DNA of 64,000 nt from Acidithiobacillus sp. YTS05. GTDB lineage: Bacteria; Pseudomonadota; Gammaproteobacteria; Acidithiobacillales; Acidithiobacillaceae. The stretch covers positions 1,488,001-1,552,000 of the forward strand of contig NZ_CP094359.1 of assembly GCF_024396695.1 (NCBI RefSeq). The letters run 5' to 3'. Shown here piece by piece: positions 1 to 64,000 of the stretch. Position numbers and translations under genes: made by a program. Numbering within the stretch: the first letter of the stretch is position 1; each line of letters opens with the position of its first letter. Below the pieces are notes generated by a model. The model was not told the origin of the DNA. It ran no database searches and saw nothing but the letters and a program-made list of their open reading frames with translations.

Positions 1-298
1 CGGTACCGCGATTGATGGTGACGAACTCTCGAAACGTATTGTCGGAACCGATCTCCAGCCGGGTATCTTCTCCGCGATAGCCAAGATCCTGGGGTGCCGT
101 ACCGATGGAAGCGAAGGGAAAGATCTGGTTACGCGGGCCGATCCGCGTGGACCCTTGCACGAGCGCGTGGGCGTCCACCCGACAGCCTTCGCCGATTTCC
201 ACTTCTGGGCCGATGACCGCAAACGCTCCAATGATACAGCCGTCACCGATCTTTGCAGCAGGGTCGACCGCCGCCCGTGCGTCGATCTGCGCTTTCAT
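1..298 (-). CDS. lpxA: LpxA, UDP-GlcNAc acyltransferase (5' part only)
   Basis: First enzyme of lipid A synthesis, transferring a hydroxyacyl chain from ACP to UDP-GlcNAc in the cytoplasm. Only about 99 N-terminal residues lie in the window; the gene runs off the left edge. The visible part starts [13 protein letters not shown] and shows left-handed beta-helix hexapeptide repeats ([20 protein letters not shown] and onward); the family's catalytic histidine would lie outside. The ATG overlaps the fabZ stop as ATGA, and position after lpxD and fabZ matches the usual order. Identity is secure from repeats plus context; completeness cannot be judged. Confidence 0.93.
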
Positions 299-741
299 GC
301 CTCACGCTCGCGTAGGGTTGCCATCAGTAATGCCGACGCGACTTCCGTACCGTCTACTGTTGCCACCGTCTCCATCTGCCACAACCCCGATTTGCGTCGA
401 GCGACCTCGGCAGAAAGAATCAGTTGATCACCAGGAGTCACTGGCTTGCGAAAGCGCGCTTTGTCGATGCCAGCGAAGTATACTGCGGCGTTCTCCCCAT
501 ATTTGTCCTCGGAAACGAAGGCCAGAATGGCCGCGGCCTGGGCCAGAGACTCGATGATCAAAACCCCAGGCATCACCGGAAAATCGGGGAAATGGCCCTG
601 AAAATGCGGTTCGTTCATGGTCACGTTCTTGGCCGCGCGCAGACTCTTGCCAATCTCGATCTGCAAAATTCGATCAACGAGGAGAAAGGGATAGCGATGC
701 GGCAATCGACGCAGGATCTGATGAATATCAAAACCTTCCAT
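295..741 (-). CDS. fabZ: FabZ, 3-hydroxyacyl-ACP dehydratase
   Basis: Dehydrates 3-hydroxyacyl-ACP in fatty acid elongation and competes with LpxA/LpxD for hydroxyacyl-ACP. The 148-residue protein is a hot-dog fold enzyme; the active-site pair is H50 (in [15 protein letters not shown]) and E64 (in [11 protein letters not shown]). The ATG at 741 ([10 protein letters not shown]) is chosen over an upstream in-frame start because it gives the usual family length and does not run into lpxD. It lies 8 bp after lpxD and overlaps lpxA by four bases, so the three are translated together. Confidence 0.97.
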
Positions 742-749
742 GAAGACTC

Positions 750-1796
750 CTAAGTAGAAGAAGAATCGTGCGCTGCCTTGGCCGCACCGCGCAAGCGTCG
801 CAGAATGCCATCGAGACGGTTGAGCTGCGCAATGGTACGTCGCCAAGTCCGCGCATCCTGGGCGGGGATCACCCCAGAATAGACGCCAGCTTGCCGAATG
901 TCATGCGTGATGGCGCTTTGTCCGGCAATCACGGTACCATCGGCAATGTTGAGGTGACCGGCAAAGCCGACCTGGCCGCCGATGCGGCAGCGGCATCCAA
1001 TCCGAGTGCTGCCAGCAATCCCGGTCTGTCCGGCAATCACCGTGTCCGCGCCGATGACGACGTTGTGGCCGATCTGCACCAGATTGTCGATTTTCACTCC
1101 GTCCCCGAGGATCGTGTCAGCCAGGGCACCACGGTCGATACAGGTGTTGGCACCAATCTCTACCCGTGCGCCAAGAATCACCCGTCCGACCTGGGGGATT
1201 TTTTCGTAGCCCGCCTCGGTTTGTGCAAAACCGAAGCCATCAGCCCCGATCACAGCATTACTGTGGATGATGCAATGCTCGGCGATGCGCGACTCGGCAA
1301 GGACCTTGACACCGGGATACAAGTGGCAAGCAGCGCCAATTTCCACCCCAGGCCCGATGACTACCCCACTTTCCAGCCACACCCCAGGACCAATTTTCGC
1401 TCCGGAGCCGATCTGGACAAAATCCTCGACGCGGGCACTGGGGTCCACATCGGCATCTGCGGCGATCCGCGCATCCGGGGAGCGCCAAGGCGTCAACGCT
1501 TTCTCTGGATACAGGAACTGCATTGCCTGCGCAAAACTCGCATAGGGATTTTCACTCCAGATGGCTGCGCCATCGTATTGTTCTGCATGTTCTGGAGAAA
1601 GAATCAGTGCCCCGGCGCGGGTCTGTGCCAGTAGTGGTAGATATTTGCTGTCCTGCAAAAAGCTGAGTTCATCTTCCTGCGCAGAGGACAAGGGCGCCAT
1701 GGCGCGAAATTGCAGGGCTGCATCCCCACGATAGGGCAAGCCAAGGGCCACAGCCAGCTCTTGCAGGGTGTAGACTACCCGCGCCGGGGCACTCAT
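750..1796 (-). CDS. lpxD: LpxD, UDP-3-O-acylglucosamine N-acyltransferase
   Basis: Adds the second (N-linked) hydroxyacyl chain in lipid A synthesis. The 348 residues comprise an N-terminal uridine-binding domain (about 1-105), a left-handed beta-helix of hexapeptide repeats (about 110-310) and a C-terminal helix. The expected catalytic histidine is H244 in NLVQIGHNVVIG. The start ATG overlaps the skp stop as ATGA. Length matches the family. Confidence 0.97.
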   Translation of the reverse strand: MSAPARVVYTLQELAVALGLPYRGDAALQFRAMAPLSSAQEDELSFLQDSKYLPLLAQTRAGALILSPEHAEQYDGAAIWSENPYASFAQAMQFLYPEKALTPWRSPDARIAADADVDPSARVEDFVQIGSGAKIGPGVWLESGVVIGPGVEIGAACHLYPGVKVLAESRIAEHCIIHSNAVIGADGFGFAQTEAGYEKIPQVGRVILGARVEIGANTCIDRGALADTILGDGVKIDNLVQIGHNVVIGADTVIAGQTGIAGSTRIGCRCRIGGQVGFAGHLNIADGTVIAGQSAITHDIRQAGVYSGVIPAQDARTWRRTIAQLNRLDGILRRLRGAAKAAHDSSST

Positions 1797-2326
1797 TTTT
1801 GCCCCCCGGCTTTTGGCTTCTCCATGGCGGCCACCACCTGATGCGTCAGATCGATTGCGCCGCTGACGTAGAGAACCGACTTGTCATTCAAAATCAGTGT
1901 GTAATGGCCTTTTTTGCCAATCTCTGAGACCACCCGAACCAAGCGTGCCTGGATATTTTCGAGGATTTGGTTGCGTTGCAGATTTACCTGATCTTGGGCT
2001 GATTGTCGTAGTTTTTGCAAATCGAGGACCATTCCCTGCAATTGTGCCTCGCGCTTCTGCCGCTCTGTATTATTGAGCTTTGGAAAGTCTTCCTCCAAAC
2101 TCTTCTGCGCGGCAACGATCTGTTGTTGTTTTTGTTCGATCGCCTTTTCCTTCTCGGCAATGAGCGAATTGAGGGCCTTGGCGCCGACCTGCGCCTCCGG
2201 CAACTCGCGCAAAGCCTTGTCCAGATCGACAAAACCGATCTTTGGTGCATCCGCCAGCGCCCAGGGCGCGGCGAGAATACCGCAGCCCAAGACGATACAG
2301 CCGCTCAGCCACCAACGACGGAACAT
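1793..2326 (-). CDS. skp: Skp/OmpH periplasmic chaperone
   Basis: Periplasmic chaperone that holds unfolded outer-membrane proteins on the way to BamA. The 177 residues begin with a signal peptide (basic MFRRWW, hydrophobic core, likely cleavage after APWALA) followed by the family start DAPKIGFVDLDKAL and a long charged coiled coil (about 55-125) that would form the trimer tentacles. The start shares one base with the bamA stop (TGATG), the usual bamA-skp-lpxD arrangement. Confidence 0.93.
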   Translation of the reverse strand: MFRRWWLSGCIVLGCGILAAPWALADAPKIGFVDLDKALRELPEAQVGAKALNSLIAEKEKAIEQKQQQIVAAQKSLEEDFPKLNNTERQKREAQLQGMVLDLQKLRQSAQDQVNLQRNQILENIQARLVRVVSEIGKKGHYTLILNDKSVLYVSGAIDLTHQVVAAMEKPKAGGQK

Positions 2327-4671
2327 CAGAAGGCGTTACCCACAGTAAACTGTAGCGGCTGGGTAAGATCACCCGGCTTCTTATCCAAAGGAATCGCCAC
2401 GGACAGACGCAACGGTCCGAGCGGGCTGATCCAGAGTAGCCCGATGCCCGCCGTGGTGCGCATCTCGCCAAGACTTGGAAAATAGCTGTTTGAATAAGCG
2501 TAATTCGTGGTACTTCCATCGTTCACTGCGTTTACACCATATACCCAACCACTGGCGACGAAGGCGTTCAGACGAAAATTCTTGTTGTCTTCCAGACCCG
2601 GCAGCGGAAAATACAGATTGGCGTCGAGGAGAAGTTCGCGGGTACCGCCCACTGGGTAGCCATCGATCTGCGGGCCCACGGCGTAGGTCTGATACCCTGG
2701 AAGCGTCAAAGGACCGCCAAGATAGAAATTATTGAAGAACGGTACTGGCTTGCCGGAAAAACTGTTGATGAAGCCGTAGCGCATCCCCAGGCCACCGCTC
2801 AGCCAAGAGGTAAAGGGATGGTAATAGTTGGCCTTCACTTCGGCCTTGTACCAGCGGAGGTTCCCCGGCGGTACCGCTGCCTTCAGATCGAGGCTAGTGT
2901 ACAAACCCTTGGTGGGGAAAATTGGCGAGTTGGTGGTGTTGTACTCCAATTGATTGCCCAAGGTAAAAGAATTCGTCGAATTTCCATAATTGTCTATATA
3001 ATTCTGATACAGAGGGATCGGATTGCTGGTATCCAGCGTGATATTGGTATGCGTAAAACCCAAAGACATATAGTCATAGACGTACTCCAGCACCGGGATT
3101 CCCAGGGTGACGGCACCGCCCAGATCCACTTCTTGGTAGGGCGCCACTGCCAGCGTGGAGAGATTGGTATCGTTGCGGAATACGTTAAAGCCTAAACTGA
3201 TGCCATCCGGAGTAAAATACGGATTGGTATAGGACAGATTGAACGCGCTGCCGAGGCCGCCGACGTTAGCCGAAAAAGACAGGGCATTACCGGTACCCAT
3301 AAAGTTTTTCTGGGTGATGGACCCGTTGAAGAGGAATCCTTGGGCATTGGAGTAGCCTACCCCCACACTGAAAGAACCCGTTGGCCGCTCATCCACGGCA
3401 ACATCCAGATCCAGCTGGTCCGGATGTCCAGGCACCGGCACAGTCTTGGTGGTAACATTTTGGTAGAATCCGGTCTGTTCCAGACGCAATTTGGAACGAT
3501 CGATCAGACTGCGATTGTAGAGCGAACCTTCCATCTGTCGGAACTGCCGCCGCACCACATAATCCATGCTACGATTGTTGTTACTGATGTCGATGCGCCG
3601 GATATAGACCCGGTGCCCGGGATCCACCTGGAAATTCAGGGCCACTTCGTGGGTCTTTGGATCGACGGTAGGCACTGGTGTGGTGTTGGCAAAGGCGTAA
3701 CCATAATTACCCAGTTCATCGGCAATGGCTTTGTTGGTTGCCAAAATATTTGCCTTGGAAAAACGTTCACCGGGATGAATTTCTATCAGTTTTTCCAGCT
3801 TGCTACGCGGCAGAATGAGATCACCCGTCAGATCTACCTTGCTAATATGGTAAACGTCACCTTCGTGAACATTGACCGTAAGATAGACGAAGCGACGGTT
3901 CGGCGTAATCTGCACCTGCGACGATTCGATGGCAAAATTCAGATATCCATGGTCGAGATAAAAATTGTTCAGTTTTTCCAGACTCTTGGAAAATTTCTCC
4001 TGCGAGTATCGGTCGTTCTTGCTGAAAAAGGAGAAGGCATCCGGCGCACCGATGGAGAAGAGGCCGCGCAAACGATTTTCGCTGAAGGCATGGTTGCCAA
4101 TGATGTTGACCTGCTTGATGGTCGCCTGCTGCCCCTGCTCGACATCGATCTGGATCGCCACGCGATTGCGCGGCAGGGTCTCTACGTGCGGCGTGATTTT
4201 CGCATCGTAATATCCCATCCCCTCGTACTGTTGTTGCAGTCCCTGGACCACCTGATCGAGGGTTGCCTGGTTGAAGATATGCCGCACTTCGAGCCCGATT
4301 CCTTTCAGTGTGGACTCCACTTCATCCTTGGAAAAGGCCTTGATCCCTTTGGTCTCGATGCTGGCGATGATGGGACGTTCCTTGACCACGACGACCAAAT
4401 CATCGCCGGAACGCGCAATACTGACATCCCGAAAGAAACCGGTAGAGTAGAGGTCCTGCACCGCCTTTTGTGCCAGGGCATCGTCAACCGATTCGCCGAT
4501 GTGGATTGGCAGGTAGTTATACACCGTCCCCGGCGTAATATGTTGTAATCCTTGGATCTCGATATTGTGCACGGTAAATGGGGTAAACGCCCAGGCGGGG
4601 ACGAAGGCGGAGGCACAGAACACCGCTGCGGACAGGGTCAAGGCCCGGGTAGTTCGGGGTGAAAGGCGCAT
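2326..4671 (-). CDS. bamA: BamA, outer-membrane protein assembly factor
   Basis: Central pore of the BAM complex that inserts beta-barrel proteins into the outer membrane. The 781-residue product has a signal peptide (MRLSPRTTRALTLS to about VPAWA), five POTRA repeats (about 30-430, the first opening FTVHNIEIQGLQHI) and a C-terminal barrel ending in phenylalanine (FTVGNAF), as expected of outer-membrane barrels. The ATG at 4671 is chosen because it places the signal peptide at the N-terminus; upstream in-frame codons would bury it and overlap rseP. Five bases separate it from rseP. Confidence 0.97.
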   Translation of the reverse strand: MRLSPRTTRALTLSAAVFCASAFVPAWAFTPFTVHNIEIQGLQHITPGTVYNYLPIHIGESVDDALAQKAVQDLYSTGFFRDVSIARSGDDLVVVVKERPIIASIETKGIKAFSKDEVESTLKGIGLEVRHIFNQATLDQVVQGLQQQYEGMGYYDAKITPHVETLPRNRVAIQIDVEQGQQATIKQVNIIGNHAFSENRLRGLFSIGAPDAFSFFSKNDRYSQEKFSKSLEKLNNFYLDHGYLNFAIESSQVQITPNRRFVYLTVNVHEGDVYHISKVDLTGDLILPRSKLEKLIEIHPGERFSKANILATNKAIADELGNYGYAFANTTPVPTVDPKTHEVALNFQVDPGHRVYIRRIDISNNNRSMDYVVRRQFRQMEGSLYNRSLIDRSKLRLEQTGFYQNVTTKTVPVPGHPDQLDLDVAVDERPTGSFSVGVGYSNAQGFLFNGSITQKNFMGTGNALSFSANVGGLGSAFNLSYTNPYFTPDGISLGFNVFRNDTNLSTLAVAPYQEVDLGGAVTLGIPVLEYVYDYMSLGFTHTNITLDTSNPIPLYQNYIDNYGNSTNSFTLGNQLEYNTTNSPIFPTKGLYTSLDLKAAVPPGNLRWYKAEVKANYYHPFTSWLSGGLGMRYGFINSFSGKPVPFFNNFYLGGPLTLPGYQTYAVGPQIDGYPVGGTRELLLDANLYFPLPGLEDNKNFRLNAFVASGWVYGVNAVNDGSTTNYAYSNSYFPSLGEMRTTAGIGLLWISPLGPLRLSVAIPLDKKPGDLTQPLQFTVGNAF

Positions 4672-4676
4672 TTTCT

Positions 4677-6035
4677 TCACGGTTTCAACATTCTCACTAT
4701 GTCGTTGTACAGGGCGAGGAATAGAAGCATCAGGATCAGCACTATACCGATCATCTGTGCTTTTTGCATCCATTCGGGAGGCAGGGGGCGACCCCGCAGG
4801 AGTTCGGCAACGGCAAAGACGACATGGCCACCGTCAAAGATGGGCAACGGAAAAAGATTGATGACCCCGAGACTGACACTTAGCAAGGCAAGGAAACTCA
4901 GATATGGGGTGAAGCCCGCGGCGAAGGTCTGCCCGGCAACCTCGGCAATTCCGATCGGTCCACTGATGTTGTTCGTTGACACGGCACCCTGAATCATTCG
5001 CCAGATCATCTCCATAGACAGGCTGGTGACCGTCCAGGTCTGCCGTGCCCCATACGCCATGGCGGCAAGCGGATCACGACGGTGCTGTACGATGAGTGAT
5101 TTTGGCAAAGCTGCCAAAGTGATGCCCAGATAACCCTCCGTCTTGCCCCGAGCAAGCACAGTCTGCAGGGAGACCTCGCCGCCATGCACTTGTCCCTCTG
5201 GATCCTGCCATTCGATCCGCACTGCTTTGGCGGGTTCCGCCTCGATTCTTTGCGCCACTTCCTGCCAGCTGAATGTCTTGTGCCCAGCCACCGCAGTGAT
5301 TTTGTCGCCCGCGCGCAGACCGAGACGAGCAGCCGGGCTATGGGGCATGACCGACCCCACCACTGGAGGTAAATAGGGACCCAGCCCTAGCACCTCCGTG
5401 AGAAATCCGCTACCCACACTGTCTGCCGGCAGTTTTTGCAGGGGTAGCTCGACCTGCCCAGCGCGCCCAGAAGCATCCCGCAGCATGATTTGCGCTGGCT
5501 GCTGGTTGACCGCAGCGGTCAGCAGATGCTGACGAAAATCTTGCCAATCATGGATCTGCGCGCCATTGATCTGGACAATACGATCACCGATCTGCAGGCG
5601 GCTGTGTTGCGCGACAAAGCCATGGGGATCAATACTCCCGATAATTGGCGCAATACCCGGAATGCCGATCGTGCCGACCAGCGCATACAGCAGAATGGCA
5701 AGTAAAAAATTGGCCCCTGGTCCCGCTACGGCAATCAGTATCCGCTTTCCGGGTGCGAGGGTATTGAAGGCTCGCCCCCGGTCTGCCGGCGGCAGCGTTT
5801 CCTCGGGATTTTCTTCGAGCATCTTCACATAACCGCCGAAGGGAATGGCCGCCAAGCGAAATTCTGTCGCGTCCTTGCCGAAGCTACGTTGCCAGATTGC
5901 CGGTCCAAAGCCGACGCTGAAGCGTAAGATGCGTACACCGAGGGAGCGGGCAACGAAAAAGTGCCCGGCCTCGTGAAAGGTCACCAGGATACTGATGGCA
6001 ATGATGAAGGCCAGCAGGGTTGTCAAAATACCCAA
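4677..6035 (-). CDS. rseP: RseP, site-2 intramembrane metalloprotease
   Basis: Inner-membrane zinc protease that cleaves anti-sigma-E and other transmembrane substrates. I choose a TTG start at 6035: it gives 452 residues, puts the zinc motif HEAGH at residues 21-25 as in the E. coli protein, and has GAGG about 11 bases upstream. A GTG at 6059 is possible but would overlap dxr. Two PDZ domains span about 110-290; the C-terminal membrane motif NLFPLPIFDGG supplies the third zinc ligand. Sits between dxr and bamA in the conserved envelope operon. Confidence 0.94.
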   Translation of the reverse strand: MGILTTLLAFIIAISILVTFHEAGHFFVARSLGVRILRFSVGFGPAIWQRSFGKDATEFRLAAIPFGGYVKMLEENPEETLPPADRGRAFNTLAPGKRILIAVAGPGANFLLAILLYALVGTIGIPGIAPIIGSIDPHGFVAQHSRLQIGDRIVQINGAQIHDWQDFRQHLLTAAVNQQPAQIMLRDASGRAGQVELPLQKLPADSVGSGFLTEVLGLGPYLPPVVGSVMPHSPAARLGLRAGDKITAVAGHKTFSWQEVAQRIEAEPAKAVRIEWQDPEGQVHGGEVSLQTVLARGKTEGYLGITLAALPKSLIVQHRRDPLAAMAYGARQTWTVTSLSMEMIWRMIQGAVSTNNISGPIGIAEVAGQTFAAGFTPYLSFLALLSVSLGVINLFPLPIFDGGHVVFAVAELLRGRPLPPEWMQKAQMIGIVLILMLLFLALYNDIVRMLKP

Positions 6036-6048
6036 GAACGATTCCGCC

Positions 6049-7212
6049 TCAGGCCGCACCCGCCAAAGAAATGGCTTGCCGTGCCTGCACCCGCGCCTCC
6101 GCATCAATGGCCATGACGGCATCTAGATCCGCAGGTGTGGCTGGTTGATAGGCTTCCAGTGTTGCCGCGACAACCCGCGCAATCCCGGGGAAGGAGAGCT
6201 CCCCATCGAGGAAGGCCTGCACGGCGATCTCGTTTGCGGCATTGAGTACTGCGGTGCTGGCCGATCCCCCGGCAATGGCCTGAAATGCAAGAGCCAGGCA
6301 GGGAAAGCGCTGCAGGTCTGGTTCCTCAAACTGCAGAGCCGGTCCACGCGCCAGATCCAGGGAGGAGACACCGCTCGCGATACGCTCGGGATAGGCCAAG
6401 GCATGGGCAATCGGCGTACGCATATCCGGGTTCCCCAATTGCGCCAGCACCGAGCCATCGAGATATTCGACCATGGAGTGAATGATGCTCTGCGGATGAA
6501 TGAGCACGCTGATCCGATCCACTTGCAGATCAAAAAGCCAGCGCGCCTCGATGACTTCCAGGCCCTTGTTCATCATGGTCGCCGAGTCTACGGAGATTTT
6601 GCGTCCCATGACCCAGTTGGGATGGGCGCAGGCCTGATCTGGCGTGACGCGTTGCAGTTCAGCCAAAGGTGTTTGTCGAAACGGACCACCGGAGGCGGTA
6701 AGAATGATGCGACGCACTCCGCGCTCGTCCCCAAAGCATTGGAAAATGGCGTTGTGCTCACTGTCGATGGGGAGCAGCGTAACCTGATGGCGGCGGACTT
6801 CCGCCATGAACAGTTCGCCCGCCATAACCAGACATTCCTTGTTGGCGAGGTAGACCTTCTTGCCCGCGCGCACCGCCGCAAGGGTTGGGAGCAAACCGGC
6901 AGCACCCACGATGGCTGCCATGACCTCGTCGACGCCGGGATAGGTGACGGCTTCCTGCAGGGCCTCTTCTCCGCCTGTTACCTCGATGCCAGGTTGGTCG
7001 GCCAGCGCTTCCCGAAGACGGCGGGCGGCGGCGGCATCGCGCATGACGGCCAGTTTTGGCTGATATTGGCGGCACAGCGCGGCCATTTCCTCGACTCGCC
7101 GGTTTGCGGTCAGCACCAATACATGGAAGCGCTCCGGGTGCCGGGCCAGTACATCGAGGGTGCTCTTGCCAATGGAACCGGTCGCGCCGAGGATACAAAT
7201 TCCGCGAGTCAT
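6049..7212 (-). CDS. dxr: Dxr, 1-deoxy-D-xylulose-5-phosphate reductoisomerase
   Basis: Converts DXP to 2-C-methyl-D-erythritol 4-phosphate with NADPH, the committed step of the MEP isoprenoid pathway. 387 residues: N-terminal Rossmann domain with GATGSIG at 9-15, central metal and substrate region ([13 protein letters not shown] with the metal-binding D/E residues, and SASGGPFR-like TASGGPFR), and a C-terminal helical domain. ATG overlaps the cdsA stop (ATGA). The neighbours uppS and cdsA use or share the lipid-precursor pathway. Confidence 0.97.
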
Positions 7213-8009
7213 ACTTTCCCCCAGTAAATCAGTATGCTGACAAATACTGGCAGCCCGGCCGTCATCGCATCGATGCGATCGAGGATGCCCCCATGGCCAG
7301 GCAAGAGCTGACCGCTATCCTTTTTTCCGGCGGCGCGCTTGAGCAGGCTCTCAAAAAGATCTCCCAACACCGCAAATATGGCTACCACGAGGCCCAGTCC
7401 GGCCCCCGACACCAGGTCCAGTGGCCGCCAAGACCAAAGCCACCCTGCCCCCAGTGTGCCCACAAGCGCAGCGCCGAGCAAGCCACCCCAGAGTCCGGCC
7501 CAGGTCTTGCCCGGACTGAGCCGGGGGACGAGACGCGTTTTACCGAAGCGCTTTCCGGCAAGCATCGCCAGCACATCGGTCATGACGACGATGGCAAGGC
7601 CCCAGAGTAACAGGATGGGGTGCCGAGCCTGCAAATACACAGCCAGCCAGAACGCCGGCAAAAGCACTGGCAGTGCCGCCCAACGCAACCAGCGGGACGC
7701 AAAGATCTCGCGCCGCACCACCCTTGCCAGCAACGCCGCCGCCAAGAACCAGAAGGCAACTCCCAGTAGTGCCACTACGGCCGGCCAATTGCCGTGCATC
7801 GGCCAGAACACTCCGGCTGCCAGCAGGAAAAGAGCGGCACACGCCGCCCAGAAGCCGGGCCAGCGCAGGGCGGTCAGCTGCGCCCATTCCCGAGCCGCGA
7901 GTCCCAGAAAGAGGCTCAATATGGAGAGAAAAAGCCAGCGATTTCCGTACAGGAGCAGCGGAACGAAGAATGTCAGCAGGACGAACGCGGTGATCAGTCG
8001 CTGGCGCAA
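7209..8009 (-). CDS. cdsA: CdsA, phosphatidate cytidylyltransferase
   Basis: Integral inner-membrane enzyme making CDP-diacylglycerol from CTP and phosphatidic acid for phospholipid synthesis. 266 residues with about seven or eight hydrophobic segments and the family signature near the C-terminus ([17 protein letters not shown] followed by [13 protein letters not shown]). The start is TTG ([12 protein letters not shown]), supported by AGGA a few bases upstream; the gene overlaps uppS by 16 bases. Confidence 0.95.
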
Positions 8010-8758
8010 GCATCTTCCTGAACTTGATCGCCGGTGCGGCCAAAGCGTCGCTGGCGTTGGGCAAAAGATTTGAGCGCAAGATCCAGGGCATTGCCGTCAA
8101 AGTCCGGCCACAGTGTCTCGGTAAAATAGAATTCGGTGTAAGCCAACTGCCAGACGAGGAAATTGCTGATGCGTTCTTCGCCTCCAGTACGAATGAGCAG
8201 ATCCGGCTCCGGACTGTCTGCCAGACACAGCTCAGCGGCGATGTCTTCTTCACTGAGGGCGTCCAGGCTACGCCCGGCCTGCAGACATTTGGCGGCTGCT
8301 CGTTTGCTGGCCCGAGCGATGTCCCAGCGACCGCCATAATTTACCGCAAGGTTTAGGGTCAAACGGCGATTTCCGGCGGTAAGACTCTCCGCATCCCGAA
8401 TCAGGGTTTGCAGGTCTGCAGCCAGATGGCTCTGATCACCAATGATGCGCAGACGCACGCCATTGTCATGCAACTTCTTTGCCTCTCGCCGCAACATCAA
8501 GCGAAAGAGATTCATCAGCAGGCGCACCTCAAGGGGCGGCCGTCGCCAGTTTTCCGTGCTGAAGGCAAAGAGGGTGAGATGCGCGATCTGCGCATCGACG
8601 CAGCGTTGCACCATCTCGCGCACGATTTCCGCGCCACGCCGGTGTCCGGCAACACGCGGGAGGTGCCGGCGGTAGGCCCAGCGGCCATTGCCATCCATGA
8701 TGATGGCAATATGCTGTGGCCGTTGCTTGGCCAGTTTCTCGACGTGGCTCAAGGACAA
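7994..8758 (-). CDS. uppS: UppS, undecaprenyl diphosphate synthase
   Basis: Cis-prenyltransferase condensing isopentenyl diphosphate with farnesyl diphosphate to C55-PP, the lipid carrier for peptidoglycan and O-antigen. 254 residues; the essential aspartate is D22 in HIAIIMDGNGRWA, and the C-terminal signature RTGGEERISNFLVWQ is present. Start is TTG at 8758 with GGAGG eight bases upstream inside the end of frr. Followed directly by cdsA. Confidence 0.96.
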   Translation of the reverse strand: MSLSHVEKLAKQRPQHIAIIMDGNGRWAYRRHLPRVAGHRRGAEIVREMVQRCVDAQIAHLTLFAFSTENWRRPPLEVRLLMNLFRLMLRREAKKLHDNGVRLRIIGDQSHLAADLQTLIRDAESLTAGNRRLTLNLAVNYGGRWDIARASKRAAAKCLQAGRSLDALSEEDIAAELCLADSPEPDLLIRTGGEERISNFLVWQLAYTEFYFTETLWPDFDGNALDLALKSFAQRQRRFGRTGDQVQEDACASD

Positions 8759-8761
8759 GAC

Positions 8762-10916
<2,155 letters not shown>

Positions 10917-10947
10917 CTCTTACCCCTTAATTCTGCAAAGAAAAAGA

Positions 10948-11703
10948 TCAGTCGGCAGTAATCTCGATGATATCTTCATCGACTTCGACAAATTCGTCGA
11001 GCAGATCACTCTCCACCCCTTGGCGTCCGGCCAAAATGGCATCGGCAGCCAGACTGGCATACAGGCGGATGGCGCGACCGGCGTCGTCATTGCCAGGGAT
11101 GGGATAATCGATCAGATCCGGATTACAGTTGCTGTCCACCACGCCGATCACTGGCACCCCCAGCTTCTTAGCTTCGGCAACGGCAATATTCTCGTGGCCG
11201 ACATCGATGACAAAGATTGCATCCGGCACGCCGGTCATGTCCTTGATACCACCCAGACTACGCTCCAGCTTTTCCAATTCACGCTGCAGGTCGAGGGCTT
11301 CTTTTTTGGTGAGCTTTTCAATGGTGCCATCACTGCGCATCTGCTCAAGTTCTTCCATGCGCCGCAGGGACTGACGAATGGTCTTGAAATTGGTAAGGGT
11401 GCCCCCGAGCCAACGTTGATTGACATAGAAGGCGCCACAGCGTTTCGCCTCTTCGGCGATCACGTCGCGGGCCTGGCGCTTGGTACCCACGAACAGTACC
11501 CGACCGTGCTTACGCGACAACTGCTCGAGAAAGTTCAGAGCGGTGCGCAGCATCGGCAGGGTGTGTTCGAGGTTGATGATATGGATTCGGTTGCGCTCGC
11601 CAAAGATGAACGGCGCCATCTTGGGATGCCAATAACGGGACTGATGCCCAAAATGAACACCCGCTTCGAGAAGAGCGCGCATGCTTACGGAAGGACTGGT
11701 CAT
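10948..11703 (-). CDS. rpsB: RpsB, 30S ribosomal protein S2
   Basis: Small-subunit protein S2, 251 residues. The ATG at 11703 ([20 protein letters not shown]) is preceded by GGAG at good spacing; a second ATG seven codons in gives the commoner family start, so the exact N-terminus is uncertain. Family motifs [12 protein letters not shown] and FVGTKRQA are present. Heads the rpsB-tsf-pyrH-frr group; leader and promoter lie in the 163 bp upstream. Confidence 0.96.
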
Positions 11704-11821
11704 GAAAAACTCCTGAGACTTGGGTTGATAGCCGCCACCGACCCCCTGTCTGCCATCCCTGAGGACACCCGGCAGCAGGTGCGGATCGATGTGTGAATTG
11801 GCCCCTGCGGGCCTGCGGCGG
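11704..11821 (-). promoter_or_regulatory. rpsB mRNA leader, possible S2 autoregulation region
   Basis: About 118 bases between the predicted rpsB promoter and the ATG. It opens GC-rich after the -10 box, contains a palindrome GGCCCGCAGGGGCC (11800-11813), and ends with the rpsB ribosome binding site. Long structured leaders bound by S2 are known in Gammaproteobacteria; whether this one works so is inference. Confidence 0.4.
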
Positions 11822-11850
11822 TTTATATCAAAAAAGCCGCGGCGCGGCAA
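11822..11850 (-). promoter_or_regulatory. Predicted sigma-70 promoter for rpsB-tsf
   Basis: TTGCCG (11850-11845) and TATAAA (11827-11822) on the minus strand, separated by 17 bases, with a GC-rich discriminator downstream as in stringently controlled ribosomal promoters. It overlaps the terminator-like hairpin after the dedA gene. Confidence 0.6.
11830..11848 (-). terminator. Short intrinsic terminator after the DedA gene
   Basis: The minus strand reads GCCGCGCCGCGGC followed by six T residues: a 4-bp GC stem with a 5-base loop, or longer with a tighter loop. It starts about 19 bp after the DedA stop codon. The stem is small and it coincides with the rpsB promoter spacer, so some read-through into rpsB is likely. 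Confidence 0.45.
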
Positions 11851-11866
11851 TGTGCTCTCTTCTTCT

Positions 11867-12481
11867 TCAGTCGTCCGAGCGTTTTCCCCTCTGCCGCCAG
11901 ACAAAATACGCCACGACCATCGCAAGCAGGATCAGAAATCCAATCTGCACATAGCGTAACTCGCGGAGGATGAGGGGGAGCGAGGCGGCCAGGAGATAAC
12001 CGGCGGCGCTGATGAGAATGGCCCAAAGCAGGGCAGCGATCGGATTCATCCACAGATACCGGCGCGGATGATAGCGATGTACACCGAGGAGGATAGGAGT
12101 GATGGTACGGGTACCATAGATAAAGCGAAACAACAGGGTGATACCATCACCAAAGCGGCGAATCAGACCTTCGGCACGGCCAACGTGGCTTCGCAAAAAC
12201 CTCGGCAGCCAGGAAATGAGACGCTCCCCATAGCGATAGCCCAGGAGGTATAGAATCTGATCATTGAGAGTACTGCCAGCCCAGGCGGCCAGCACCACGC
12301 CTGGCCAGGACAAAATACCGGCGTGGGCCAGGGCACCGGCAATCACCACCACGGCCTCGCCTTCGAACAGCGTCCCCAAAAAAAGGATTCCGTAGCCATA
12401 GCGCCGCAAGAATTCGCTGACGTCCGCTAGCGTTACGGGGGTGTAGCCAAGATGGGCGAGCAGCCAGTTGAGGAGTTCCAA
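11867..12481 (-). CDS. DedA-family inner-membrane protein
   Basis: Member of the DedA/VTT superfamily; some members flip undecaprenyl phosphate or phospholipids. 204 residues with an N-terminal re-entrant segment ([14 protein letters not shown] with the acidic residue typical of the family), a basic amphipathic stretch and FRFIYGTRT matching the conserved F-x-R-x-x-P/G-x-x-R-like motif, then two C-terminal membrane helices. Start TTG at 12481 is the only sensible in-frame start, but its ribosome binding site is weak. Lies 15 bp after ppx. Substrate unknown. Confidence 0.85.
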
Positions 12482-12496
12482 GCCGTAGGTGAAATA

Positions 12497-14005
12497 TCAA
12501 AAAAGGAGTTGGAATTCAGGCGCCAACTGATCCCTTTCCTGCTCTAGCTCGGCACGCAGGAGCGGTGCCTGCCGTTGCCAGTCGTCGGCAAATTGCAGCT
12601 GCAGGGTCTTACCCATGACCATCACTTCCGGCTTGGTCACAAGCTCCCCCGCTCCGCGCTGGAGCAGAATGGCAAGGCGCAGGATGATCGCGAGCTTTTG
12701 CAGGGCAGGAAGATCCTCTGCCGCGATACCGAAACTCTGCAATTGGACGCCACTGGGTAGCTTTTTTCGCTGCAGGCGAACCAGGGTGGCAATCAGGTTT
12801 TGTTCGCGCTGGGAAAACCCCGCGATGTCGCCGTTACGCCAGATATATTCCCCATGCTTGTGAAAGCCCGAATGGGCGATGTCCAGGCCAATATCGTGGG
12901 TCAGAATTGCCCAGCGTAGCCAGCGTTGATGAAGGTCGGCGAGCTCCCAGTCCCTCGCGGTGGCAGCAAGTATCCGTGCGGCCCATTCGAGGACCTCGGC
13001 ATTCCGTTCGCGTTGGCTATGAAAGCGCTCTTGCAGCCCCCGTACGCTGAGTTCCCGGCTATCCTCGTGATGGATCCGGCCCAGTAGATCGTAGATCGCG
13101 CCTTCCCGCAAAGCGCCCTCGGAGAAGCGCATCTCCTGCAACTGCAAAGAGTCGAAAACTGCCGACAGAATGGCGAGGCCGCCAGGAAAAACGGGTACTC
13201 GATCGCCCTTCAAACCCGCCAAGCGGGAAAGGGCGCGGAAGCTGCCCAAGGAGAGCAGCTCCTCTTGCAGCCAACGCAACCCCACCGCCGTGATCCGCGG
13301 ACCCCGGCCATTTTCCTGGAGAATGCGGGCAATCGCTTTGATAGTACCGGAAGAACCGACAGCCTGATCCCAGCCAAAGCGACGATACTCTCCAAGCACA
13401 GGCTCAAGGGCCAGGCGCACGCGCCGCTGCAGGGCGGCAAAGGCATCGCGGCTGATTTTTTCGTCAGGGAAATACTCCTGCGTCGAACGCACGCAACCAA
13501 AATGCAGGCTTTCCCGGATGCCAGGGCTAAAGCCTCGCCCCGCAATAATCTCTGTGCTGCCACCGCCAATATCGACGACCAGCCGCCGCTCCTCCGGGGC
13601 AACCGCCAGACTGTGGGCTACCCCCAGATAAATGAGGCGCGCCTCTTCCCGTCCGGCAACGATTTCTGCGGGAACGCCGAGGGCCGTTTCGATTCTGGCA
13701 AGGAAGTCATCGGCGTCGCGCAACATCCGAAGGGTATTGGTGCCAATGACGCGAATGCGCTCCCGGGGCACGGAACGTAGCCGCTGCCCAAAGCGTTGCA
13801 GACAGTCGATGGCACGATCCGCAACCTCGGACCGCAGTCCACCGTCTGGACGCAACCCTTCTGCCAGACGCACGCCTTCTCGCAGGCGATCGAGTAGACG
13901 GAGATCACCACCCACCTCTTCGGCAATGACCATGTGGAAAGAGTTGGAGCCCAGATCAACGGCGGCCAGAAGATTTTGCTGCGGCAGACTGTCGTCACTG
14001 GGCAT
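12497..14005 (-). CDS. ppx: Ppx/GppA-family exopolyphosphatase
   Basis: Removes terminal phosphate from polyphosphate or hydrolyses pppGpp. 502 residues: two actin-like ATPase domains (AVDLGSNSFHMVIAE near the N-terminus, VVDIGGGSTEIIAG about 150) and a C-terminal HD-type region (LTHDIGLDIAHSG). ATG at 14005 is preferred over TTG at 14014 because AGGA lies nine bases before it. Next to phoU and pstB, so polyphosphate use under phosphate control is likely; Ppx versus GppA cannot be settled by eye. Confidence 0.9.
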   Translation of the reverse strand: MPSDDSLPQQNLLAAVDLGSNSFHMVIAEEVGGDLRLLDRLREGVRLAEGLRPDGGLRSEVADRAIDCLQRFGQRLRSVPRERIRVIGTNTLRMLRDADDFLARIETALGVPAEIVAGREEARLIYLGVAHSLAVAPEERRLVVDIGGGSTEIIAGRGFSPGIRESLHFGCVRSTQEYFPDEKISRDAFAALQRRVRLALEPVLGEYRRFGWDQAVGSSGTIKAIARILQENGRGPRITAVGLRWLQEELLSLGSFRALSRLAGLKGDRVPVFPGGLAILSAVFDSLQLQEMRFSEGALREGAIYDLLGRIHHEDSRELSVRGLQERFHSQRERNAEVLEWAARILAATARDWELADLHQRWLRWAILTHDIGLDIAHSGFHKHGEYIWRNGDIAGFSQREQNLIATLVRLQRKKLPSGVQLQSFGIAAEDLPALQKLAIILRLAILLQRGAGELVTKPEVMVMGKTLQLQFADDWQRQAPLLRAELEQERDQLAPEFQLLF

Positions 14006-14010
14006 GAGAT

Positions 14011-14721
14011 TCAATCCTGAAACTGTTGGCGAACTTCCTCCAAGGGAATATGACGGACGTTGACGCCTTTGACAAGGTAGATGACATACTCGCAGAGGTT
14101 ACGCGCATGATCACCCACGCGTTCCAAAGCCTTGGCTACGAAGAGGGCGTCGATAGCCGGGGTAATGGTGCGCGGATCTTCCATCATGTAGGTGATCAGG
14201 CGGCGCAACGCAGCGCGGTATTCCTGATTGAGCTCCTCGTCACCCTTGGCGATCTCCAGGGCAGCATCCGCATCACCATTGGCCAGGGCGTCCATGGCGC
14301 GACGAAGCATTCCCAGGGCATAGTCCCCCATGGTTTTGATATCCCGCAGAAAACGGCCATTGATACTGGCGCTGCTGCGTTGCATCGACAGCGCCATGCT
14401 GGCGATCTTTACCGCCTTGTCTCCGATCCGTTCGAGGTCGGCAATGGACTTGATCAGGGTCATTACCAAACGTAGGTCTCCAGCCGCTGGCTGACGCCGG
14501 ACCAGGATGTTGATGCACTCCTCTTCGATGCGTAGCTCATAGCCGTTGACGACGTTGTCACCACCGACGACTTCATTGGCCAGTGACTCGTCCTGCTGCA
14601 AAAGCGCCGTCAAGGCGTTGCGCATCTGCTCTTCGACGACGCCCGCCATGCGGTGTACGAGCTCATGCACTGCATGAAGTTCATCATCAAAGCGTTGCGA
14701 AACATGGGGATCTGAATTCAT
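14011..14721 (-). CDS. phoU: PhoU, phosphate signalling regulator
   Basis: Two three-helix bundles (PhoU repeats, about 10-115 and 120-230) that relay the state of the Pst transporter to PhoR and repress the Pho response when phosphate is plentiful. 236 residues. Repeat signatures EECINILVRRQPAAGDLRLV and the second-repeat ALERVGDHARNLCEY carry the acidic and histidine residues that bind metal clusters in the family. Lies 14 bp after pstB. Confidence 0.95.
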   Translation of the reverse strand: MNSDPHVSQRFDDELHAVHELVHRMAGVVEEQMRNALTALLQQDESLANEVVGGDNVVNGYELRIEEECINILVRRQPAAGDLRLVMTLIKSIADLERIGDKAVKIASMALSMQRSSASINGRFLRDIKTMGDYALGMLRRAMDALANGDADAALEIAKGDEELNQEYRAALRRLITYMMEDPRTITPAIDALFVAKALERVGDHARNLCEYVIYLVKGVNVRHIPLEEVRQQFQD

Positions 14722-14735
14722 AGCAAGGAACCTCC

Positions 14736-15497
14736 TCAGCCATATCGACCGGTAATGTAATCTTCCGTCTGCTTTTTTTGCGGGTTGGTGAACAATTGCT
14801 GCGTGGGGCCATACTCAACCATCTCGCCGAGATACATAAACGCAGTATAATCAGAGACTCGCGCTGCCTGCTGCATGTTGTGCGTCACGATCAGCAGAGT
14901 GAAATGCTCGCGCAATTCTGCCACCAGTTCCTCGATCTTCAGCGTCGCAATGGGATCCAGTGCCGAGGTGGGTTCGTCGAGAAGGATGACCTCGGGACGC
15001 ACAGCCACGGCGCGGGCGATGCACAGGCGTTGCTGTTGGCCACCCGAAAGGCTGAGGCCACTCTTCTTGAGGTTGTCCTTGACTTCATCCCAAAGCGCCG
15101 CTTGCCGCAAGGCCTGCTCTACCCGCTCGTCGAGTTCCACCTTGCGCAGCTTCTCATAGAGTTTGATGCCAAAAGAAATATTGTCGTAAATAGACATCGG
15201 GAATGGGGTGGGTTTCTGGAACACCATACCCACTCGAGCACGCAGCAGATTCACATTGTAGCTGGGGGAGAGGATGTCCTCACCATCGAGCAGTACCTGC
15301 CCGGTCGCCCGCTGCCCTGGGTAGAGCGAGTACATGCGATTGAAAACCCGCAACAGGGTCGACTTACCACAGCCTGATGGACCGATGAAGGCGGTTACCT
15401 GGTTCCCCGGCAGATCCAGATTGATGCCTTTCAAGGATTTGTTGTCGCCGTAGTAAAAATCGAGATTGCGCACCGCAATTTTCGCGTTTTCCGTCAC
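14736..15497 (-). CDS. pstB: PstB, phosphate ABC transporter ATPase
   Basis: Energises phosphate uptake through PstCA. 253 residues with Walker [10 protein letters not shown], signature LSGGQQQR, Walker [13 protein letters not shown] and the H-loop in [16 protein letters not shown]. The GTG at 15497 has GGGGAG six bases upstream and is preferred to a TTG at 15542. Unusually no pstS, pstC or pstA precedes it: the upstream neighbour is phoR. The permease must be elsewhere, or PstB serves here mainly in signalling with PhoU. Confidence 0.95.
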
Positions 15498-15542
15498 AAA
15501 TAGCTCCCCGAGACCGATCCTGCCCGGCAGTATACCGGACAA

Positions 15543-16895
15543 TTATGACACTTTGATGACATGCGCTTCCTCATCGTCTTGCCAGTAGTTCCCACGCCGC
15601 GCCAGATCCATAGGGAACAAGACGGTAAATTCTGAGCCCTTTCCCACCTCGCTACGCACGCGCAGGCTACCAGCGTAACGCTCCGCGGTGTGGCGAACGA
15701 TCGAGAGTCCCAGACCGGTGCCCCCTACCCGCCGGGAGCGCCCTTTGTCCACCCGGTAAAAACGCTCGGTGACGCGCTGCAGATGTTCGCGCGATATGCC
15801 ATCACCAGTATCACGCACGCTCAGCATCAGCCGACCGTCCCCCGCCGTCCAGCGCACATGGATATCGCGACCTGACGGCGTGTACTTTACGGCGTTCTCC
15901 AGGAGATTCTGGACGATGCTGTGAATATCCAGCGGTTCGGCCCAGAGCGCCAGACCAAACTCCAGGTCCAGGTGCAAGGAGAGTCGTTTTTCCACGATCG
16001 ATGTCATCAGGCTTTCCCTTGCGCGCTCCACCATCTGCGCGACAAAAACCGTTTCACAGCGCTGTGGATCGGGCTCGGCACTTTCGATTCGGGCCAGAGA
16101 CAGCAGGTTTTCGACCAGCGACTGCATCCGTTTACCCTGCTCTTCCATGAGACGCAGCTGTGGACCTACCTCTTCGTCCTGCCCCAGGGGGCCATCGAGA
16201 AGGTTTTCGAGAAAACCCTGAATCACCGTCAACGGACTTCGCAACTCGTGGGATACGTTAGCGACAAAATCTTGCCGCACCTGTTCCAGCTGCCGCAGGC
16301 GGGAGACATCGCGAAACAGGACCAGGGTCCCCGCGTCTCCCAGGGGATAGCGTAACGCCTCAAAAACCGCCTCCGGCCGGTCCGGAAACTGCAGGGAGAG
16401 ATTGCCAGGGCCAGCGCCAACAAGAAATTCCTGGATGTGCGGCAGGCGGAGCCAGAAAGACAGCGGCTTGCCCAAATCCTCCGGCCAGTGCAGGTGGAAC
16501 AGCTCGACCGCGGCCGGATTCATCCACAACAGGCGTCCTTCTTCATCCATCAATACCAGCGCGTCGGGTAAGGTCTGCAAGGCGTCGCGAAGTTGCATGA
16601 TCTGCTGATTGAGCTGCTGCTGGCGGATTTCCTGATGCCGCCGCCAGTGATAGCCCTCGGCAAAGGTTTCTTCCCAGATGCCGCTGCTCATCGGCGGGAT
16701 TCGCGTCGTTTTCTCCCGAAACCAGACGCGAAAGCGCAGGGCCTCTTGTCGGTGCCAGCCCACCCAGAGGGCATAAAAGATGACGGAAGCCCAAAAAAAA
16801 GAGATAAGAGAAGTGCTAGGTGCCCCGAGAAAGTTCCACGCCAGTAGCATCGCCAGAGGCAGCAGGGCGGGAACCCAGGCGCGCAGATGGTTCAT
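15543..16895 (-). CDS. phoR: PhoR, phosphate-responsive sensor histidine kinase
   Basis: Membrane kinase that phosphorylates PhoB. 450 residues: two N-terminal membrane segments (about 6-48) without a large periplasmic domain, a charged linker, a PAS domain (about 103-200), HisKA with phospho-acceptor H216 in FVANVSHELRSPL, and an HATPase domain with ENAVKYTPSG, DTGDGI and GTGLGLSIV. Overlaps phoB by ATGA. Lack of a periplasmic sensor fits PhoR, which senses through PstB/PhoU. Confidence 0.93.
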   Translation of the reverse strand: MNHLRAWVPALLPLAMLLAWNFLGAPSTSLISFFWASVIFYALWVGWHRQEALRFRVWFREKTTRIPPMSSGIWEETFAEGYHWRRHQEIRQQQLNQQIMQLRDALQTLPDALVLMDEEGRLLWMNPAAVELFHLHWPEDLGKPLSFWLRLPHIQEFLVGAGPGNLSLQFPDRPEAVFEALRYPLGDAGTLVLFRDVSRLRQLEQVRQDFVANVSHELRSPLTVIQGFLENLLDGPLGQDEEVGPQLRLMEEQGKRMQSLVENLLSLARIESAEPDPQRCETVFVAQMVERARESLMTSIVEKRLSLHLDLEFGLALWAEPLDIHSIVQNLLENAVKYTPSGRDIHVRWTAGDGRLMLSVRDTGDGISREHLQRVTERFYRVDKGRSRRVGGTGLGLSIVRHTAERYAGSLRVRSEVGKGSEFTVLFPMDLARRGNYWQDDEEAHVIKVS

Positions 16896-17635
16896 GGCGC
16901 TTCGCTGGCGAGTTCTGGGCTTTGTGGCAGGGGATTGCAGCGATAGCCTTCTCCCCGCACCGTCTCGATGATGTGAGCGTAGTGGACCTTTTCAAGGCAG
17001 CGGCGCAGGCGGCGGATATGCACGTCTACGGTACGCTCTTCGATATAGGTCTGACGCCCCCAGATGAGATCGAGCAGGGCATCACGGCTATACACCCGGT
17101 CGGGATTGGTGACAAAGAGGCGCAGTATACGGAACTCCGTGGGCCCCATTGGCACATGACGGCCGTTCAGGGTAACGCGATGTGCCGTGACGTCGATACT
17201 GAGTTCGCCAATCTGTACCCGATTGGGGCTAAGGCCACCGTAACTGCGGCGCAACAGAGCCTGCACTCGCGCTACCAGCTCTCGCGGCGAGAAGGGCTTG
17301 GCGAGATAGTCATCGGCGCCGGACTCCAGACCATGCACACGATCGCCCTCTTCCCCACGGGCGGTAAGCAAAATGATGGGGAGACCCTGTAGCTTGTGCC
17401 GCCGCCGGAGATTGCGACACCAGGCAATACCGCTTTCCCCGGGGAGCATCCAGTCGAGAATGATCAGATGCGGCACTGGATCATGGAGAAGGTCCTCGGC
17501 TGCCTCGACGCTTCCTGCACAGGACACTGCAAAGCCATGCTTCTGCAGGGTCAGGCGAAGGAGCTGCTGGATGCCTTCTTCATCCTCCACTACGAGGACC
17601 CGAAAGATTTGCTGCTCGTTGCTTTCCTCAGCCAT
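16892..17635 (-). CDS. phoB: PhoB, phosphate regulon response regulator
   Basis: OmpR-type response regulator, 247 residues: receiver domain (about 11-130) with phospho-acceptor D61 in LIILDWMLPGESG and conserved lysine in DDYLAKPFSPREL, then a winged-helix DNA-binding domain (about 145-240, DALLDLIWGRQTYIEERTVD). ATG at 17635 has GGGAG upstream and gives the family length. A probable target operator lies at 40334-40373 upstream of the phospholipase C operon. Confidence 0.94.
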   Translation of the reverse strand: MAEESNEQQIFRVLVVEDEEGIQQLLRLTLQKHGFAVSCAGSVEAAEDLLHDPVPHLIILDWMLPGESGIAWCRNLRRRHKLQGLPIILLTARGEEGDRVHGLESGADDYLAKPFSPRELVARVQALLRRSYGGLSPNRVQIGELSIDVTAHRVTLNGRHVPMGPTEFRILRLFVTNPDRVYSRDALLDLIWGRQTYIEERTVDVHIRRLRRCLEKVHYAHIIETVRGEGYRCNPLPQSPELASEAP

Positions 17636-17657
17636 ATCAACGCTCCCGTGGAAGCAA

Positions 17658-18722
17658 TCATTCTGACGCAGAATCGGCAGAAATGCCAAACTCCGCAATG
17701 ATGCCCCCACCCAGCAGGCGCTCGTCCTGGTAACAGACTGCCGCTTGCCCGGGGGTAACCGCGCGCTGCGCGGCGTCGAGAAGCAAAGAGGCTTCTCCGC
17801 CCTGCCCCAGGCGCAGGGTTGCGGCGACGGGCGGCGCGGCGTAACGCAGTTTGACGGTTACGCGCTCTTCTCGATCAGGTGAAAGCTCAGCAAGCCAATT
17901 GCACTCGTGGATACGCAACTGGTCCTGATACAAGTATTCTGCGGGTCCCACGCGCACCTGATCGCGCTTGGCATTTACTGCGAGGACATACAAAGGCACC
18001 GCACTGCCACCACCGATTCCCCGCCGTTGACCGACGGTAAAGTTGATGACGCCATCGTGGGTACCAAGTACCTCGCCCTGCAGATTGACGATATTCCCTG
18101 GGCGCCCGGATACCCCCTGTTCCCGCAAGAAGCTGCGATAGTCACCGGCAACAAAGCAGACATCCTGGGACTCCTGCTTGCCGGCCACCGGCAGCGCACG
18201 CGCCTTGGCGATGGCGCGCACTTCCTCTTTGCGTAAGGCACCAAGGGGAAAGAGCAAGCGCGGCAACAAGTCCCGCTCGATCGCATAGAGAAAATAGGAC
18301 TGATCTTTGCGTTCATCGACGCCGCGCCAGATTTCCGCCGCCGCAGAGCGAACTTGACGCACATAATGACCCGTTGCCAGGTAGTCTGCGTCGAGCGCGT
18401 CTGCCTCCTGCCAGAGAGCGGAAAATTTCAGGACCTGATTACAGCGGGTACAGGGATTGGGTGTGCGGCCCTCCTGATAGGCAGCGATGAAGGGATCGAC
18501 GATTTCGCTACGAAAGCGCTCCCGGTAATCGAGCACCTGATAGGGAATGCCGAGCTGAGCACAGAGCTCGGCGGCGTCTTCGATGTCTTTCTCGTCGCAG
18601 CAGCGACTTTTCGGCCACAGCCGCATGGTCACGCCCAACAGATCGTGGCCGGCCTCCTGCAATAAAGCAGCGGCCACGGCGGAATCGACTCCGCCCGACA
18701 GGGCGACCACCACCCGCGCCAC
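17658..18722 (-). CDS. mnmA: MnmA, tRNA 2-thiouridylase
   Basis: Makes 2-thiouridine at U34 of Lys, Glu and Gln tRNAs using sulfur supplied by IscS through relays. 354 residues; PP-loop SGGVDSAV at 9-16, catalytic cysteines C94 (NPCTRCNQVLKF) and C189 (ESQDVCFV). Start is GTG with GAGGA six bases upstream. It starts nine bases after iscX, so the sulfur consumer is probably read from the isc operon. Confidence 0.96.
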   Translation of the reverse strand: MARVVVALSGGVDSAVAAALLQEAGHDLLGVTMRLWPKSRCCDEKDIEDAAELCAQLGIPYQVLDYRERFRSEIVDPFIAAYQEGRTPNPCTRCNQVLKFSALWQEADALDADYLATGHYVRQVRSAAAEIWRGVDERKDQSYFLYAIERDLLPRLLFPLGALRKEEVRAIAKARALPVAGKQESQDVCFVAGDYRSFLREQGVSGRPGNIVNLQGEVLGTHDGVINFTVGQRRGIGGGSAVPLYVLAVNAKRDQVRVGPAEYLYQDQLRIHECNWLAELSPDREERVTVKLRYAAPPVAATLRLGQGGEASLLLDAAQRAVTPGQAAVCYQDERLLGGGIIAEFGISADSASE

Positions 18723-18731
18723 GAGGCGTCC

Positions 18732-18926
18732 TCAGTCGCGCTCGGACAGCCAGGCCATCTGGATAGCCTCCAGGATGCGCTCGTTGGAAGCCTCTGGATC
18801 GTCTTCAAAATCAGTAAGTTCCACGATCCAGCGGTGCAGATCGGTAAAGCGCAGGTGTTGCACATCGGCGTCTGGGTGCGCTTCGTCCAGCGAGATAGCG
18901 ATTTCTTGCGTGTCGGTCCAACGCAT
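18732..18926 (-). CDS. iscX: IscX (YfhJ), Fe-S assembly accessory protein
   Basis: Small acidic protein (64 residues) that binds IscS and iron in the family. Motifs WTDTQEIAISLDEAHPD and LRFTDLHRWIVEL and the acidic tail with NERILEAIQMAW are typical. Start ATG at 18926 shares one base with the fdx stop (TGATG). Last isc gene before mnmA. Confidence 0.95.
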   Translation of the reverse strand: MRWTDTQEIAISLDEAHPDADVQHLRFTDLHRWIVELTDFEDDPEASNERILEAIQMAWLSERD

Positions 18927-19264
18927 CAGTGACGCTCCTTTTCCAGGTTGATGGTGTACTTGGGGATCTCGATCAGCAGATCGGTCTCCGCCACCTTGGC
19001 CTGACAACTCAGGCGCGAGCAGGGTTCCAGCCCCCAGGCGCGATCGAGCAGATCCTCTTCTTTTTCCTCGGCGGGCTCGAGGCTGTCAAAGCCCTCACGC
19101 ACAATCACGTGGCAGGTTGTACAAGCACAGGACATCTCGCAGGCATGCTCGATATGCAGGTCATTGCGCAGCGCTGCATCGATGATGCTTTCGCCAGGCG
19201 TAGCATCGATCTCTCGCCCTTCCGGGCAGATTTCGGCATGGGGTAAAAATCGGATTTTCGTCAT
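18926..19264 (-). CDS. fdx: Fdx, adrenodoxin-type [2Fe-2S] ferredoxin
   Basis: Electron donor for Fe-S assembly on IscU. 112 residues; cluster ligands C42, C48, C51 (C-X5-C-X2-C) and C87. C46, next to the cluster, matches the extra cysteine typical of Isc ferredoxins. ATG at 19264 overlaps the hscA stop (ATGA), so it is preferred over a start four codons upstream. Confidence 0.96.
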
Positions 19265-21132
19265 TTCTCGCTCCACTCGTCGATGGAATGGCCCGCCATC
19301 GCTTTGCGCACGGCTTGATTCATGCGTCGCTCGACAAGCACCTCGGCTGCCTTCTCGACCGCCTCAGCGGCATGATCGATCGCGGTGGCAGAATCACCGC
19401 CCAGAGCATGCAGCAATTCGGCCCGCGCCGCGTCGATCCCGGCGCGTTCGTCAGACTGCAACAGACTGCCGTCTTGGGCCAGGGCCGCATCCAGCGCCTC
19501 CCGGACGCGCTCGCCCTCGACCCGGGCTTCGGCAAGGCGCCGTTGCTCGATGTCCTCTTTGCCATGGGCGATGGCCTCCCGCAACATGCGGGTAATCGCC
19601 GCATCGTCCAGACCATAGGACGGTTTGACCTGCACCTCGGCGCGTACGCCGGTGCTCGCCTCTTCTGCACTCACCGCCAACAGACCATCTGCATCCACCT
19701 GAAAGGTGACTCGTATCCGCGCCGCCCCGGCGGTCATCGGCGGGATACCGCGCAGACTGAAACGGGCAAGAGAGCGATTGTCTTCCACCTTCTCCCGCTC
19801 TCCCTGCAGAACGTGGATGCTCATCGCCGTCTGCCCGTCTTTGAAAGTGGTGAACTCCTGTGCCTTGGCAACCGGGATAGGGGTGTTGCGTGGAATGATC
19901 TTCTCCACCAGGCCCCCCATGGTTTCCAGCCCCAGGGACAGGGGCAGCACATCCATGAGGAGCAGATCGTCGCTCTGATTGCCAACCAGGGCGTCGGCCT
20001 GGATGGCGGCACCCAGGGCGACGACCTGGTCGGGATCGATATCACAGAGCGGCTCCCGTCCGAACAGTTCAGCGACCAGGCGGCGCAACAGGGGTACCCG
20101 GGTGGCACCTCCAACCAGCACAACTCCGTCGATTTCTTCCGGACGAATATGGGCATCGCGCAGGGCCCGGCGGCAGGGCGCAAAGCTGCGACGAATAACC
20201 GGTTCGATCCAGCTCTCAAGTTGCTCGCGCCGCAGATGCCACTGCACGGCTTTGCCACTTGGCAGTACCAGCTCGACACTGGCTTCCTCCAGGCTACTCA
20301 GGCGCTCCTTGATGGCGCGCGCGGCGAGCAGCACCTGTCGCTGCCAAGCAGGACTACTGTCTCCCTGTTCGGCGAAATGCGCCAGGATCTGTTCGGCAAT
20401 CAGGCGATCCATGTCATCACCGCCCAGGGCGGCGTCACCAGCCGTCGCCAGCACCTCAAAGACACCCTTCTGCAAACGCAGCAATGACAGGTCAAAGGTG
20501 CCCCCGCCCAGGTCATAAATGGCGAAGAGTCCCTCCGCTCCCTTGTCGAGGCCATAAGCCACTGCTGCTGCGGTAGGCTCTGCCAACAGGCGCAAGACGT
20601 TGATCCCCGCCAGCCGGGCGGCATCCTTGGTGGCCTGGCGCTGGGCATCGTCAAAATAGGCAGGGACGGTAATCACCGCTCCGGTCAGTTCACCCCCCAG
20701 ACTCTCCTCCGCCCGCTGGCGCAATATGCGCAGAATCTCAGCGGAAACTTCCACCGGGGTCTTTTCTCCCTGCACAGTTTGCAGGCGGACCATGCCCTCG
20801 CCAGCAAGCACCTGATAGGGCAAGGCCCCCGCCAGGGTCTGCAATTCCTCCGCTCCGCGGCCCATCAGACGCTTCACCGAGGCAATGGTATTGTGGGGGT
20901 CGGCGGCGGCCTCCGCGCGGGCCTCCTCACCAACGCGAACCGTACCATCGGCACGATATTGCACCACCGACGGCAGGAGATAGCGCCCCTGAGAATCACG
21001 TAACACCGCGGGTTGGGCAGAGCGAATCGTCGCGACCAAAGAATGGGTGGTCCCGAGATCGATCCCCACCGCCAAGCGATGTTCGTGGGGGGCGGTAGAC
21101 TGCCCAGGTTCGGCTATTTGTAACAACGCCAT
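19261..21132 (-). CDS. hscA: HscA, Hsp70-type chaperone for IscU
   Basis: Specialised DnaK relative that releases clusters from IscU. 623 residues: nucleotide-binding domain ([12 protein letters not shown] near 23, [24 protein letters not shown]), substrate-binding domain from about 390 and a helical lid. Recognises the LPPVK loop of IscU, which is intact here. Followed by fdx, preceded by its co-chaperone hscB. Confidence 0.97.
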
Positions 21133-21157
21133 GCAAGCTCCTCAGCGCGAGTGGGCT

Positions 21158-21769
21158 TCAGGCGAAATCCCACCGCTCTTCGTATTGATCGATTTCTGCG
21201 AGAAATTTGCGCAGATACTGCCACTCCTGCAGGAGCGGGGCAATGCGCCCGGCCTCGGGCGCAGTGAAGGACGCAGCAAGCTGCTCCTCGATTTGTTTTT
21301 CCTCGGCATGTGCCTCGGCACGCAGACGCTCCAGAGCTGCCTGATCCCGCACGGCTGCGGCTTCTTCCAAGGCCTCACGCCGCTCCATCTGGCGCATCAG
21401 GACTTCTGGGTCGCGCAGGCTGCCCATCTCCTCGCCTAACGCGGACTGGCCAAAGTGACGGGAAAAGAGGTAATCGCCGCGACGTAGCGGATCACCCAAC
21501 ACCGCCTGTGCCTCATTGAGGCGTGTAGTCCACTCCAGCGATTGCCGTTGCGTGCGTCCATCGGCTTGGGCAAAACGATCGGGATGGACAGCGCGCAGAC
21601 GCTCGAGTGCAGCCGAGCGCAACGCTGCCGGATCGATGACGAAGCCCTCGGCCAAGCCCAGGATGGCAAAGAGGGAGAGAGAGGGATCAAACGGCTGCAA
21701 CGCCCCACACTGCGGGCAAAGGGCCGCGCCCGCCTCCATCTCCGCCTGACAGACAGCACACCGGGTCAT
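21158..21769 (-). CDS. hscB: HscB J-domain co-chaperone with N-terminal tetracysteine module
   Basis: Brings IscU to HscA and stimulates its ATPase. 203 residues: an extra N-terminal CxxC/CxxC module (C4, C7, C18, C21), a J-domain (about 28-105) with HPD at 62-64, and a C-terminal three-helix IscU-binding domain. E. coli HscB starts directly at the J-domain; the cysteine module resembles that of eukaryotic HSC20 (human HSCB), including CPQCGALQP against CPQCRALQ. ATG at 21769 is chosen; GTG at 21793 would overlap iscA. Confidence 0.93.
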   Translation of the reverse strand: MTRCAVCQAEMEAGAALCPQCGALQPFDPSLSLFAILGLAEGFVIDPAALRSAALERLRAVHPDRFAQADGRTQRQSLEWTTRLNEAQAVLGDPLRRGDYLFSRHFGQSALGEEMGSLRDPEVLMRQMERREALEEAAAVRDQAALERLRAEAHAEEKQIEEQLAASFTAPEAGRIAPLLQEWQYLRKFLAEIDQYEERWDFA

Positions 21770-21770
21770 G

Positions 21771-22094
21771 TCAGACGGTAAAGCTCTCGCCACAGCCGCA
21801 GGTGTCCTTCACGTTGGGATTGTTGAAGCGGAACCCCTCGTTCAGACCTTCGCGGGTGAAATCCAGCTCGGTACCGTCCAGATACAGCATGCTCTTAGGA
21901 TCGACGAAGACCTTGACGTCATCCTGCTGGCAAACAATATCTTCCGGCTGCGGCTGATCGACAAATTCCATGACATAAGACAGGCCGGAACAGCCACTGG
22001 TCTTCACGCCGATGCGAATCCCCTGTCCCTTCCCGCGCTTTTCGATGCTCTTGCGCACCTGCCGCGCTGCGGCAGACGTCATCGTCAGTGCCAT
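21771..22094 (-). CDS. iscA: IscA, A-type Fe-S carrier
   Basis: Carries or delivers iron and Fe-S clusters. 107 residues with the three invariant cysteines C35 (SGCSGLSY), C99 and C101 (DTCGCGESF). Lies nine bases after iscU. The tail ends FTV directly before hscB. Confidence 0.96.
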
Positions 22095-22103
22095 CGCTCT
22101 ACC

Positions 22104-22505
22104 TTAGTGAGTTTCGCTGGAGCTAGCGCCGGACTTCTTGCGATAGTCCTCGATCGCCGCCTTGATTGCATCTTCGGCCAGCACAGAACAGTGGATTTTG
22201 ACCGGAGGCAATTCCAGTTCTTCCGCAATCTGGCTGTTCTTGATGGTCATCGCTTCATCCAGGGTCTTGCCCTTCACCCACTCGGTGACCAGAGAACTGG
22301 AGGCGATGGCGGAGCCGCAGCCGTAGGTCTTGAACTTGGCGTCTTCAATGATGCCCTGTTCGTTCACCTTGATCTGCAGGCGCATGACGTCGCCGCAGGC
22401 CGGCGCGCCAACCATGCCGGTGCCCACACCCGCATCTTCCTTACCAAACCCACCCACATTCCGGGGGTTCTCGTAATGATCAATTACCTTTTCACTGTAT
22501 GCCAT
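22104..22505 (-). CDS. iscU: IscU, Fe-S cluster scaffold
   Basis: Scaffold on which [2Fe-2S] and [4Fe-4S] clusters form. 133 residues; ligands C37, D39, C63, H105 and C106 and the HscA-binding loop LPPVK at 99-103 are all intact. Typical start MAYSEKVIDHYENPRNVG. Between iscS and iscA. Confidence 0.98.
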   Translation of the reverse strand: MAYSEKVIDHYENPRNVGGFGKEDAGVGTGMVGAPACGDVMRLQIKVNEQGIIEDAKFKTYGCGSAIASSSLVTEWVKGKTLDEAMTIKNSQIAEELELPPVKIHCSVLAEDAIKAAIEDYRKKSGASSSETH

Positions 22506-22529
22506 GATTTGTCTCCCGTTATCTCAGAA

Positions 22530-23783
22530 TCAATGTGCCGCCCACTGCACGGAATTCAGGTCGATGCCTTCCAGATGCATCTCCCACAAAGGCGAAAGCT
22601 CCCGCAATTTGCCGACCTTCGCAGCCACCAGGGCGATGGTCTCGTCAATCTCTTCTTCGGTGGTATAGCGGCCGATACCGAAGCGGATGGAACTGTGCGC
22701 CAGCTCGTCGGACTTGCCCAATGCACGCAGCACGTAGGAGGGTTCCAGACTGGCCGAGGTACAGGCCGACCCGCTGGACACTGCGATGCCCTTGAGTGCC
22801 ATGATCAACGATTCCCCCTCGACGAAGGCGAAACTCAAGTTCAGGTTATGCGGCACGCGATGTTCCATATCACCATTGATGTAGACTTCGTCCACCCGAC
22901 TCATGATGCCCTCCAGCAAGCGATCGCGGAGCTGGCGAATGCGTCGGCTATCACTTTCCATGCTGCGTACGGCGAGTTCCGCGGCAGCACCCATGCCAAC
23001 AATCTGATGCGTCGGCAAGGTACCGGAACGCATGCCACGCTCATGTCCACCGCCGTGAATCTGCGCCTCGATCCGCACCCGCGGCTTGCGCCGCACGTAG
23101 AGGGCACCGATGCCCTTGGGCCCGTAGATCTTATGGGCAGACAGACTCATCAGATCTGCCTGGATGGCGTCGACATCGACCGGGACCTTACCAAGGGCCT
23201 GCACCGCGTCGACATGAAAGACGATCTTGTGCTCGCGCAGGATCTTGCCAATCTCTTCCATTGGCTGGATCACACCGATTTCATTGTTCACGAAGAGGAT
23301 CGAAGCGAGCACCGTATCCGGCCGCAGAGCCGCGCGGAAGGCTTCGAGATCGACCAGACCATTTTCCTGCACGTCGAGATAGGTGACCTCGAACCCTTCC
23401 CGCTCCAGTTGCCGACAGGTGTCGAGGGTTGCCTTGTGCTCCGTGCGCAACGTCAGGATGTGCTTCCCTTTGCCAGAGTAGAAATGCGCGGCGCCCTTGA
23501 TGGCGAGGTTGCTGGCCTCGGTCGCCCCGGAGGTCCAGACGATCTCCTTGGGATCGGCATGAATCGCATTTGCCACTTGCGCACGCGCCTTCTCAACCGC
23601 CTCTTCGGCAGACCAGCCATAACTGTGCGAACGGCTTGCGGGGTTACCGAAGTTCTGCGTCAGGTACGGCAACATCGCCTCGACGACCAGAGGGTCGACC
23701 GGCGTCGTTGCCTGGTAGTCCAGATAAATCGGCCGTTCCCGTACTGCCGGGCTTTGTACCAAGTCTGCCTGCACTGCACTCAT
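22530..23783 (-). CDS. iscS: IscS, cysteine desulfurase
   Basis: PLP enzyme that takes sulfur from cysteine for Fe-S clusters and tRNA thiolation. 417 residues; PLP lysine in [12 protein letters not shown], active-site cysteine in [16 protein letters not shown] on the flexible loop, and the C-terminal [19 protein letters not shown] at 23783 gives a short 14-residue N-terminal extension before [15 protein letters not shown]. Follows iscR by 11 bp. Confidence 0.97.
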
Positions 23784-23794
23784 ATTCACCTCGC

Positions 23795-24283
23795 TTACCC
23801 ATGGGCCGGACGTTGCGGACGTCCGCGCTCCGTCATTCGTATCGGCAAAGAACCTTGCTGCTGCAACTTTTGTCGTTGTTCGCGAACCAGTTGCGCAAGG
23901 GTGATGCCACTCAGGAAACGGCTGATTTCTTCTCCCAGCGCTTCCCAGAGATCGTGCGTCAAACACTGCTGACCCTCACCCTTGCAGCACTGCACCGGAT
24001 CACCGCCGCACTGGGTAGTGTTGATGGACTCATTTACCGCGCGGATGATCTCATCCACCGGTACATTCGTACCTGCTGCGCCAAGGCGATAGCCACCGCC
24101 CGGACCACGCACACTCTCCACCAACCCCTGCTTGCGCAAGCGCCCAAAAAGCTGCTCCAGATAGGCCACAGAGATCTGCTGACGCCGGGAAATGTCGGCC
24201 ACCGTCACCACCTCGTCCTCGGCATGCAATGCAAGGTCGAGCATGGCAGTTACCGCGTAGCGACCTTTGGTCGTCAGTTTCAT
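23795..24283 (-). CDS. iscR: IscR, Fe-S-sensing transcription regulator
   Basis: Rrf2-family winged-helix regulator; with a [2Fe-2S] cluster it represses the isc operon. 162 residues: DNA-binding domain (1-about 60, [19 protein letters not shown]), dimer helix, and cluster loop with C92, C99/C100, C107 and H110. E. coli has C92, C98, C104 and H107, so the loop is a few residues longer here. Its own operator and promoter lie at 24311-24342. Confidence 0.96.
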
Positions 24284-24310
24284 CTCTGTAAACCTCCTGG
24301 TTGGGTACGT

Positions 24311-24342
24311 ATCCTACTATCCCTACTGAATTAGTCAACTAT
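24311..24342 (-). promoter_or_regulatory. iscR promoter with type 1 IscR operator
   Basis: The minus strand 24342-24318 reads ATAGTTGACTAATTCAGTAG then GGATA, a close match to the type 1 IscR consensus ATASYYGACTRWWWYAGTCR. Inside it TTGACT (24338-24333) and TAGGAT (24316-24311), 16 bases apart, form the likely -35 and -10. Holo-IscR would block its own promoter. The site overlaps the last codons of cysE. Confidence 0.8.
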
Positions 24343-25075
24343 TCTGCGCAGGGGTTCCCTCACCCTGCGTTTCCAAGGAACACTCCGGACTTTTCTCGAT
24401 CTGGATGTCGTCTGCCTGGGGCCGCAGCTCGGCCAGCTGGGCGCGCAGCTCGGCCAGTTCTTTGTCCTGATGGTGCATGTGTTCGAGCATGCACTCTACC
24501 GCCCGCGCAACGGGATCGGGCATCTGCCCGGTCAGACCGTAGGCCTCGAAGTGGCGGTCACCGGCATCACTCTTGTTCACCACACGACCCGGGATGCCGA
24601 CTACCGTCGCGCCCTCGGGCACGTCTTTCACCACCACGGCATTGGAACCGATGCGGGCATTGTCACCGACCCGAATGGGCCCGAGCACCTTGGCACCGGC
24701 ACCGACAATGACACCGCTACCCAAGGTGGGATGGCGCTTGCCCGGCTGCCAGGAGGTACCGCCCAGGGTAACGCCGTGGTAGAGCGTACAGTCGTCACCG
24801 ATCTCTGCGGTCTCACCAATGACCACCCCCATGCCATGGTCGATGAAGAAGCGGGCACCGATCTGCGCGCCCGGGTGAATCTCGATGCCGGTCGCCCAGC
24901 GGGCGATACCCGAAAGAATCCGCGCAAGGAGGCGCCAGTGATGCCCCCAGGCCCAGTGCGACACGCGATAGAGCAGCAGCGCATGCACCCCTGGGTAGGT
25001 GAGGAGCAATTCAAAGCGATTACGCGCCGCTGGGTCGCGCGCAAAAATGGAATCGAGATCATCACGTAGAGACAT
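24335..25075 (-). CDS. cysE: CysE, serine O-acetyltransferase
   Basis: Makes O-acetylserine, the precursor of cysteine. 246 residues: N-terminal helical domain and C-terminal left-handed beta-helix ([18 protein letters not shown] with the active-site D/H pair, then hexapeptide repeats). This is the shorter, epsilon-type form. ATG at 25075 has GAGGAAG upstream and shares one base with the trmJ stop. Its stop codon lies within the IscR operator. Confidence 0.95.
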
Positions 25076-25857
25076 CAATCTTCCTCAGGTGCGGTGCGCG
25101 TCGCCCAGCGCGAGATTTCCGTGAGGATACCGCGCAGGATGTCGACTTCATTACGGCTTGGATGAGCACGATCAAAGAGACGGCGCAGGCGGCGCATCAT
25201 GTGTTCTTCCCGGGGCGCTTGCAAAAACCCAGAGGCCAGCAACACCGTTTGCAGCTGGCCATAAAATCCTTCGCGATCGGCGACACTGGCCTCCAGCTCG
25301 GGCAACCCGTCCACCACTGGGGTGGGAGATCTGCTCGCCATCTGCAGTTCATAGGCGATGATCTGCACGGCCTGCGCCAGATTGAGCGAATGGTAGAGAT
25401 CGCCCGTAGGAATTTGGATCAGGGTCTGACAGAGGTCCAGCTCGGCATTGCTCAGACCACTGCTCTCCCGGCCAAAGAGCAGCGCCACCGGCGCCTGCGC
25501 CGCTTGCGTCACCATCGCCAACGCCGCTTGCCGGGCGTCCAGCTGTGGCCACTGAATGTGACGATCGCGCGCCGTGGTGCCATATACGCGCTGGCAGTCG
25601 CCAATGGCATCCTGCAGATCTGCATGCACCTGCGCGTCCACGAGAAGATCCTCGGCGCCCGAGGCCAGAGCCGTGGCGTCGGGGTGAGGAAACTGGCGCG
25701 GCCGTACCAGCGCCAGTTGGGTAAGACCCATGACCTTCATTGCCCGCGCCGTCGCGCCAATGTTCCCCGGATGGCTGGGCTCTACCAACACCACGCGGAT
25801 CTGCGGCAGCACCGCCGCACCGTGCAGGGTGCCCCGCTTTTCTCTATACTCGTTCAT
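25075..25857 (-). CDS. trmJ: TrmJ, tRNA Cm32/Um32 methyltransferase
   Basis: SPOUT-class 2'-O-methyltransferase for position 32 of several tRNAs. 260 residues; the knot motifs [36 protein letters not shown] and [18 protein letters not shown] are intact. A C-terminal helical extension is present. Heads trmJ-cysE; divergent from suhB with only 26 bp between start codons, so each promoter must lie partly within the other gene. Confidence 0.94.
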
Positions 25858-25883
25858 GTTTTGAATTCCGAGCCAAGGTTGTC

Positions 25884-26675
25884 ATGCAACATCCCATTCT
25901 TGTAACCGCGATCCGCGCCGCCCGCAAGGCCGGCGACATCATCAGCCGCAGTATCGACCGCGTCAACGAAGTGCGGGTCGCCAGCAAAGGTCCGCACGAT
26001 TTTGTGACGGAAATCGACCAACGGGCCGAGGCGGCCATTGTCGAGATCATTCAACGGGCCTACCCCGAGCATGGCATCCTTGCCGAAGAGGGCACGCGCG
26101 TCGAGGCCGCGGAGTACGAGTGGGTCATCGATCCCCTCGACGGCACCACCAATTTCATACATGCCGTGCCGAGTCTCGCCGTCTCGATTGGCGTGCGCCG
26201 TCATGGCCGGATGGAGCATGCCGTCGTCTATGACCCGCTGCGCAATGAGCTCTTTACCGCCAGCCGTGGCGGTGGTGCGCACCTCAACGATCGACGCCTG
26301 CGCGTCAGCCAGCGCAAGGACCTCGATGACAGTCTGATTGCCACGGGCTTCCCGTTCCGGGATTTCAGTTATCTCGACCAATATCTTTCCATCTTCAAAA
26401 ACCTGATGCAGAGGACTGCCGGACTGCGCCGCGCCGGTTCGGCCGCCCTCGACCTCGCCTATGTGGCTGCAGGTCGTTACGATGGCTTCTGGGAGTTCCA
26501 CCTGAAACCCTGGGACATTGCCGCTGGTATCCTGTTGATTCAGGAAGCTGGTGGACTGGCCACTGATTTTCACGGCGAGCAGAACTTTTTCGAATCGGGA
26601 AATATCGTCGGCGGCAATCTACGCATTCACGCGTTGCTGCTGCAACAGATCCAGAAAGAACTGCCCGCTGCGTAG
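25884..26675 (+). CDS. suhB: SuhB, inositol-1-monophosphatase family
   Basis: Mg-dependent phosphatase; in E. coli SuhB also joins rRNA antitermination complexes. 263 residues; metal motifs WVIDPLDGTTNFIH and KPWDIAAGILLIQEAGG are intact. ATG at 25884 has AAGG five bases upstream. Plus strand, divergent from trmJ as commonly seen in Gammaproteobacteria, and convergent with the DUF815 gene with a 3-bp gap. Confidence 0.94.
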   Translation: MQHPILVTAIRAARKAGDIISRSIDRVNEVRVASKGPHDFVTEIDQRAEAAIVEIIQRAYPEHGILAEEGTRVEAAEYEWVIDPLDGTTNFIHAVPSLAVSIGVRRHGRMEHAVVYDPLRNELFTASRGGGAHLNDRRLRVSQRKDLDDSLIATGFPFRDFSYLDQYLSIFKNLMQRTAGLRRAGSAALDLAYVAAGRYDGFWEFHLKPWDIAAGILLIQEAGGLATDFHGEQNFFESGNIVGGNLRIHALLLQQIQKELPAA

Positions 26676-26678
26676 ATC

Positions 26679-27545
26679 TCAGGCCGGGTCTTGCAGACCC
26701 CGGCTGCCCACCCAATGGCGGGCGAAATGCTGCGCCACCCGGCCGCTGCGCGAGCCCCGTTGCAAGGCCCAGCGCAGGGCCTCTTCCCGCCACTCGTTTT
26801 CGCTGTCGTCATTGTTCAGCAACTGCAAATGCTGGCGCACAATGGCGAGGTATTGTTTTTGATCAAAGGGATAGAAGCCGAGCCAGAGGCCAAAGCGTTC
26901 CGACAGGCTGATCTTCTCTTCCGCCGTCTCGCCAGCGATGATCTCTTCGCCGTGGCGATGATATTCCTCGTTGTCGGAAAAATGGCGCGGTAGAAGATGA
27001 CGACGGTTGCTCGTGGCATAGAGCAAGACATTACTCGGGCGTGCCTCCACTCCGCCATCCAGCAGCGATTTCAGGGAGCGATAGGCGGGATCGTCGGAGC
27101 CGAAGGAAAGATCATCACAAAAGAGCAGAAAGCGATATTTTTCTTCCGCATCCGCCTCGGCAATGGCGGCCAGGATCTCCGGCAGATCCAGAATGGCCTG
27201 ACTGTCGATCTCCACCAGACGCAGCCCCTCGTCCGCGTAGGCATGTAGCAGCGCCTTGACCAACGAGGATTTGCCAGTGCCGCGCCCACCCCAAAGCAGA
27301 GCGTCATTGGCTGGCAAGCCGGCAACAAACTGGCGGGTGTTGGTCTCTAAGGTCTTTTTGATGTCCTCGATCCCCAAGAGGCTATCGAGGCGCGGCAGGT
27401 CCAGCCGCGCCAGCCCCTCCAGATGGCCGCCAAGGCGTTGACGACGCCAGCGCGCGGCCAGGTGCCGCCCAAAGTCGGGCAATTCCATCTTCTGCTGCTG
27501 CCCGAGGGCCCGCAGCAACGGCAGCAACCATTCTTCTTGTTCCAC
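26679..27545 (-). CDS. DUF815-family AAA+ ATPase
   Basis: AAA+-type ATPase of the DUF815 family; role not established. 288 residues: N-terminal helical part, Walker A GGRGTGKSS at 86-94, Walker B LLFCDD at 140-145, sensor-like LLYATSNRRHLLP, then DNEEYH and a C-terminal lid (GSRSGRVAQHFARHW). GTG at 27545 with GGGAGAG eight bases upstream is chosen; the open frame extends far upstream but that part is low-quality and overlaps yciB on the other strand. Confidence 0.88.
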   Translation of the reverse strand: MEQEEWLLPLLRALGQQQKMELPDFGRHLAARWRRQRLGGHLEGLARLDLPRLDSLLGIEDIKKTLETNTRQFVAGLPANDALLWGGRGTGKSSLVKALLHAYADEGLRLVEIDSQAILDLPEILAAIAEADAEEKYRFLLFCDDLSFGSDDPAYRSLKSLLDGGVEARPSNVLLYATSNRRHLLPRHFSDNEEYHRHGEEIIAGETAEEKISLSERFGLWLGFYPFDQKQYLAIVRQHLQLLNNDDSENEWREEALRWALQRGSRSGRVAQHFARHWVGSRGLQDPA

Positions 27546-27608
27546 TAGGCAAACTCTCCCACAGATCGTTACACTGGCACCCTTCACCCTACCCGTTTTG
27601 GTCTGTTC

Positions 27609-28166
27609 ATGAAACTGTTGATCGATTTTCTGCCGGTGATCCTGTTCTTCGTCGCCTACAAGATCCACGGCATCTACTTTGCCACGAAGGTTCTCATCGT
27701 TGCCTCGGTATTGCTCATGCTTTGGCAATGGCGACGCCAGGGTCGGGTGGAGAGCATGACCTGGATCTCGACCCTGCTGATTCTGATCTTTGGTGGCCTG
27801 ACGATCTATTTTCATAATGACACTTTCATCAAGTGGAAGCCCAGCATTCTGTATTTTCTCTTCGCCGTCGCCCTGCTCTGGACGCACTGGCGCGAGACAC
27901 CCCTGCTGCAGCGTCTCATGGGGGCACAGCTGCCGGTCGCCCTGCCCAATCACTTCTGGCGTCGACTGAACCGCTACTGGATCATTTTTTTCATCGTCCT
28001 GGCTGCCCTCAACCTGCTCATTGCCTACACCTTTCCGACGGCCATCTGGGTGGATTTCAAGCTCTTTGGCCTACTGATACTTACCGTGCTCTTCGTGATC
28101 TATCAGGCGATCCTCATCAGCCGCGCCCTCCCCCCCGACGCCCTGCACGGCAAGGATTCGCAGTAA
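27609..28166 (+). CDS. yciB: YciB/IspZ inner-membrane septation protein
   Basis: Polytopic protein needed for normal septation and envelope integrity in enterics. 185 residues with about five membrane segments; typical start MKLLIDFLPVILFFVAYK and conserved ATKVLIVASV, DTFIKWKPSILYFLFA and NHFWRRLNRYW motifs. No clear ribosome binding site is visible. First of a plus-strand run with yciI, bolA and argA; yciB-yciI-bolA adjacency is common. Confidence 0.95.
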   Translation: MKLLIDFLPVILFFVAYKIHGIYFATKVLIVASVLLMLWQWRRQGRVESMTWISTLLILIFGGLTIYFHNDTFIKWKPSILYFLFAVALLWTHWRETPLLQRLMGAQLPVALPNHFWRRLNRYWIIFFIVLAALNLLIAYTFPTAIWVDFKLFGLLILTVLFVIYQAILISRALPPDALHGKDSQ

Positions 28167-28210
28167 GCCGGCCTGTGCTAGACTGGGACATTATTTTCGG
28201 GAGAACAGGT

Positions 28211-28507
28211 ATGTATTACTGCATCATCGGCATCGACAACCCCAATTCTCTGGAATTGCGCAAACAAGTGCGCGCCGAACATCTTGCCCGCCTGCACCAG
28301 CTGCAATCCGAGGAACGCCTGCTGAGTGCGGGTCCTTTCCCGGCCATCGACAGCGAGGAGCCCGGCGAGGCTGGTTTCACCGGCAGTCTGATCATCGCCC
28401 GTTTCGATTCCCTGAGCGACGCCCAACATTGGGCTGCTGCCGAGCCCTATCTCAGTCATGGCGTCTATGCCGATGTCAGTGTGCGTCCCTACAAGGCGGT
28501 GTTTTAA
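28211..28507 (+). CDS. yciI: YciI-like protein
   Basis: Small ferredoxin-like dimer, 98 residues, of unknown reaction. Family features are the start MYYCIIGIDNPNSLELRKQ, a conserved R-x-E-H-L motif, and GSLIIARFDSLSDAQHWAA followed by YADVSVRPYK. The putative active-site His and Asp of the family are present. Its stop overlaps the next start (TAATG). Confidence 0.92.
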   Translation: MYYCIIGIDNPNSLELRKQVRAEHLARLHQLQSEERLLSAGPFPAIDSEEPGEAGFTGSLIIARFDSLSDAQHWAAAEPYLSHGVYADVSVRPYKAVF

Positions 28508-28818
28508 TGAACAAGGAAGCGATCGAAAATGCCGTGCGCAGCGCCCTGCAGCCGCAGGAGCTGGAAATCCGTGACCGCAGCGAGGCCCATGCCGGACATG
28601 CCGGAGCCACCAGTGACGGTGGTCATTACGAGCTGCGCATCGTGAGTGACAAGTTCACCGGCCTGAGTCCCCTCGCCCGGCATCGCTTGGTCTATGCCGC
28701 CGTTGATGGCATTGGTGAGAGCATCCATGCCTTTGCCCTGCAAACTCTGACGCCCGAAGAAGCCCAGGCACGCGCCCAGAAGCGACCGCAACGACGTACG
28801 ATTTCGCTGCACTCCTAA
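28507..28818 (+). CDS. bolA: BolA-family protein
   Basis: 103 residues of the BolA fold; partners of monothiol glutaredoxins in Fe-S handling, or DNA binders in E. coli. Visible motifs: start MNKEAIENAVRSAL, the GATSDGGHYELRIVSDKFTG loop and LARHRLVYAAV helix, then a basic C-terminal tail. The HAFALQTLTPEEA stretch is the last conserved element. BolA versus IbaG cannot be separated by eye. Confidence 0.93.
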   Translation: MNKEAIENAVRSALQPQELEIRDRSEAHAGHAGATSDGGHYELRIVSDKFTGLSPLARHRLVYAAVDGIGESIHAFALQTLTPEEAQARAQKRPQRRTISLHS

Positions 28819-28828
28819 CGCTGCGGCG

Positions 28829-30142
28829 ATGATCAAAAGCAGTTTCGTTCGCCATTTTCGCGAATCGTCGCCGTATATCCATCGCTTTCGCGGGCAGACC
28901 TTCGTCCTCAATTTTGGTGGCGATGTCATCGCTGACGGCCACTTCTGGAATATTGCTCAAGACATTGCCCTGCTCAACAGCTTGGGAATCAACATCGTGC
29001 TGGTCCATGGCGCCGGGCCGCAGATTGACGCCGCCCTGGAGCGCGACGATCTCCGTTCGCAGCGGGTGAATGGCCGTCGCATCACCACCGAGGAGGTCAT
29101 GGAGCGCCTGATTCCGGCGGTCGGCGGTGCCCGTCTGCAGGTGGAAGCCATGCTCTCGGAAGGGCGTCTGGATTCGCCCATGGCCCACGCCGGATTGCAG
29201 GTGAGTAGCGGCAATTTCATCATTGCCCAGCCCATCGGTATCTTGGAAGGGGTCGACTACCAGTATACGGGAGAGGTGCGGCGCGTTGCCGTCGAGGCCA
29301 TCCATCGTCATCTCGCCGCCGATGAAGTGGTGCTGCTCTCCCCCATTGGGGTTTCACCGACCGGAACCCTCTTCAATATCCGCGCAGAAGATATCGCCGT
29401 GGCGACAGCAATCGCCCTGAAGGCGGCCAAACTGATCTTCTACGCCGACTTTCCGGGCGTGCCCGATAACCGGGGCGAACTGCTACGGCAGATCGTCCTG
29501 TCGGAGATCCCTGCCCTGCTGCAGAGTGAACTGCCCGAGGCCATCCGCGAGCACCTGTTGAGTGCGGAGAAGGTCTGCCGCGCCAGCGTGGAACGGGTAC
29601 ACGTCATCCCGCGCAAAGAGGATGGAGCCCTGCTGCGCGAGCTGTTCACCCGAGATGGCTTGGGGACGATGATTTCCGGCGATCCCTTCGAACACCTGCG
29701 TCCGGCAACACGCAATGATATCCCCGGCATCATGTCCCTGATTCGCCCGCTGGAGGAAAGCGGCGTGCTGGTGCGCCGTGGACGCGAGCGCCTGGAGCGC
29801 GAGGTGGAACAGTTTACGGTGATGGAACGCGACGGCAAGGTGATCGGCTGCGTAGCACTCTACCCCTACCCGGAATACGGCATGGCCGAGATCGCCTGTC
29901 TGGCCGTGGATGAGCAGTACCGCGAGGAGGGCCGCGGCGAGCAGCTCTTGGACTATGGCATCGCGACTGCCCGCAGGCTCGGTCTGAACGAGGTCTTCGT
30001 ACTCAGCACCCAAAGCAGTCACTGGTTTCTGGAGCGTGCCTTTCGCCGCGGCAATCTCAAGGAATTACCCATGCCGAAACAGGCACTTTACAACCTGCAG
30101 CGGCGCAGCGGGATCTTTTTGCGCCGTCTACGCGAGGAATAA
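28829..30142 (+). CDS. argA: ArgA, N-acetylglutamate synthase
   Basis: First step of arginine synthesis. 437 residues: amino-acid-kinase domain (about 1-290; NFGGDVIADG, VLVHGAGPQID, ISADDVATAI-like IRAEDIAVATAI) that binds arginine as feedback inhibitor, and a GNAT acetyltransferase domain (about 295-437; CLAVDEQYREEGRGEQLL, VLSTQSSHWFLERAF). Ten bases after bolA; ribosome binding site weak. Convergent with the NYN gene, 14 bp apart. Confidence 0.95.
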   Translation: MIKSSFVRHFRESSPYIHRFRGQTFVLNFGGDVIADGHFWNIAQDIALLNSLGINIVLVHGAGPQIDAALERDDLRSQRVNGRRITTEEVMERLIPAVGGARLQVEAMLSEGRLDSPMAHAGLQVSSGNFIIAQPIGILEGVDYQYTGEVRRVAVEAIHRHLAADEVVLLSPIGVSPTGTLFNIRAEDIAVATAIALKAAKLIFYADFPGVPDNRGELLRQIVLSEIPALLQSELPEAIREHLLSAEKVCRASVERVHVIPRKEDGALLRELFTRDGLGTMISGDPFEHLRPATRNDIPGIMSLIRPLEESGVLVRRGRERLEREVEQFTVMERDGKVIGCVALYPYPEYGMAEIACLAVDEQYREEGRGEQLLDYGIATARRLGLNEVFVLSTQSSHWFLERAFRRGNLKELPMPKQALYNLQRRSGIFLRRLREE

Positions 30143-30156
30143 GTGCGGCAACTGGG

Positions 30157-31128
30157 CTAGTCTGCGGTCGATGGCTCCACGATACTGGCCGCGTCCTCGC
30201 TTTTCTCTGCTGACACGTGGTTTCTCGCAACCGGCAACAACTCCAGTTCCCGATGATCGACGCGCGGCGTAGCGGCATATTTTCCGTCATAACGGTAGAC
30301 GACGGTACAGCGCTTGGCGACAAACCCCCCGCGTTCCATTTCGCTGGGCTCCAGATCAAATTCGAGGACGATGTCGCGACTGGGGAGATCGCCTACATCC
30401 AGCTCGCGCGGTAGATCGGAGATGTGCACAAACGCCGAGCCGTAGGGAGAGTCTCCCTGGCGGGTATCGGTCACCCAAAGTTGGCTGCTCAGTTCGCGCT
30501 GGAAACGGATGAAACCAAAGCCACGGTCCACCTCCCAGCGGCTGCAAATACCGCGTACCCGCGAACCAAACTCCCCCCAGGATACTTTGCCATCCCCCCG
30601 CACGGGCAGCAGTCCGGGAATGAGATAACCGGAATAAAAGGCATCGGCCTCGTGTTGCAAGTGCAGGGAAACATTGCGAAAGCCCAGCACTTCTACCCGA
30701 CAACCGCGATTCTGCAGTGCCCGTACGACCTGCAAAAAATCGCCATCACCGGTCACCAGTAGCACCTGGTCCAAACGTTCCGACTGCAGCATGACATCAA
30801 CGGCGAGATCGAGATCGGCATTTGCCTTGGCTATCGCATTGCCCTCGTCATCGGTAAACCAGCGCACCGGCTTCTCGATGATCTTCCAGCCCAGATCGCG
30901 CACGGCCTGCTGATAGGCGCGAATGCGGTCACGGTATTCGCTGTCTACGCGAGTACGCTGCCCATCGACGGCCATGTAGGTGTTGAGGCGAATGAGCTGT
31001 CCCGCCATGCGGCCATCCCCACGCGCGGCAAAGCGGCGCAGGACGTCGTAGCGCATGGCATAGCCACCGTTATACCGTACGTTCTCGGCATCGACATAGA
31101 CGCCGATCCGCAGGGAAGAATCCGTCAA
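30157..31128 (-). CDS. NYN (LabA/DUF88) ribonuclease-like domain fused to a cold-shock-like domain
   Basis: 323 residues. N-terminal NYN/PIN-like domain (about 5-170) with acidic residues in GVYVDAENVRYNGG (D13), KANADLDLAVDVM and LLVTGDGDFLQVVRAL, the pattern of metal-dependent RNases. C-terminal OB-fold resembling cold-shock proteins (about 200-290): ICSRWEVDRGFGFIRF and AFVHISDLP correspond to the RNP motifs, with an insert between. Likely an RNA-binding nuclease; the target is unknown. Start TTG one base after the ilvD stop implies coupling. Confidence 0.82.
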   Translation of the reverse strand: MTDSSLRIGVYVDAENVRYNGGYAMRYDVLRRFAARGDGRMAGQLIRLNTYMAVDGQRTRVDSEYRDRIRAYQQAVRDLGWKIIEKPVRWFTDDEGNAIAKANADLDLAVDVMLQSERLDQVLLVTGDGDFLQVVRALQNRGCRVEVLGFRNVSLHLQHEADAFYSGYLIPGLLPVRGDGKVSWGEFGSRVRGICSRWEVDRGFGFIRFQRELSSQLWVTDTRQGDSPYGSAFVHISDLPRELDVGDLPSRDIVLEFDLEPSEMERGGFVAKRCTVVYRYDGKYAATPRVDHRELELLPVARNHVSAEKSEDAASIVEPSTAD

Positions 31129-31129
31129 C

Positions 31130-32806
31130 TCAGGATTCCAGAATCGCGCCCATGGCGGCGTTGGTCACCAGCTTGCGGTAGCGGCGCAACCACGGCGACT
31201 TGAGCGGCTTTTCGACGGGCACCCAGCTTTCGCGCCGCTTTGCCAGTTCGGCATCACTGAGCTGCACCTGCAAGCTACCGGCATCCAGATCGAGCTCGAT
31301 GATGTCACCATCGCGCAGCAAAGCAATGGGGCCGCCCTCGGCCGCCTCCGGCGAGATGTGACCAATGCAGGCCCCCCGCGTAGCGCCGCTGAAACGGCCA
31401 TCGGTAATGAGCGCAACCCTCTCGCCCAGGCCCATGCCCATGATATTGGCGGTAGGCGTGAGCATTTCCGGCATACCGGGGCCACCTTTTGGCCCTTCGT
31501 AGCGAATCACCACCACTTGCCCCGGCTGCACCTCGCCCGCCAGGATGCCCTCTGCCGCGGTTTCCATGCTCTCGAAGATCTTTGCCGGCCCGGAAAACTT
31601 GCGCATGGCGGGTATTACCGCGCCAATCTTGACGATGCCCCCTTGCGGCGCCAGGTTGCCAAAGACCGCCCGCAGACCACCGGTGGGCGAGATTGGCTCC
31701 GTTGCCAGATGAATGATCTTGCTGTCGCGCACCTGCGCGCTTTCGACAATCTCGCGCAGGCTCTTGCCGCTGACCGTGGGCTTATCGAGGTGCAGAACAT
31801 CGCCGTTACGCTTATGCACTTCATGCAGAATGGCCGGAATGCCACCAGCGCGGCCAATGTCTTCGATATGCACGGTAGAGAGCGCCGGCGATACCTTGGC
31901 CAGATAGGCCACCTTCTGCGCCAGCTCGTTGACGCGCGCCAAAGGATAATCAATTCCCGACTCCCGAGCGATAGCCAGGGTATGCAGCACCGTGTTGGTG
32001 GAGCCACCCATCGCCATGTCCAGAATGAAGGCGTTGTCGATGGCCTCGAAGTCGACCAGCTGGCGCATGGTCGGCCCCCCGGCGCTTACCAGGGCCATGA
32101 CCCGCGCCGCCGCCTCCCGCACCAGATCGCGCCGCTCACTGGCCGTCGCCAGAACGGTGCCGTTACCGGGCAAGGCGATGCCCAAAACCTCCATCAGACA
32201 GTTCATGCTGTTGGCGGTAAACATTCCCGAGCAGGAACCACAGGTGGGGCAGGCCTTGTCTTCGATCTCTTTCAAACGCAGTTCGGTAATCTGTCCACGC
32301 TTAAATTGCCCGACCGCCTCAAACGCCGTCACCAGATCGATGGGCGTGCCGTCATCCAGTTTGCCGGCCTCCATGGGACCGCCGGAGACGAAGACCGTGG
32401 GAATATCGCAGCGCAGCGCACCCATGATCATGCCCGGAACGATCTTATCGCAGTTGGGGATGCAGACCAGGCCATCGAGGTGATGCGCCTGCACCACCGT
32501 TTCGATAGAGTCGGCAATCAGTTCCCGGCTCGGCAACGAATAGCGCATGCCATCGTGCCCCATGATGATCCCGTCATCCACGCCAATCGTATTGAATTCA
32601 AAAGGGATTCCGCCAGCAGCGCGAATTGCCTCCTTGACGATCTTGCCAAATTCCTGCAGATGCACATGCCCCGGAATGATGTCGATATAGGAATTGGCAA
32701 CACCGATGAAGGGTTTGTTCATGTCGGCATCGGTAACGCCACAGGCCTTGAGCAAAGCGCGGTGAGGGGCTCGTTCAAAGCCCTTTTTGATTGTATCGGA
32801 ACGCAT
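31130..32806 (-). CDS. ilvD: IlvD, dihydroxy-acid dehydratase
   Basis: Fe-S enzyme of valine, leucine and isoleucine synthesis. 558 residues; cluster cysteines C119 ([11 protein letters not shown]) and C192 ([18 protein letters not shown]). The N-terminal region lacks the PCN motif of [2Fe-2S] members, so a [4Fe-4S] form is expected. The conserved [11 protein letters not shown] and [15 protein letters not shown] stretch are present. Own promoter upstream at 32858-32886. Confidence 0.97.
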
Positions 32807-32857
32807 CGGTCACCTCGAAAATAGGGCCCCGGAGGGCCTTGCTGTGTTGATGGGGTC

Positions 32858-32886
32858 AGTATAGAACCCTGGGCACAAAAGACCAA
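32858..32886 (-). promoter_or_regulatory. Predicted ilvD promoter
   Basis: TTGGTC (32886-32881) and TATACT (32863-32858), 17 bases apart, about 52 bases before the ilvD ATG. In the short leader a hairpin GGCCC-TCCG-GGGCC (32838-32825) followed by TATTTT could act as a weak terminator or attenuator; no leader peptide is visible. Confidence 0.65.
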
Positions 32887-32917
32887 GGCAGGCAGATCCG
32901 GTAAAGGAAGTCCAAGC

Positions 32918-33976
32918 TCAGGAGTCGGAAGCGACAGTCTGCAAGCTCCGCACATAGCGCTGCCAGAGATTCAGCGCCACGGCGAGCAAGACCGGTCCGA
33001 GAAAAATCCCCAAGAAGCCAAAGGCAATGATCCCACCCAGTACCCCGAACATCACCAGCAGAAAGGGCAGATGCACAGCGGCAGAGATCACCCAGGGGCG
33101 GATCAGATTGTCTACCCAGCTGACCACCAGGGCACCCCACAGAAAGAGCCCGACACCAGCGTAGTAGTGGCCCTGCCAGAGCAGCCAAATGCTCGCCGCC
33201 CCCCAAACCAAGGGAGTGCCAAAGGGGATCAGCGAAAAAATCATGGTAAGAAAGGTCAACAACACCGGCGCCGGCATGCCACTCACCCAGTACCCCAGCC
33301 CCGCCAACAGACCCTGGGCGATGGCCGTGGCGAAGATGCCGTATACCACCGCACGCAGGGTATTGCCGACGGTCGCCAGATATTGTGGGAACTGTGGCCC
33401 GAGGAGGCTCGCGAATACCTCCTGCCCCTGTCGCAGAAAGGTTTCGCCATGCCGGTAGAAGACCAGACTACTGATCCAGATCATCCCCAGGCTGCCCAAC
33501 GCCTTCCCCAGCCCTCCCGCAAAGATTCCTACCCGCGCTGCCCAGGCATTCAGGTCCGGGCTAAGCGCGCCGGCGTGGAGGTTGGCCCGCCACGCGAGAG
33601 GAACGCTATTCCAGATCTTGGCAAGCCATGGGTTTTTTTGGATTTCTGCCAGCGGATGCCACTGAGCGTCGGCCGTGCTCCAGTTCTGCAGCAAGGCTTG
33701 CAGTTCATGGAAGAGATGAAAACTCAGAAAGAGAAAAGGCAGCAGAAATACCAAGGAGAAAAAGAGCGTCATCAGGACAGCCGTCGGCCAGGGCGGCAGA
33801 CGTCGGCAAAGCCAGCGCCGTAGGGGCCACGTGACATAGACGATGATCGAGGTCCAGGCGAGAACACCGAAGAAGGGTGCCATAACCCGCCACACCAGGA
33901 AGGCAAAGACCGCCAGTAAAAAAGCAACAGATGCGATACGCAGCAGATCGCGAACCGCAAGATCCGCGAGGCGCAT
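32918..33976 (-). CDS. AI-2E/PerM-family membrane protein
   Basis: 352-residue polytopic protein of the AI-2 exporter superfamily (PF01594); relatives transport signals, ions or unknown solutes. About seven hydrophobic segments; the conserved C-terminal half runs from LLAGLGYWVSGMPAPVLL through SLIPFGTPLVWGAASI to VLGGIIAFGFLGIFLGPVLLAV. ATG at 33976 gives the family N-terminus. Four bases after the malic enzyme stop, so probably co-transcribed with it. Confidence 0.88.
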   Translation of the reverse strand: MRLADLAVRDLLRIASVAFLLAVFAFLVWRVMAPFFGVLAWTSIIVYVTWPLRRWLCRRLPPWPTAVLMTLFFSLVFLLPFLFLSFHLFHELQALLQNWSTADAQWHPLAEIQKNPWLAKIWNSVPLAWRANLHAGALSPDLNAWAARVGIFAGGLGKALGSLGMIWISSLVFYRHGETFLRQGQEVFASLLGPQFPQYLATVGNTLRAVVYGIFATAIAQGLLAGLGYWVSGMPAPVLLTFLTMIFSLIPFGTPLVWGAASIWLLWQGHYYAGVGLFLWGALVVSWVDNLIRPWVISAAVHLPFLLVMFGVLGGIIAFGFLGIFLGPVLLAVALNLWQRYVRSLQTVASDS

Positions 33977-33980
33977 GGGG

Positions 33981-35204
33981 TTACCTGCGGGCGACGCCGC
34001 TATCCCGCGCTGCCTGCGCCACCGCAGTGGCGACAACACTGCGCAAGCGCGGATCCAGCGGTTTGGGAATGATGTACTCTGGCCCGAACTGCAAGGTACC
34101 GGGCGCAAGATCATAGGCCGCATACAGCTCTTCCGGCACTTCGCTGCGCGCCAGGGAGGCCAGGGCCTCTACCGCAGCGGCGAGCATCTCGGCATTGATG
34201 GCCCGGGCACGCACGTCCAAGGCTCCCCGGAAGAGGAACGGGAAACCCAGAGCATTATTGACCTGGTTGGGCAGGTCGGAGCGCCCCGTAGCGATGATGG
34301 CATCCGGACGCAGCTCCCGCGCCCGCCAAGGATCGACCTCTGGATCGGGATTCGCCAGGGCGAAGAGCACCGGGCGCGGGGCGAGGCTGGCAAGCAACTC
34401 CAGGGGGATGGCACCCTTTACGGAAACGCCGATGAGCACATCGGCATCGGCGATCATATCGGCCAGCGTCCAGCCGTCAGGTGCCATAGCGTGGGGTCGG
34501 TGCCACTCACTCAAGTCCTGCCGCCCCTGGTGCAAAACCCCGTGGACGTCACTGAGATAGCAGTGCTGGGCACCCAGTTTTTTCAGGATGCCGGCAATGG
34601 CAAGGCCCGCCGCGCCGGCGCCGACGATGGCAATCTTCGCCTTGCCGAGATCTTTCTCCTGCAACTCCAGGGCATTGCGCAGGGCCGCCGCAACAATGAC
34701 CGCCGTACCGTGCTGATCGTCGTGAAAGACGGGAATATCGAGTCGTTCCTGCAGGGCGCGCTCGACCCGGAAACAGTCGGGCGCCGCGATGTCCTCCAGA
34801 TTGATGCCACCGAAGCCCGGAGCGATGGCGGCGATCACATCGATCAGATGCTCGGCATCACGCGCCTCTACCTCGATATCAAAGGCATCGATGTCGGCAA
34901 AGCGTTTGAAGAGGACCGCCTTGCCCTCCATTACTGGCTTGCCGGCGAGCGCTCCGACCTTGCCCAGGCCAAGTACCGCGGTACCATTGCTGATGACCGC
35001 GACGAGATTCCCCTTGGCGGTATAGTCGTAGGCCTTTTCCGGGTCGCCAGCAATCTCGCGCACCGGCTCGGCAACCCCAGGGGTGTAGGCCAGCGTCAGA
35101 TCTGCCTGAGTCGCGCAGGGCTTGGACGGAACGACCGTTACTTTCCCCGCCGGCGCAGCAGCGTGGTACGCCAGGGCGCGATCGCGCAGGCTCTCGCTGG
35201 CCAT
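33981..35204 (-). CDS. Malic enzyme (short, MaeB-type without acetyltransferase domain)
   Basis: Decarboxylates malate to pyruvate with reduction of NAD(P). 407 residues: N-terminal domain with [15 protein letters not shown] and [18 protein letters not shown], catalytic-site [15 protein letters not shown], and the nucleotide-binding domain [17 protein letters not shown]. Lacks the phosphotransacetylase-like C-terminus of E. coli MaeB, as in many bacteria. Nine bases after rpmE. Cofactor preference cannot be read safely. Confidence 0.92.
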
Positions 35205-35213
35205 GGAGAAAGC

Positions 35214-35414
35214 TTACTTACCGTAACGCTTGCGGAACTTCTCCACCTGCCCAGCGGCAGAAACCGCACGCTGTTTGCCGGTGTAAAACGGATGGCATTC
35301 GGAGCACAGATCGATATGCAGATCGCGCCCAGCCGTGGAACGAGTCTTGAAGCTGTTTCCGCAACTGCAGGTTACAGTCACTTCTTCATATTTCGGCTGA
35401 ATTTCGAGATTCAT
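35214..35414 (-). CDS. rpmE: RpmE, ribosomal protein L31 (zinc-binding form)
   Basis: 50S protein L31, 66 residues. Keeps the zinc ligands (TCSCGNSF and LCSECHPF), so it is the C+ form that is replaced by a paralogue under zinc limitation in some bacteria. ATG at 35414 gives [12 protein letters not shown]. Own promoter lies 34-61 bp upstream. Confidence 0.96.
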
Positions 35415-35447
35415 GGCTAACACTCTGGGTTTTCAGAAAGTGGCGGA

Positions 35448-35475
35448 TTATAAAGAGAGACGCGCCGAAGGTCCA
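35448..35475 (-). promoter_or_regulatory. Predicted rpmE promoter
   Basis: TGGACC (35475-35470) and a perfect TATAAT (35453-35448), 16 bases apart, in the 68-bp gap between rho and rpmE. No T-run hairpin terminator for rho is visible in the gap. Confidence 0.6.
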
Positions 35476-35482
35476 GGGCGGC

Positions 35483-36853
35483 TCAGCGATTCATGGAATC
35501 GAAGAATTCCGCATTGGTCTTGGTCGCTCGCACCTTGTCCAACAGAAATTCCATCGATTCCATGGGATCCATGGGTGCCAGCAGCTTGCGCAGTACCCAG
35601 ATCTTGTTGAGAAGCTCCTGCGGAATGAGCAGTTCTTCGCGACGGGTACCGGACTTGTTCAGATTGATGGCCGGGTAGACGCGCTTCTCGGCAAGGCGGC
35701 GATCCAAGTGCACTTCCATATTGCCGGTGCCCTTGAACTCCTCGAAGATCACTTCGTCCATCTTGGAACCGGTTTCCACCAACGAGGTGGCGATGATGGT
35801 CAGGCTGCCGCCCTCCTCGATATTGCGCGCCGCACCAAAAAAGCGCTTCGGCTTTTGCAGGGCGTTGGCATCGACGCCACCGGTGAGCACCTTACCCGAA
35901 GAGGGCACGACGGTATTGTAGGCGCGCGCCAAACGGGTAATGGAATCGAGCAGAATCACCACGTCATGCTTGTGTTCCACCAGACGCTTGGCCTTTTCCA
36001 GGACGATTTCGGCGACCTGCACATGGCGGGTAGCGGGCTCATCGAAGGTCGAGGACACCACCTCACCCTTCACCGAACGCTGCATCTCCGTCACTTCCTC
36101 CGGGCGCTCGTCGATCAAGAGTACGATCAGATAGCATTCCGGATGATTACCGGTGATGGCATGGGCGATCTGCTGCAACAATACCGTTTTGCCGGTTTTG
36201 GGCGGGGCCACGATGAGGCCACGCTGTCCCTTGCCGATCGGGGAGATCAGATCGATGATGCGCGCCGAAGGCTCACCATAGACCATATGATCCGACTCCA
36301 GGCGCAGGGCCTCTTCCGGAAACAATGGCGTCAGATCATCAAAATTGACCTTGTTGCGGGTTGCCTCCGGCCCCTCGAAGTTGATGCTCTCCACCTTGAG
36401 CAAGGCAAAGTAGCGTTCTCCCTCCTTGGGCGGGCGAATCTGCCCGGAAACGGTATCCCCCGTCTGCAGGTTGAAGCGACGGATCTGCGAGGGCGAGACA
36501 TAGATGTCGTCCGGTCCCGCCATATACGAGCCCGATGCCGCGCGCAAAAAGCCGAAACCATCCTGCAGGATTTCCAGCACCCCATCGCCATAAATGGCAT
36601 CGCCATTGCGTGCATGGGCCTTGAGGATATTGAAGATCAGTTCTTGTTTCTTCTGCCTGGCCGCCCCATCGATCCCCAGGTCCTGGCACAGGAGCGCCAG
36701 CTCCGTGGCCGATTTTCTTTTCAGTTCGCTGAGGTTGACCGAGGGAGCCCCGGGAACTGGAGTGAAGGACTCCTCCTCTTCTAGAAGAAGGTCTTCATTG
36801 GGGAAAGATTTGGGGGAACGTTGCGGCTTGCGGCGGGGTCTTGGAGCATTCAA
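35483..36853 (-). CDS. rho: Rho, transcription termination factor
   Basis: Hexameric RNA helicase for termination. 456 residues: an extra acidic N-terminal tail of about 38 residues ([15 protein letters not shown]), then the usual start [17 protein letters not shown]-binding domain with [16 protein letters not shown], Walker A PPKTGKTV and Q/R-loops ([13 protein letters not shown]). The start appears to be TTG at 36853, overlapping the trxA stop as TTGA; no ATG or GTG lies in frame between it and the core. Confidence 0.95.
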
Positions 36854-37176
36854 AGCTGGCTATCCAGAAAAGCGGTGAGCTGCGCTTTGCTAAGTGCCCC
36901 TACCTTGCTGGCCTCGAGTTTTCCGGCCTTGAACAGGAGCAGGGTGGGAATGCCGCGGATGCCATATTTCGGTGGCGTAGCGGGATTTTCATCGATGTTG
37001 AATTTGACGACCTTCATGCGATCGGAGTACTCCCCGGCAACGTCCTCAAGAACCGGGGCGATCATCTTGCACGGGCCACACCATTCCGCCCAAAAATCGA
37101 CCAGCACAGGTTTGTCAGACTGCAGGACTTCGGCGTCGAAGGTTTCATCAGATACATGGGAAATAACGTCACTCAT
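36850..37176 (-). CDS. trxA: TrxA, thioredoxin
   Basis: Thiol-disulfide reductase, 108 residues, active site WCGPC with C33 and C36, cis-proline in [14 protein letters not shown] at 37176 has AGGAG ten bases upstream. trxA-rho adjacency is the usual proteobacterial order. A CATAAT hexamer at 37219-37214 could be its -10 box but no good -35 is seen. Confidence 0.96.
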
Positions 37177-37453
37177 TGGGAGAGAGCTCCTCTGCACGGA
37201 ATACAGATCAGGAATTATGCCTTGAGATCAGGGATACGAGACTTGCACATTGTTGATGTTCACTGAGCCTATACCGCTTGTGCGGCTTGATCAAGACTGC
37301 AACATCCTCCAAACATCCGACAGGGCTATTGTGGGGAGCCCGTCGTACAGAAAAATAGGTGGTAAACGAACGCAGGGATATCATAGCGGTTGCAGCGCCC
37401 GAGTCAAATTTCCCAAGACACGGCCGGCAAAGCAAAGAATTTGGCGGTACCCG

Positions 37454-39505
37454 CTATACCAAGACAGGCTTCAGATTTGCCGGATCGGACCAGCTTTCCT
37501 CGCCCGTCTCGACATGTCCCGCCAATCGCCAGCGATGCCGGGTTGCACGAATTTCCAGGTCATACCAATGATGGCTTTGCGCCAGCGGCCAGGAAATCTC
37601 GTGGGTTTCTCCGGGCGCCAGACGGATCTCGCGCGTGCCCAGACCATAGGCCTGGTCGGCAACCATCACCCTCTGCCCTTCTCCACCCCTGTTGTGCAGA
37701 CGCAGATAGAGGTCACCGCTTTTCTCCGGCCAGGCATCCACTTCGAGGGTGGAAGATCCCTCTCCGGCAATTCGCCGCAGATAGCCGTCGGGGCCAACCA
37801 CCGTCAGCGAGAGCTCCTGGCCCTTGGGTAGAGACATATCGTCTTCCAGGCGATCCCCGGCGCCGATGCTGTAGTGGTGTGGCAGATGGCTGCTGCCATC
37901 CCAGTACGCGGTGCAGGCAACGCCCAGGGGGGCGGGATTATGAAAGCGTAGCTGTACCTCATTCGCCGTTGCCTCCAGGCGCAGACGAGTGTCGTAGGCC
38001 AGAGGCCGGCGACGGCGCAGCCCTGCCTCCTGCGGCGCGATAGCGATCGGCTGCTCCTCCGGCACCACCGGCGCCGGCAGGGTCGATTCGTGGTGTACCG
38101 TTGCCACATAGTTCCGGGTGCTGGGCAAAGACACAAAGCGGTCATCGGGGCGGGAGAAATCAAAGGCAGAAGTTAGATCCCCGCAGACCGCCAGCCGCCA
38201 GGGGGCAATATTGGGCTCGCTCACGCCAAAGCGCTTCTCGATGAAGCGAAGCACCGAAGTGTGATCGAAGACCTCAGAGCAGACATAACCGCCCTTGCTC
38301 CACGGGGAAATCGCCATCATTGGTGTCCGCGGACCGAGACCGTAGGGAAGCTGATCGGGGGTATACAAGACCGGCCAGTCGGGGTTGATGCGATCGTGCA
38401 CCATGCCCTCGGTACTGATCGTGGATTTGCCCGGGCGCACGGGAGTAGGTGGCTGCGGCGGCGGCACATGGTCAAAGAAGCCGTCGTTTTCATCGTAGTC
38501 CAGCAGCAGTACCGTCTTGCCCCAAACCTTGGGGTTGCTGGTCAGCGCATCGAGCACCCGGGCAATGTAGATGGCCCCATAGGCCGGCGGATAGGACGGA
38601 TGTTCCGAATACCCGGCGGGAACGGTGATCCAGGAGACCTGGGGCAGACGGTCCTGCAGCACATCCTCGCGCAGGGCCGCCACGCCACCGGGTAATGCCG
38701 CCCGCTGGTACAATGGTGAGCTACTGGAAGCATCGGCGAAGGGCTGGAAGTAGAGCAGCGCGTTTTCACCAAAGTTGCCCGTCATGGGGTTGTGATCAAC
38801 CTCGTGCAGCCCCTCCTGATACACCCGCCAGGTAATGCCCGCCTTCTCCAGACGCTCGGCATAGGTCGGCCAGGTAAAGGGCTTGACCCCCTTGGTCCAG
38901 AGATGGGTGTCGTCATCGATATAGGGACCGCCGTTTTTCCCCTCTGGGTCGATGGAGCCGGTGAAAAGCATGCAGCGATTGGGGCAGGTGGGACCATTGA
39001 TGGACGCAAAATAGTGGTCACAAAGGGTAAAAGCGTCGGCCAGGGCATAATGGAAGGGAACGTCCTGACGCAGAAAATAGCCCATGGTCATGTCGGTCTT
39101 GTTCAGCGGCCAGGCATTCATCAGTCCGCCGGCCACCGCGCCATGCTGCGACGCCCAGCTATGATCCAGATCCTGAATGAACTGCGCCGAGGTCTTCTGG
39201 GTGTTCAAATGGAAGGGTAGGACGGGACGACTAGGATCCGTCATTCGCCCCTGAAACCAGACCGGCTGACCACCCGGCAAAGTCAGAGGAAAGCGGTCGT
39301 TGTAGCCCCGCACGCCACTCAGATGGCCAAAATAGTGGTCAAAGGAGCGATTTTCCTGCATGAACACGACGATATGTTCGACGTCCTCGATGCTGCCGCT
39401 GCGATGGTTGGCCGGCAACAAGGCCGCCCGGGCGACGGTACTGCCCAAAAACGCGGTAACGCTCGCCCCTACCCCCAGACTCTGCAAAAATTCGCGTCGT
39501 TTCAT
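37454..39505 (-). CDS. plcN: Phosphocholine-type phospholipase C, Tat-exported
   Basis: Acid-phosphatase-superfamily phospholipase C (PF04185) acting outside the cytoplasm on phosphatidylcholine-like lipids, releasing phosphorylated head groups. 683 residues: Tat signal (MKRREFLQSLGVGAS, cleavage near VARA), catalytic domain with IVVFMQENRSFDHYFG, GPTCPNRCMLFTGS and LLDYDENDGFFDHVPPP, and two C-terminal DUF756 domains (about 480-680). Overlaps the Sel1 gene by ATGA. A PhoB-type operator lies upstream of the pair. Non-haemolytic versus haemolytic form cannot be told. Confidence 0.9.
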   Translation of the reverse strand: MKRREFLQSLGVGASVTAFLGSTVARAALLPANHRSGSIEDVEHIVVFMQENRSFDHYFGHLSGVRGYNDRFPLTLPGGQPVWFQGRMTDPSRPVLPFHLNTQKTSAQFIQDLDHSWASQHGAVAGGLMNAWPLNKTDMTMGYFLRQDVPFHYALADAFTLCDHYFASINGPTCPNRCMLFTGSIDPEGKNGGPYIDDDTHLWTKGVKPFTWPTYAERLEKAGITWRVYQEGLHEVDHNPMTGNFGENALLYFQPFADASSSSPLYQRAALPGGVAALREDVLQDRLPQVSWITVPAGYSEHPSYPPAYGAIYIARVLDALTSNPKVWGKTVLLLDYDENDGFFDHVPPPQPPTPVRPGKSTISTEGMVHDRINPDWPVLYTPDQLPYGLGPRTPMMAISPWSKGGYVCSEVFDHTSVLRFIEKRFGVSEPNIAPWRLAVCGDLTSAFDFSRPDDRFVSLPSTRNYVATVHHESTLPAPVVPEEQPIAIAPQEAGLRRRRPLAYDTRLRLEATANEVQLRFHNPAPLGVACTAYWDGSSHLPHHYSIGAGDRLEDDMSLPKGQELSLTVVGPDGYLRRIAGEGSSTLEVDAWPEKSGDLYLRLHNRGGEGQRVMVADQAYGLGTREIRLAPGETHEISWPLAQSHHWYDLEIRATRHRWRLAGHVETGEESWSDPANLKPVLV

Positions 39506-40239
39506 GAGTGCTTTTCCTCCAGATGCGTGATCGCGTACGCTGCTGCGGGATAATGCCAGGCCAGGGCCTGACGAAAATACGCCTCTGCCCGCGTGCGATC
39601 CTTGTCCACACCGTCGCCGTGGAGATAGGCAATGCCCAGATCATAGGCCGCCGCCCCCACCCGTTCCGCGTATAGCGTCTGTAGCAACTCCAGACTGCGC
39701 CCCTGATACCAGGCAGCCTTGTCCATGTTCTTCGGCATCAGCTTGCCGGCTGCGTAGGTCTTGCCCAACCAGAAGTCGGCATTGACTACCTGCGGCACCA
39801 TCAGGCCCTGACGGAACCAGAAGGCGGCCCGCTGCGGATTGGCGGCCACCCCCCAGCCATTCAGGTAGGCATTGGCCACCTGTCGCTGGGCGGAGCGGTC
39901 GCCCGCCTCGGCGGCCTGCAGATACCACTGAAAGGCTTGCTGCGGACTGGGTTCCACCCCAAGCCCCGCCTGATAAAGATGCCCAAGGGTATCGGCCACC
40001 CAGAAGTCGTCCTTATCCGCTGCCGCCTTGCGCAGCAGCGGGATGGCCGCACCGTAATCATCGCGATTGAGCAGTACGACGATCGGCCGGTCACTCTCGC
40101 GAATGACCCGGGCATGGGCCAGATAGGCATCAGCAACCGCGCCAGGATTGGCAGTGTTGCTCATGGCAATCAGAGGGGCGCCCAGTGCGGAACCCGACCT
40201 CCAGATTCCCAGAAATACTGCGCCGATGAATTTTTTCAT
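39502..40239 (-). CDS. Exported Sel1-repeat protein
   Basis: 245 residues with a signal peptide (MKKFIGAVFLGIW, small residues to about SALGA) and at least four Sel1/TPR-like repeats, e.g. DTLGHLYQAGLGVEPSPQQAFQWYLQAAEAG, written here only in part: LGHLYQAGLGVEP, VANAYLNGWGVAAN, LGIAYLHGDGVDK. Such repeats mediate protein contacts. First gene of a two-gene operon with the phospholipase C, four-base overlap; it may help export or stability of the enzyme, which is inference. Confidence 0.85.
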   Translation of the reverse strand: MKKFIGAVFLGIWRSGSALGAPLIAMSNTANPGAVADAYLAHARVIRESDRPIVVLLNRDDYGAAIPLLRKAAADKDDFWVADTLGHLYQAGLGVEPSPQQAFQWYLQAAEAGDRSAQRQVANAYLNGWGVAANPQRAAFWFRQGLMVPQVVNADFWLGKTYAAGKLMPKNMDKAAWYQGRSLELLQTLYAERVGAAAYDLGIAYLHGDGVDKDRTRAEAYFRQALAWHYPAAAYAITHLEEKHS

Positions 40240-40333
40240 GAGTCTCTCGCCCCCTTGCCCACCATCCGGGGGCCACTTCACCCCGTGACTGTAGCGGTTT
40301 TGTCAAACTGTGGACAAACAATAACAGAGCAAT

Positions 40334-40373
40334 GTGACACTATGATGAAGCTTTTATGACAAACCTATGACAT
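40334..40373 (-). promoter_or_regulatory. Pho box (PhoB operator) upstream of sel1-plcN
   Basis: Four 7-mers at an exact 11-base period on the minus strand: ATGTCAT (40373-40367), TTGTCAT (40362-40356), GCTTCAT (40351-40345), GTGTCAC (40340-40334), with AT-rich 4-base spacers between the first copies. The PhoB consensus is CTGTCAT repeated every 11 bases. It lies 95-134 bp before the Sel1 start codon, the expected place for activation. PhoB itself is encoded at 16892-17635. Confidence 0.8.
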
Positions 40374-40497
40374 TCTTAACACCCTAATGGTTCGGATCTT
40401 TTACCAGATATTCCTTACCGGCACAGATATCGACAAGGCAGCAAAACGTCACCATAGCCAATAGAATCTTTGGCGCGTGCCCACCAGGATCTTCCCT

Positions 40498-42057
40498 TCA
40501 TTCTTTTCCCTCCGGCTTGCTGAGCAGGCCAGCGCGGCGTTCGGGTCCTAAATCCAGGCGCGAGTCCTGATGGAACACCCAGTAGTGGCTGCGTTCGTTG
40601 CGGATTGCTTTGGCTCGATACAAGGCCTGGTCGGCGTAGCGCAGCAGATTTCCCGGATCCTGTACGCCGTCTTCAGGCACCCGGCAGATCCCCATGCTCA
40701 GGCGCACCGCCACCTCTCGACCGTTGGCGAGCAGGATGGGCGCATTGACTCCCGCTTCGATTTTGACCAACACCAGTTCCAATTCGTCGAGATTGCGGTA
40801 GCCCTCAATCAGCACGACAAACTCATCGCCCCCCAGCCGAGCCACATAATCCGTACGTCGCAGGCTGTCGCGCAGACGGCGACTGATCACTTGCAGCACC
40901 CGGTCGCCGGACTCATGGCCGTAGAGGTCATTGATCGGTTTGAAATGATCAAGATCGATCATGCAGACCGCCAGGGTGGACGCATTGCGCTGCGCCCGCG
41001 CCACGGCCAGTTCCAGTTCGTCATCCAGGGCGCGGCGATTGGCCAGCCCGGTCAGACGATCATGCCGCGACTCGTAATCCATCTGCTCGAAAAGCTGCTG
41101 CTCACGGCTCACGTCGCGTAAAATCCCGACAAAATGCGTCAGCACCCCTGCCCCATCGCGCACCGGGATGATGCTGATGTGGTTCCAGAATTCGGTGCCA
41201 TCGTGCCGATAATTGAGGAGCTTGCCCTCCCAGGGCGACTCCTCCGCCACGGCATGATCGAGCGCCGCCAGCTCCTGTGTGCTGGTATGCGCCCCCTGCA
41301 ACACGCGCAAGCCCCGCTCCCTGACCTCCTCCAGGCGATAGCCGGTCATCAGGGTGAAACTCTGGTTGACATAGAGGATGCGTTTTTGGGTATCGGTCAG
41401 CACCACGGCGTCGAAGGCCGAACGCAGCCCAGCACCCAGCGTGGCCTGCAGATCATAGGTTGCGACGTCTTCCAGGGTTTCAGACAGCACCCGCACGGTG
41501 GACTCCAGCAACATCTGTTCGTCCCCCGGCCAGGCAGCACCACTGTGCCGCAAGAGCAGCAACAGCCCCCACGCCTGCTGCTGGCGCGCGAGCGGAAGCA
41601 CTGCCGTAGAGGAAACCCCCAGACGTTGCAAGCGATCGGTCCAGGCGCGCAGGCTGGGACCATTATGCAGGCGAGAAGAGTAAAACGAACGCTCCTCGCG
41701 CCAGGCCAGGCCTAACGGGCCCTGGCCCTCGGGCAGATGGACATGGATCGAGCAGCGCACCCCCTCCAGAATAGTGCGCGAGCCCGCCAGGGCCATCGGC
41801 TGCAGGATACCATCGGCATCTGGTAGGAGAATGGCGGCAAAGGAGGCGACCTGATTGTGCAGCACACTGTCACAGAAGCGCTGCATCAGATCCCCTTCGC
41901 TGCGGCGCGCCACGAGGATGGCGGCAATCGCCTCGCGCCAGGTCAATAGCTGCTGCTGACGACGGATATTACTGTCCGCCTGCCCGCTGCGCCCCAACAA
42001 GCGCCAGAAACGGGCGCCGGGAGAGTCGCCATGCGAATCGTCGAAAGCATCAGACAT
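40498..42057 (-). CDS. Diguanylate cyclase, GAF-PAS(LOV-like)-GGDEF
   Basis: Makes cyclic di-GMP. 519 residues, no membrane segment: GAF-like domain (about 40-205), PAS domain (about 210-320) and GGDEF domain (about 330-490) with active-site GGDEF at 409-413 and an intact inhibitory RxxD at 400-403. The PAS closely follows LOV domains (NQSFTLMTGY, RVLQG, GKLLNYRHDGTEFWN) but has Leu250 where photoactive LOV domains have cysteine. About 60% similar by eye to the next gene throughout, so the two are tandem duplicates. Last gene of the pilin cluster. Confidence 0.92.
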   Translation of the reverse strand: MSDAFDDSHGDSPGARFWRLLGRSGQADSNIRRQQQLLTWREAIAAILVARRSEGDLMQRFCDSVLHNQVASFAAILLPDADGILQPMALAGSRTILEGVRCSIHVHLPEGQGPLGLAWREERSFYSSRLHNGPSLRAWTDRLQRLGVSSTAVLPLARQQQAWGLLLLLRHSGAAWPGDEQMLLESTVRVLSETLEDVATYDLQATLGAGLRSAFDAVVLTDTQKRILYVNQSFTLMTGYRLEEVRERGLRVLQGAHTSTQELAALDHAVAEESPWEGKLLNYRHDGTEFWNHISIIPVRDGAGVLTHFVGILRDVSREQQLFEQMDYESRHDRLTGLANRRALDDELELAVARAQRNASTLAVCMIDLDHFKPINDLYGHESGDRVLQVISRRLRDSLRRTDYVARLGGDEFVVLIEGYRNLDELELVLVKIEAGVNAPILLANGREVAVRLSMGICRVPEDGVQDPGNLLRYADQALYRAKAIRNERSHYWVFHQDSRLDLGPERRAGLLSKPEGKE

Positions 42058-42141
42058 ACAGCGGGAATCCTTGCAGAGGAATATAGGCGTCTATTCTAGC
42101 GAAAAATAGCGCGCAGGTGGGACTGTACATTTTTGCCGACG

Positions 42142-43662
42142 TCACCCGCCCGCGCTTTGCCGTGCCAGTATCCGCTCGTGATGAAACACCCAGTACTGAA
42201 TGCGTTGCTGCCGGTTGGCCTTGGCCTGGTAGAGCGCCAGATCCGCGTAGCGCAACAGACGCCCGACATCGACCTCACCGTCCTCGGGATAGCGGCAGAC
42301 ACCCATGCTCAGTTGCACCGCAACCTCTTGCCCGTTGGGGAGCAGGATGGGCGCATTGACCAGGGATTCCAGCTTGAGCAGCACCTGCACCAAGTCTTTG
42401 GGAGTGCGATAGCCCTCCAGCAGGATGACAAATTCATCGCCACCCAGACGCGCCACATAATCCGTGCGTCGCAGCCCTTCGCGCAGGCGGCGCGCCACGA
42501 CCTGCAGCACATGATCGCCAGCATCGTGGCCGTAGCGGTCATTGATCGGCTTGAAAGAATCGAGGTCGATCAGGCAGACCGTCAGGCTGGAACGATTGCG
42601 CTGCACCCGGGCCAGGGCCAGCTCCAGTTCGTCGTCAAGTGCGCGGCGATTGGCCAGACCGGTCAGGCGGTCGTGGCGAGCCTCGTACTCCAGCTGCCCC
42701 AGCAACGAATGCTCACGGCTCACATCGCGCAAAATGCCCAGAAAGTGGGTCAACTCCTCGGCCGCGTTGCGAATCGGGACGATACTCACCTGATTCCAGA
42801 ACGTCTGCCCGTTGCGCTGATAATTCAGCAGCTTGCCTGACCACGCGGCGCCTTCGCGTAAGGCCATGTCGAGGCTTGCCAGATCCGCCAAACTGGTTTC
42901 CGGGCCCTGCAGAATCTTGAGGCCCTTGTGACAGATTTCGTCTTCTTTATACCCCGTCATCAGGGTAAAGCTCTGGTTGACATAGAGCACCCGCCGCCGT
43001 GCGTCGGTGAGCACCACGCTGTCGAGGGCGGCCCGCAGGCCGGATCCCAGAATGAGCTGTAACTGCTGTTTGGCCAGGTCTTCGAGGACGTCGCCCAGCA
43101 GTTGCGCCGTGGATTCGAGGAGCATCTGGCTGTCGCTGGCCCAATCGCTTTGCCGCTCGCGCGCCAGCAGCAACAGGGCCCAGATCCGCCCGCGCCGCAA
43201 CACCGGCAGGATGGCCGAGGCGCGCAGCCCACGCCGCGCCACTTGTGCATTCCACTCGACAAAGGCCGCAGCAGAAGGCCGCTCCTCGGAGTACCAGGCG
43301 CGCCCTTCGCGCCAAGTCCTTCCCAGTGGACCTTGGGTATCGGAGATGGCGGCACTCGGCGAACAGCAAATATCGCTGACGAAGGCGCGGGGACCACTCA
43401 AGGCCACCGGTTGGAGTATCGACTGCGGACCGGGGCGCAGCAACGCCGCCAGGTCTGCCACTCCCTGTTGCACGGTAATTTCGCAAAAGCGCTGCAGGAC
43501 CTGCCGTTCCTCTGCCGCCGGCACCAACACCGCCGACAAGGCCCCGCGCCAAGCGAGCAACTGCTGCTGCTCGCGGACCGTTTGGTCCGCTTGCGGCGGG
43601 CGCCCCAGGCGCTGCCAGAAGCTGCGGCCTGGGGAACTCCGGGGGGCGTCGTCGCTACTCAC
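42142..43662 (-). CDS. Diguanylate cyclase, GAF-PAS(LOV-like)-GGDEF, tandem paralogue
   Basis: 506 residues with the same layout as the gene at 40498-42057: GAF-like (about 40-205), LOV-like PAS (about 207-318) and GGDEF domain with GGDEF at 407-411 and RxxD at 398-401. The LOV cysteine position is Leu248. Start is GTG; no strong ribosome binding site, but the length aligns with the paralogue. Follows the 60-residue protein by 18 bp and precedes its paralogue by 84 bp, consistent with one transcript with the pilins. Confidence 0.91.
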   Translation of the reverse strand: MSSDDAPRSSPGRSFWQRLGRPPQADQTVREQQQLLAWRGALSAVLVPAAEERQVLQRFCEITVQQGVADLAALLRPGPQSILQPVALSGPRAFVSDICCSPSAAISDTQGPLGRTWREGRAWYSEERPSAAAFVEWNAQVARRGLRASAILPVLRRGRIWALLLLARERQSDWASDSQMLLESTAQLLGDVLEDLAKQQLQLILGSGLRAALDSVVLTDARRRVLYVNQSFTLMTGYKEDEICHKGLKILQGPETSLADLASLDMALREGAAWSGKLLNYQRNGQTFWNQVSIVPIRNAAEELTHFLGILRDVSREHSLLGQLEYEARHDRLTGLANRRALDDELELALARVQRNRSSLTVCLIDLDSFKPINDRYGHDAGDHVLQVVARRLREGLRRTDYVARLGGDEFVILLEGYRTPKDLVQVLLKLESLVNAPILLPNGQEVAVQLSMGVCRYPEDGEVDVGRLLRYADLALYQAKANRQQRIQYWVFHHERILARQSAGG

Positions 43663-43680
43663 GGCAGGGCGGCAGCCGGA

Positions 43681-43863
43681 CTAGCTCGCCAGGCGCAGGG
43701 CGATGCGCCGCTCACGCTGGATTTCGTACAGGGCAATCAATTCACTGCGCACCACATTCAGCTCCAGGTCGAGGCTGGCGACCGGCGCGCCGCGCTCGGC
43801 ACGGCGGTCGAGCAGGCGATGGCGGCGAGACTGCAATTGCTGGATGCGTTCCTGAACGTTCAT
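43681..43863 (-). CDS. Small basic helical protein of unknown function
   Basis: 60 residues, start ATG with AGGAGAG six bases upstream. Sequence is rich in Arg, Leu and Glu (RIQQLQSRRHRLLDRRAER, then VRSELIALYEIQRERR), predicted as two helices forming a coiled-coil hairpin. No family recognised. It lies between the pilin (27 bp) and the diguanylate cyclase (18 bp), so a role in pilus or c-di-GMP control is possible but unproven. Confidence 0.65.
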   Translation of the reverse strand: MNVQERIQQLQSRRHRLLDRRAERGAPVASLDLELNVVRSELIALYEIQRERRIALRLAS

Positions 43864-43890
43864 CTTTCACTCTCCTGGTTGTGTGGTTGG

Positions 43891-44436
43891 CTAGGGGGTG
43901 ACCCCGCCATTTTGGGTGATAACGACCCCGGAGCCGGTGGCGGCAGCCGCCGAGGGGAAACCAGCAGCACTGCAGGCGCGAGCGATAGAGGTGCCCAAGG
44001 TGCCTGTACAACCGCTGGTGATAACTTTGATGGTGGTAGGCGCCGGGCCAGCGGCACTGATGGTGCTGGCACTGATAGCCACTTGGCCGCATTTCGAAGC
44101 GGGTCCACCGGTAACGAAGGCCGGCGTACCCTGACCATAGACCGGGTCGGCAACGTCATGCGCCACATTGCCGTTGAGGGTGCTATAGATATTGGTCGAG
44201 ACATGGTTGTTGCTGGCGGCATAGGCATTGGTGACTGCATCCACCGCCAGCTTGAGGTTGCCCGCCACCGTCTGCGCCTTGGCCGTTTCGATGTACTGAA
44301 AGTATTGCGGGATGGCGATGGCGGCGAGGATGCCAATGATCGCGACGACAATCATCAGCTCAATCAGGGTAAAGCCTTCCTCAGGGGGCCATCCGAAAGC
44401 CCTTTCGGAACCGGCGCCCAACATTGTGCTATCCAT
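43891..44436 (-). CDS. Type IV pilin (second of tandem pair)
   Basis: 181 residues. Class III signal with an unusually long leader of 21 residues ending WPPEEG, prepilin peptidase cleavage before F22, then [20 protein letters not shown] with Glu at +5. Globular part from about 60 with a cysteine pair near the C-terminus (SGCTGTLG and RACSAAG) that could form the D-loop disulfide. ATG at 44436 has GAAGG upstream. Differs strongly from the upstream pilin outside the N-terminal helix, so these are divergent major/minor pilins. Confidence 0.9.
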
Positions 44437-44456
44437 GTTTTTGACCCTTCCGAGAG

Positions 44457-44477
44457 GGCTCTGGAAAATCCAGAGCC
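44457..44477 (-). other. Intercistronic hairpin between the two pilin genes
   Basis: Perfect 8-bp stem GGCTCTGG/CCAGAGCC with a 5-base loop, 20 bp before the second pilin ATG and 58 bp after the first pilin stop. No T-run follows, so it is more likely an mRNA-processing or stability element that sets the ratio of the two pilins than a terminator. Confidence 0.5.
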
Positions 44478-44535
44478 TTGTCTGCATACCGAAGCAGCGG
44501 ATGAGGCGCACCCACGAAGGGGTACGCGATTCAAA

Positions 44536-45033
44536 TCAATTATATGTGACGCCGCCGTCTGCGGTAATCGTGGCAGTACAAGTGCCGCCGGCATTTGTCA
44601 GACCAGTGCAAGTACTGATGCCAGCAGCAACCAAGGCATTTGAAACTGCGGTTGCAACGCTCTTGCTAGTACTAGGGACAGTCAGCACAACGCTGGCCGT
44701 GCCGGTTGTTGGAGAAATGGTTACCGCAGTCGCAGTACCAGCAGTTCCACCAGGGGTCACATTAACCGAAGCTCCACTGTTCGCGATATCCGCATTTGTC
44801 TGAATCGTGGTTTTTTGACCAGCTTGAGCAGCAGCTTGAGCGGCAGTCAATTGAGTTACGGCTTGATGAAAGTCTTGCGTAATCGTCGTCGCCTTGGAAG
44901 TTGCGATATACTGCTCATACTGCGGAATGGCGATGGCCGCGAGGATGCCGATGATGGCGATAACGATCATCAGCTCGATAAGGGTAAAACCGGCTTCGGC
45001 AGCCCGCTTCGCTTGCTGTACTTTCATGCTCAT
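44536..45033 (-). CDS. pilA: Type IV pilin PilA-like (first of tandem pair)
   Basis: 165 residues. Leader [15 protein letters not shown] of 15 residues, cleavage before F16, then [20 protein letters not shown] with Glu at +5. Two cysteines near the C-terminus ([14 protein letters not shown]) form a short D-loop. Globular part is rich in Thr, Ala and Val and is predicted beta-rich. Start has AGGAGG nine bases upstream. Transcribed from the sigma-54 promoter at 45097-45112. Confidence 0.93.
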
Positions 45034-45096
45034 GGGGTACTTCCTCCTGCAGAGAACTGAATCTACACTCGCCCCGTGCGAGTTGCAGGATAACTA

Positions 45097-45112
45097 AGCA
45101 AGGCCCGTGCCA
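45097..45112 (-). promoter_or_regulatory. Sigma-54 (RpoN) promoter of the pilin operon
   Basis: Minus strand TGGCACGGGCCTTGCT, a perfect match to the -24/-12 consensus TGGCAC-N5-TTGCW. Predicted transcription start about 50 bases before the first pilin ATG. Pilin promoters of this type are activated by PilR with PilS in other bacteria; neither gene is in the window. Confidence 0.85.
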
Positions 45113-45205
45113 CTTCCTGCTTATCCTCCCAACACCTCATTTTATCGGGTCTATGTCCAGTTCAGCAGATACTGTCTTGATGATATTCGGCGCCTCCCGT
45201 CGCCG

Positions 45206-45333
45206 ATGTCCCGTGTTTTTGCCTGACATTATGGGTTGGCCGTAAAATCCAGCCAAAATGTCACGGGTTTTCTTGTGACATCCGGGTATCGGCAGGAACT
45301 CCCGAAAAAATGTCCCAGATTTTCTTGTGACAT
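45206..45333. repeat. Three 24-bp dyad repeats with exact 52-bp period
   Basis: Copies at 45206-45229, 45258-45281 and 45310-45333. Each has the form ATGTC-N13-TGACAT: copies 2 and 3 differ at only four positions (interior GGGTTTTCTTG against AGATTTTCTTG) and copy 1 is more diverged. Centre-to-centre distance is 52 bp both times, five helical turns, so bound proteins would lie on one face. Spacers are 28 bp and unrelated. A possible half site ATGTC lies at 45153. Fits an operator array or a transposase-binding transposon end. Confidence 0.75.
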
Positions 45334-45416
45334 TGGCCTCCGCGCCCATGGACAGGCCGGCACGGGTGGCGCATTCTTCTACTGGCGCACGCGCGACTGT
45401 TGTGAGGAGTCCGTCG

Positions 45417-45878
45417 ATGTCTACAGAGATTTCGGTGATGTTGGCAAGCCTGCTGACGGGAAAGACGACCAAGACCATCTATCGCTGGGTGGACGATGGC
45501 ATACTGTCCCCCCGGCAGTCCGGGGCCGACAACAAAGGCAGCTTTTTGCTGGCTCTACCTGATCTTGCCGCGCACCTCAGCCTGCCAGTCTCCGCCGAAC
45601 TGGAGGCCGCCCTGCAGGATGCCATGGAGGGCAAGGCCGCTGGCTTCCACAACATCGCGTTGATCTTTCTGGAGGCCGGACAGCCGGACATTGCCATCCG
45701 CTGGTTGGAGATGGCGGCCAAGAAGGGACATGCCGACGCCATGGAGTGGTTGGCCACTGGGTATCTGGAAGGACTGGGCACCGAAGTGAATCTCGCCCAT
45801 GGCATCGAGTGGCTGGGCAAGGCCGCCGTGGCCGGCCATCCGGTCGCCCTCGCCAAGCTCCGCGCCCTGGATTCCTGA
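45417..45878 (+). CDS. Helix-turn-helix plus Sel1-repeat protein
   Basis: 153 residues, start ATG with GAGGAG seven bases upstream. N-terminal MerR/excisionase-like DNA-binding segment (about 8-50): LASLLTGKTTKTIYRWVDDG then ILSPRQSG, like a helix-turn-helix that reads DNA with a tyrosine-arginine-tryptophan recognition helix. C-terminal Sel1-like repeats (about 75-150): FHNIALIFLEAGQPDIAIRW and MEWLATGYLEGLGTEVN. Downstream of the 52-bp repeat array by 83 bp, which it might bind. Function unknown; lies in the accessory region. Confidence 0.75.
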   Translation: MSTEISVMLASLLTGKTTKTIYRWVDDGILSPRQSGADNKGSFLLALPDLAAHLSLPVSAELEAALQDAMEGKAAGFHNIALIFLEAGQPDIAIRWLEMAAKKGHADAMEWLATGYLEGLGTEVNLAHGIEWLGKAAVAGHPVALAKLRALDS

Positions 45879-46201
45879 CAGACAAACGTCAGGAACCATT
45901 ATTCGCGACGGATGTAACTAGGCTCAGGTAACCTTTCAAAACCTGGTCGGGCAAACAAGAAACCCTGGATCAGAGAAATACCCAAGCTTTCAAGGCAAAG
46001 ATACTCTTCACGAGTCTCGACGCCTTCTGCAATCACACCGATACCAAGGTCATTGCACATGCTTGTCGTCGCGCGGACGACGGCTTGCTTAAAGATATCC
46101 TGATCAATGTTGCGAATGAGCTTCAGATCAATCTTGATCAAATCTGGCCGGATCTCTATCAGATGATTCAGACCTGCATAGCCCTCGCCAAAGTCGTCCA
46201 G

Positions 46202-46226
46202 TGAAGTGGCCCCCGAAAGTTGGACA
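46202..46226 (+). repeat. Left inverted repeat of the IS3 element
   Basis: 25 bases starting TGAAGTGGCCCCC and ending TTGGACA; 19 of 25 positions match the right repeat, mismatches lying mainly at positions 14-18. Confidence 0.9.
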
Positions 46227-46264
46227 AGGGGTTAAGCTCTGGGCTTCAGGAAAGGAGTCGAGGG

Positions 46265-46570
46265 ATGAAGGGAAAACGCAAGCAGTACAAGCCGGAATTC
46301 AAGGCGCAGGTAGCCCTGGCGGCCTTGCAGGGCGATAAGACGATGGCCGAGCTGGCGCAAGAATTTGGGGTACACCCCACCATGATCAATGCCTGGCGCC
46401 GGCAGCTGGTGGAGCATGCGGCCACGGCCTTTGAACGGGGAAAGTCCCGGACCGAGGAGCCCGTGGACGTGCAGGCTTTGTATCGGAAGATCGGACAGCT
46501 GGAGATGGAACGCGATTTTTTAGCCTCCAGGCCCGGTCTCATGTCTCGGATCGGGAAAGGCGCCAAATGA
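46265..46570 (+). CDS. IS3-family transposase OrfA
   Basis: 101-residue helix-turn-helix subunit: KRKQYKPEFKAQVALAALQG, then MAELAQEFGVHPTMINAWRR recognition part and a leucine-rich coiled coil (YRKIGQLEMERDFL). ATG has AAAGGAG upstream. Its stop overlaps the orfB start as ATGA; no A6G slippery run is seen, so OrfB may be made by re-initiation. Confidence 0.92.
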   Translation: MKGKRKQYKPEFKAQVALAALQGDKTMAELAQEFGVHPTMINAWRRQLVEHAATAFERGKSRTEEPVDVQALYRKIGQLEMERDFLASRPGLMSRIGKGAK

Positions 46571-47391
46571 TCGACCGGGCCCAAACCCCAGTTTCTGTGC
46601 AACGGCAATGCGCTCTTTTGGGCGTGCCCCGCAGTACGGTCTATTACCGCGCGCATCCTCGGCCGATGGGCGACGGGCTGTTGCGGGCGATCGATCGCCT
46701 CTACACCGCCTTTCCATTCATGGGTAGGCGGCAGATCCATCGGATGCTGAAAGCGGAGAATGTCGTGGTCAACCGCAAAACGGTACACCGGGCCATGCGT
46801 ATCCTCGACATTGCCGCGGTGGCGCCCGGACCACACACCAGCAAGCCCCACCCCCAGCACCCAAAATATCCTTATCTGTTGCGTGGCGTGACGGTGGACC
46901 GTCCCCACCAGGTCTGGTCCGCGGATGTGACCTATCTGCCCATGGCACGAGGATTTCAATACCTCGTAGCCGTAGTGGACTGGTTCAGTCGTAAGGTGTT
47001 GTCCTGGCGGGTTTCCAACAGTCTTGACGCGGGTTTCTGCGTAGAGGCCCTGAAAGAGGCCATACGCCGCTATGGCACCCCCGAGATCTTCAACACGGAT
47101 CAGGGTGCTCAGTTCACCGCGGAGTCCTTCCTCTCTGTACTCCGCCAGCACGGCATTCGAATCAGTATGGACGGCAAAGGCCGGGCCCTGGATAACGTCT
47201 TTGTCGAACGGCTTTGGCGCACCGTCAAATACGAGCACGTCTACCTGCGGCCAGCAGAAACTGGAACCGAGTTGAAAGCTGGCCTCAGAGCCTACTTCGA
47301 CTGGTATAATGCCGAAAGACCGCACTCCTCTCTGGGAGACAGAACACCCGATGTGGTCTATGCAGAAGGTTTACAAAGGCTGGTGGCCTGA
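46567..47391 (+). CDS. IS3-family transposase OrfB (DDE integrase)
   Basis: 274 residues: N-terminal HTH_21 region (CALLGVPRSTVYYR, GRRQIHRMLKAENVVVN) and retroviral-integrase-like core with catalytic D120 (VWSADVTYL), D178 (FNTDQGAQF) and E214 (LDNVFVERLWRTVKYE). D178 to E214 spans 35 residues, the DD(35)E spacing. Appears complete. Confidence 0.95.
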   Translation: MIDRAQTPVSVQRQCALLGVPRSTVYYRAHPRPMGDGLLRAIDRLYTAFPFMGRRQIHRMLKAENVVVNRKTVHRAMRILDIAAVAPGPHTSKPHPQHPKYPYLLRGVTVDRPHQVWSADVTYLPMARGFQYLVAVVDWFSRKVLSWRVSNSLDAGFCVEALKEAIRRYGTPEIFNTDQGAQFTAESFLSVLRQHGIRISMDGKGRALDNVFVERLWRTVKYEHVYLRPAETGTELKAGLRAYFDWYNAERPHSSLGDRTPDVVYAEGLQRLVA

Positions 47392-47434
47392 CCCGCCATG
47401 GAAACAGGTTCAGAGCTTAATCACTCCAGCAGGC

Positions 47435-47459
47435 TGTCCAATCCAGGGGGGCCACCTCA
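47435..47459 (-). repeat. Right inverted repeat of the IS3 element
   Basis: Reading inward on the minus strand: TGAGGTGGCCCCC to TTGGACA, paired with the left repeat at 46202-46226. Confidence 0.9.
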
Positions 47460-47954
47460 CAGCGCGATAGTAAAGCCATGATAACGATAGACGTCGATGA
47501 TATTCATCAGGTGGTTACGATCTACGATCTTTTCTGCCTCGGCTACCTCAAAAATTAATCGGTTCAAATCGAAATGGTAGAGCTTAGCCGCTTCAATAGT
47601 TGCTCGAATACAGGTTTTCGGATTGTAAATAGCATTTGGCATAAAATTAATGCTTAGCATCGTCTGACAATCTGAAGACGATAGCCCTAGCTCAGCAGCT
47701 AATCGTATCGCCGTAACACGCGCCGCTTGATCGAAGAAGTAGCGATTACGGTCATTAATTTGATTCAGAATAAATCCTGCGGGTTCTTCTTTGGGACCGC
47801 GAACCAAGGCTTCATAGGCATAAATTTGATGCTTGGCGTTGTCGACAATCGGTTGAAAGGCCATCGACATCGGAATGTCGAAGGAGCCCTCTATGCAGTC
47901 CCGACAAGTGACCTGTCGAACCCCATCCGGAAATACTTCTACTGGCTCGTTCAC

Positions 47955-48215
47955 GACCTGTTTGTCTCCTTACACCCAGCCACGTAAGTTTAGCGTACCG
48001 CCTCAGATGGACTTAGTCGATTCTGAAACTTTCGCAAGCTTCACATTTTGTGGATGGCCAGCCGGATTTACGGTACGGACGCTATTCTCCACCGGGCAAC
48101 CGCCGTGCGGCGTAAAGATACGCGGCGAAGGGAATCTATAACCGATTCGAATCAGTGCGGCCAGCACTAATCGTGCCTTTAAGGACGGCTACTGGCTCAT
48201 GCCTGAGCATGTTCC
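47955..48215. other. Non-coding stretch upstream of the EAL gene
   Basis: 261 bp holding the EAL ribosome binding site at its left edge and otherwise no recognised gene or signal. Base composition is mixed and lower in GC than the core operons, in line with accessory DNA. Confidence 0.5.
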
Positions 48216-48413
48216 CTAGTCTCGATGGTGATGGGGGGAAGGCGTCATTTCCCCCTCATCAAGGCGATCTGCAATGGCCCGTAGCGCCAAGGCCTCCGCC
48301 TTCGCTGCTGCATCCATGCGCGATGAGCCAAAGCACATAACTCCGGGCAGCTCTGGGATCTCGGCGATCCAGCGCCCGTCCACTTCCTGCTCTGTCTCAA
48401 TATGAAGGTTCAT
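48216..48413 (-). CDS. Orphan HicB-like (UPF0150) protein
   Basis: 65 residues resembling the N-terminal HicB antitoxin fold: MNLHIETEQEVDGRWIAEIP, ELPGVMCFGSS, AAAKAEALALRAIADRL. No C-terminal DNA-binding domain, and no HicA toxin gene is found on either side. ATG has GAGGA upstream. Short frame remains before it overlap as AAATGA, which may be all that is left of an upstream partner. Antitoxin remnant or stand-alone protein; both are possible. Confidence 0.75.
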   Translation of the reverse strand: MNLHIETEQEVDGRWIAEIPELPGVMCFGSSRMDAAAKAEALALRAIADRLDEGEMTPSPHHHRD

Positions 48414-48469
48414 TTCGCCGATCCTCGACGTGCGTTTCCAATTAGGTCAGGGTACTCGACTTTTGAAAG

Positions 48470-48938
48470 TCAGGGTAGAAGCCCGCTCCTGCAGCATGTT
48501 ATCAGTCCACGCTGCCCGACCATCGAGTCTGATTGGATATTCTCCTGAAGTTCCTGGTATTCCTCATCGTCGATTCCCTCCCGGCGCCAGGCAAGGTCGG
48601 CTTCGAGGCTGGAAAGCCACAGCGCCCGCAGACCGGAGACCAGTGCCGGGGTGACTTGGGTGATGGGTTTGAGGGGATGATGGAGGGCTCGGGAAGCATA
48701 GCGCTGAAAGGCTTCGACGTAGTCCTCTTGCTGGTCGATCTGCTGGCGCAGGCTCTGGAATTGCTGATCCAGCTGCAGGGCCAGCAGGCGCGCCTGACTG
48801 ACCGCCTGGCGATAGTCTTTACCGAGAGTGCGCTTGATCTCGCGCTTGCCGACAGCAGCCCATAACGGCTCGGGGACGACGATGCGAAAAATGTATCCGT
48901 GGGGGGGTCTTGTAACAGTTGCTGGGCAGGGCGGGCAT
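48470..48938 (-). pseudogene. Truncated and frameshifted tyrosine integrase (DUF6538-type N-terminus)
   Basis: Reading starts ATG at 48938 (GAGGAGAAGG upstream) with MPALPSNCYKTP, then shifts frame in a run of seven C (minus strand, 48907-48901); with six C the frame continues HGYIFRIVVPEPL, AAVGKREIKRTLGKDYRQAV and SQARLLALQLDQQFQSL to a TGA at 48470. This is the N-terminal DNA-binding part of phage/island integrases; the catalytic R-H-R-Y domain is absent. It lies about 100 bp from the 3' end of tRNA-Ser, the usual integration site. No function expected. Confidence 0.8.
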
Positions 48939-49041
48939 CACCTTCTCCTCGTCCCGCTCGCTCCGCTTTGTACTAGCTTTTTGTACCAAAATCGTTCCTG
49001 AATGCCTTGATATTATTGATATTCAGAACATTAGCACAAAT

Positions 49042-49130
49042 TGGCGGAGAGGGTGGGATTCGAACCCACGTGACATTGCTGTCCATCCGATTTCGAGTCG
49101 GCGCCGTTATGGCCACTTCGGTACCTCTCC
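49042..49130 (-). tRNA. tRNA-Ser (anticodon CGA)
   Basis: 89 nt including encoded CCA. Acceptor GGAGAGG/CCTCTCC with G discriminator, anticodon loop CTCGAAA giving CGA (codon UCG), long class II variable arm as in tRNA-Ser, and T-loop GGTTCGAATCC. Likely attachment site of the island whose integrase remnant lies beside it. Confidence 0.97.
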
Positions 49131-49140
49131 AGTGGCGCAT

Positions 49141-49169
49141 ACAGTACTGCATCACCGGCTGGGGCTCAA
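49141..49169 (-). promoter_or_regulatory. Predicted promoter of tRNA-Ser
   Basis: TTGAGC (49169-49164) and TACTGT (49146-49141), 17 bases apart, with a start about 4-7 bases before the tRNA 5' end. The gap to secF is 47 bp. Confidence 0.5.
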
Positions 49170-49177
49170 GCATCTTG

Positions 49178-50128
49178 TTACAAAGTGGCGCCGTCCTTGC
49201 GGTCTTTGGAGCTGATGAATTGCCGCTTGAGGACGTGCTCGCGCTTCAAGCCCAGCCATAGAGCAATCGGGCTCGCGACGAAGATCGACGAATAGGTGCC
49301 AACCACCACGCCGATCACCAGCGCCGTAGCGAAGCCATGAATGACCGGCCCACCAAAGAGAAACAATGCCAGCGCCACCATGAAGGTGATGAAACTGGTG
49401 ATGATGGTGCGCGACAAGGTTTCATTGATGGCGATGTTGAAGATTTCGGCAACACTGCCATTGCGCGCTGTCCGCAGGTCCTCTCTCATACGATCGAAGA
49501 CGACCACCGTATCGTTCAGGGAGTAACCCATGATCACCAGCAAGGCAGCAATCACCGTCATGGAAAACTCTTGATGGGATATGGCGAAATACCCCACCAC
49601 CAGGATGGGATCATGCAACATGGCGAGCACGCCGCCCGTGGCGAAGCGCCACTCGAAGCGAAAACCAACATAGATGAGAATGCCGATGGTGACGACGATA
49701 AGCGCCAGAATGCCCTTGTTGCGCAGTTCCTTACCCACTTCCGGGCCGACATATTCCGTGCGTCGCAACTGCACGCCGGGGTACGCTGCGGGATCATTCT
49801 TGAAGACGCCCAGTATCTTGCTCGCCACCGCGCTGCTTTCGCCCGGCCGGGTACGCAGACGAATCAGCAGATCCTTGTCACCGCCGAAGGTCTGCACCAC
49901 GGCATCGCCATAACCGGCCGTCTCCAGGGTGTGGCGCACGGTGCCCAGATCGGGGGTCTTGCTGAAGGCTAATTCCACCAGGGTGCCACCGGTAAAGTCG
50001 ATGCTGTAGTTGAGACCGCGCACCAGAAAAAGGACGACCGATGCGACGATGAGAAAAATCGAGATACCGAGAAAGATCCAGCGTCGCGACATGAAGTCGA
50101 TATGGGTGGCAGATTTGATGACTTGCAT
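49178..50128 (-). CDS. secF: SecF, protein export membrane protein
   Basis: With SecD and YajC uses the proton gradient to pull proteins through SecYEG. 316 residues, six membrane segments; motifs GLNYSIDFTGGTLVEL in the first periplasmic loop and GYSLNDTVVVFDRMRE in the membrane domain. ATG at 50128 starts MQVIKSATHIDFM. Seven bases after secD. Confidence 0.97.
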   Translation of the reverse strand: MQVIKSATHIDFMSRRWIFLGISIFLIVASVVLFLVRGLNYSIDFTGGTLVELAFSKTPDLGTVRHTLETAGYGDAVVQTFGGDKDLLIRLRTRPGESSAVASKILGVFKNDPAAYPGVQLRRTEYVGPEVGKELRNKGILALIVVTIGILIYVGFRFEWRFATGGVLAMLHDPILVVGYFAISHQEFSMTVIAALLVIMGYSLNDTVVVFDRMREDLRTARNGSVAEIFNIAINETLSRTIITSFITFMVALALFLFGGPVIHGFATALVIGVVVGTYSSIFVASPIALWLGLKREHVLKRQFISSKDRKDGATL

Positions 50129-50135
50129 GCTGACC

Positions 50136-51920
50136 TCAGATCCAGAGCTTGGCGATGCGGCGCTTGCCCAGCGCCAGTTCGACGATACCACGACTCATCA
50201 TGGTGGCGGTAAACATGGATACCAGTACACCAATGGTAAGCACCAAGGCGAAACCCTTGATGGCACCGGTGCCGAACTGAAACAGGGTCAGGGCCGCAAT
50301 GAGCACGGTAATATTGGAGTCGACGATGGTTGCAAAGGCGCGTTTGAAACCGGTGTCGATACTGGCACGCGGGCTCATGCCGCGGCGCAGTTCCTCACGA
50401 ATCCGCTCAAACACCAGCACGTTGGCGTCCACCGCCAGACCAATCTTCAGCACGATACCGGCAATACCCGGCAGGGTCAGGGTGCCGCCCATGATCGACA
50501 GTACAGCGAGGATAGCGAGGATGTTGACCAGAATCGCCAGATCGGCAATCAGCCCGAAGAGCCGGTAATAAAAGGTCATGAAGCCAACGACGAAGATCAT
50601 GCCAAAGATCACCGCCATGATGCCGTCGTGAATGGAGTCCTGCCCCAGGGTCGGGCCCACGGTACGCTCTTCCGAGATATGTACCGGCGCCGGCAAGGCA
50701 CCCGCCCGCAGCTCGATGGCCACATTGCTGGCGTCTTTCAGGCCGGAGAAGCCATTGATCTGCGCGCGGCCACCGGTAATCGCCTCCTGAATCACTGGCG
50801 CAGTCACCACCTTGTTGTCGAGCAGAATCGCCATGCGCTTGCCGACATTCTTGCTGGTGAGATTACCAAAGATGGTCGAGCCGACGCTGTCGAAACTGAT
50901 GTTGACGATAGACTGCCCGGTATTGTTGTCGACGCCAGCGGTTGCACCGTTGAGATAGCGCCCCGTCAACACCGTTTCTTTTTCCAGCAGATAGGGCTGC
51001 CCATCGGTACCGTAATACAGCGCATCGCCCGGGGGCACCTGCCCCTTCAGGGCCGCGGCCAAGTCACTCTCATTGGCCACCATCTTGAATTCGAGCTGCG
51101 CCGTAGAACCGATGATGGCCTTGGCGCGCTGGGTGTCCTGCACCCCGGGCAACTGCACGGCGATATGTTCTTTGCCTTGGCGTTGAATCTGCGGCTCGGC
51201 CACGCCCAATTCGTCGATGCGGTTGCGAATAACGACAATGGCCTGCTGCAGGGCATCGTCGCTCTGCTTCTGTACCGTCGCCGCCGGCATATTGACGAGA
51301 ATCTGCCCCTGCCCCTTGTCGGTGGCGACCAGATCGGGATATTGGCTGCTGATCGCCTGCACCGCCTTGCCGACCAGATCGTCCTGGGCCATTTCCACCC
51401 CGAGTTGGTCCGGGCCGGTGATTTCCACTTTGAGGTATTGCAGGTCGTGGTGCCGCAGGAGGTTGCGGATGCCGTTCTGATATTCTTCCAGATGGTGATG
51501 AATGAGTGCCTGGGTATCGACCCGCAGCAAGAGGTACACACCACCGCGCAGATCCAGCCCCAGATTTACAGGACGACCACCAAGATCGGCCATCCAAGCC
51601 GGCTGTGCCGATTGTTGCGAGAGGACCACCTGCGCATTGGTGGGCAAACGGTTCTGCAGCAGGGTTTCCGCCAATCCTTGGGCGTCGTCGTTGGGAAAGT
51701 AGAAGGTCGTCCCTTGGCTGTCCGTTTCCTGCCGGGTCACCGGAATCTTGGCCTGATTCAGCCAATCCCGCATCGTTGCCGCCGGAGGTAGCTGCGTGCC
51801 GATCGGGGCACGCACCTCGATGGCCGCACGCCAACCATAAAAGTTGGGCACCGCATAAAAGATAGCGGGGAGCACCACCGCCAGTATAATCAGATACTTC
51901 CACCACGGATAACGGGTCAT
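50136..51920 (-). CDS. secD: SecD, protein export membrane protein
   Basis: 594 residues; N-terminal membrane helix, large periplasmic P1 domain (about 35-390, NLGLDLRGGVYLLLRVD) and five more helices with the conserved GLAVDANVLVFERIREEL. RND-superfamily partner of SecF. Ten bases after yajC. Confidence 0.97.
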   Translation of the reverse strand: MTRYPWWKYLIILAVVLPAIFYAVPNFYGWRAAIEVRAPIGTQLPPAATMRDWLNQAKIPVTRQETDSQGTTFYFPNDDAQGLAETLLQNRLPTNAQVVLSQQSAQPAWMADLGGRPVNLGLDLRGGVYLLLRVDTQALIHHHLEEYQNGIRNLLRHHDLQYLKVEITGPDQLGVEMAQDDLVGKAVQAISSQYPDLVATDKGQGQILVNMPAATVQKQSDDALQQAIVVIRNRIDELGVAEPQIQRQGKEHIAVQLPGVQDTQRAKAIIGSTAQLEFKMVANESDLAAALKGQVPPGDALYYGTDGQPYLLEKETVLTGRYLNGATAGVDNNTGQSIVNISFDSVGSTIFGNLTSKNVGKRMAILLDNKVVTAPVIQEAITGGRAQINGFSGLKDASNVAIELRAGALPAPVHISEERTVGPTLGQDSIHDGIMAVIFGMIFVVGFMTFYYRLFGLIADLAILVNILAILAVLSIMGGTLTLPGIAGIVLKIGLAVDANVLVFERIREELRRGMSPRASIDTGFKRAFATIVDSNITVLIAALTLFQFGTGAIKGFALVLTIGVLVSMFTATMMSRGIVELALGKRRIAKLWI

Positions 51921-51930
51921 ACCAACGCCT

Positions 51931-52269
51931 TTAGAGTTTTTTCAGGGTCCCCTTGGGCAGGACCATGCTGACGGCGCTGCGCTGAATTTTTACGACGGTA
52001 TTTTCGGCAATTTCCAGATGCAGATATTCGTCCCCAGCCTGCATCACCCGCCCCGCCAAGCCACCGGAGGTTACCAACTCGTCTCCCTTGCTGATGGCTG
52101 CCACCATGTCGCGCTGCGCCTTGGCCTTTTTGCTCTGCGGACGAATCAGGAGAAAGTAGAAGATGGCAAAGATGAAGATGAGCGGCAGAAACTGAAAAAT
52201 CATGCTGTCAGTGCCCCCCCCAGCGCCAGTGGTAGCGGCGTGGGCGGTGGCGATGGGCGAAAAATCCAT
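51931..52269 (-). CDS. yajC: YajC, preprotein translocase accessory subunit
   Basis: 112 residues with one membrane helix (FLPLIFIFAIFYFLLIRPQ) and a small cytoplasmic domain (KGDELVTSGGLAGRV). Longer periplasmic N-terminus than usual (about 22 residues, rich in Ala, Thr, Gly). First gene of yajC-secD-secF. Confidence 0.95.
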   Translation of the reverse strand: MDFSPIATAHAATTGAGGGTDSMIFQFLPLIFIFAIFYFLLIRPQSKKAKAQRDMVAAISKGDELVTSGGLAGRVMQAGDEYLHLEIAENTVVKIQRSAVSMVLPKGTLKKL

Positions 52270-52350
52270 GAACCCCTCCGGTTCGGAACCAAGGGCGCCA
52301 TTGTAGCCGCTACGCGCCAGTCAGGAAAGGAGCCGAAAAACCTGTGAGGA

Positions 52351-52376
52351 GCGCCGACAAAACGGACCGTCGGCGC
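52351..52376 (-). terminator. GC-rich hairpin downstream of glsB
   Basis: 8-bp stem GCGCCGAC/GTCGGCGC with a 10-base loop, about 20 bp after the glsB stop. No T-run follows at once (a TTTTT comes about nine bases later), so it may be a weak terminator or a stability hairpin. Confidence 0.5.
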
Positions 52377-52395
52377 CAGACCATCCCGGTTCTGA

Positions 52396-52653
52396 TCAAA
52401 CCTTTTTGATGAGTTTAATTATGAATAGCAACACCACGGCGCCAATCACCGCCACGATAATGGAGCCGATGATTCCGGCACCAAACAGCGCAGCAAGACC
52501 GACCGCAGTCAAAAGAAAACCACCGATGAACGCGCCAACCACGCCAACGACGATATCGCCAATAATCCCAAAACCACGACCACGAATAAGAAGTCCAGCA
52601 AGCCAACCAGCGATTCCACCGATAATCAAGAACACAATCAGATGCATCAACAT
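52396..52653 (-). CDS. GlsB/YeaQ/YmgE-family membrane protein
   Basis: 85 residues, three hydrophobic segments rich in Gly (FLIIGGIAGWLAGLLIRG, GIIGDIVVGVVGAFIGGFLL, IIGSIIVAVIGAVVLLFIIK), the transglycosylase-associated protein family often induced by stress. ATG at 52653 has GAGGA upstream. It sits between tgt and yajC, which are normally adjacent, with its own promoter. Confidence 0.9.
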   Translation of the reverse strand: MLMHLIVFLIIGGIAGWLAGLLIRGRGFGIIGDIVVGVVGAFIGGFLLTAVGLAALFGAGIIGSIIVAVIGAVVLLFIIKLIKKV

Positions 52654-52716
52654 GACTTTTATCCTCTGGTAACCAGTCTGGGCATCTCGTTGCGAAGGGG
52701 CAACGGACACGATTTG

Positions 52717-52745
52717 ATGGTACGGAACATCGCTGGGCGGGTCAA
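52717..52745 (-). promoter_or_regulatory. Predicted promoter of the GlsB-like gene
   Basis: TTGACC (52745-52740) and TACCAT (52722-52717), 17 bases apart, about 64 bases before the start codon. May also read through to yajC-secDF. Confidence 0.6.
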
Positions 52746-52785
52746 TTCTTTTATTTACAAATGATTAGCATAGCAGTGAATTATT

Positions 52786-54926
<2,141 letters not shown>

Positions 54927-56255
54927 TCAGGCAAACCATTCCTCAGAATCCGCGGCAGGATGCGGGAAAATCTGCAGCGAAGCAATACGCGGCCCCTCCC
55001 GCCGCAGGACCAGGACATCGAAGTCGCGAAATTCGACCCGCTCGCCCTCTTCCGGCAGACGATCCAGGCGCTGCATCAGGAGACCGCCGATGCTGTCGGC
55101 ATCGCCCGCCTCATCAATGTCATGATCAAGGAGCTGTTCCAGCGAATAAATCGACAGGCTGCCGGTACCAATCCAGGATCCGTCGGTTTGCGGCTGCCAA
55201 TCCTGATGACGGTGGCGAAATTCATCCGGAATCCTTCCCAACAAGGCCTCCAGCACATGATCGAGGGTGACGAAGCCGGTGATCGTGCCTAATTCATCGG
55301 TGACCAAGGCGAAATGTGGCTGGCCGGAGCGAAAATGCGCCAGTAGTTCCATGGCTGGTAAATCTCGGGAAACTGCTGGCAGCGGGCGGGCGACCCGCCG
55401 TAGATCGAGTCTGTCGCGCCCGCGCAAAAGCAGCGGCAGTAGATCCTTAACATGCACCAGACCACGCACATGCTGGCGATCTCCGGCGCAAAGCGGGAAA
55501 CGTGTATAGCGGTAGCGCAACAGGGTGCGCTGGGTCTCCTCTGCAGGGGCATCATCCATGAGACAGACCATGTCTGCCGCTGGCCGTGCCAGATCCCCCG
55601 CAGTCAATTCATGAAAGTCCAGGGCGCGCTCGAGAATATCCCCGGTGCGAATCCCCAGGACGCCCTGCGCCTGGCTGATGGCGAGGATCATGGCGATTTC
55701 ATCTCGGCTATGGGGGGTATCGCCATGCTCTTTTGTCAAGGATAGGCCACAAGCGTGCAGCACCAGACGGGTAGCACCATTGAGCAGGGCAATCGCCGGA
55801 TACAGGGTCCAGTAAAAGACATAGAGCGGTACGGCCGTCCACAAGGAAATGGCTTCTGCCTTTCGGATCGCGAGAGATTTGGGCGCGAGCTCACCAAAGA
55901 TGATGGTAGTAAAAGCAACCAGGACAAAAGCCAGGGTGAAAGAACTGGATTCCACGAGCGCCGCCGACTGCATACCAACGGCGTGAAAAAGGGGATGCAG
56001 AAGCCGGGCGACCGCTGGCTCGGCAATCCAGCCCAGGGCCAGGGAAGCCAGAGTGATACCGAGTTGGGTGGTGGAAAGATAGATATCCAGGTGACGGTGA
56101 ATACGCAGCAACACTTTGCCACGCCAAGCATGTTCACGCGCAAGGGTGTGGACCTGGGTGCCGCGCAGACGAACCAGAGCAAACTCTGCCGCCACAAAAA
56201 AGCCGTTGATCAGAATCAGGATAAGCGCTACCAGCAGCGCCAGGGACTCAGGCAT
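54927..56255 (-). CDS. CNNM/CorC-family hemolysin-like membrane protein
   Basis: 442 residues: DUF21 membrane domain (about 1-190, LILINGFFVAAEFALVRLR), two CBS domains (about 200-330) and a C-terminal CorC/HlyC domain (about 345-430). Relatives are magnesium transporters or help Mg/Co efflux; the hemolysin name is historical. ATG at 56255 has GGAGG nine bases upstream. In series with the CBS-only gene and queA. Confidence 0.9.
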   Translation of the reverse strand: MPESLALLVALILILINGFFVAAEFALVRLRGTQVHTLAREHAWRGKVLLRIHRHLDIYLSTTQLGITLASLALGWIAEPAVARLLHPLFHAVGMQSAALVESSSFTLAFVLVAFTTIIFGELAPKSLAIRKAEAISLWTAVPLYVFYWTLYPAIALLNGATRLVLHACGLSLTKEHGDTPHSRDEIAMILAISQAQGVLGIRTGDILERALDFHELTAGDLARPAADMVCLMDDAPAEETQRTLLRYRYTRFPLCAGDRQHVRGLVHVKDLLPLLLRGRDRLDLRRVARPLPAVSRDLPAMELLAHFRSGQPHFALVTDELGTITGFVTLDHVLEALLGRIPDEFRHRHQDWQPQTDGSWIGTGSLSIYSLEQLLDHDIDEAGDADSIGGLLMQRLDRLPEEGERVEFRDFDVLVLRREGPRIASLQIFPHPAADSEEWFA

Positions 56256-56293
56256 GAAGAACGGCCTCCTCCTGCCCGAGCCCGCTACTTCGG

Positions 56294-56887
56294 TCAACTA
56301 TCATGATGGACGAGCAATTTCTCCAGTTCACTGAAACTCTGCACCGCACCACTGGTATCGATCTGCACGCCAAGCTGACGAGCGATCTGGCTCACCGAAA
56401 AAACGCCGCGCACCTGCGGCTGCGGATTCTTTTCTTCGACCAGCGCGTGCTGCCGCCCCATCTGCTTCATGGTCAGTACCAGATCACCCACGGTAGAGCG
56501 ACTCACTTCGTCAAAATCGAGCACCTCGATCTGGCCGCGGCGAGTCATGACGTCGGCTACCCGCACCTCGTCTCGCGGCATCTGCTCCTGCGTCGCAACA
56601 CGCACCGGTTTTTCGCCCATAAGGTCGCGGGCGGTGACCATACCTACCAGCTCGCCCATGGCATCGAGCACAAAGAGCATGCGCACACCGCCATGCACCA
56701 TGCGTTGCAAGGCTGCATCGATCGTAAGTTCGGGGTGCAAGCTCACCGCCGGCACGCGCTGCAGGTCGGTCATCACCTTCAGGGCGCTATCCTCCAGCGC
56801 AACATGCAACGGCAACCCATTGTTGAAATAGGTCAACTGGGTGTCGGGATGGAGCCTGGAGATCTGTAAGGGGCGATATTTGGTCAT
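56294..56887 (-). CDS. CBS-pair domain protein
   Basis: 197 residues with two CBS domains (about 40-110 and 115-180; MVHGGVRMLFVLDAMGELVG and VGDLVLTMKQMGRQHALV), likely binding a nucleotide and controlling a partner. ATG at 56887 has GGAG nine bases upstream. 38 bp before the CNNM gene; partner and ligand unknown. Confidence 0.85.
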   Translation of the reverse strand: MTKYRPLQISRLHPDTQLTYFNNGLPLHVALEDSALKVMTDLQRVPAVSLHPELTIDAALQRMVHGGVRMLFVLDAMGELVGMVTARDLMGEKPVRVATQEQMPRDEVRVADVMTRRGQIEVLDFDEVSRSTVGDLVLTMKQMGRQHALVEEKNPQPQVRGVFSVSQIARQLGVQIDTSGAVQSFSELEKLLVHHDS

Positions 56888-56950
56888 CTTGTTCTTCTCC
56901 TCTGGCGAGCTCCCCATGAGCTGCCCATGTTTTGAGCATAGCGCAAAAAT

Positions 56951-58147
56951 TCAGCGCGACAAGTCCGCCAGGGCGCGCTGCAAATCCTCGCGCAGATCAT
57001 CGACGTGCTCCAGGCCGACACTCAAGCGCAGCAGTCCATCCTGGATGCCAGCCGCCTGGCGTTCTTCGGCACTCACCCGGCTGTGGGTGGTGCTGGCAGG
57101 ATGGGTCACCGTGCTTTTCGCATCTCCGAGATTAGCCGTGCGCGAAAAAATCCGCAGACGATCCATCAAGGCCCAGGCCGCTGGCTGTCCATCCCGCAGC
57201 ACGAATGACAGGATGCCTCCCGGCAGGCGCTGCTGCTTGTGCACCAAGTCTGCCTGCGGGTGCTCCGGCAGACCGGGGTAATATACCTTTTCCACTTCCG
57301 GCAGACTCTGCAGCCATGCCGCCAGATCCGCGGCATTGGCGCAGTGGCGTTCCATGCGCAGAGACAAGGTTTCCACCCCCTTCAGTTGCACCCAGGCATT
57401 GAAAGGGCTGAGACTGGGTCCGGCAGTGCGCAGAAAATTCCGCGGCCCATCCAGCAGTTCACGCCGGCCACAGACGGCACCGCCCAGAGTGCGCCCCTGC
57501 CCATCGATATACTTGGTATTGGAATGCAAAACGAGATCCGCGCCCCAGCGCATGGGCTGTTGTAACACCGGTGTGCAAAAGCAGTTGTCGACCACCAGCA
57601 GGGCATCGTGCGCATGCGCCAGTCGCGCCAGCGCCTCCAGATCACCGACCTCGGTCAGGGGATTCGAGGGGGTTTCGAGGAACAACATCCGCGTATTGGG
57701 GCGGATGGCCGCCTCCCAGGCAGAAAGATCGGTGAGCGGCACAAAGGTGGTCTCGACGGCAAAGCGCGCCAGGATCTTTTGCAGCAGCTGCACCGTGGTA
57801 CCAAAAAGCGAGCGCGAGGCCACGATATGATCACCGGCCTGCAGCGAACCCATGAATGCCGTGAGACAAGCGGCCATCCCGGAGGCGGTGGTGATACAGT
57901 CGTCTGCCCCCTCCAGGGCGGCCAGGCGTTCTTCGAGTATGCGGGTTGTGGGGTTGGTGAAGCGAGCGTAGATGTTCCCCGCCTCACGACCGGCGAAGCG
58001 CTCGGCGGCCTCCTCGGCAGAGGCAAAAACAAAACTGGAGGTTGGGAAAATGGCCTCCGAGTGTTCTCCTTCCGCCGTGCGCTGGGTACCGGCCCGGATC
58101 GCGAGGGTTTCCGGGTGCAGACCTGCCAACCAGTCTTCGTCCTTCAT
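56951..58147 (-). CDS. metZ: MetZ-type O-succinylhomoserine sulfhydrylase
   Basis: PLP enzyme joining sulfide to an activated homoserine to give homocysteine. 398 residues; PLP lysine in LVLHSNTKYIDGQG, substrate motifs NPTTRILEERLAALEGADD and GDAKSTVTHPAS. purF-metZ adjacency, as in Pseudomonas, supports MetZ over cystathionine gamma-synthase. ATG overlaps the purF stop (ATGA). Confidence 0.9.
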   Translation of the reverse strand: MKDEDWLAGLHPETLAIRAGTQRTAEGEHSEAIFPTSSFVFASAEEAAERFAGREAGNIYARFTNPTTRILEERLAALEGADDCITTASGMAACLTAFMGSLQAGDHIVASRSLFGTTVQLLQKILARFAVETTFVPLTDLSAWEAAIRPNTRMLFLETPSNPLTEVGDLEALARLAHAHDALLVVDNCFCTPVLQQPMRWGADLVLHSNTKYIDGQGRTLGGAVCGRRELLDGPRNFLRTAGPSLSPFNAWVQLKGVETLSLRMERHCANAADLAAWLQSLPEVEKVYYPGLPEHPQADLVHKQQRLPGGILSFVLRDGQPAAWALMDRLRIFSRTANLGDAKSTVTHPASTTHSRVSAEERQAAGIQDGLLRLSVGLEHVDDLREDLQRALADLSR

Positions 58148-59589
58148 CGTAGCTCCTTCAATAAATGCAATTGGTGACCTTTGCCCGGCGTTGGCACGGG
58201 AATCGGATAATCGCCACTGAAGCACGCATCGCAAAAACCCAGCTCACGCTTGCCAACAGCCTCGTAAAGTGCGTCTACGGTCAAATACCCCAAGCTATCG
58301 GCGCCGATCATCTTGCAGATTTCGTCGATGCTATGCTGCGCCGCGATGAGCTGCGCGCGGTCCGGCGTATCGATGCCATAGTAACAAGGGCCGGTGGTTG
58401 GCGGAGAGCTCGACAGGAAATGGATCTCCCTGGCGCCAGCCGCACGTACCAGATGGACGATTTTTGCGCTCGTCGTACCACGAACGATGGAATCATCCAC
58501 CAGCACCACGCGCTTGCCCTTGAGAATTTCCGGCTGCGCGTTGAGCTTGACGCGAACACCAAAGTCACGCCCGCGCTGGGCCGGTTGAATGAAGGTACGG
58601 CCGACATAATGGTTACGGATCAAACCGAGTTCAAAGGGAATGCCCGAGGCCTCGGCGTAACCCATGGCCGCCGCGACACCCGAGTCCGGCACCGGCACCA
58701 CGATATCCGCGTCGCGGGGATGCAAACGCGCGAGGACGTGCCCGATACGCTTACGTGCCGAGTAGACATGGATACCGTCAAGGACGCTGTCAGGGCGGGC
58801 AAAATACAGGTACTCGAAGATACACATGCGGCGCGCCGTCTCGGGCAAAGCCTGGCGGCTCTCGATGCCGGAAGCGGAGATGATGATCATCTCTCCCGGC
58901 GCCACATCACGCACGAATTCCGCGCCCATGAGATCGAGGGCACAGGTCTCGGAAGCGAGGACGAAACCGCCGGAGTCGATGAGGCGACCCAACACCAGCG
59001 GGCGGAAACCCATCGGATCGCGCACTCCAATCAGTCGGGTTTCGGTCAGACAGACCAGGGAATAGGCGCCCGATACCTGCTGCAGAGCGGCGCCCAGGCG
59101 TTCTCCGGCGTCCTTGCCGGGTACTCGAGCCAGGAGATGGACAATCACTTCCGTGTCCATATCGGTATGGAAGATCGCGCCGTCCTGCTCCAGACGATGG
59201 CGCAGCTCCAGGGCGTTGACGAGGTTACCATTGTGGCCCACGGCAAAGGAGCCGTAGCGATAATTAATGAATACCGGCTGGGTGTTCTGCAGCACCGAGC
59301 CACCCGCCGTCGAATAGCGAACATGACCGATGGCTTGCGTTCCAGGCAGTTCGCTCAGCTCCTTGCTACCGAAGATATCGGCGACCCGCCCCATGCCGCG
59401 GTGACTGCGCAATTTGCCGTCATCGGCGGCGATAATCCCTGCGGACTCCTGGCCACGGTGTTGCAAGGCATAGAGGCCGAGATAGGCCAGATTGGCCGCT
59501 TCGGGATGACCAAAGACTCCGATGACACCACATTCGTCATGGAAGTGATCATCATCGAGCACTGACAACTGGGGCAACGCTTTTTCCAC
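58144..59589 (-). CDS. purF: PurF, amidophosphoribosyltransferase, Fe-S type
   Basis: First committed step of purine synthesis. 481 residues: a propeptide of 19 residues before nucleophile C20 (HDECGVIGVFGHPEA), glutaminase domain, and PRPP-binding VVLVDDSIVRGTTS. Four cysteines C256, C402, C453 and C456 (RRMCIFEYLYF, GPCYYGID, GFCDACFSGDYP) match the [4Fe-4S] ligands of the Bacillus subtilis enzyme; the E. coli type lacks both propeptide and cluster. GTG start with GGGAG upstream, overlapping cvpA by 38 bp. Confidence 0.95.
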   Translation of the reverse strand: MEKALPQLSVLDDDHFHDECGVIGVFGHPEAANLAYLGLYALQHRGQESAGIIAADDGKLRSHRGMGRVADIFGSKELSELPGTQAIGHVRYSTAGGSVLQNTQPVFINYRYGSFAVGHNGNLVNALELRHRLEQDGAIFHTDMDTEVIVHLLARVPGKDAGERLGAALQQVSGAYSLVCLTETRLIGVRDPMGFRPLVLGRLIDSGGFVLASETCALDLMGAEFVRDVAPGEMIIISASGIESRQALPETARRMCIFEYLYFARPDSVLDGIHVYSARKRIGHVLARLHPRDADIVVPVPDSGVAAAMGYAEASGIPFELGLIRNHYVGRTFIQPAQRGRDFGVRVKLNAQPEILKGKRVVLVDDSIVRGTTSAKIVHLVRAAGAREIHFLSSSPPTTGPCYYGIDTPDRAQLIAAQHSIDEICKMIGADSLGYLTVDALYEAVGKRELGFCDACFSGDYPIPVPTPGKGHQLHLLKELR

Positions 59590-60073
59590 GTGTGTGTAAC
59601 TCCCAAAAAGATACCGCTGGTGCCGTCACCGAATGCGCTAGATCTTCCACTTGCGCTTGCCCGAGCCAGGACTGGCGCCACCAGGCCGCGTCATTCAAGT
59701 GAAAACTCTGGGCCAAAAGTATCACAAGCGCAATAATGGCGGCAGCACGCAGCAAGCCAAAAGCGCCACCGACCAAGCGATCCGGGATACTGAAACCAAC
59801 GCTGTAGAGCATTCCACGGAGCAGGAAGGAAAGCACGGTGGTCGCCGCAAGAACCAAAAAAAACAGGGCAAAATCCGCGACTGGATGCACCCACTCGACG
59901 GGCAGGTGCCCCACCAGAAGCGGGGCCACCAGACTTTCGCCCCAGCGCCAGGCGACATACACGCCGCCCACCCAACCCACTACCGCGAAGAATTCGCGGA
60001 TCATCCCGCGTGCCACGCCCCACAGAGCGCTGAGAAGAAATATGGCAACAACCGCAACGTCGAGCCAGGTCAT
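59552..60073 (-). CDS. cvpA: CvpA-family membrane protein
   Basis: 173 residues, four membrane helices (MTWLDVAVVAIFLLSALWG and three more); linked with colicin V export and purF in E. coli, true role unclear. ATG at 60073 overlaps the folC stop (ATGA) and is chosen over GTG at 60091. C-terminal tail overlaps the purF start. Confidence 0.92.
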   Translation of the reverse strand: MTWLDVAVVAIFLLSALWGVARGMIREFFAVVGWVGGVYVAWRWGESLVAPLLVGHLPVEWVHPVADFALFFLVLAATTVLSFLLRGMLYSVGFSIPDRLVGGAFGLLRAAAIIALVILLAQSFHLNDAAWWRQSWLGQAQVEDLAHSVTAPAVSFWELHTRGKSVAPVVSAR

Positions 60074-61353
60074 GGGGCGTGCCCGAACCACTCCGACGGC
60101 AGTGCCGACAGCACATGGAAGGAGCCGAAACAGAGTAGGATGTCATCGCTGCCGAGCTCTGCGGCCCAGCGCCGCAAGTGTTCGGGAAGATCAATCAGCG
60201 ATAGTTCGCAGCGGATCTCTGCCCCTGGCAGCTCCGCCCGCAACTGTGCAGGGGAAGCGGCGCGCGGATTATCCGGCATCGCCAGCAACGCCCAGGCGTC
60301 GACCTTGGCGCGCAAAGGCGCAACGCTGGCGGCCAGATCCTTGTCCGCCATCATGCCCCAACAGGCGAAAATCCGCCCGGATTGCCCCGCCAGGGTGGCG
60401 GCCAGAGCGCGGACCGCCTGGGGATTGTGGGCGACATCCACCAACAGGCGCGGCCTGTCTTCACCCCACGGCCGTAGCCACTGGCTACGCCCCAGGAGAC
60501 GCGGCGTAAAGCGCCACCGTTCTTGCGGCGGCCAGGCCTGCGGCAATCTTGCGCGCAATTGGTAAACAGCCGCCAGGGCGAGTGCCAGATTCGCCCGTTG
60601 CGCGGCGCTATCGAGCATTGGCGGCGGCACCGGAACACTTGTGGCGCCCGCCTGCCAGCAGCCCGAGGCATCGAGATCAAAGTCCCGTCCGAGCAGCCAC
60701 AGTGGCGCAGCACGCTGCTCCGCGGCGGTCAAAACACTTGCACAGGGAGATTCCCGGTCTCCGTAGAGTACGGGCCGCCCGGAACGCAGAATACCGGCCT
60801 TTTCGCGGCCGATGCTCTCGCGATCCGGGCCGAGTAGTGCCTGATGATCGAGATCGATAGAACTGATAATGGCAATGTCCGCGTCTACCGCATTCACCGC
60901 ATCGAGCCGCCCGCCCAGGCCCACTTCGAGGATGGCCAGATCCGGCGCCTCATCCAGACAGAGGAGCAGCGCGGCCAGGGTACTCAGCTCGAAATAGGTG
61001 AGGGGAATTTCCCCTGCCAGAGAGGCAAGGGCCGCAAATTTTTCTCGCCAAAGCCGATCGGGCAACGGCGCGCCGGCCACCCGCAGACGCTCGGCAAAGC
61101 GCCAGATGTGCGGGCTGGAGTACGCAGCGCAGCGGTAACCGGATTGTTGATACAGGGCTTCGAGGTAAGCGAGTACCGAGCCTTTACCGTTGGTCCCGGC
61201 AACCGTGATCACCGGGAATGGCAGATTTGCAGGAATGCCAAGGCGCTGCATGGCGGCGTGCATCCTCTCCAGCCCGAGCTCGATGCGTTGGGGGGACCCG
61301 GCCAGCCGCTGCAGCAACGATTCAGCGTCTTCGGCGTCGGCCATGCCGCTCAT
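60070..61353 (-). CDS. folC: FolC, dihydrofolate/folylpolyglutamate synthase
   Basis: Adds glutamate to dihydropteroate and folates. 427 residues of the Mur ligase fold; P-loop TVAGTNGKGSV near 50, EVGLGGRLDAVN and SSIDLDHQALLG motifs, and C-terminal DVAHNPQAVRALA. Seven bases after accD. No dedD gene follows, unlike E. coli. Confidence 0.95.
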   Translation of the reverse strand: MSGMADAEDAESLLQRLAGSPQRIELGLERMHAAMQRLGIPANLPFPVITVAGTNGKGSVLAYLEALYQQSGYRCAAYSSPHIWRFAERLRVAGAPLPDRLWREKFAALASLAGEIPLTYFELSTLAALLLCLDEAPDLAILEVGLGGRLDAVNAVDADIAIISSIDLDHQALLGPDRESIGREKAGILRSGRPVLYGDRESPCASVLTAAEQRAAPLWLLGRDFDLDASGCWQAGATSVPVPPPMLDSAAQRANLALALAAVYQLRARLPQAWPPQERWRFTPRLLGRSQWLRPWGEDRPRLLVDVAHNPQAVRALAATLAGQSGRIFACWGMMADKDLAASVAPLRAKVDAWALLAMPDNPRAASPAQLRAELPGAEIRCELSLIDLPEHLRRWAAELGSDDILLCFGSFHVLSALPSEWFGHAP

Positions 61354-61360
61354 GTCGGCA

Positions 61361-62242
61361 TCAGGCGGAGTGCTCTGCCTGCATCAGTATACCGATCTGA
61401 CGGGCAATGCTGGAGCGCAATTGGCGCCGGTCGACAATCTGATCGATGGCCCCGTGCTCGAGCAGATATTCTGCGCGCTGAAAACCCTCGGGCAATTTTT
61501 CCCGAATGGTCTGTTCGATGACCCGCGGCCCGGCAAAACCGATCAAGGCATTGGGTTCGGCAATGAGGATATCGCCCAGGGTCGCAAGACTCGCCGAGAC
61601 GCCACCCATGGTTGGGTCGGTAAGCACCGAGATGAAGGGAATGCGTGCCTTGCCCAGGCGCTCGATGACCGCCGCCGTCTTGGCCATCTGCAACAAAGAC
61701 AGCAGCCCCTCCTGCATCCGTGCGCCGCCACTAGCACTGAAGCAGATGAGCGGACAGCGCTCCACCAGGGCACTCTCGGCCGCCTTGACGAAGCGTGTCC
61801 CAACCACTGAACCCATACTGCCGCCCATGAACTCAAAGGCAAAGGCGGCGGCGACCACTGGCTGCCCTTCCAGCAAGCCGCGCATGACGACCAGGGCATC
61901 CTTCTCGCCCGATTTCTGCTGGGCTTCCTGCAAGCGCTCCTTGTAGCGCTTCTGATCTTTGAAGCGCAGCGGATCGACGGGAAGCAGATCGGCACCGATC
62001 TCCAGACGCGGCTCCGGATCGAGAAAATAGTGCAGACGCTGGCGGGCCGTGAGTCGATGGTGGTGACCACAATGGGGACAAACCTGCTGGTTTTCTTCAA
62101 GCTCACTGCGGTAGAGAACCGCCTGGCAAGTAGAGCACTTGGACCATAGTCCCTCGGGCACCGAGCGCTTGCTTTCCGTGGCTTCCTGCTCTGGCACTTT
62201 TTTATTGATTTTGGGCGGCAAAACGCGGCTGAACCAATTCAT
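61361..62242 (-). CDS. accD: AccD, acetyl-CoA carboxylase carboxyltransferase beta subunit
   Basis: Zinc-ribbon carboxyltransferase subunit that makes malonyl-CoA with AccA. 293 residues; zinc ligands C36, C39, C55, C58 (CSTC, CPHC) and crotonase-like core ([26 protein letters not shown]). ATG overlaps the trpA stop (ATGA). Confidence 0.97.
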
Positions 62243-63051
62243 GCGCTCAGCTCCTCATTCAGGACCGCGCGAATAGGCGCCAGAAACTCGCTGGCCAGGC
62301 GCTGGGCATCCTCATCGTCTTTGGCCTGCTGCAGGAGCTGCACCAGCGCCGAGCCGATCACGACTGCATCCGCTTTGCCGGCGAGGCGCTTGGCCGTAGC
62401 TGCATCGCGGATACCAAAGCCAATGGCCATGGGCATTGCTAGTTCGCGCCGCAATTCCGCCACGCGAGAGACCACTTCGTCCCAATCCTGCTGTTGCGCG
62501 CCAGTGATACCGCGCAGGGAGACATAGTAGACAAAGCCGCTGCCCAGACGTTTGACCGCGGCAACCCGCTGCGGACCACTGGTGGGCGCCAGCAGAAAAA
62601 TCGGATCGATACCCGCTTGGCGCAGCAGCGCGGTATCCGTCTCTGCCTCTTCGGGGGTCAGATCCACCACAATCACGGCATCCACCCCGGCGTCGGCCGC
62701 TTCCTCGGCAAAGTGCCGCATACCAAGGATCTCAATGGGATTGAGGTAGCCCATGAGGATGATCGGGGTATCATGATCTTGCCGACGAAAATCGCGCACC
62801 CAAGCCAAGACCTGCCGCAAACTCACGCCGCGTGCCAGGGCTCGCTCACTCGATCCCTGGATGACCGGACCATCCGCCATCGGGTCGGAAAAGGGCACGC
62901 CCAGTTCAATGGCGTCCGCGCCTGCCTGCACGAGGCTATGCAACAGCGCCACGACGCCGGTGGTGCTCGGATCGCCGGCGGTCAGGAAGGGAATCAGGGC
63001 AGTGCGACGAGCTTCCTGCAAGCGTGAAAACATGGCTGCCAAGCGGCTCAT
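62239..63051 (-). CDS. trpA: TrpA, tryptophan synthase alpha chain
   Basis: Cleaves indole-3-glycerol phosphate to indole, passed to TrpB. 270 residues of TIM-barrel fold; catalytic glutamate in [19 protein letters not shown] and aspartate in [14 protein letters not shown] overlaps the trpB stop. Confidence 0.97.
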
Positions 63052-64000
63052 AGCTGAATACCCTCCAGGGCCGCTACGGTGTGGATGTCTTTGTCGCCAC
63101 GCCCAGAGAGGCTGACCACGATACTTTGTTCTACCCGCATCTGCGTCGCCAGCTGAAAGGCATAGGCAAGCGCATGGGAGGTTTCCAGTGCGGGGATGAT
63201 GCCTTCGACGCGGCTCAGGCGATGGAAAGCGGCCAGCGCCTCCGCGTCGGTAACGGCAACGTATGCAGCACGCCCCGTATCCTTAAGGTAGGCATGCTCG
63301 GGACCCACTCCGGGATAATCCAGCCCTGCAGAAATGGAATGGGTCGCTTCAATCTGCCCGTTCTCATCCGTCATCAAGTAGGTTCGGTTACCATGCAGCA
63401 CGCCGGGACGGCCCACCGTGAGCGGCGCGGCGTGCTTGCCCGTGCTGAGCCCCAGCCCCGCCGCCTCGACGCCGATCAGACGCACCGCTTGATCGTCGAT
63501 GAAGGGATAAAACAGACCCATGGCATTGCTGCCTCCACCGACACAGGCAACACAAGCATCCGGCAGGCGACCGGTGAGCTCCAGGCACTGGGCCCGCGCT
63601 TCGTCACCAATGACCCGATGGAAGTTGCGCACCATCTCCGGATACGGGTGCGGGCCCGCCACAGTGCCGATGACATAAAAGGTGTCCTCGACATTGCTTA
63701 CCCAGTCGCGGAGGGCTTCGTTGAGGGCATCTTTGAGGGTGCGGGAGCCGCTGCGCACGGCTTCGACCTGCGCGCCGAGCAGACGCATCCGGTAGACATT
63801 GCTCGACTGACGCTGAATGTCGTCTTCGCCCATGAACACTACGCAGTCCATGCCGTAGCGGGTAGCCACCGTCGCCGTGGCGACGCCATGCTGCCCTGCC
63901 CCGGTTTCGGCAATCAGGCGGCGTTTGCCCATGCGCCGCGCGAGCAGCGCCTGCCCCACGGCGTTATTGATCTTGTGCGCGCCCGTATGGTTGAGATCCT
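63048..64000 (-). CDS. trpB: TrpB, tryptophan synthase beta chain (3' part)
   Basis: PLP enzyme joining indole and serine. The gene runs off the right edge; about 317 C-terminal residues are visible, including the PLP lysine in [14 protein letters not shown], the [10 protein letters not shown] loop and the phosphate-binding [10 protein letters not shown]. Start not seen. Confidence 0.97.

Follow-up and report, generated by a model that had tools for sequence, protein, structure and literature searches.

An Array of Three Dyads Lies between Divergent pilA and HTH-Sel1 Genes

We analyzed a 64,000-nucleotide stretch of Acidithiobacillus sp. YTS05 (contig NZ_CP094359.1, positions 1,488,001 to 1,552,000 of the forward strand), referred to below as the window. 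At positions 45206-45333, three 24-bp dyads of the form ATGTC-N13-TGACAT lie between two divergent genes. To the left, on the minus strand, is the type IV pilin gene pilA (44536..45033; N_methyl PF07963, 35.4 bits, cut-off 21.2), the likely target of the array; behind it on the same strand is a second pilin-type gene that also matches N_methyl PF07963 (43891..44511 for the open reading frame as listed, with a start that is possibly later). To the right, on the plus strand, is a gene encoding a helix-turn-helix (HTH) protein with a Sel1 match (45417..45878; Sel1 PF08238, 35.7 bits, cut-off 30.7), which we call HTH-Sel1 and predict to be the reader of the array.

The dyads, none of which is assigned to a strand, occupy positions 45206..45229 (copy 1, nearest pilA), 45258..45281 (copy 2, the most symmetric) and 45310..45333 (copy 3, nearest HTH-Sel1). 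Re-reading the coordinates confirmed the exact 52-bp step given in the initial annotation: start-to-start distances are 52 and 52 bp, spacers are 28 and 28 bp, and 14 bp separate TGTC from GACA in all three copies. The annotation's description of these spacers as unrelated seems roughly right. The middle copy matches TGTC-N14-GACA on both strands, as TGTCAC...GTGACA. The score of the array, 18.0, was reached by none of 150 dinucleotide shuffles (mean 7.3, maximum 13.0). The looser pattern TGTC-N(12-16)-TGACA has five matches in the 64 kb (shuffle mean 1.61; six of 100 shuffles reach five), four of which are the array, with the middle copy counted on both strands. Across the whole genome of this strain, TGTC-N14-GACA occurs at 19 places, compared to 13 for a backward control, and only the three sites at pilA cluster. 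A two-copy pattern, TGTC-N14-GACA N(5-35) TGTC-N14-GACA, was found in five of 54 genomes, every time upstream of pilA; its backward control was found in four of the 54, none shared with the forward five. A general repeat search at default settings did not pick up the window array, and a scan for sigma70-type promoters returned two weak matches inside or beside it.

A Predicted Sigma54-Type Promoter Separates the Array from pilA

Between the array and pilA is a predicted sigma54 -24/-12 site, TGGCACGGGCCTTGC (45098..45112, minus strand), a perfect match to TGGCAC-N5-TTGC and the sole exact one within the window. None of 300 shuffles of the same region reached its score. The nearest dyad starts 117 bp upstream of this site, and enhancers of sigma54 promoters usually sit at about such a distance. 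The layout recurs in relatives: in all 25 pilA upstream regions compared, the best sigma54-type site falls at -73 to -97 from the pilA start codon region (p ≤ 0.043 each against mononucleotide shuffles, with 0 of 300 shuffles reaching the score in 16 of the 25), and the array lies 115-176 bp upstream of the -24 element and never overlaps -24/-12.

The gap between array and -24 site (45113..45205, minus strand, in the window) contains an ATAAAA tract and no second conserved dyad. Nor was a second conserved dyad clear in the gaps of the relatives, where the best 4+4 pattern occurred in three of 16 groups and five shuffles each reached two. PilR-type [CG]TGTC boxes were not in excess in the gaps (10 observed, 8.9 expected). 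Sites for IHF with at most one mismatch were present in 12 of 25 gap regions (6.1 expected) and exact sites in two of 25 (0.3 expected), neither of which is convincing. Sets of pilA upstream regions from genomes with near-identical PilR helices shared 1, 5, 8 and 4 8-mers compared to 3.0, 3.4, 4.1 and 5.1, no clear excess. Separately, we observed ATAAAA or TTTTAT in 15 of the 25 gaps, where mononucleotide shuffles predict 3.8; in the window it lies at about 45139-45146.

HTH-Sel1 Combines a Predicted Recognition Helix with Sel1 Repeats

The window HTH-Sel1 protein matches HTH_17, a MerR/excisionase-like HTH, at 13.9 bits, below the cut-off of 27. Of eight relatives scanned, P0005 reached 27.2 against this cut-off, five scored 12.8-22.0 and two were unlisted. 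A structure model contains two helices at residues 7-14 and 18-26, the second of which is the modeled recognition helix (mean pLDDT 93). In a fold search, Sel1 folds matched residues 57-153; the matches listed were designed proteins and structures of the Sel1/TPR type or with other helical repeats, spanning residues ~55-153, and nothing among them bore on the HTH part. A Pfam scan of HTH-Sel1 listed no AAA+ domain. As a protein without this domain cannot itself open a sigma54 promoter, HTH-Sel1 should be unable to do so.

The genome encodes 13 strong sigma54 activators. One, a PilR-type protein with GAFTGA, has a histidine kinase gene before it and a prepilin peptidase gene (PF01478, PF06750) after it, and the order PilS-PilR-PilD is that of kinase, activator and prepilin peptidase. 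The kinase has a weak 6TM_PilS match only, at 14.0 bits. When eight of these 13 activators were run against NCBIfam models, none of the 25 matches listed bore a PilR name, and the prepilin peptidase matched nothing.

The Array Remains with pilA across the Family

Among 29 Acidithiobacillaceae genomes, 23 encode both pilA and HTH-Sel1, five encode neither (G001, G005, G011, G012 and G024, of which G001 is 69% and G012 71% complete) and one encodes HTH-Sel1 only (Fisher p = 5e-5, for presence at E ≤ 1e-20 in a table compiled by hand). Full-length protein relatives that bear a name belong, among the 120 matches listed, to Acidithiobacillus and Igneacidithiobacillus, which would place the strain probably within or near Igneacidithiobacillus. 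The genome with HTH-Sel1 only, G007, lacks a close pilA, and the 4 kb examined there contain neither a TGTCAC nor a TGTCCC dyad.

In three genomes the two genes lie apart, with 1,863 bp (G019), 1,730 bp (G020) and 4,436 bp (G021) from start to start. In each, the array remains at pilA, 1.4-4.1 kb away from HTH-Sel1; the clear motif matches are on the pilA side, and scattered weak ones are present in the G021 locus, L141. Since the array stays at pilA and the sites in the strain's own genome cluster only there, HTH-Sel1 looks like a dedicated regulator of pilA. In L141, the separating segment (2043-5149) amounts to ~4 kb with several ORFs, two of which look like toxin-antitoxin genes by eye; the array stayed with pilA. 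We also noted a second pilA/HTH-Sel1 pair in G002 (L133), with 24-bp dyads TGTCTACCGA...TCGGTAGACA at a step of 43.

These arrangements bear on two other explanations. One is that the array is an operator for autoregulation of HTH-Sel1 only, its adjacency to pilA being a by-product of divergent genes. In 21 of 25 cases the array does end 43-145 bp ahead of the aligned start of HTH-Sel1, and because of this proximity HTH-Sel1 may also regulate itself. As the sole function, however, autoregulation is very improbable: it fits poorly with the three genomes in which the array sits at pilA far from HTH-Sel1, and with G007, which has the gene but no close pilA and neither of these dyads in the 4 kb examined.

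The other explanation, put forward in the initial annotation alongside an operator for the adjacent HTH protein, is that the array is a multi-site end of a Tn7-, Mu- or IS21-type transposon. Such ends carry several binding sites in a row, and an IS3-type element does lie ~0.3 kb beyond the HTH-Sel1 gene. Nevertheless, the array keeps its place between one pair of genes throughout the family, its letters varying while the place is fixed, and it stays at pilA where HTH-Sel1 is distant. The inverted copy that the annotation had proposed to look for was absent from the genome, where a 264-bp segment carrying the array matches only itself, so there is no second end there. On the family layout and the search of this genome, we rejected the transposon explanation, to which we give almost no credence.

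Array Spacing in Relatives

An unsupervised search for arrays from -480 to -80 before each pilA covered 28 regions, including second copies, with 150 shuffles each. Arrays unmatched by any shuffle were found in 20 of the 28; five were borderline, with 1-4 of 150 shuffles reaching the score (G002b, G009, G010, G013 and G025b), and three did not score above chance (G003b, G004 and G014). For comparisons between arrays we used 25 of the 28 regions, leaving out G003b, G004 and G025b and retaining G014 despite its weak score. In G004 (L143), the pilA upstream region contains two outward-facing GACA...TGTC pairs 32 bp apart in place of the usual dyads, with a score not above chance, and in the HTH-Sel1 helix of this genome YRL replaces YRW.

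Arrays contain two to seven copies. Three genomes belong to the strain's own genus: G002 and G003 have three dyads each at a step of 52 bp, as in the strain itself, and in G006 three similar dyads are set 41 bp apart. Elsewhere the steps measure 30-34 or 40-44 bp, apart from a few gaps of 62-94 bp and a single one of 20. The longest array, in G022 (L020), consists of seven TTTCCGTG-type dyads at 31, 32, 31, 32, 31 and 32 bp, three 10.5-bp turns each. Pooling 54 steps gave a periodogram with its maximum at 10.5 bp (R = 0.78; phase, 0.03 turn). When each group contributed a single set (25 steps, entered by hand), R was 0.73 at 10.5 and 0.75 at 11.0, and the Rayleigh p of ~2e-6 at 10.5 is a guide only, as the groups have a common history. 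The periodicity set omits G003b, G004 and G025b as well as weaker outer sites (G002b -426, G015 -176, G019 -339, G027a -218 and G027b -413), and the 14-group version also omits G014 and G027b. Overall, the steps cluster at whole helical turns (31-34, 41-44 and 52 bp).

Dyad Letters Covary with the Predicted HTH-Sel1 Recognition Helix

We placed every array in a common register, T-K-K-C, fixed by hand, and added a G019 site at -268. In this register, the dyads are 21-22 bp long in 24 of 25 arrays and 24 bp in G002b. Their letters differ between groups. Half-sites are TGTCAC or TGTCCC in the strain's own genus; TGTCG in G009, G010, G013, G014, G019 and G020; TGGCGC in G015 and G021; TTTCATCG, CTTCATAG and similar in G008, G016, G017, G018, G023, G025 and G028; TTTCCACG in G026 and G027; and TTTCCGTG in G022. 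Changing letters at near-constant length are what related dimers of shifting specificity would give.

The changes are paired with changes in the modeled recognition helix. Immediately before the helix tryptophan stands R (11 arrays), N (12) or H (two), and these residues are paired with GT, TT and GG, respectively, at consensus bases 2-3 in all 25, without exception in the consensus under the hand-set register. For the next residue back, Q or L goes with G at base 5 (8/8), H with A (8/8) and N or I with C (4/4); Y goes with mixed bases (A, A, A, C, T). A register-free partial Mantel test of dyad distance against HTH distance, given Sel1-domain distance, yielded 0.42 for the 25 arrays, 0.65 for 20 clean arrays and 0.50 for 14 groups, each with p = 5e-4. 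Few evolutionary events underlie this covariation: the gene tree requires a minimum of three and six changes for the two residues, and one independent pair of changes falls on well supported branches. Together with the step, which is kept at 52 bp in G002 and G003 and is 41 bp in G006, this covariation favors the initial annotation's proposal of an operator for the adjacent HTH protein. Conservation of the repeats and their spacing beside homologues was the check that the annotation had set; run in relatives, it did not refute the operator reading. What the annotation overlooked is the divergent pilA gene with its sigma54-type promoter, the likely target.

The position of the array and the promoter type also fit a more conventional explanation, in which PilR or a different sigma54 activator (GlrR, TspR) reads the array directly as a standard upstream activating sequence and HTH-Sel1 does something else. 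PilR sites read (C/G)TGTC and GlrR sites TGTC-N10-GACA, both of which the strain's own half-site, TGTC, resembles. It also resembles the site TGTCCCAAATGGGACA, which an excerpt of PMC6335251 gives for the TspR upstream activator sequence of the sox genes of Acidithiobacillus caldus; this site is likewise a sigma54-linked dyad with TGTCCC half-sites from the same family. PilR/PilS and GlrR are named among the activators in a 2025 survey of sigma factors in Acidithiobacillia, whose main text contains no occurrence of pilA, pilin or Sel1 (PMC12194929, main text).

Several comparisons nonetheless disfavor PilR, GlrR and TspR as readers of the array. On the same 21 arrays, the correlation of dyad distance was 0.66 for the HTH of HTH-Sel1 (p = 5e-4) and, weakly, 0.21 for that of PilR (p = 0.008), with PilR conditioned on its own divergence; for G002, only the C-terminal piece of PilR was included, and the G025b copy of HTH-Sel1 was left out of an HTH-Sel1 comparison. 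G019, G020 and G022 have one PilR helix, GISLQSLDLRL, and HTH-Sel1 helices LRW, LRW and INW; under the identical PilR helix their dyads differ, being TGTCGYCG-type in the first two and TTTCCGTG in the third. Similarly, the GlrR helix is identical in the seven sequences seen while the dyads differ. On the same count, GlrR and TspR sites measure 18 and 16 bp compared to 22 for the array dyads, and the N10 of GlrR contrasts with the 14 bp of all three window copies. The TspR site is, moreover, a single dyad of 16 bp (PMC6335251, excerpt), whereas here dyads of 22-24 bp are arrayed at pilA. Given the helix-dyad mismatch, the site lengths and the lack of an excess of PilR boxes, direct reading by one of these activators is improbable. 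By these comparisons, dyad letters track the predicted recognition helix of HTH-Sel1 far more closely than they track the PilR helix.

A Proposed Role for the Array in pilA Expression

From these sequence comparisons, we propose that the array is probably a binding array for HTH-Sel1 that would help a sigma54 activator turn pilA on. HTH-Sel1 would bind each dyad as a dimer; on the array, these dimers would share one face of the helix, and the Sel1 part could join neighboring dimers or contact the activator. The activator is probably PilR. This assignment is unsure because a whole PilR relative was not found in four of the 23 genomes with the gene pair (G006, G016, G026 and G028, all drafts) and is split in G002 (L105), where query residues 1-355 and 349-453 match in two different frames. 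A PilR relative is also present in four of the five genomes without the pair.

The main rival is repression. Here HTH-Sel1 on the array would repress pilA, with the phased dimers either blocking an activator site or stiffening the DNA needed for looping, and the protein would also turn off its own promoter. Covariation and layout fit repression too, and in nine of 25 cases 43-55 bp separate the outer dyad from the aligned start of HTH-Sel1 downstream of it, a distance at which the dyad may overlap the promoter of that gene. Against repression, if not decisively, stand the consistent separation of the array from -24/-12 and the gap, in which we saw no separate activator site that could be blocked. 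We lean slightly toward activation because the array is in the enhancer zone, is never over -24/-12 and is accompanied by no other activator site in the gap; repression is the less likely of the two.

Within the activation model, we raise only tentatively the possibility that HTH-Sel1 is a DNA-targeting adaptor that reads the pilA enhancer in the activator's place, with its Sel1 superhelix bringing the AAA+ ring to the phased array. Adaptor and array would have a single target, and their recognition code would have been rewritten several times in one family with whole-turn spacing kept. If so, two proteins would divide between them the tasks of DNA reading and ATP-dependent opening that belong to a sigma54 enhancer-binding protein.

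Parts of this arrangement have precedents. In Pseudomonas aeruginosa, pilA is controlled by PilS/PilR and sigma54 (PMC6058289, excerpt); the locus described here is alike in its sigma54-type pilin promoter and the PilR-type activator in the genome, and unlike in its phased array, which tracks a second protein, HTH-Sel1. The operators of the MerR-family proteins CarH and CarA of myxobacteria also consist of several sites in a row and have a design that is plastic between species, with 11-bp direct repeats for CarH and two inverted repeats for CarA over a promoter (PMC9304148, excerpt). Here, by comparison, dyads of 21-24 bp recur at whole-turn steps 115-176 bp from the sigma54 site, and their letters have changed. 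In the MerR, Rex and NrtR families, too, operator bases covary with residues of the recognition helix, and residue 6 recurs (PMC5045206, excerpt). Residue 23 of HTH-Sel1 would be the sixth if its helix starts at 18; HTH-Sel1 differs in having one target per genome and far fewer sequences. Thus, covariation of HTH and operator (PMC5045206, excerpt) and plastic multi-site operators (PMC9304148, excerpt) are already known. What is new is the combination at a sigma54-type pilin promoter, where phased arrays carry two to seven copies and the letters of the dyads turn over. Among the open-licence PMC papers listed, we found no HTH-Sel1 regulator of pilin. The family offers a natural set of regulator-operator pairs, one target each, in which an amino-acid-to-base code could be tested by single-residue swaps. 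Pilin control is little described in acid-loving mineral-oxidizing bacteria. Their type IV pili attract interest in connection with aggregation on minerals (PMC11016768, excerpt).

Neighboring Genes in the Window

Beyond HTH-Sel1, an IS3-type element (HTH_Tnp_1 and rve; 46220-47391) lies between two pieces of an EAL-domain gene on the minus strand (45899-46141 and 47457-47954) and, from this position, probably interrupted that gene. Just behind the pilin-type genes, two GAF-PAS-GGDEF genes are in tandem on the minus strand (40498-42057 and 42142-43662). A further Sel1-repeat gene, with three repeats, is located at 39502-40281, also on the minus strand.
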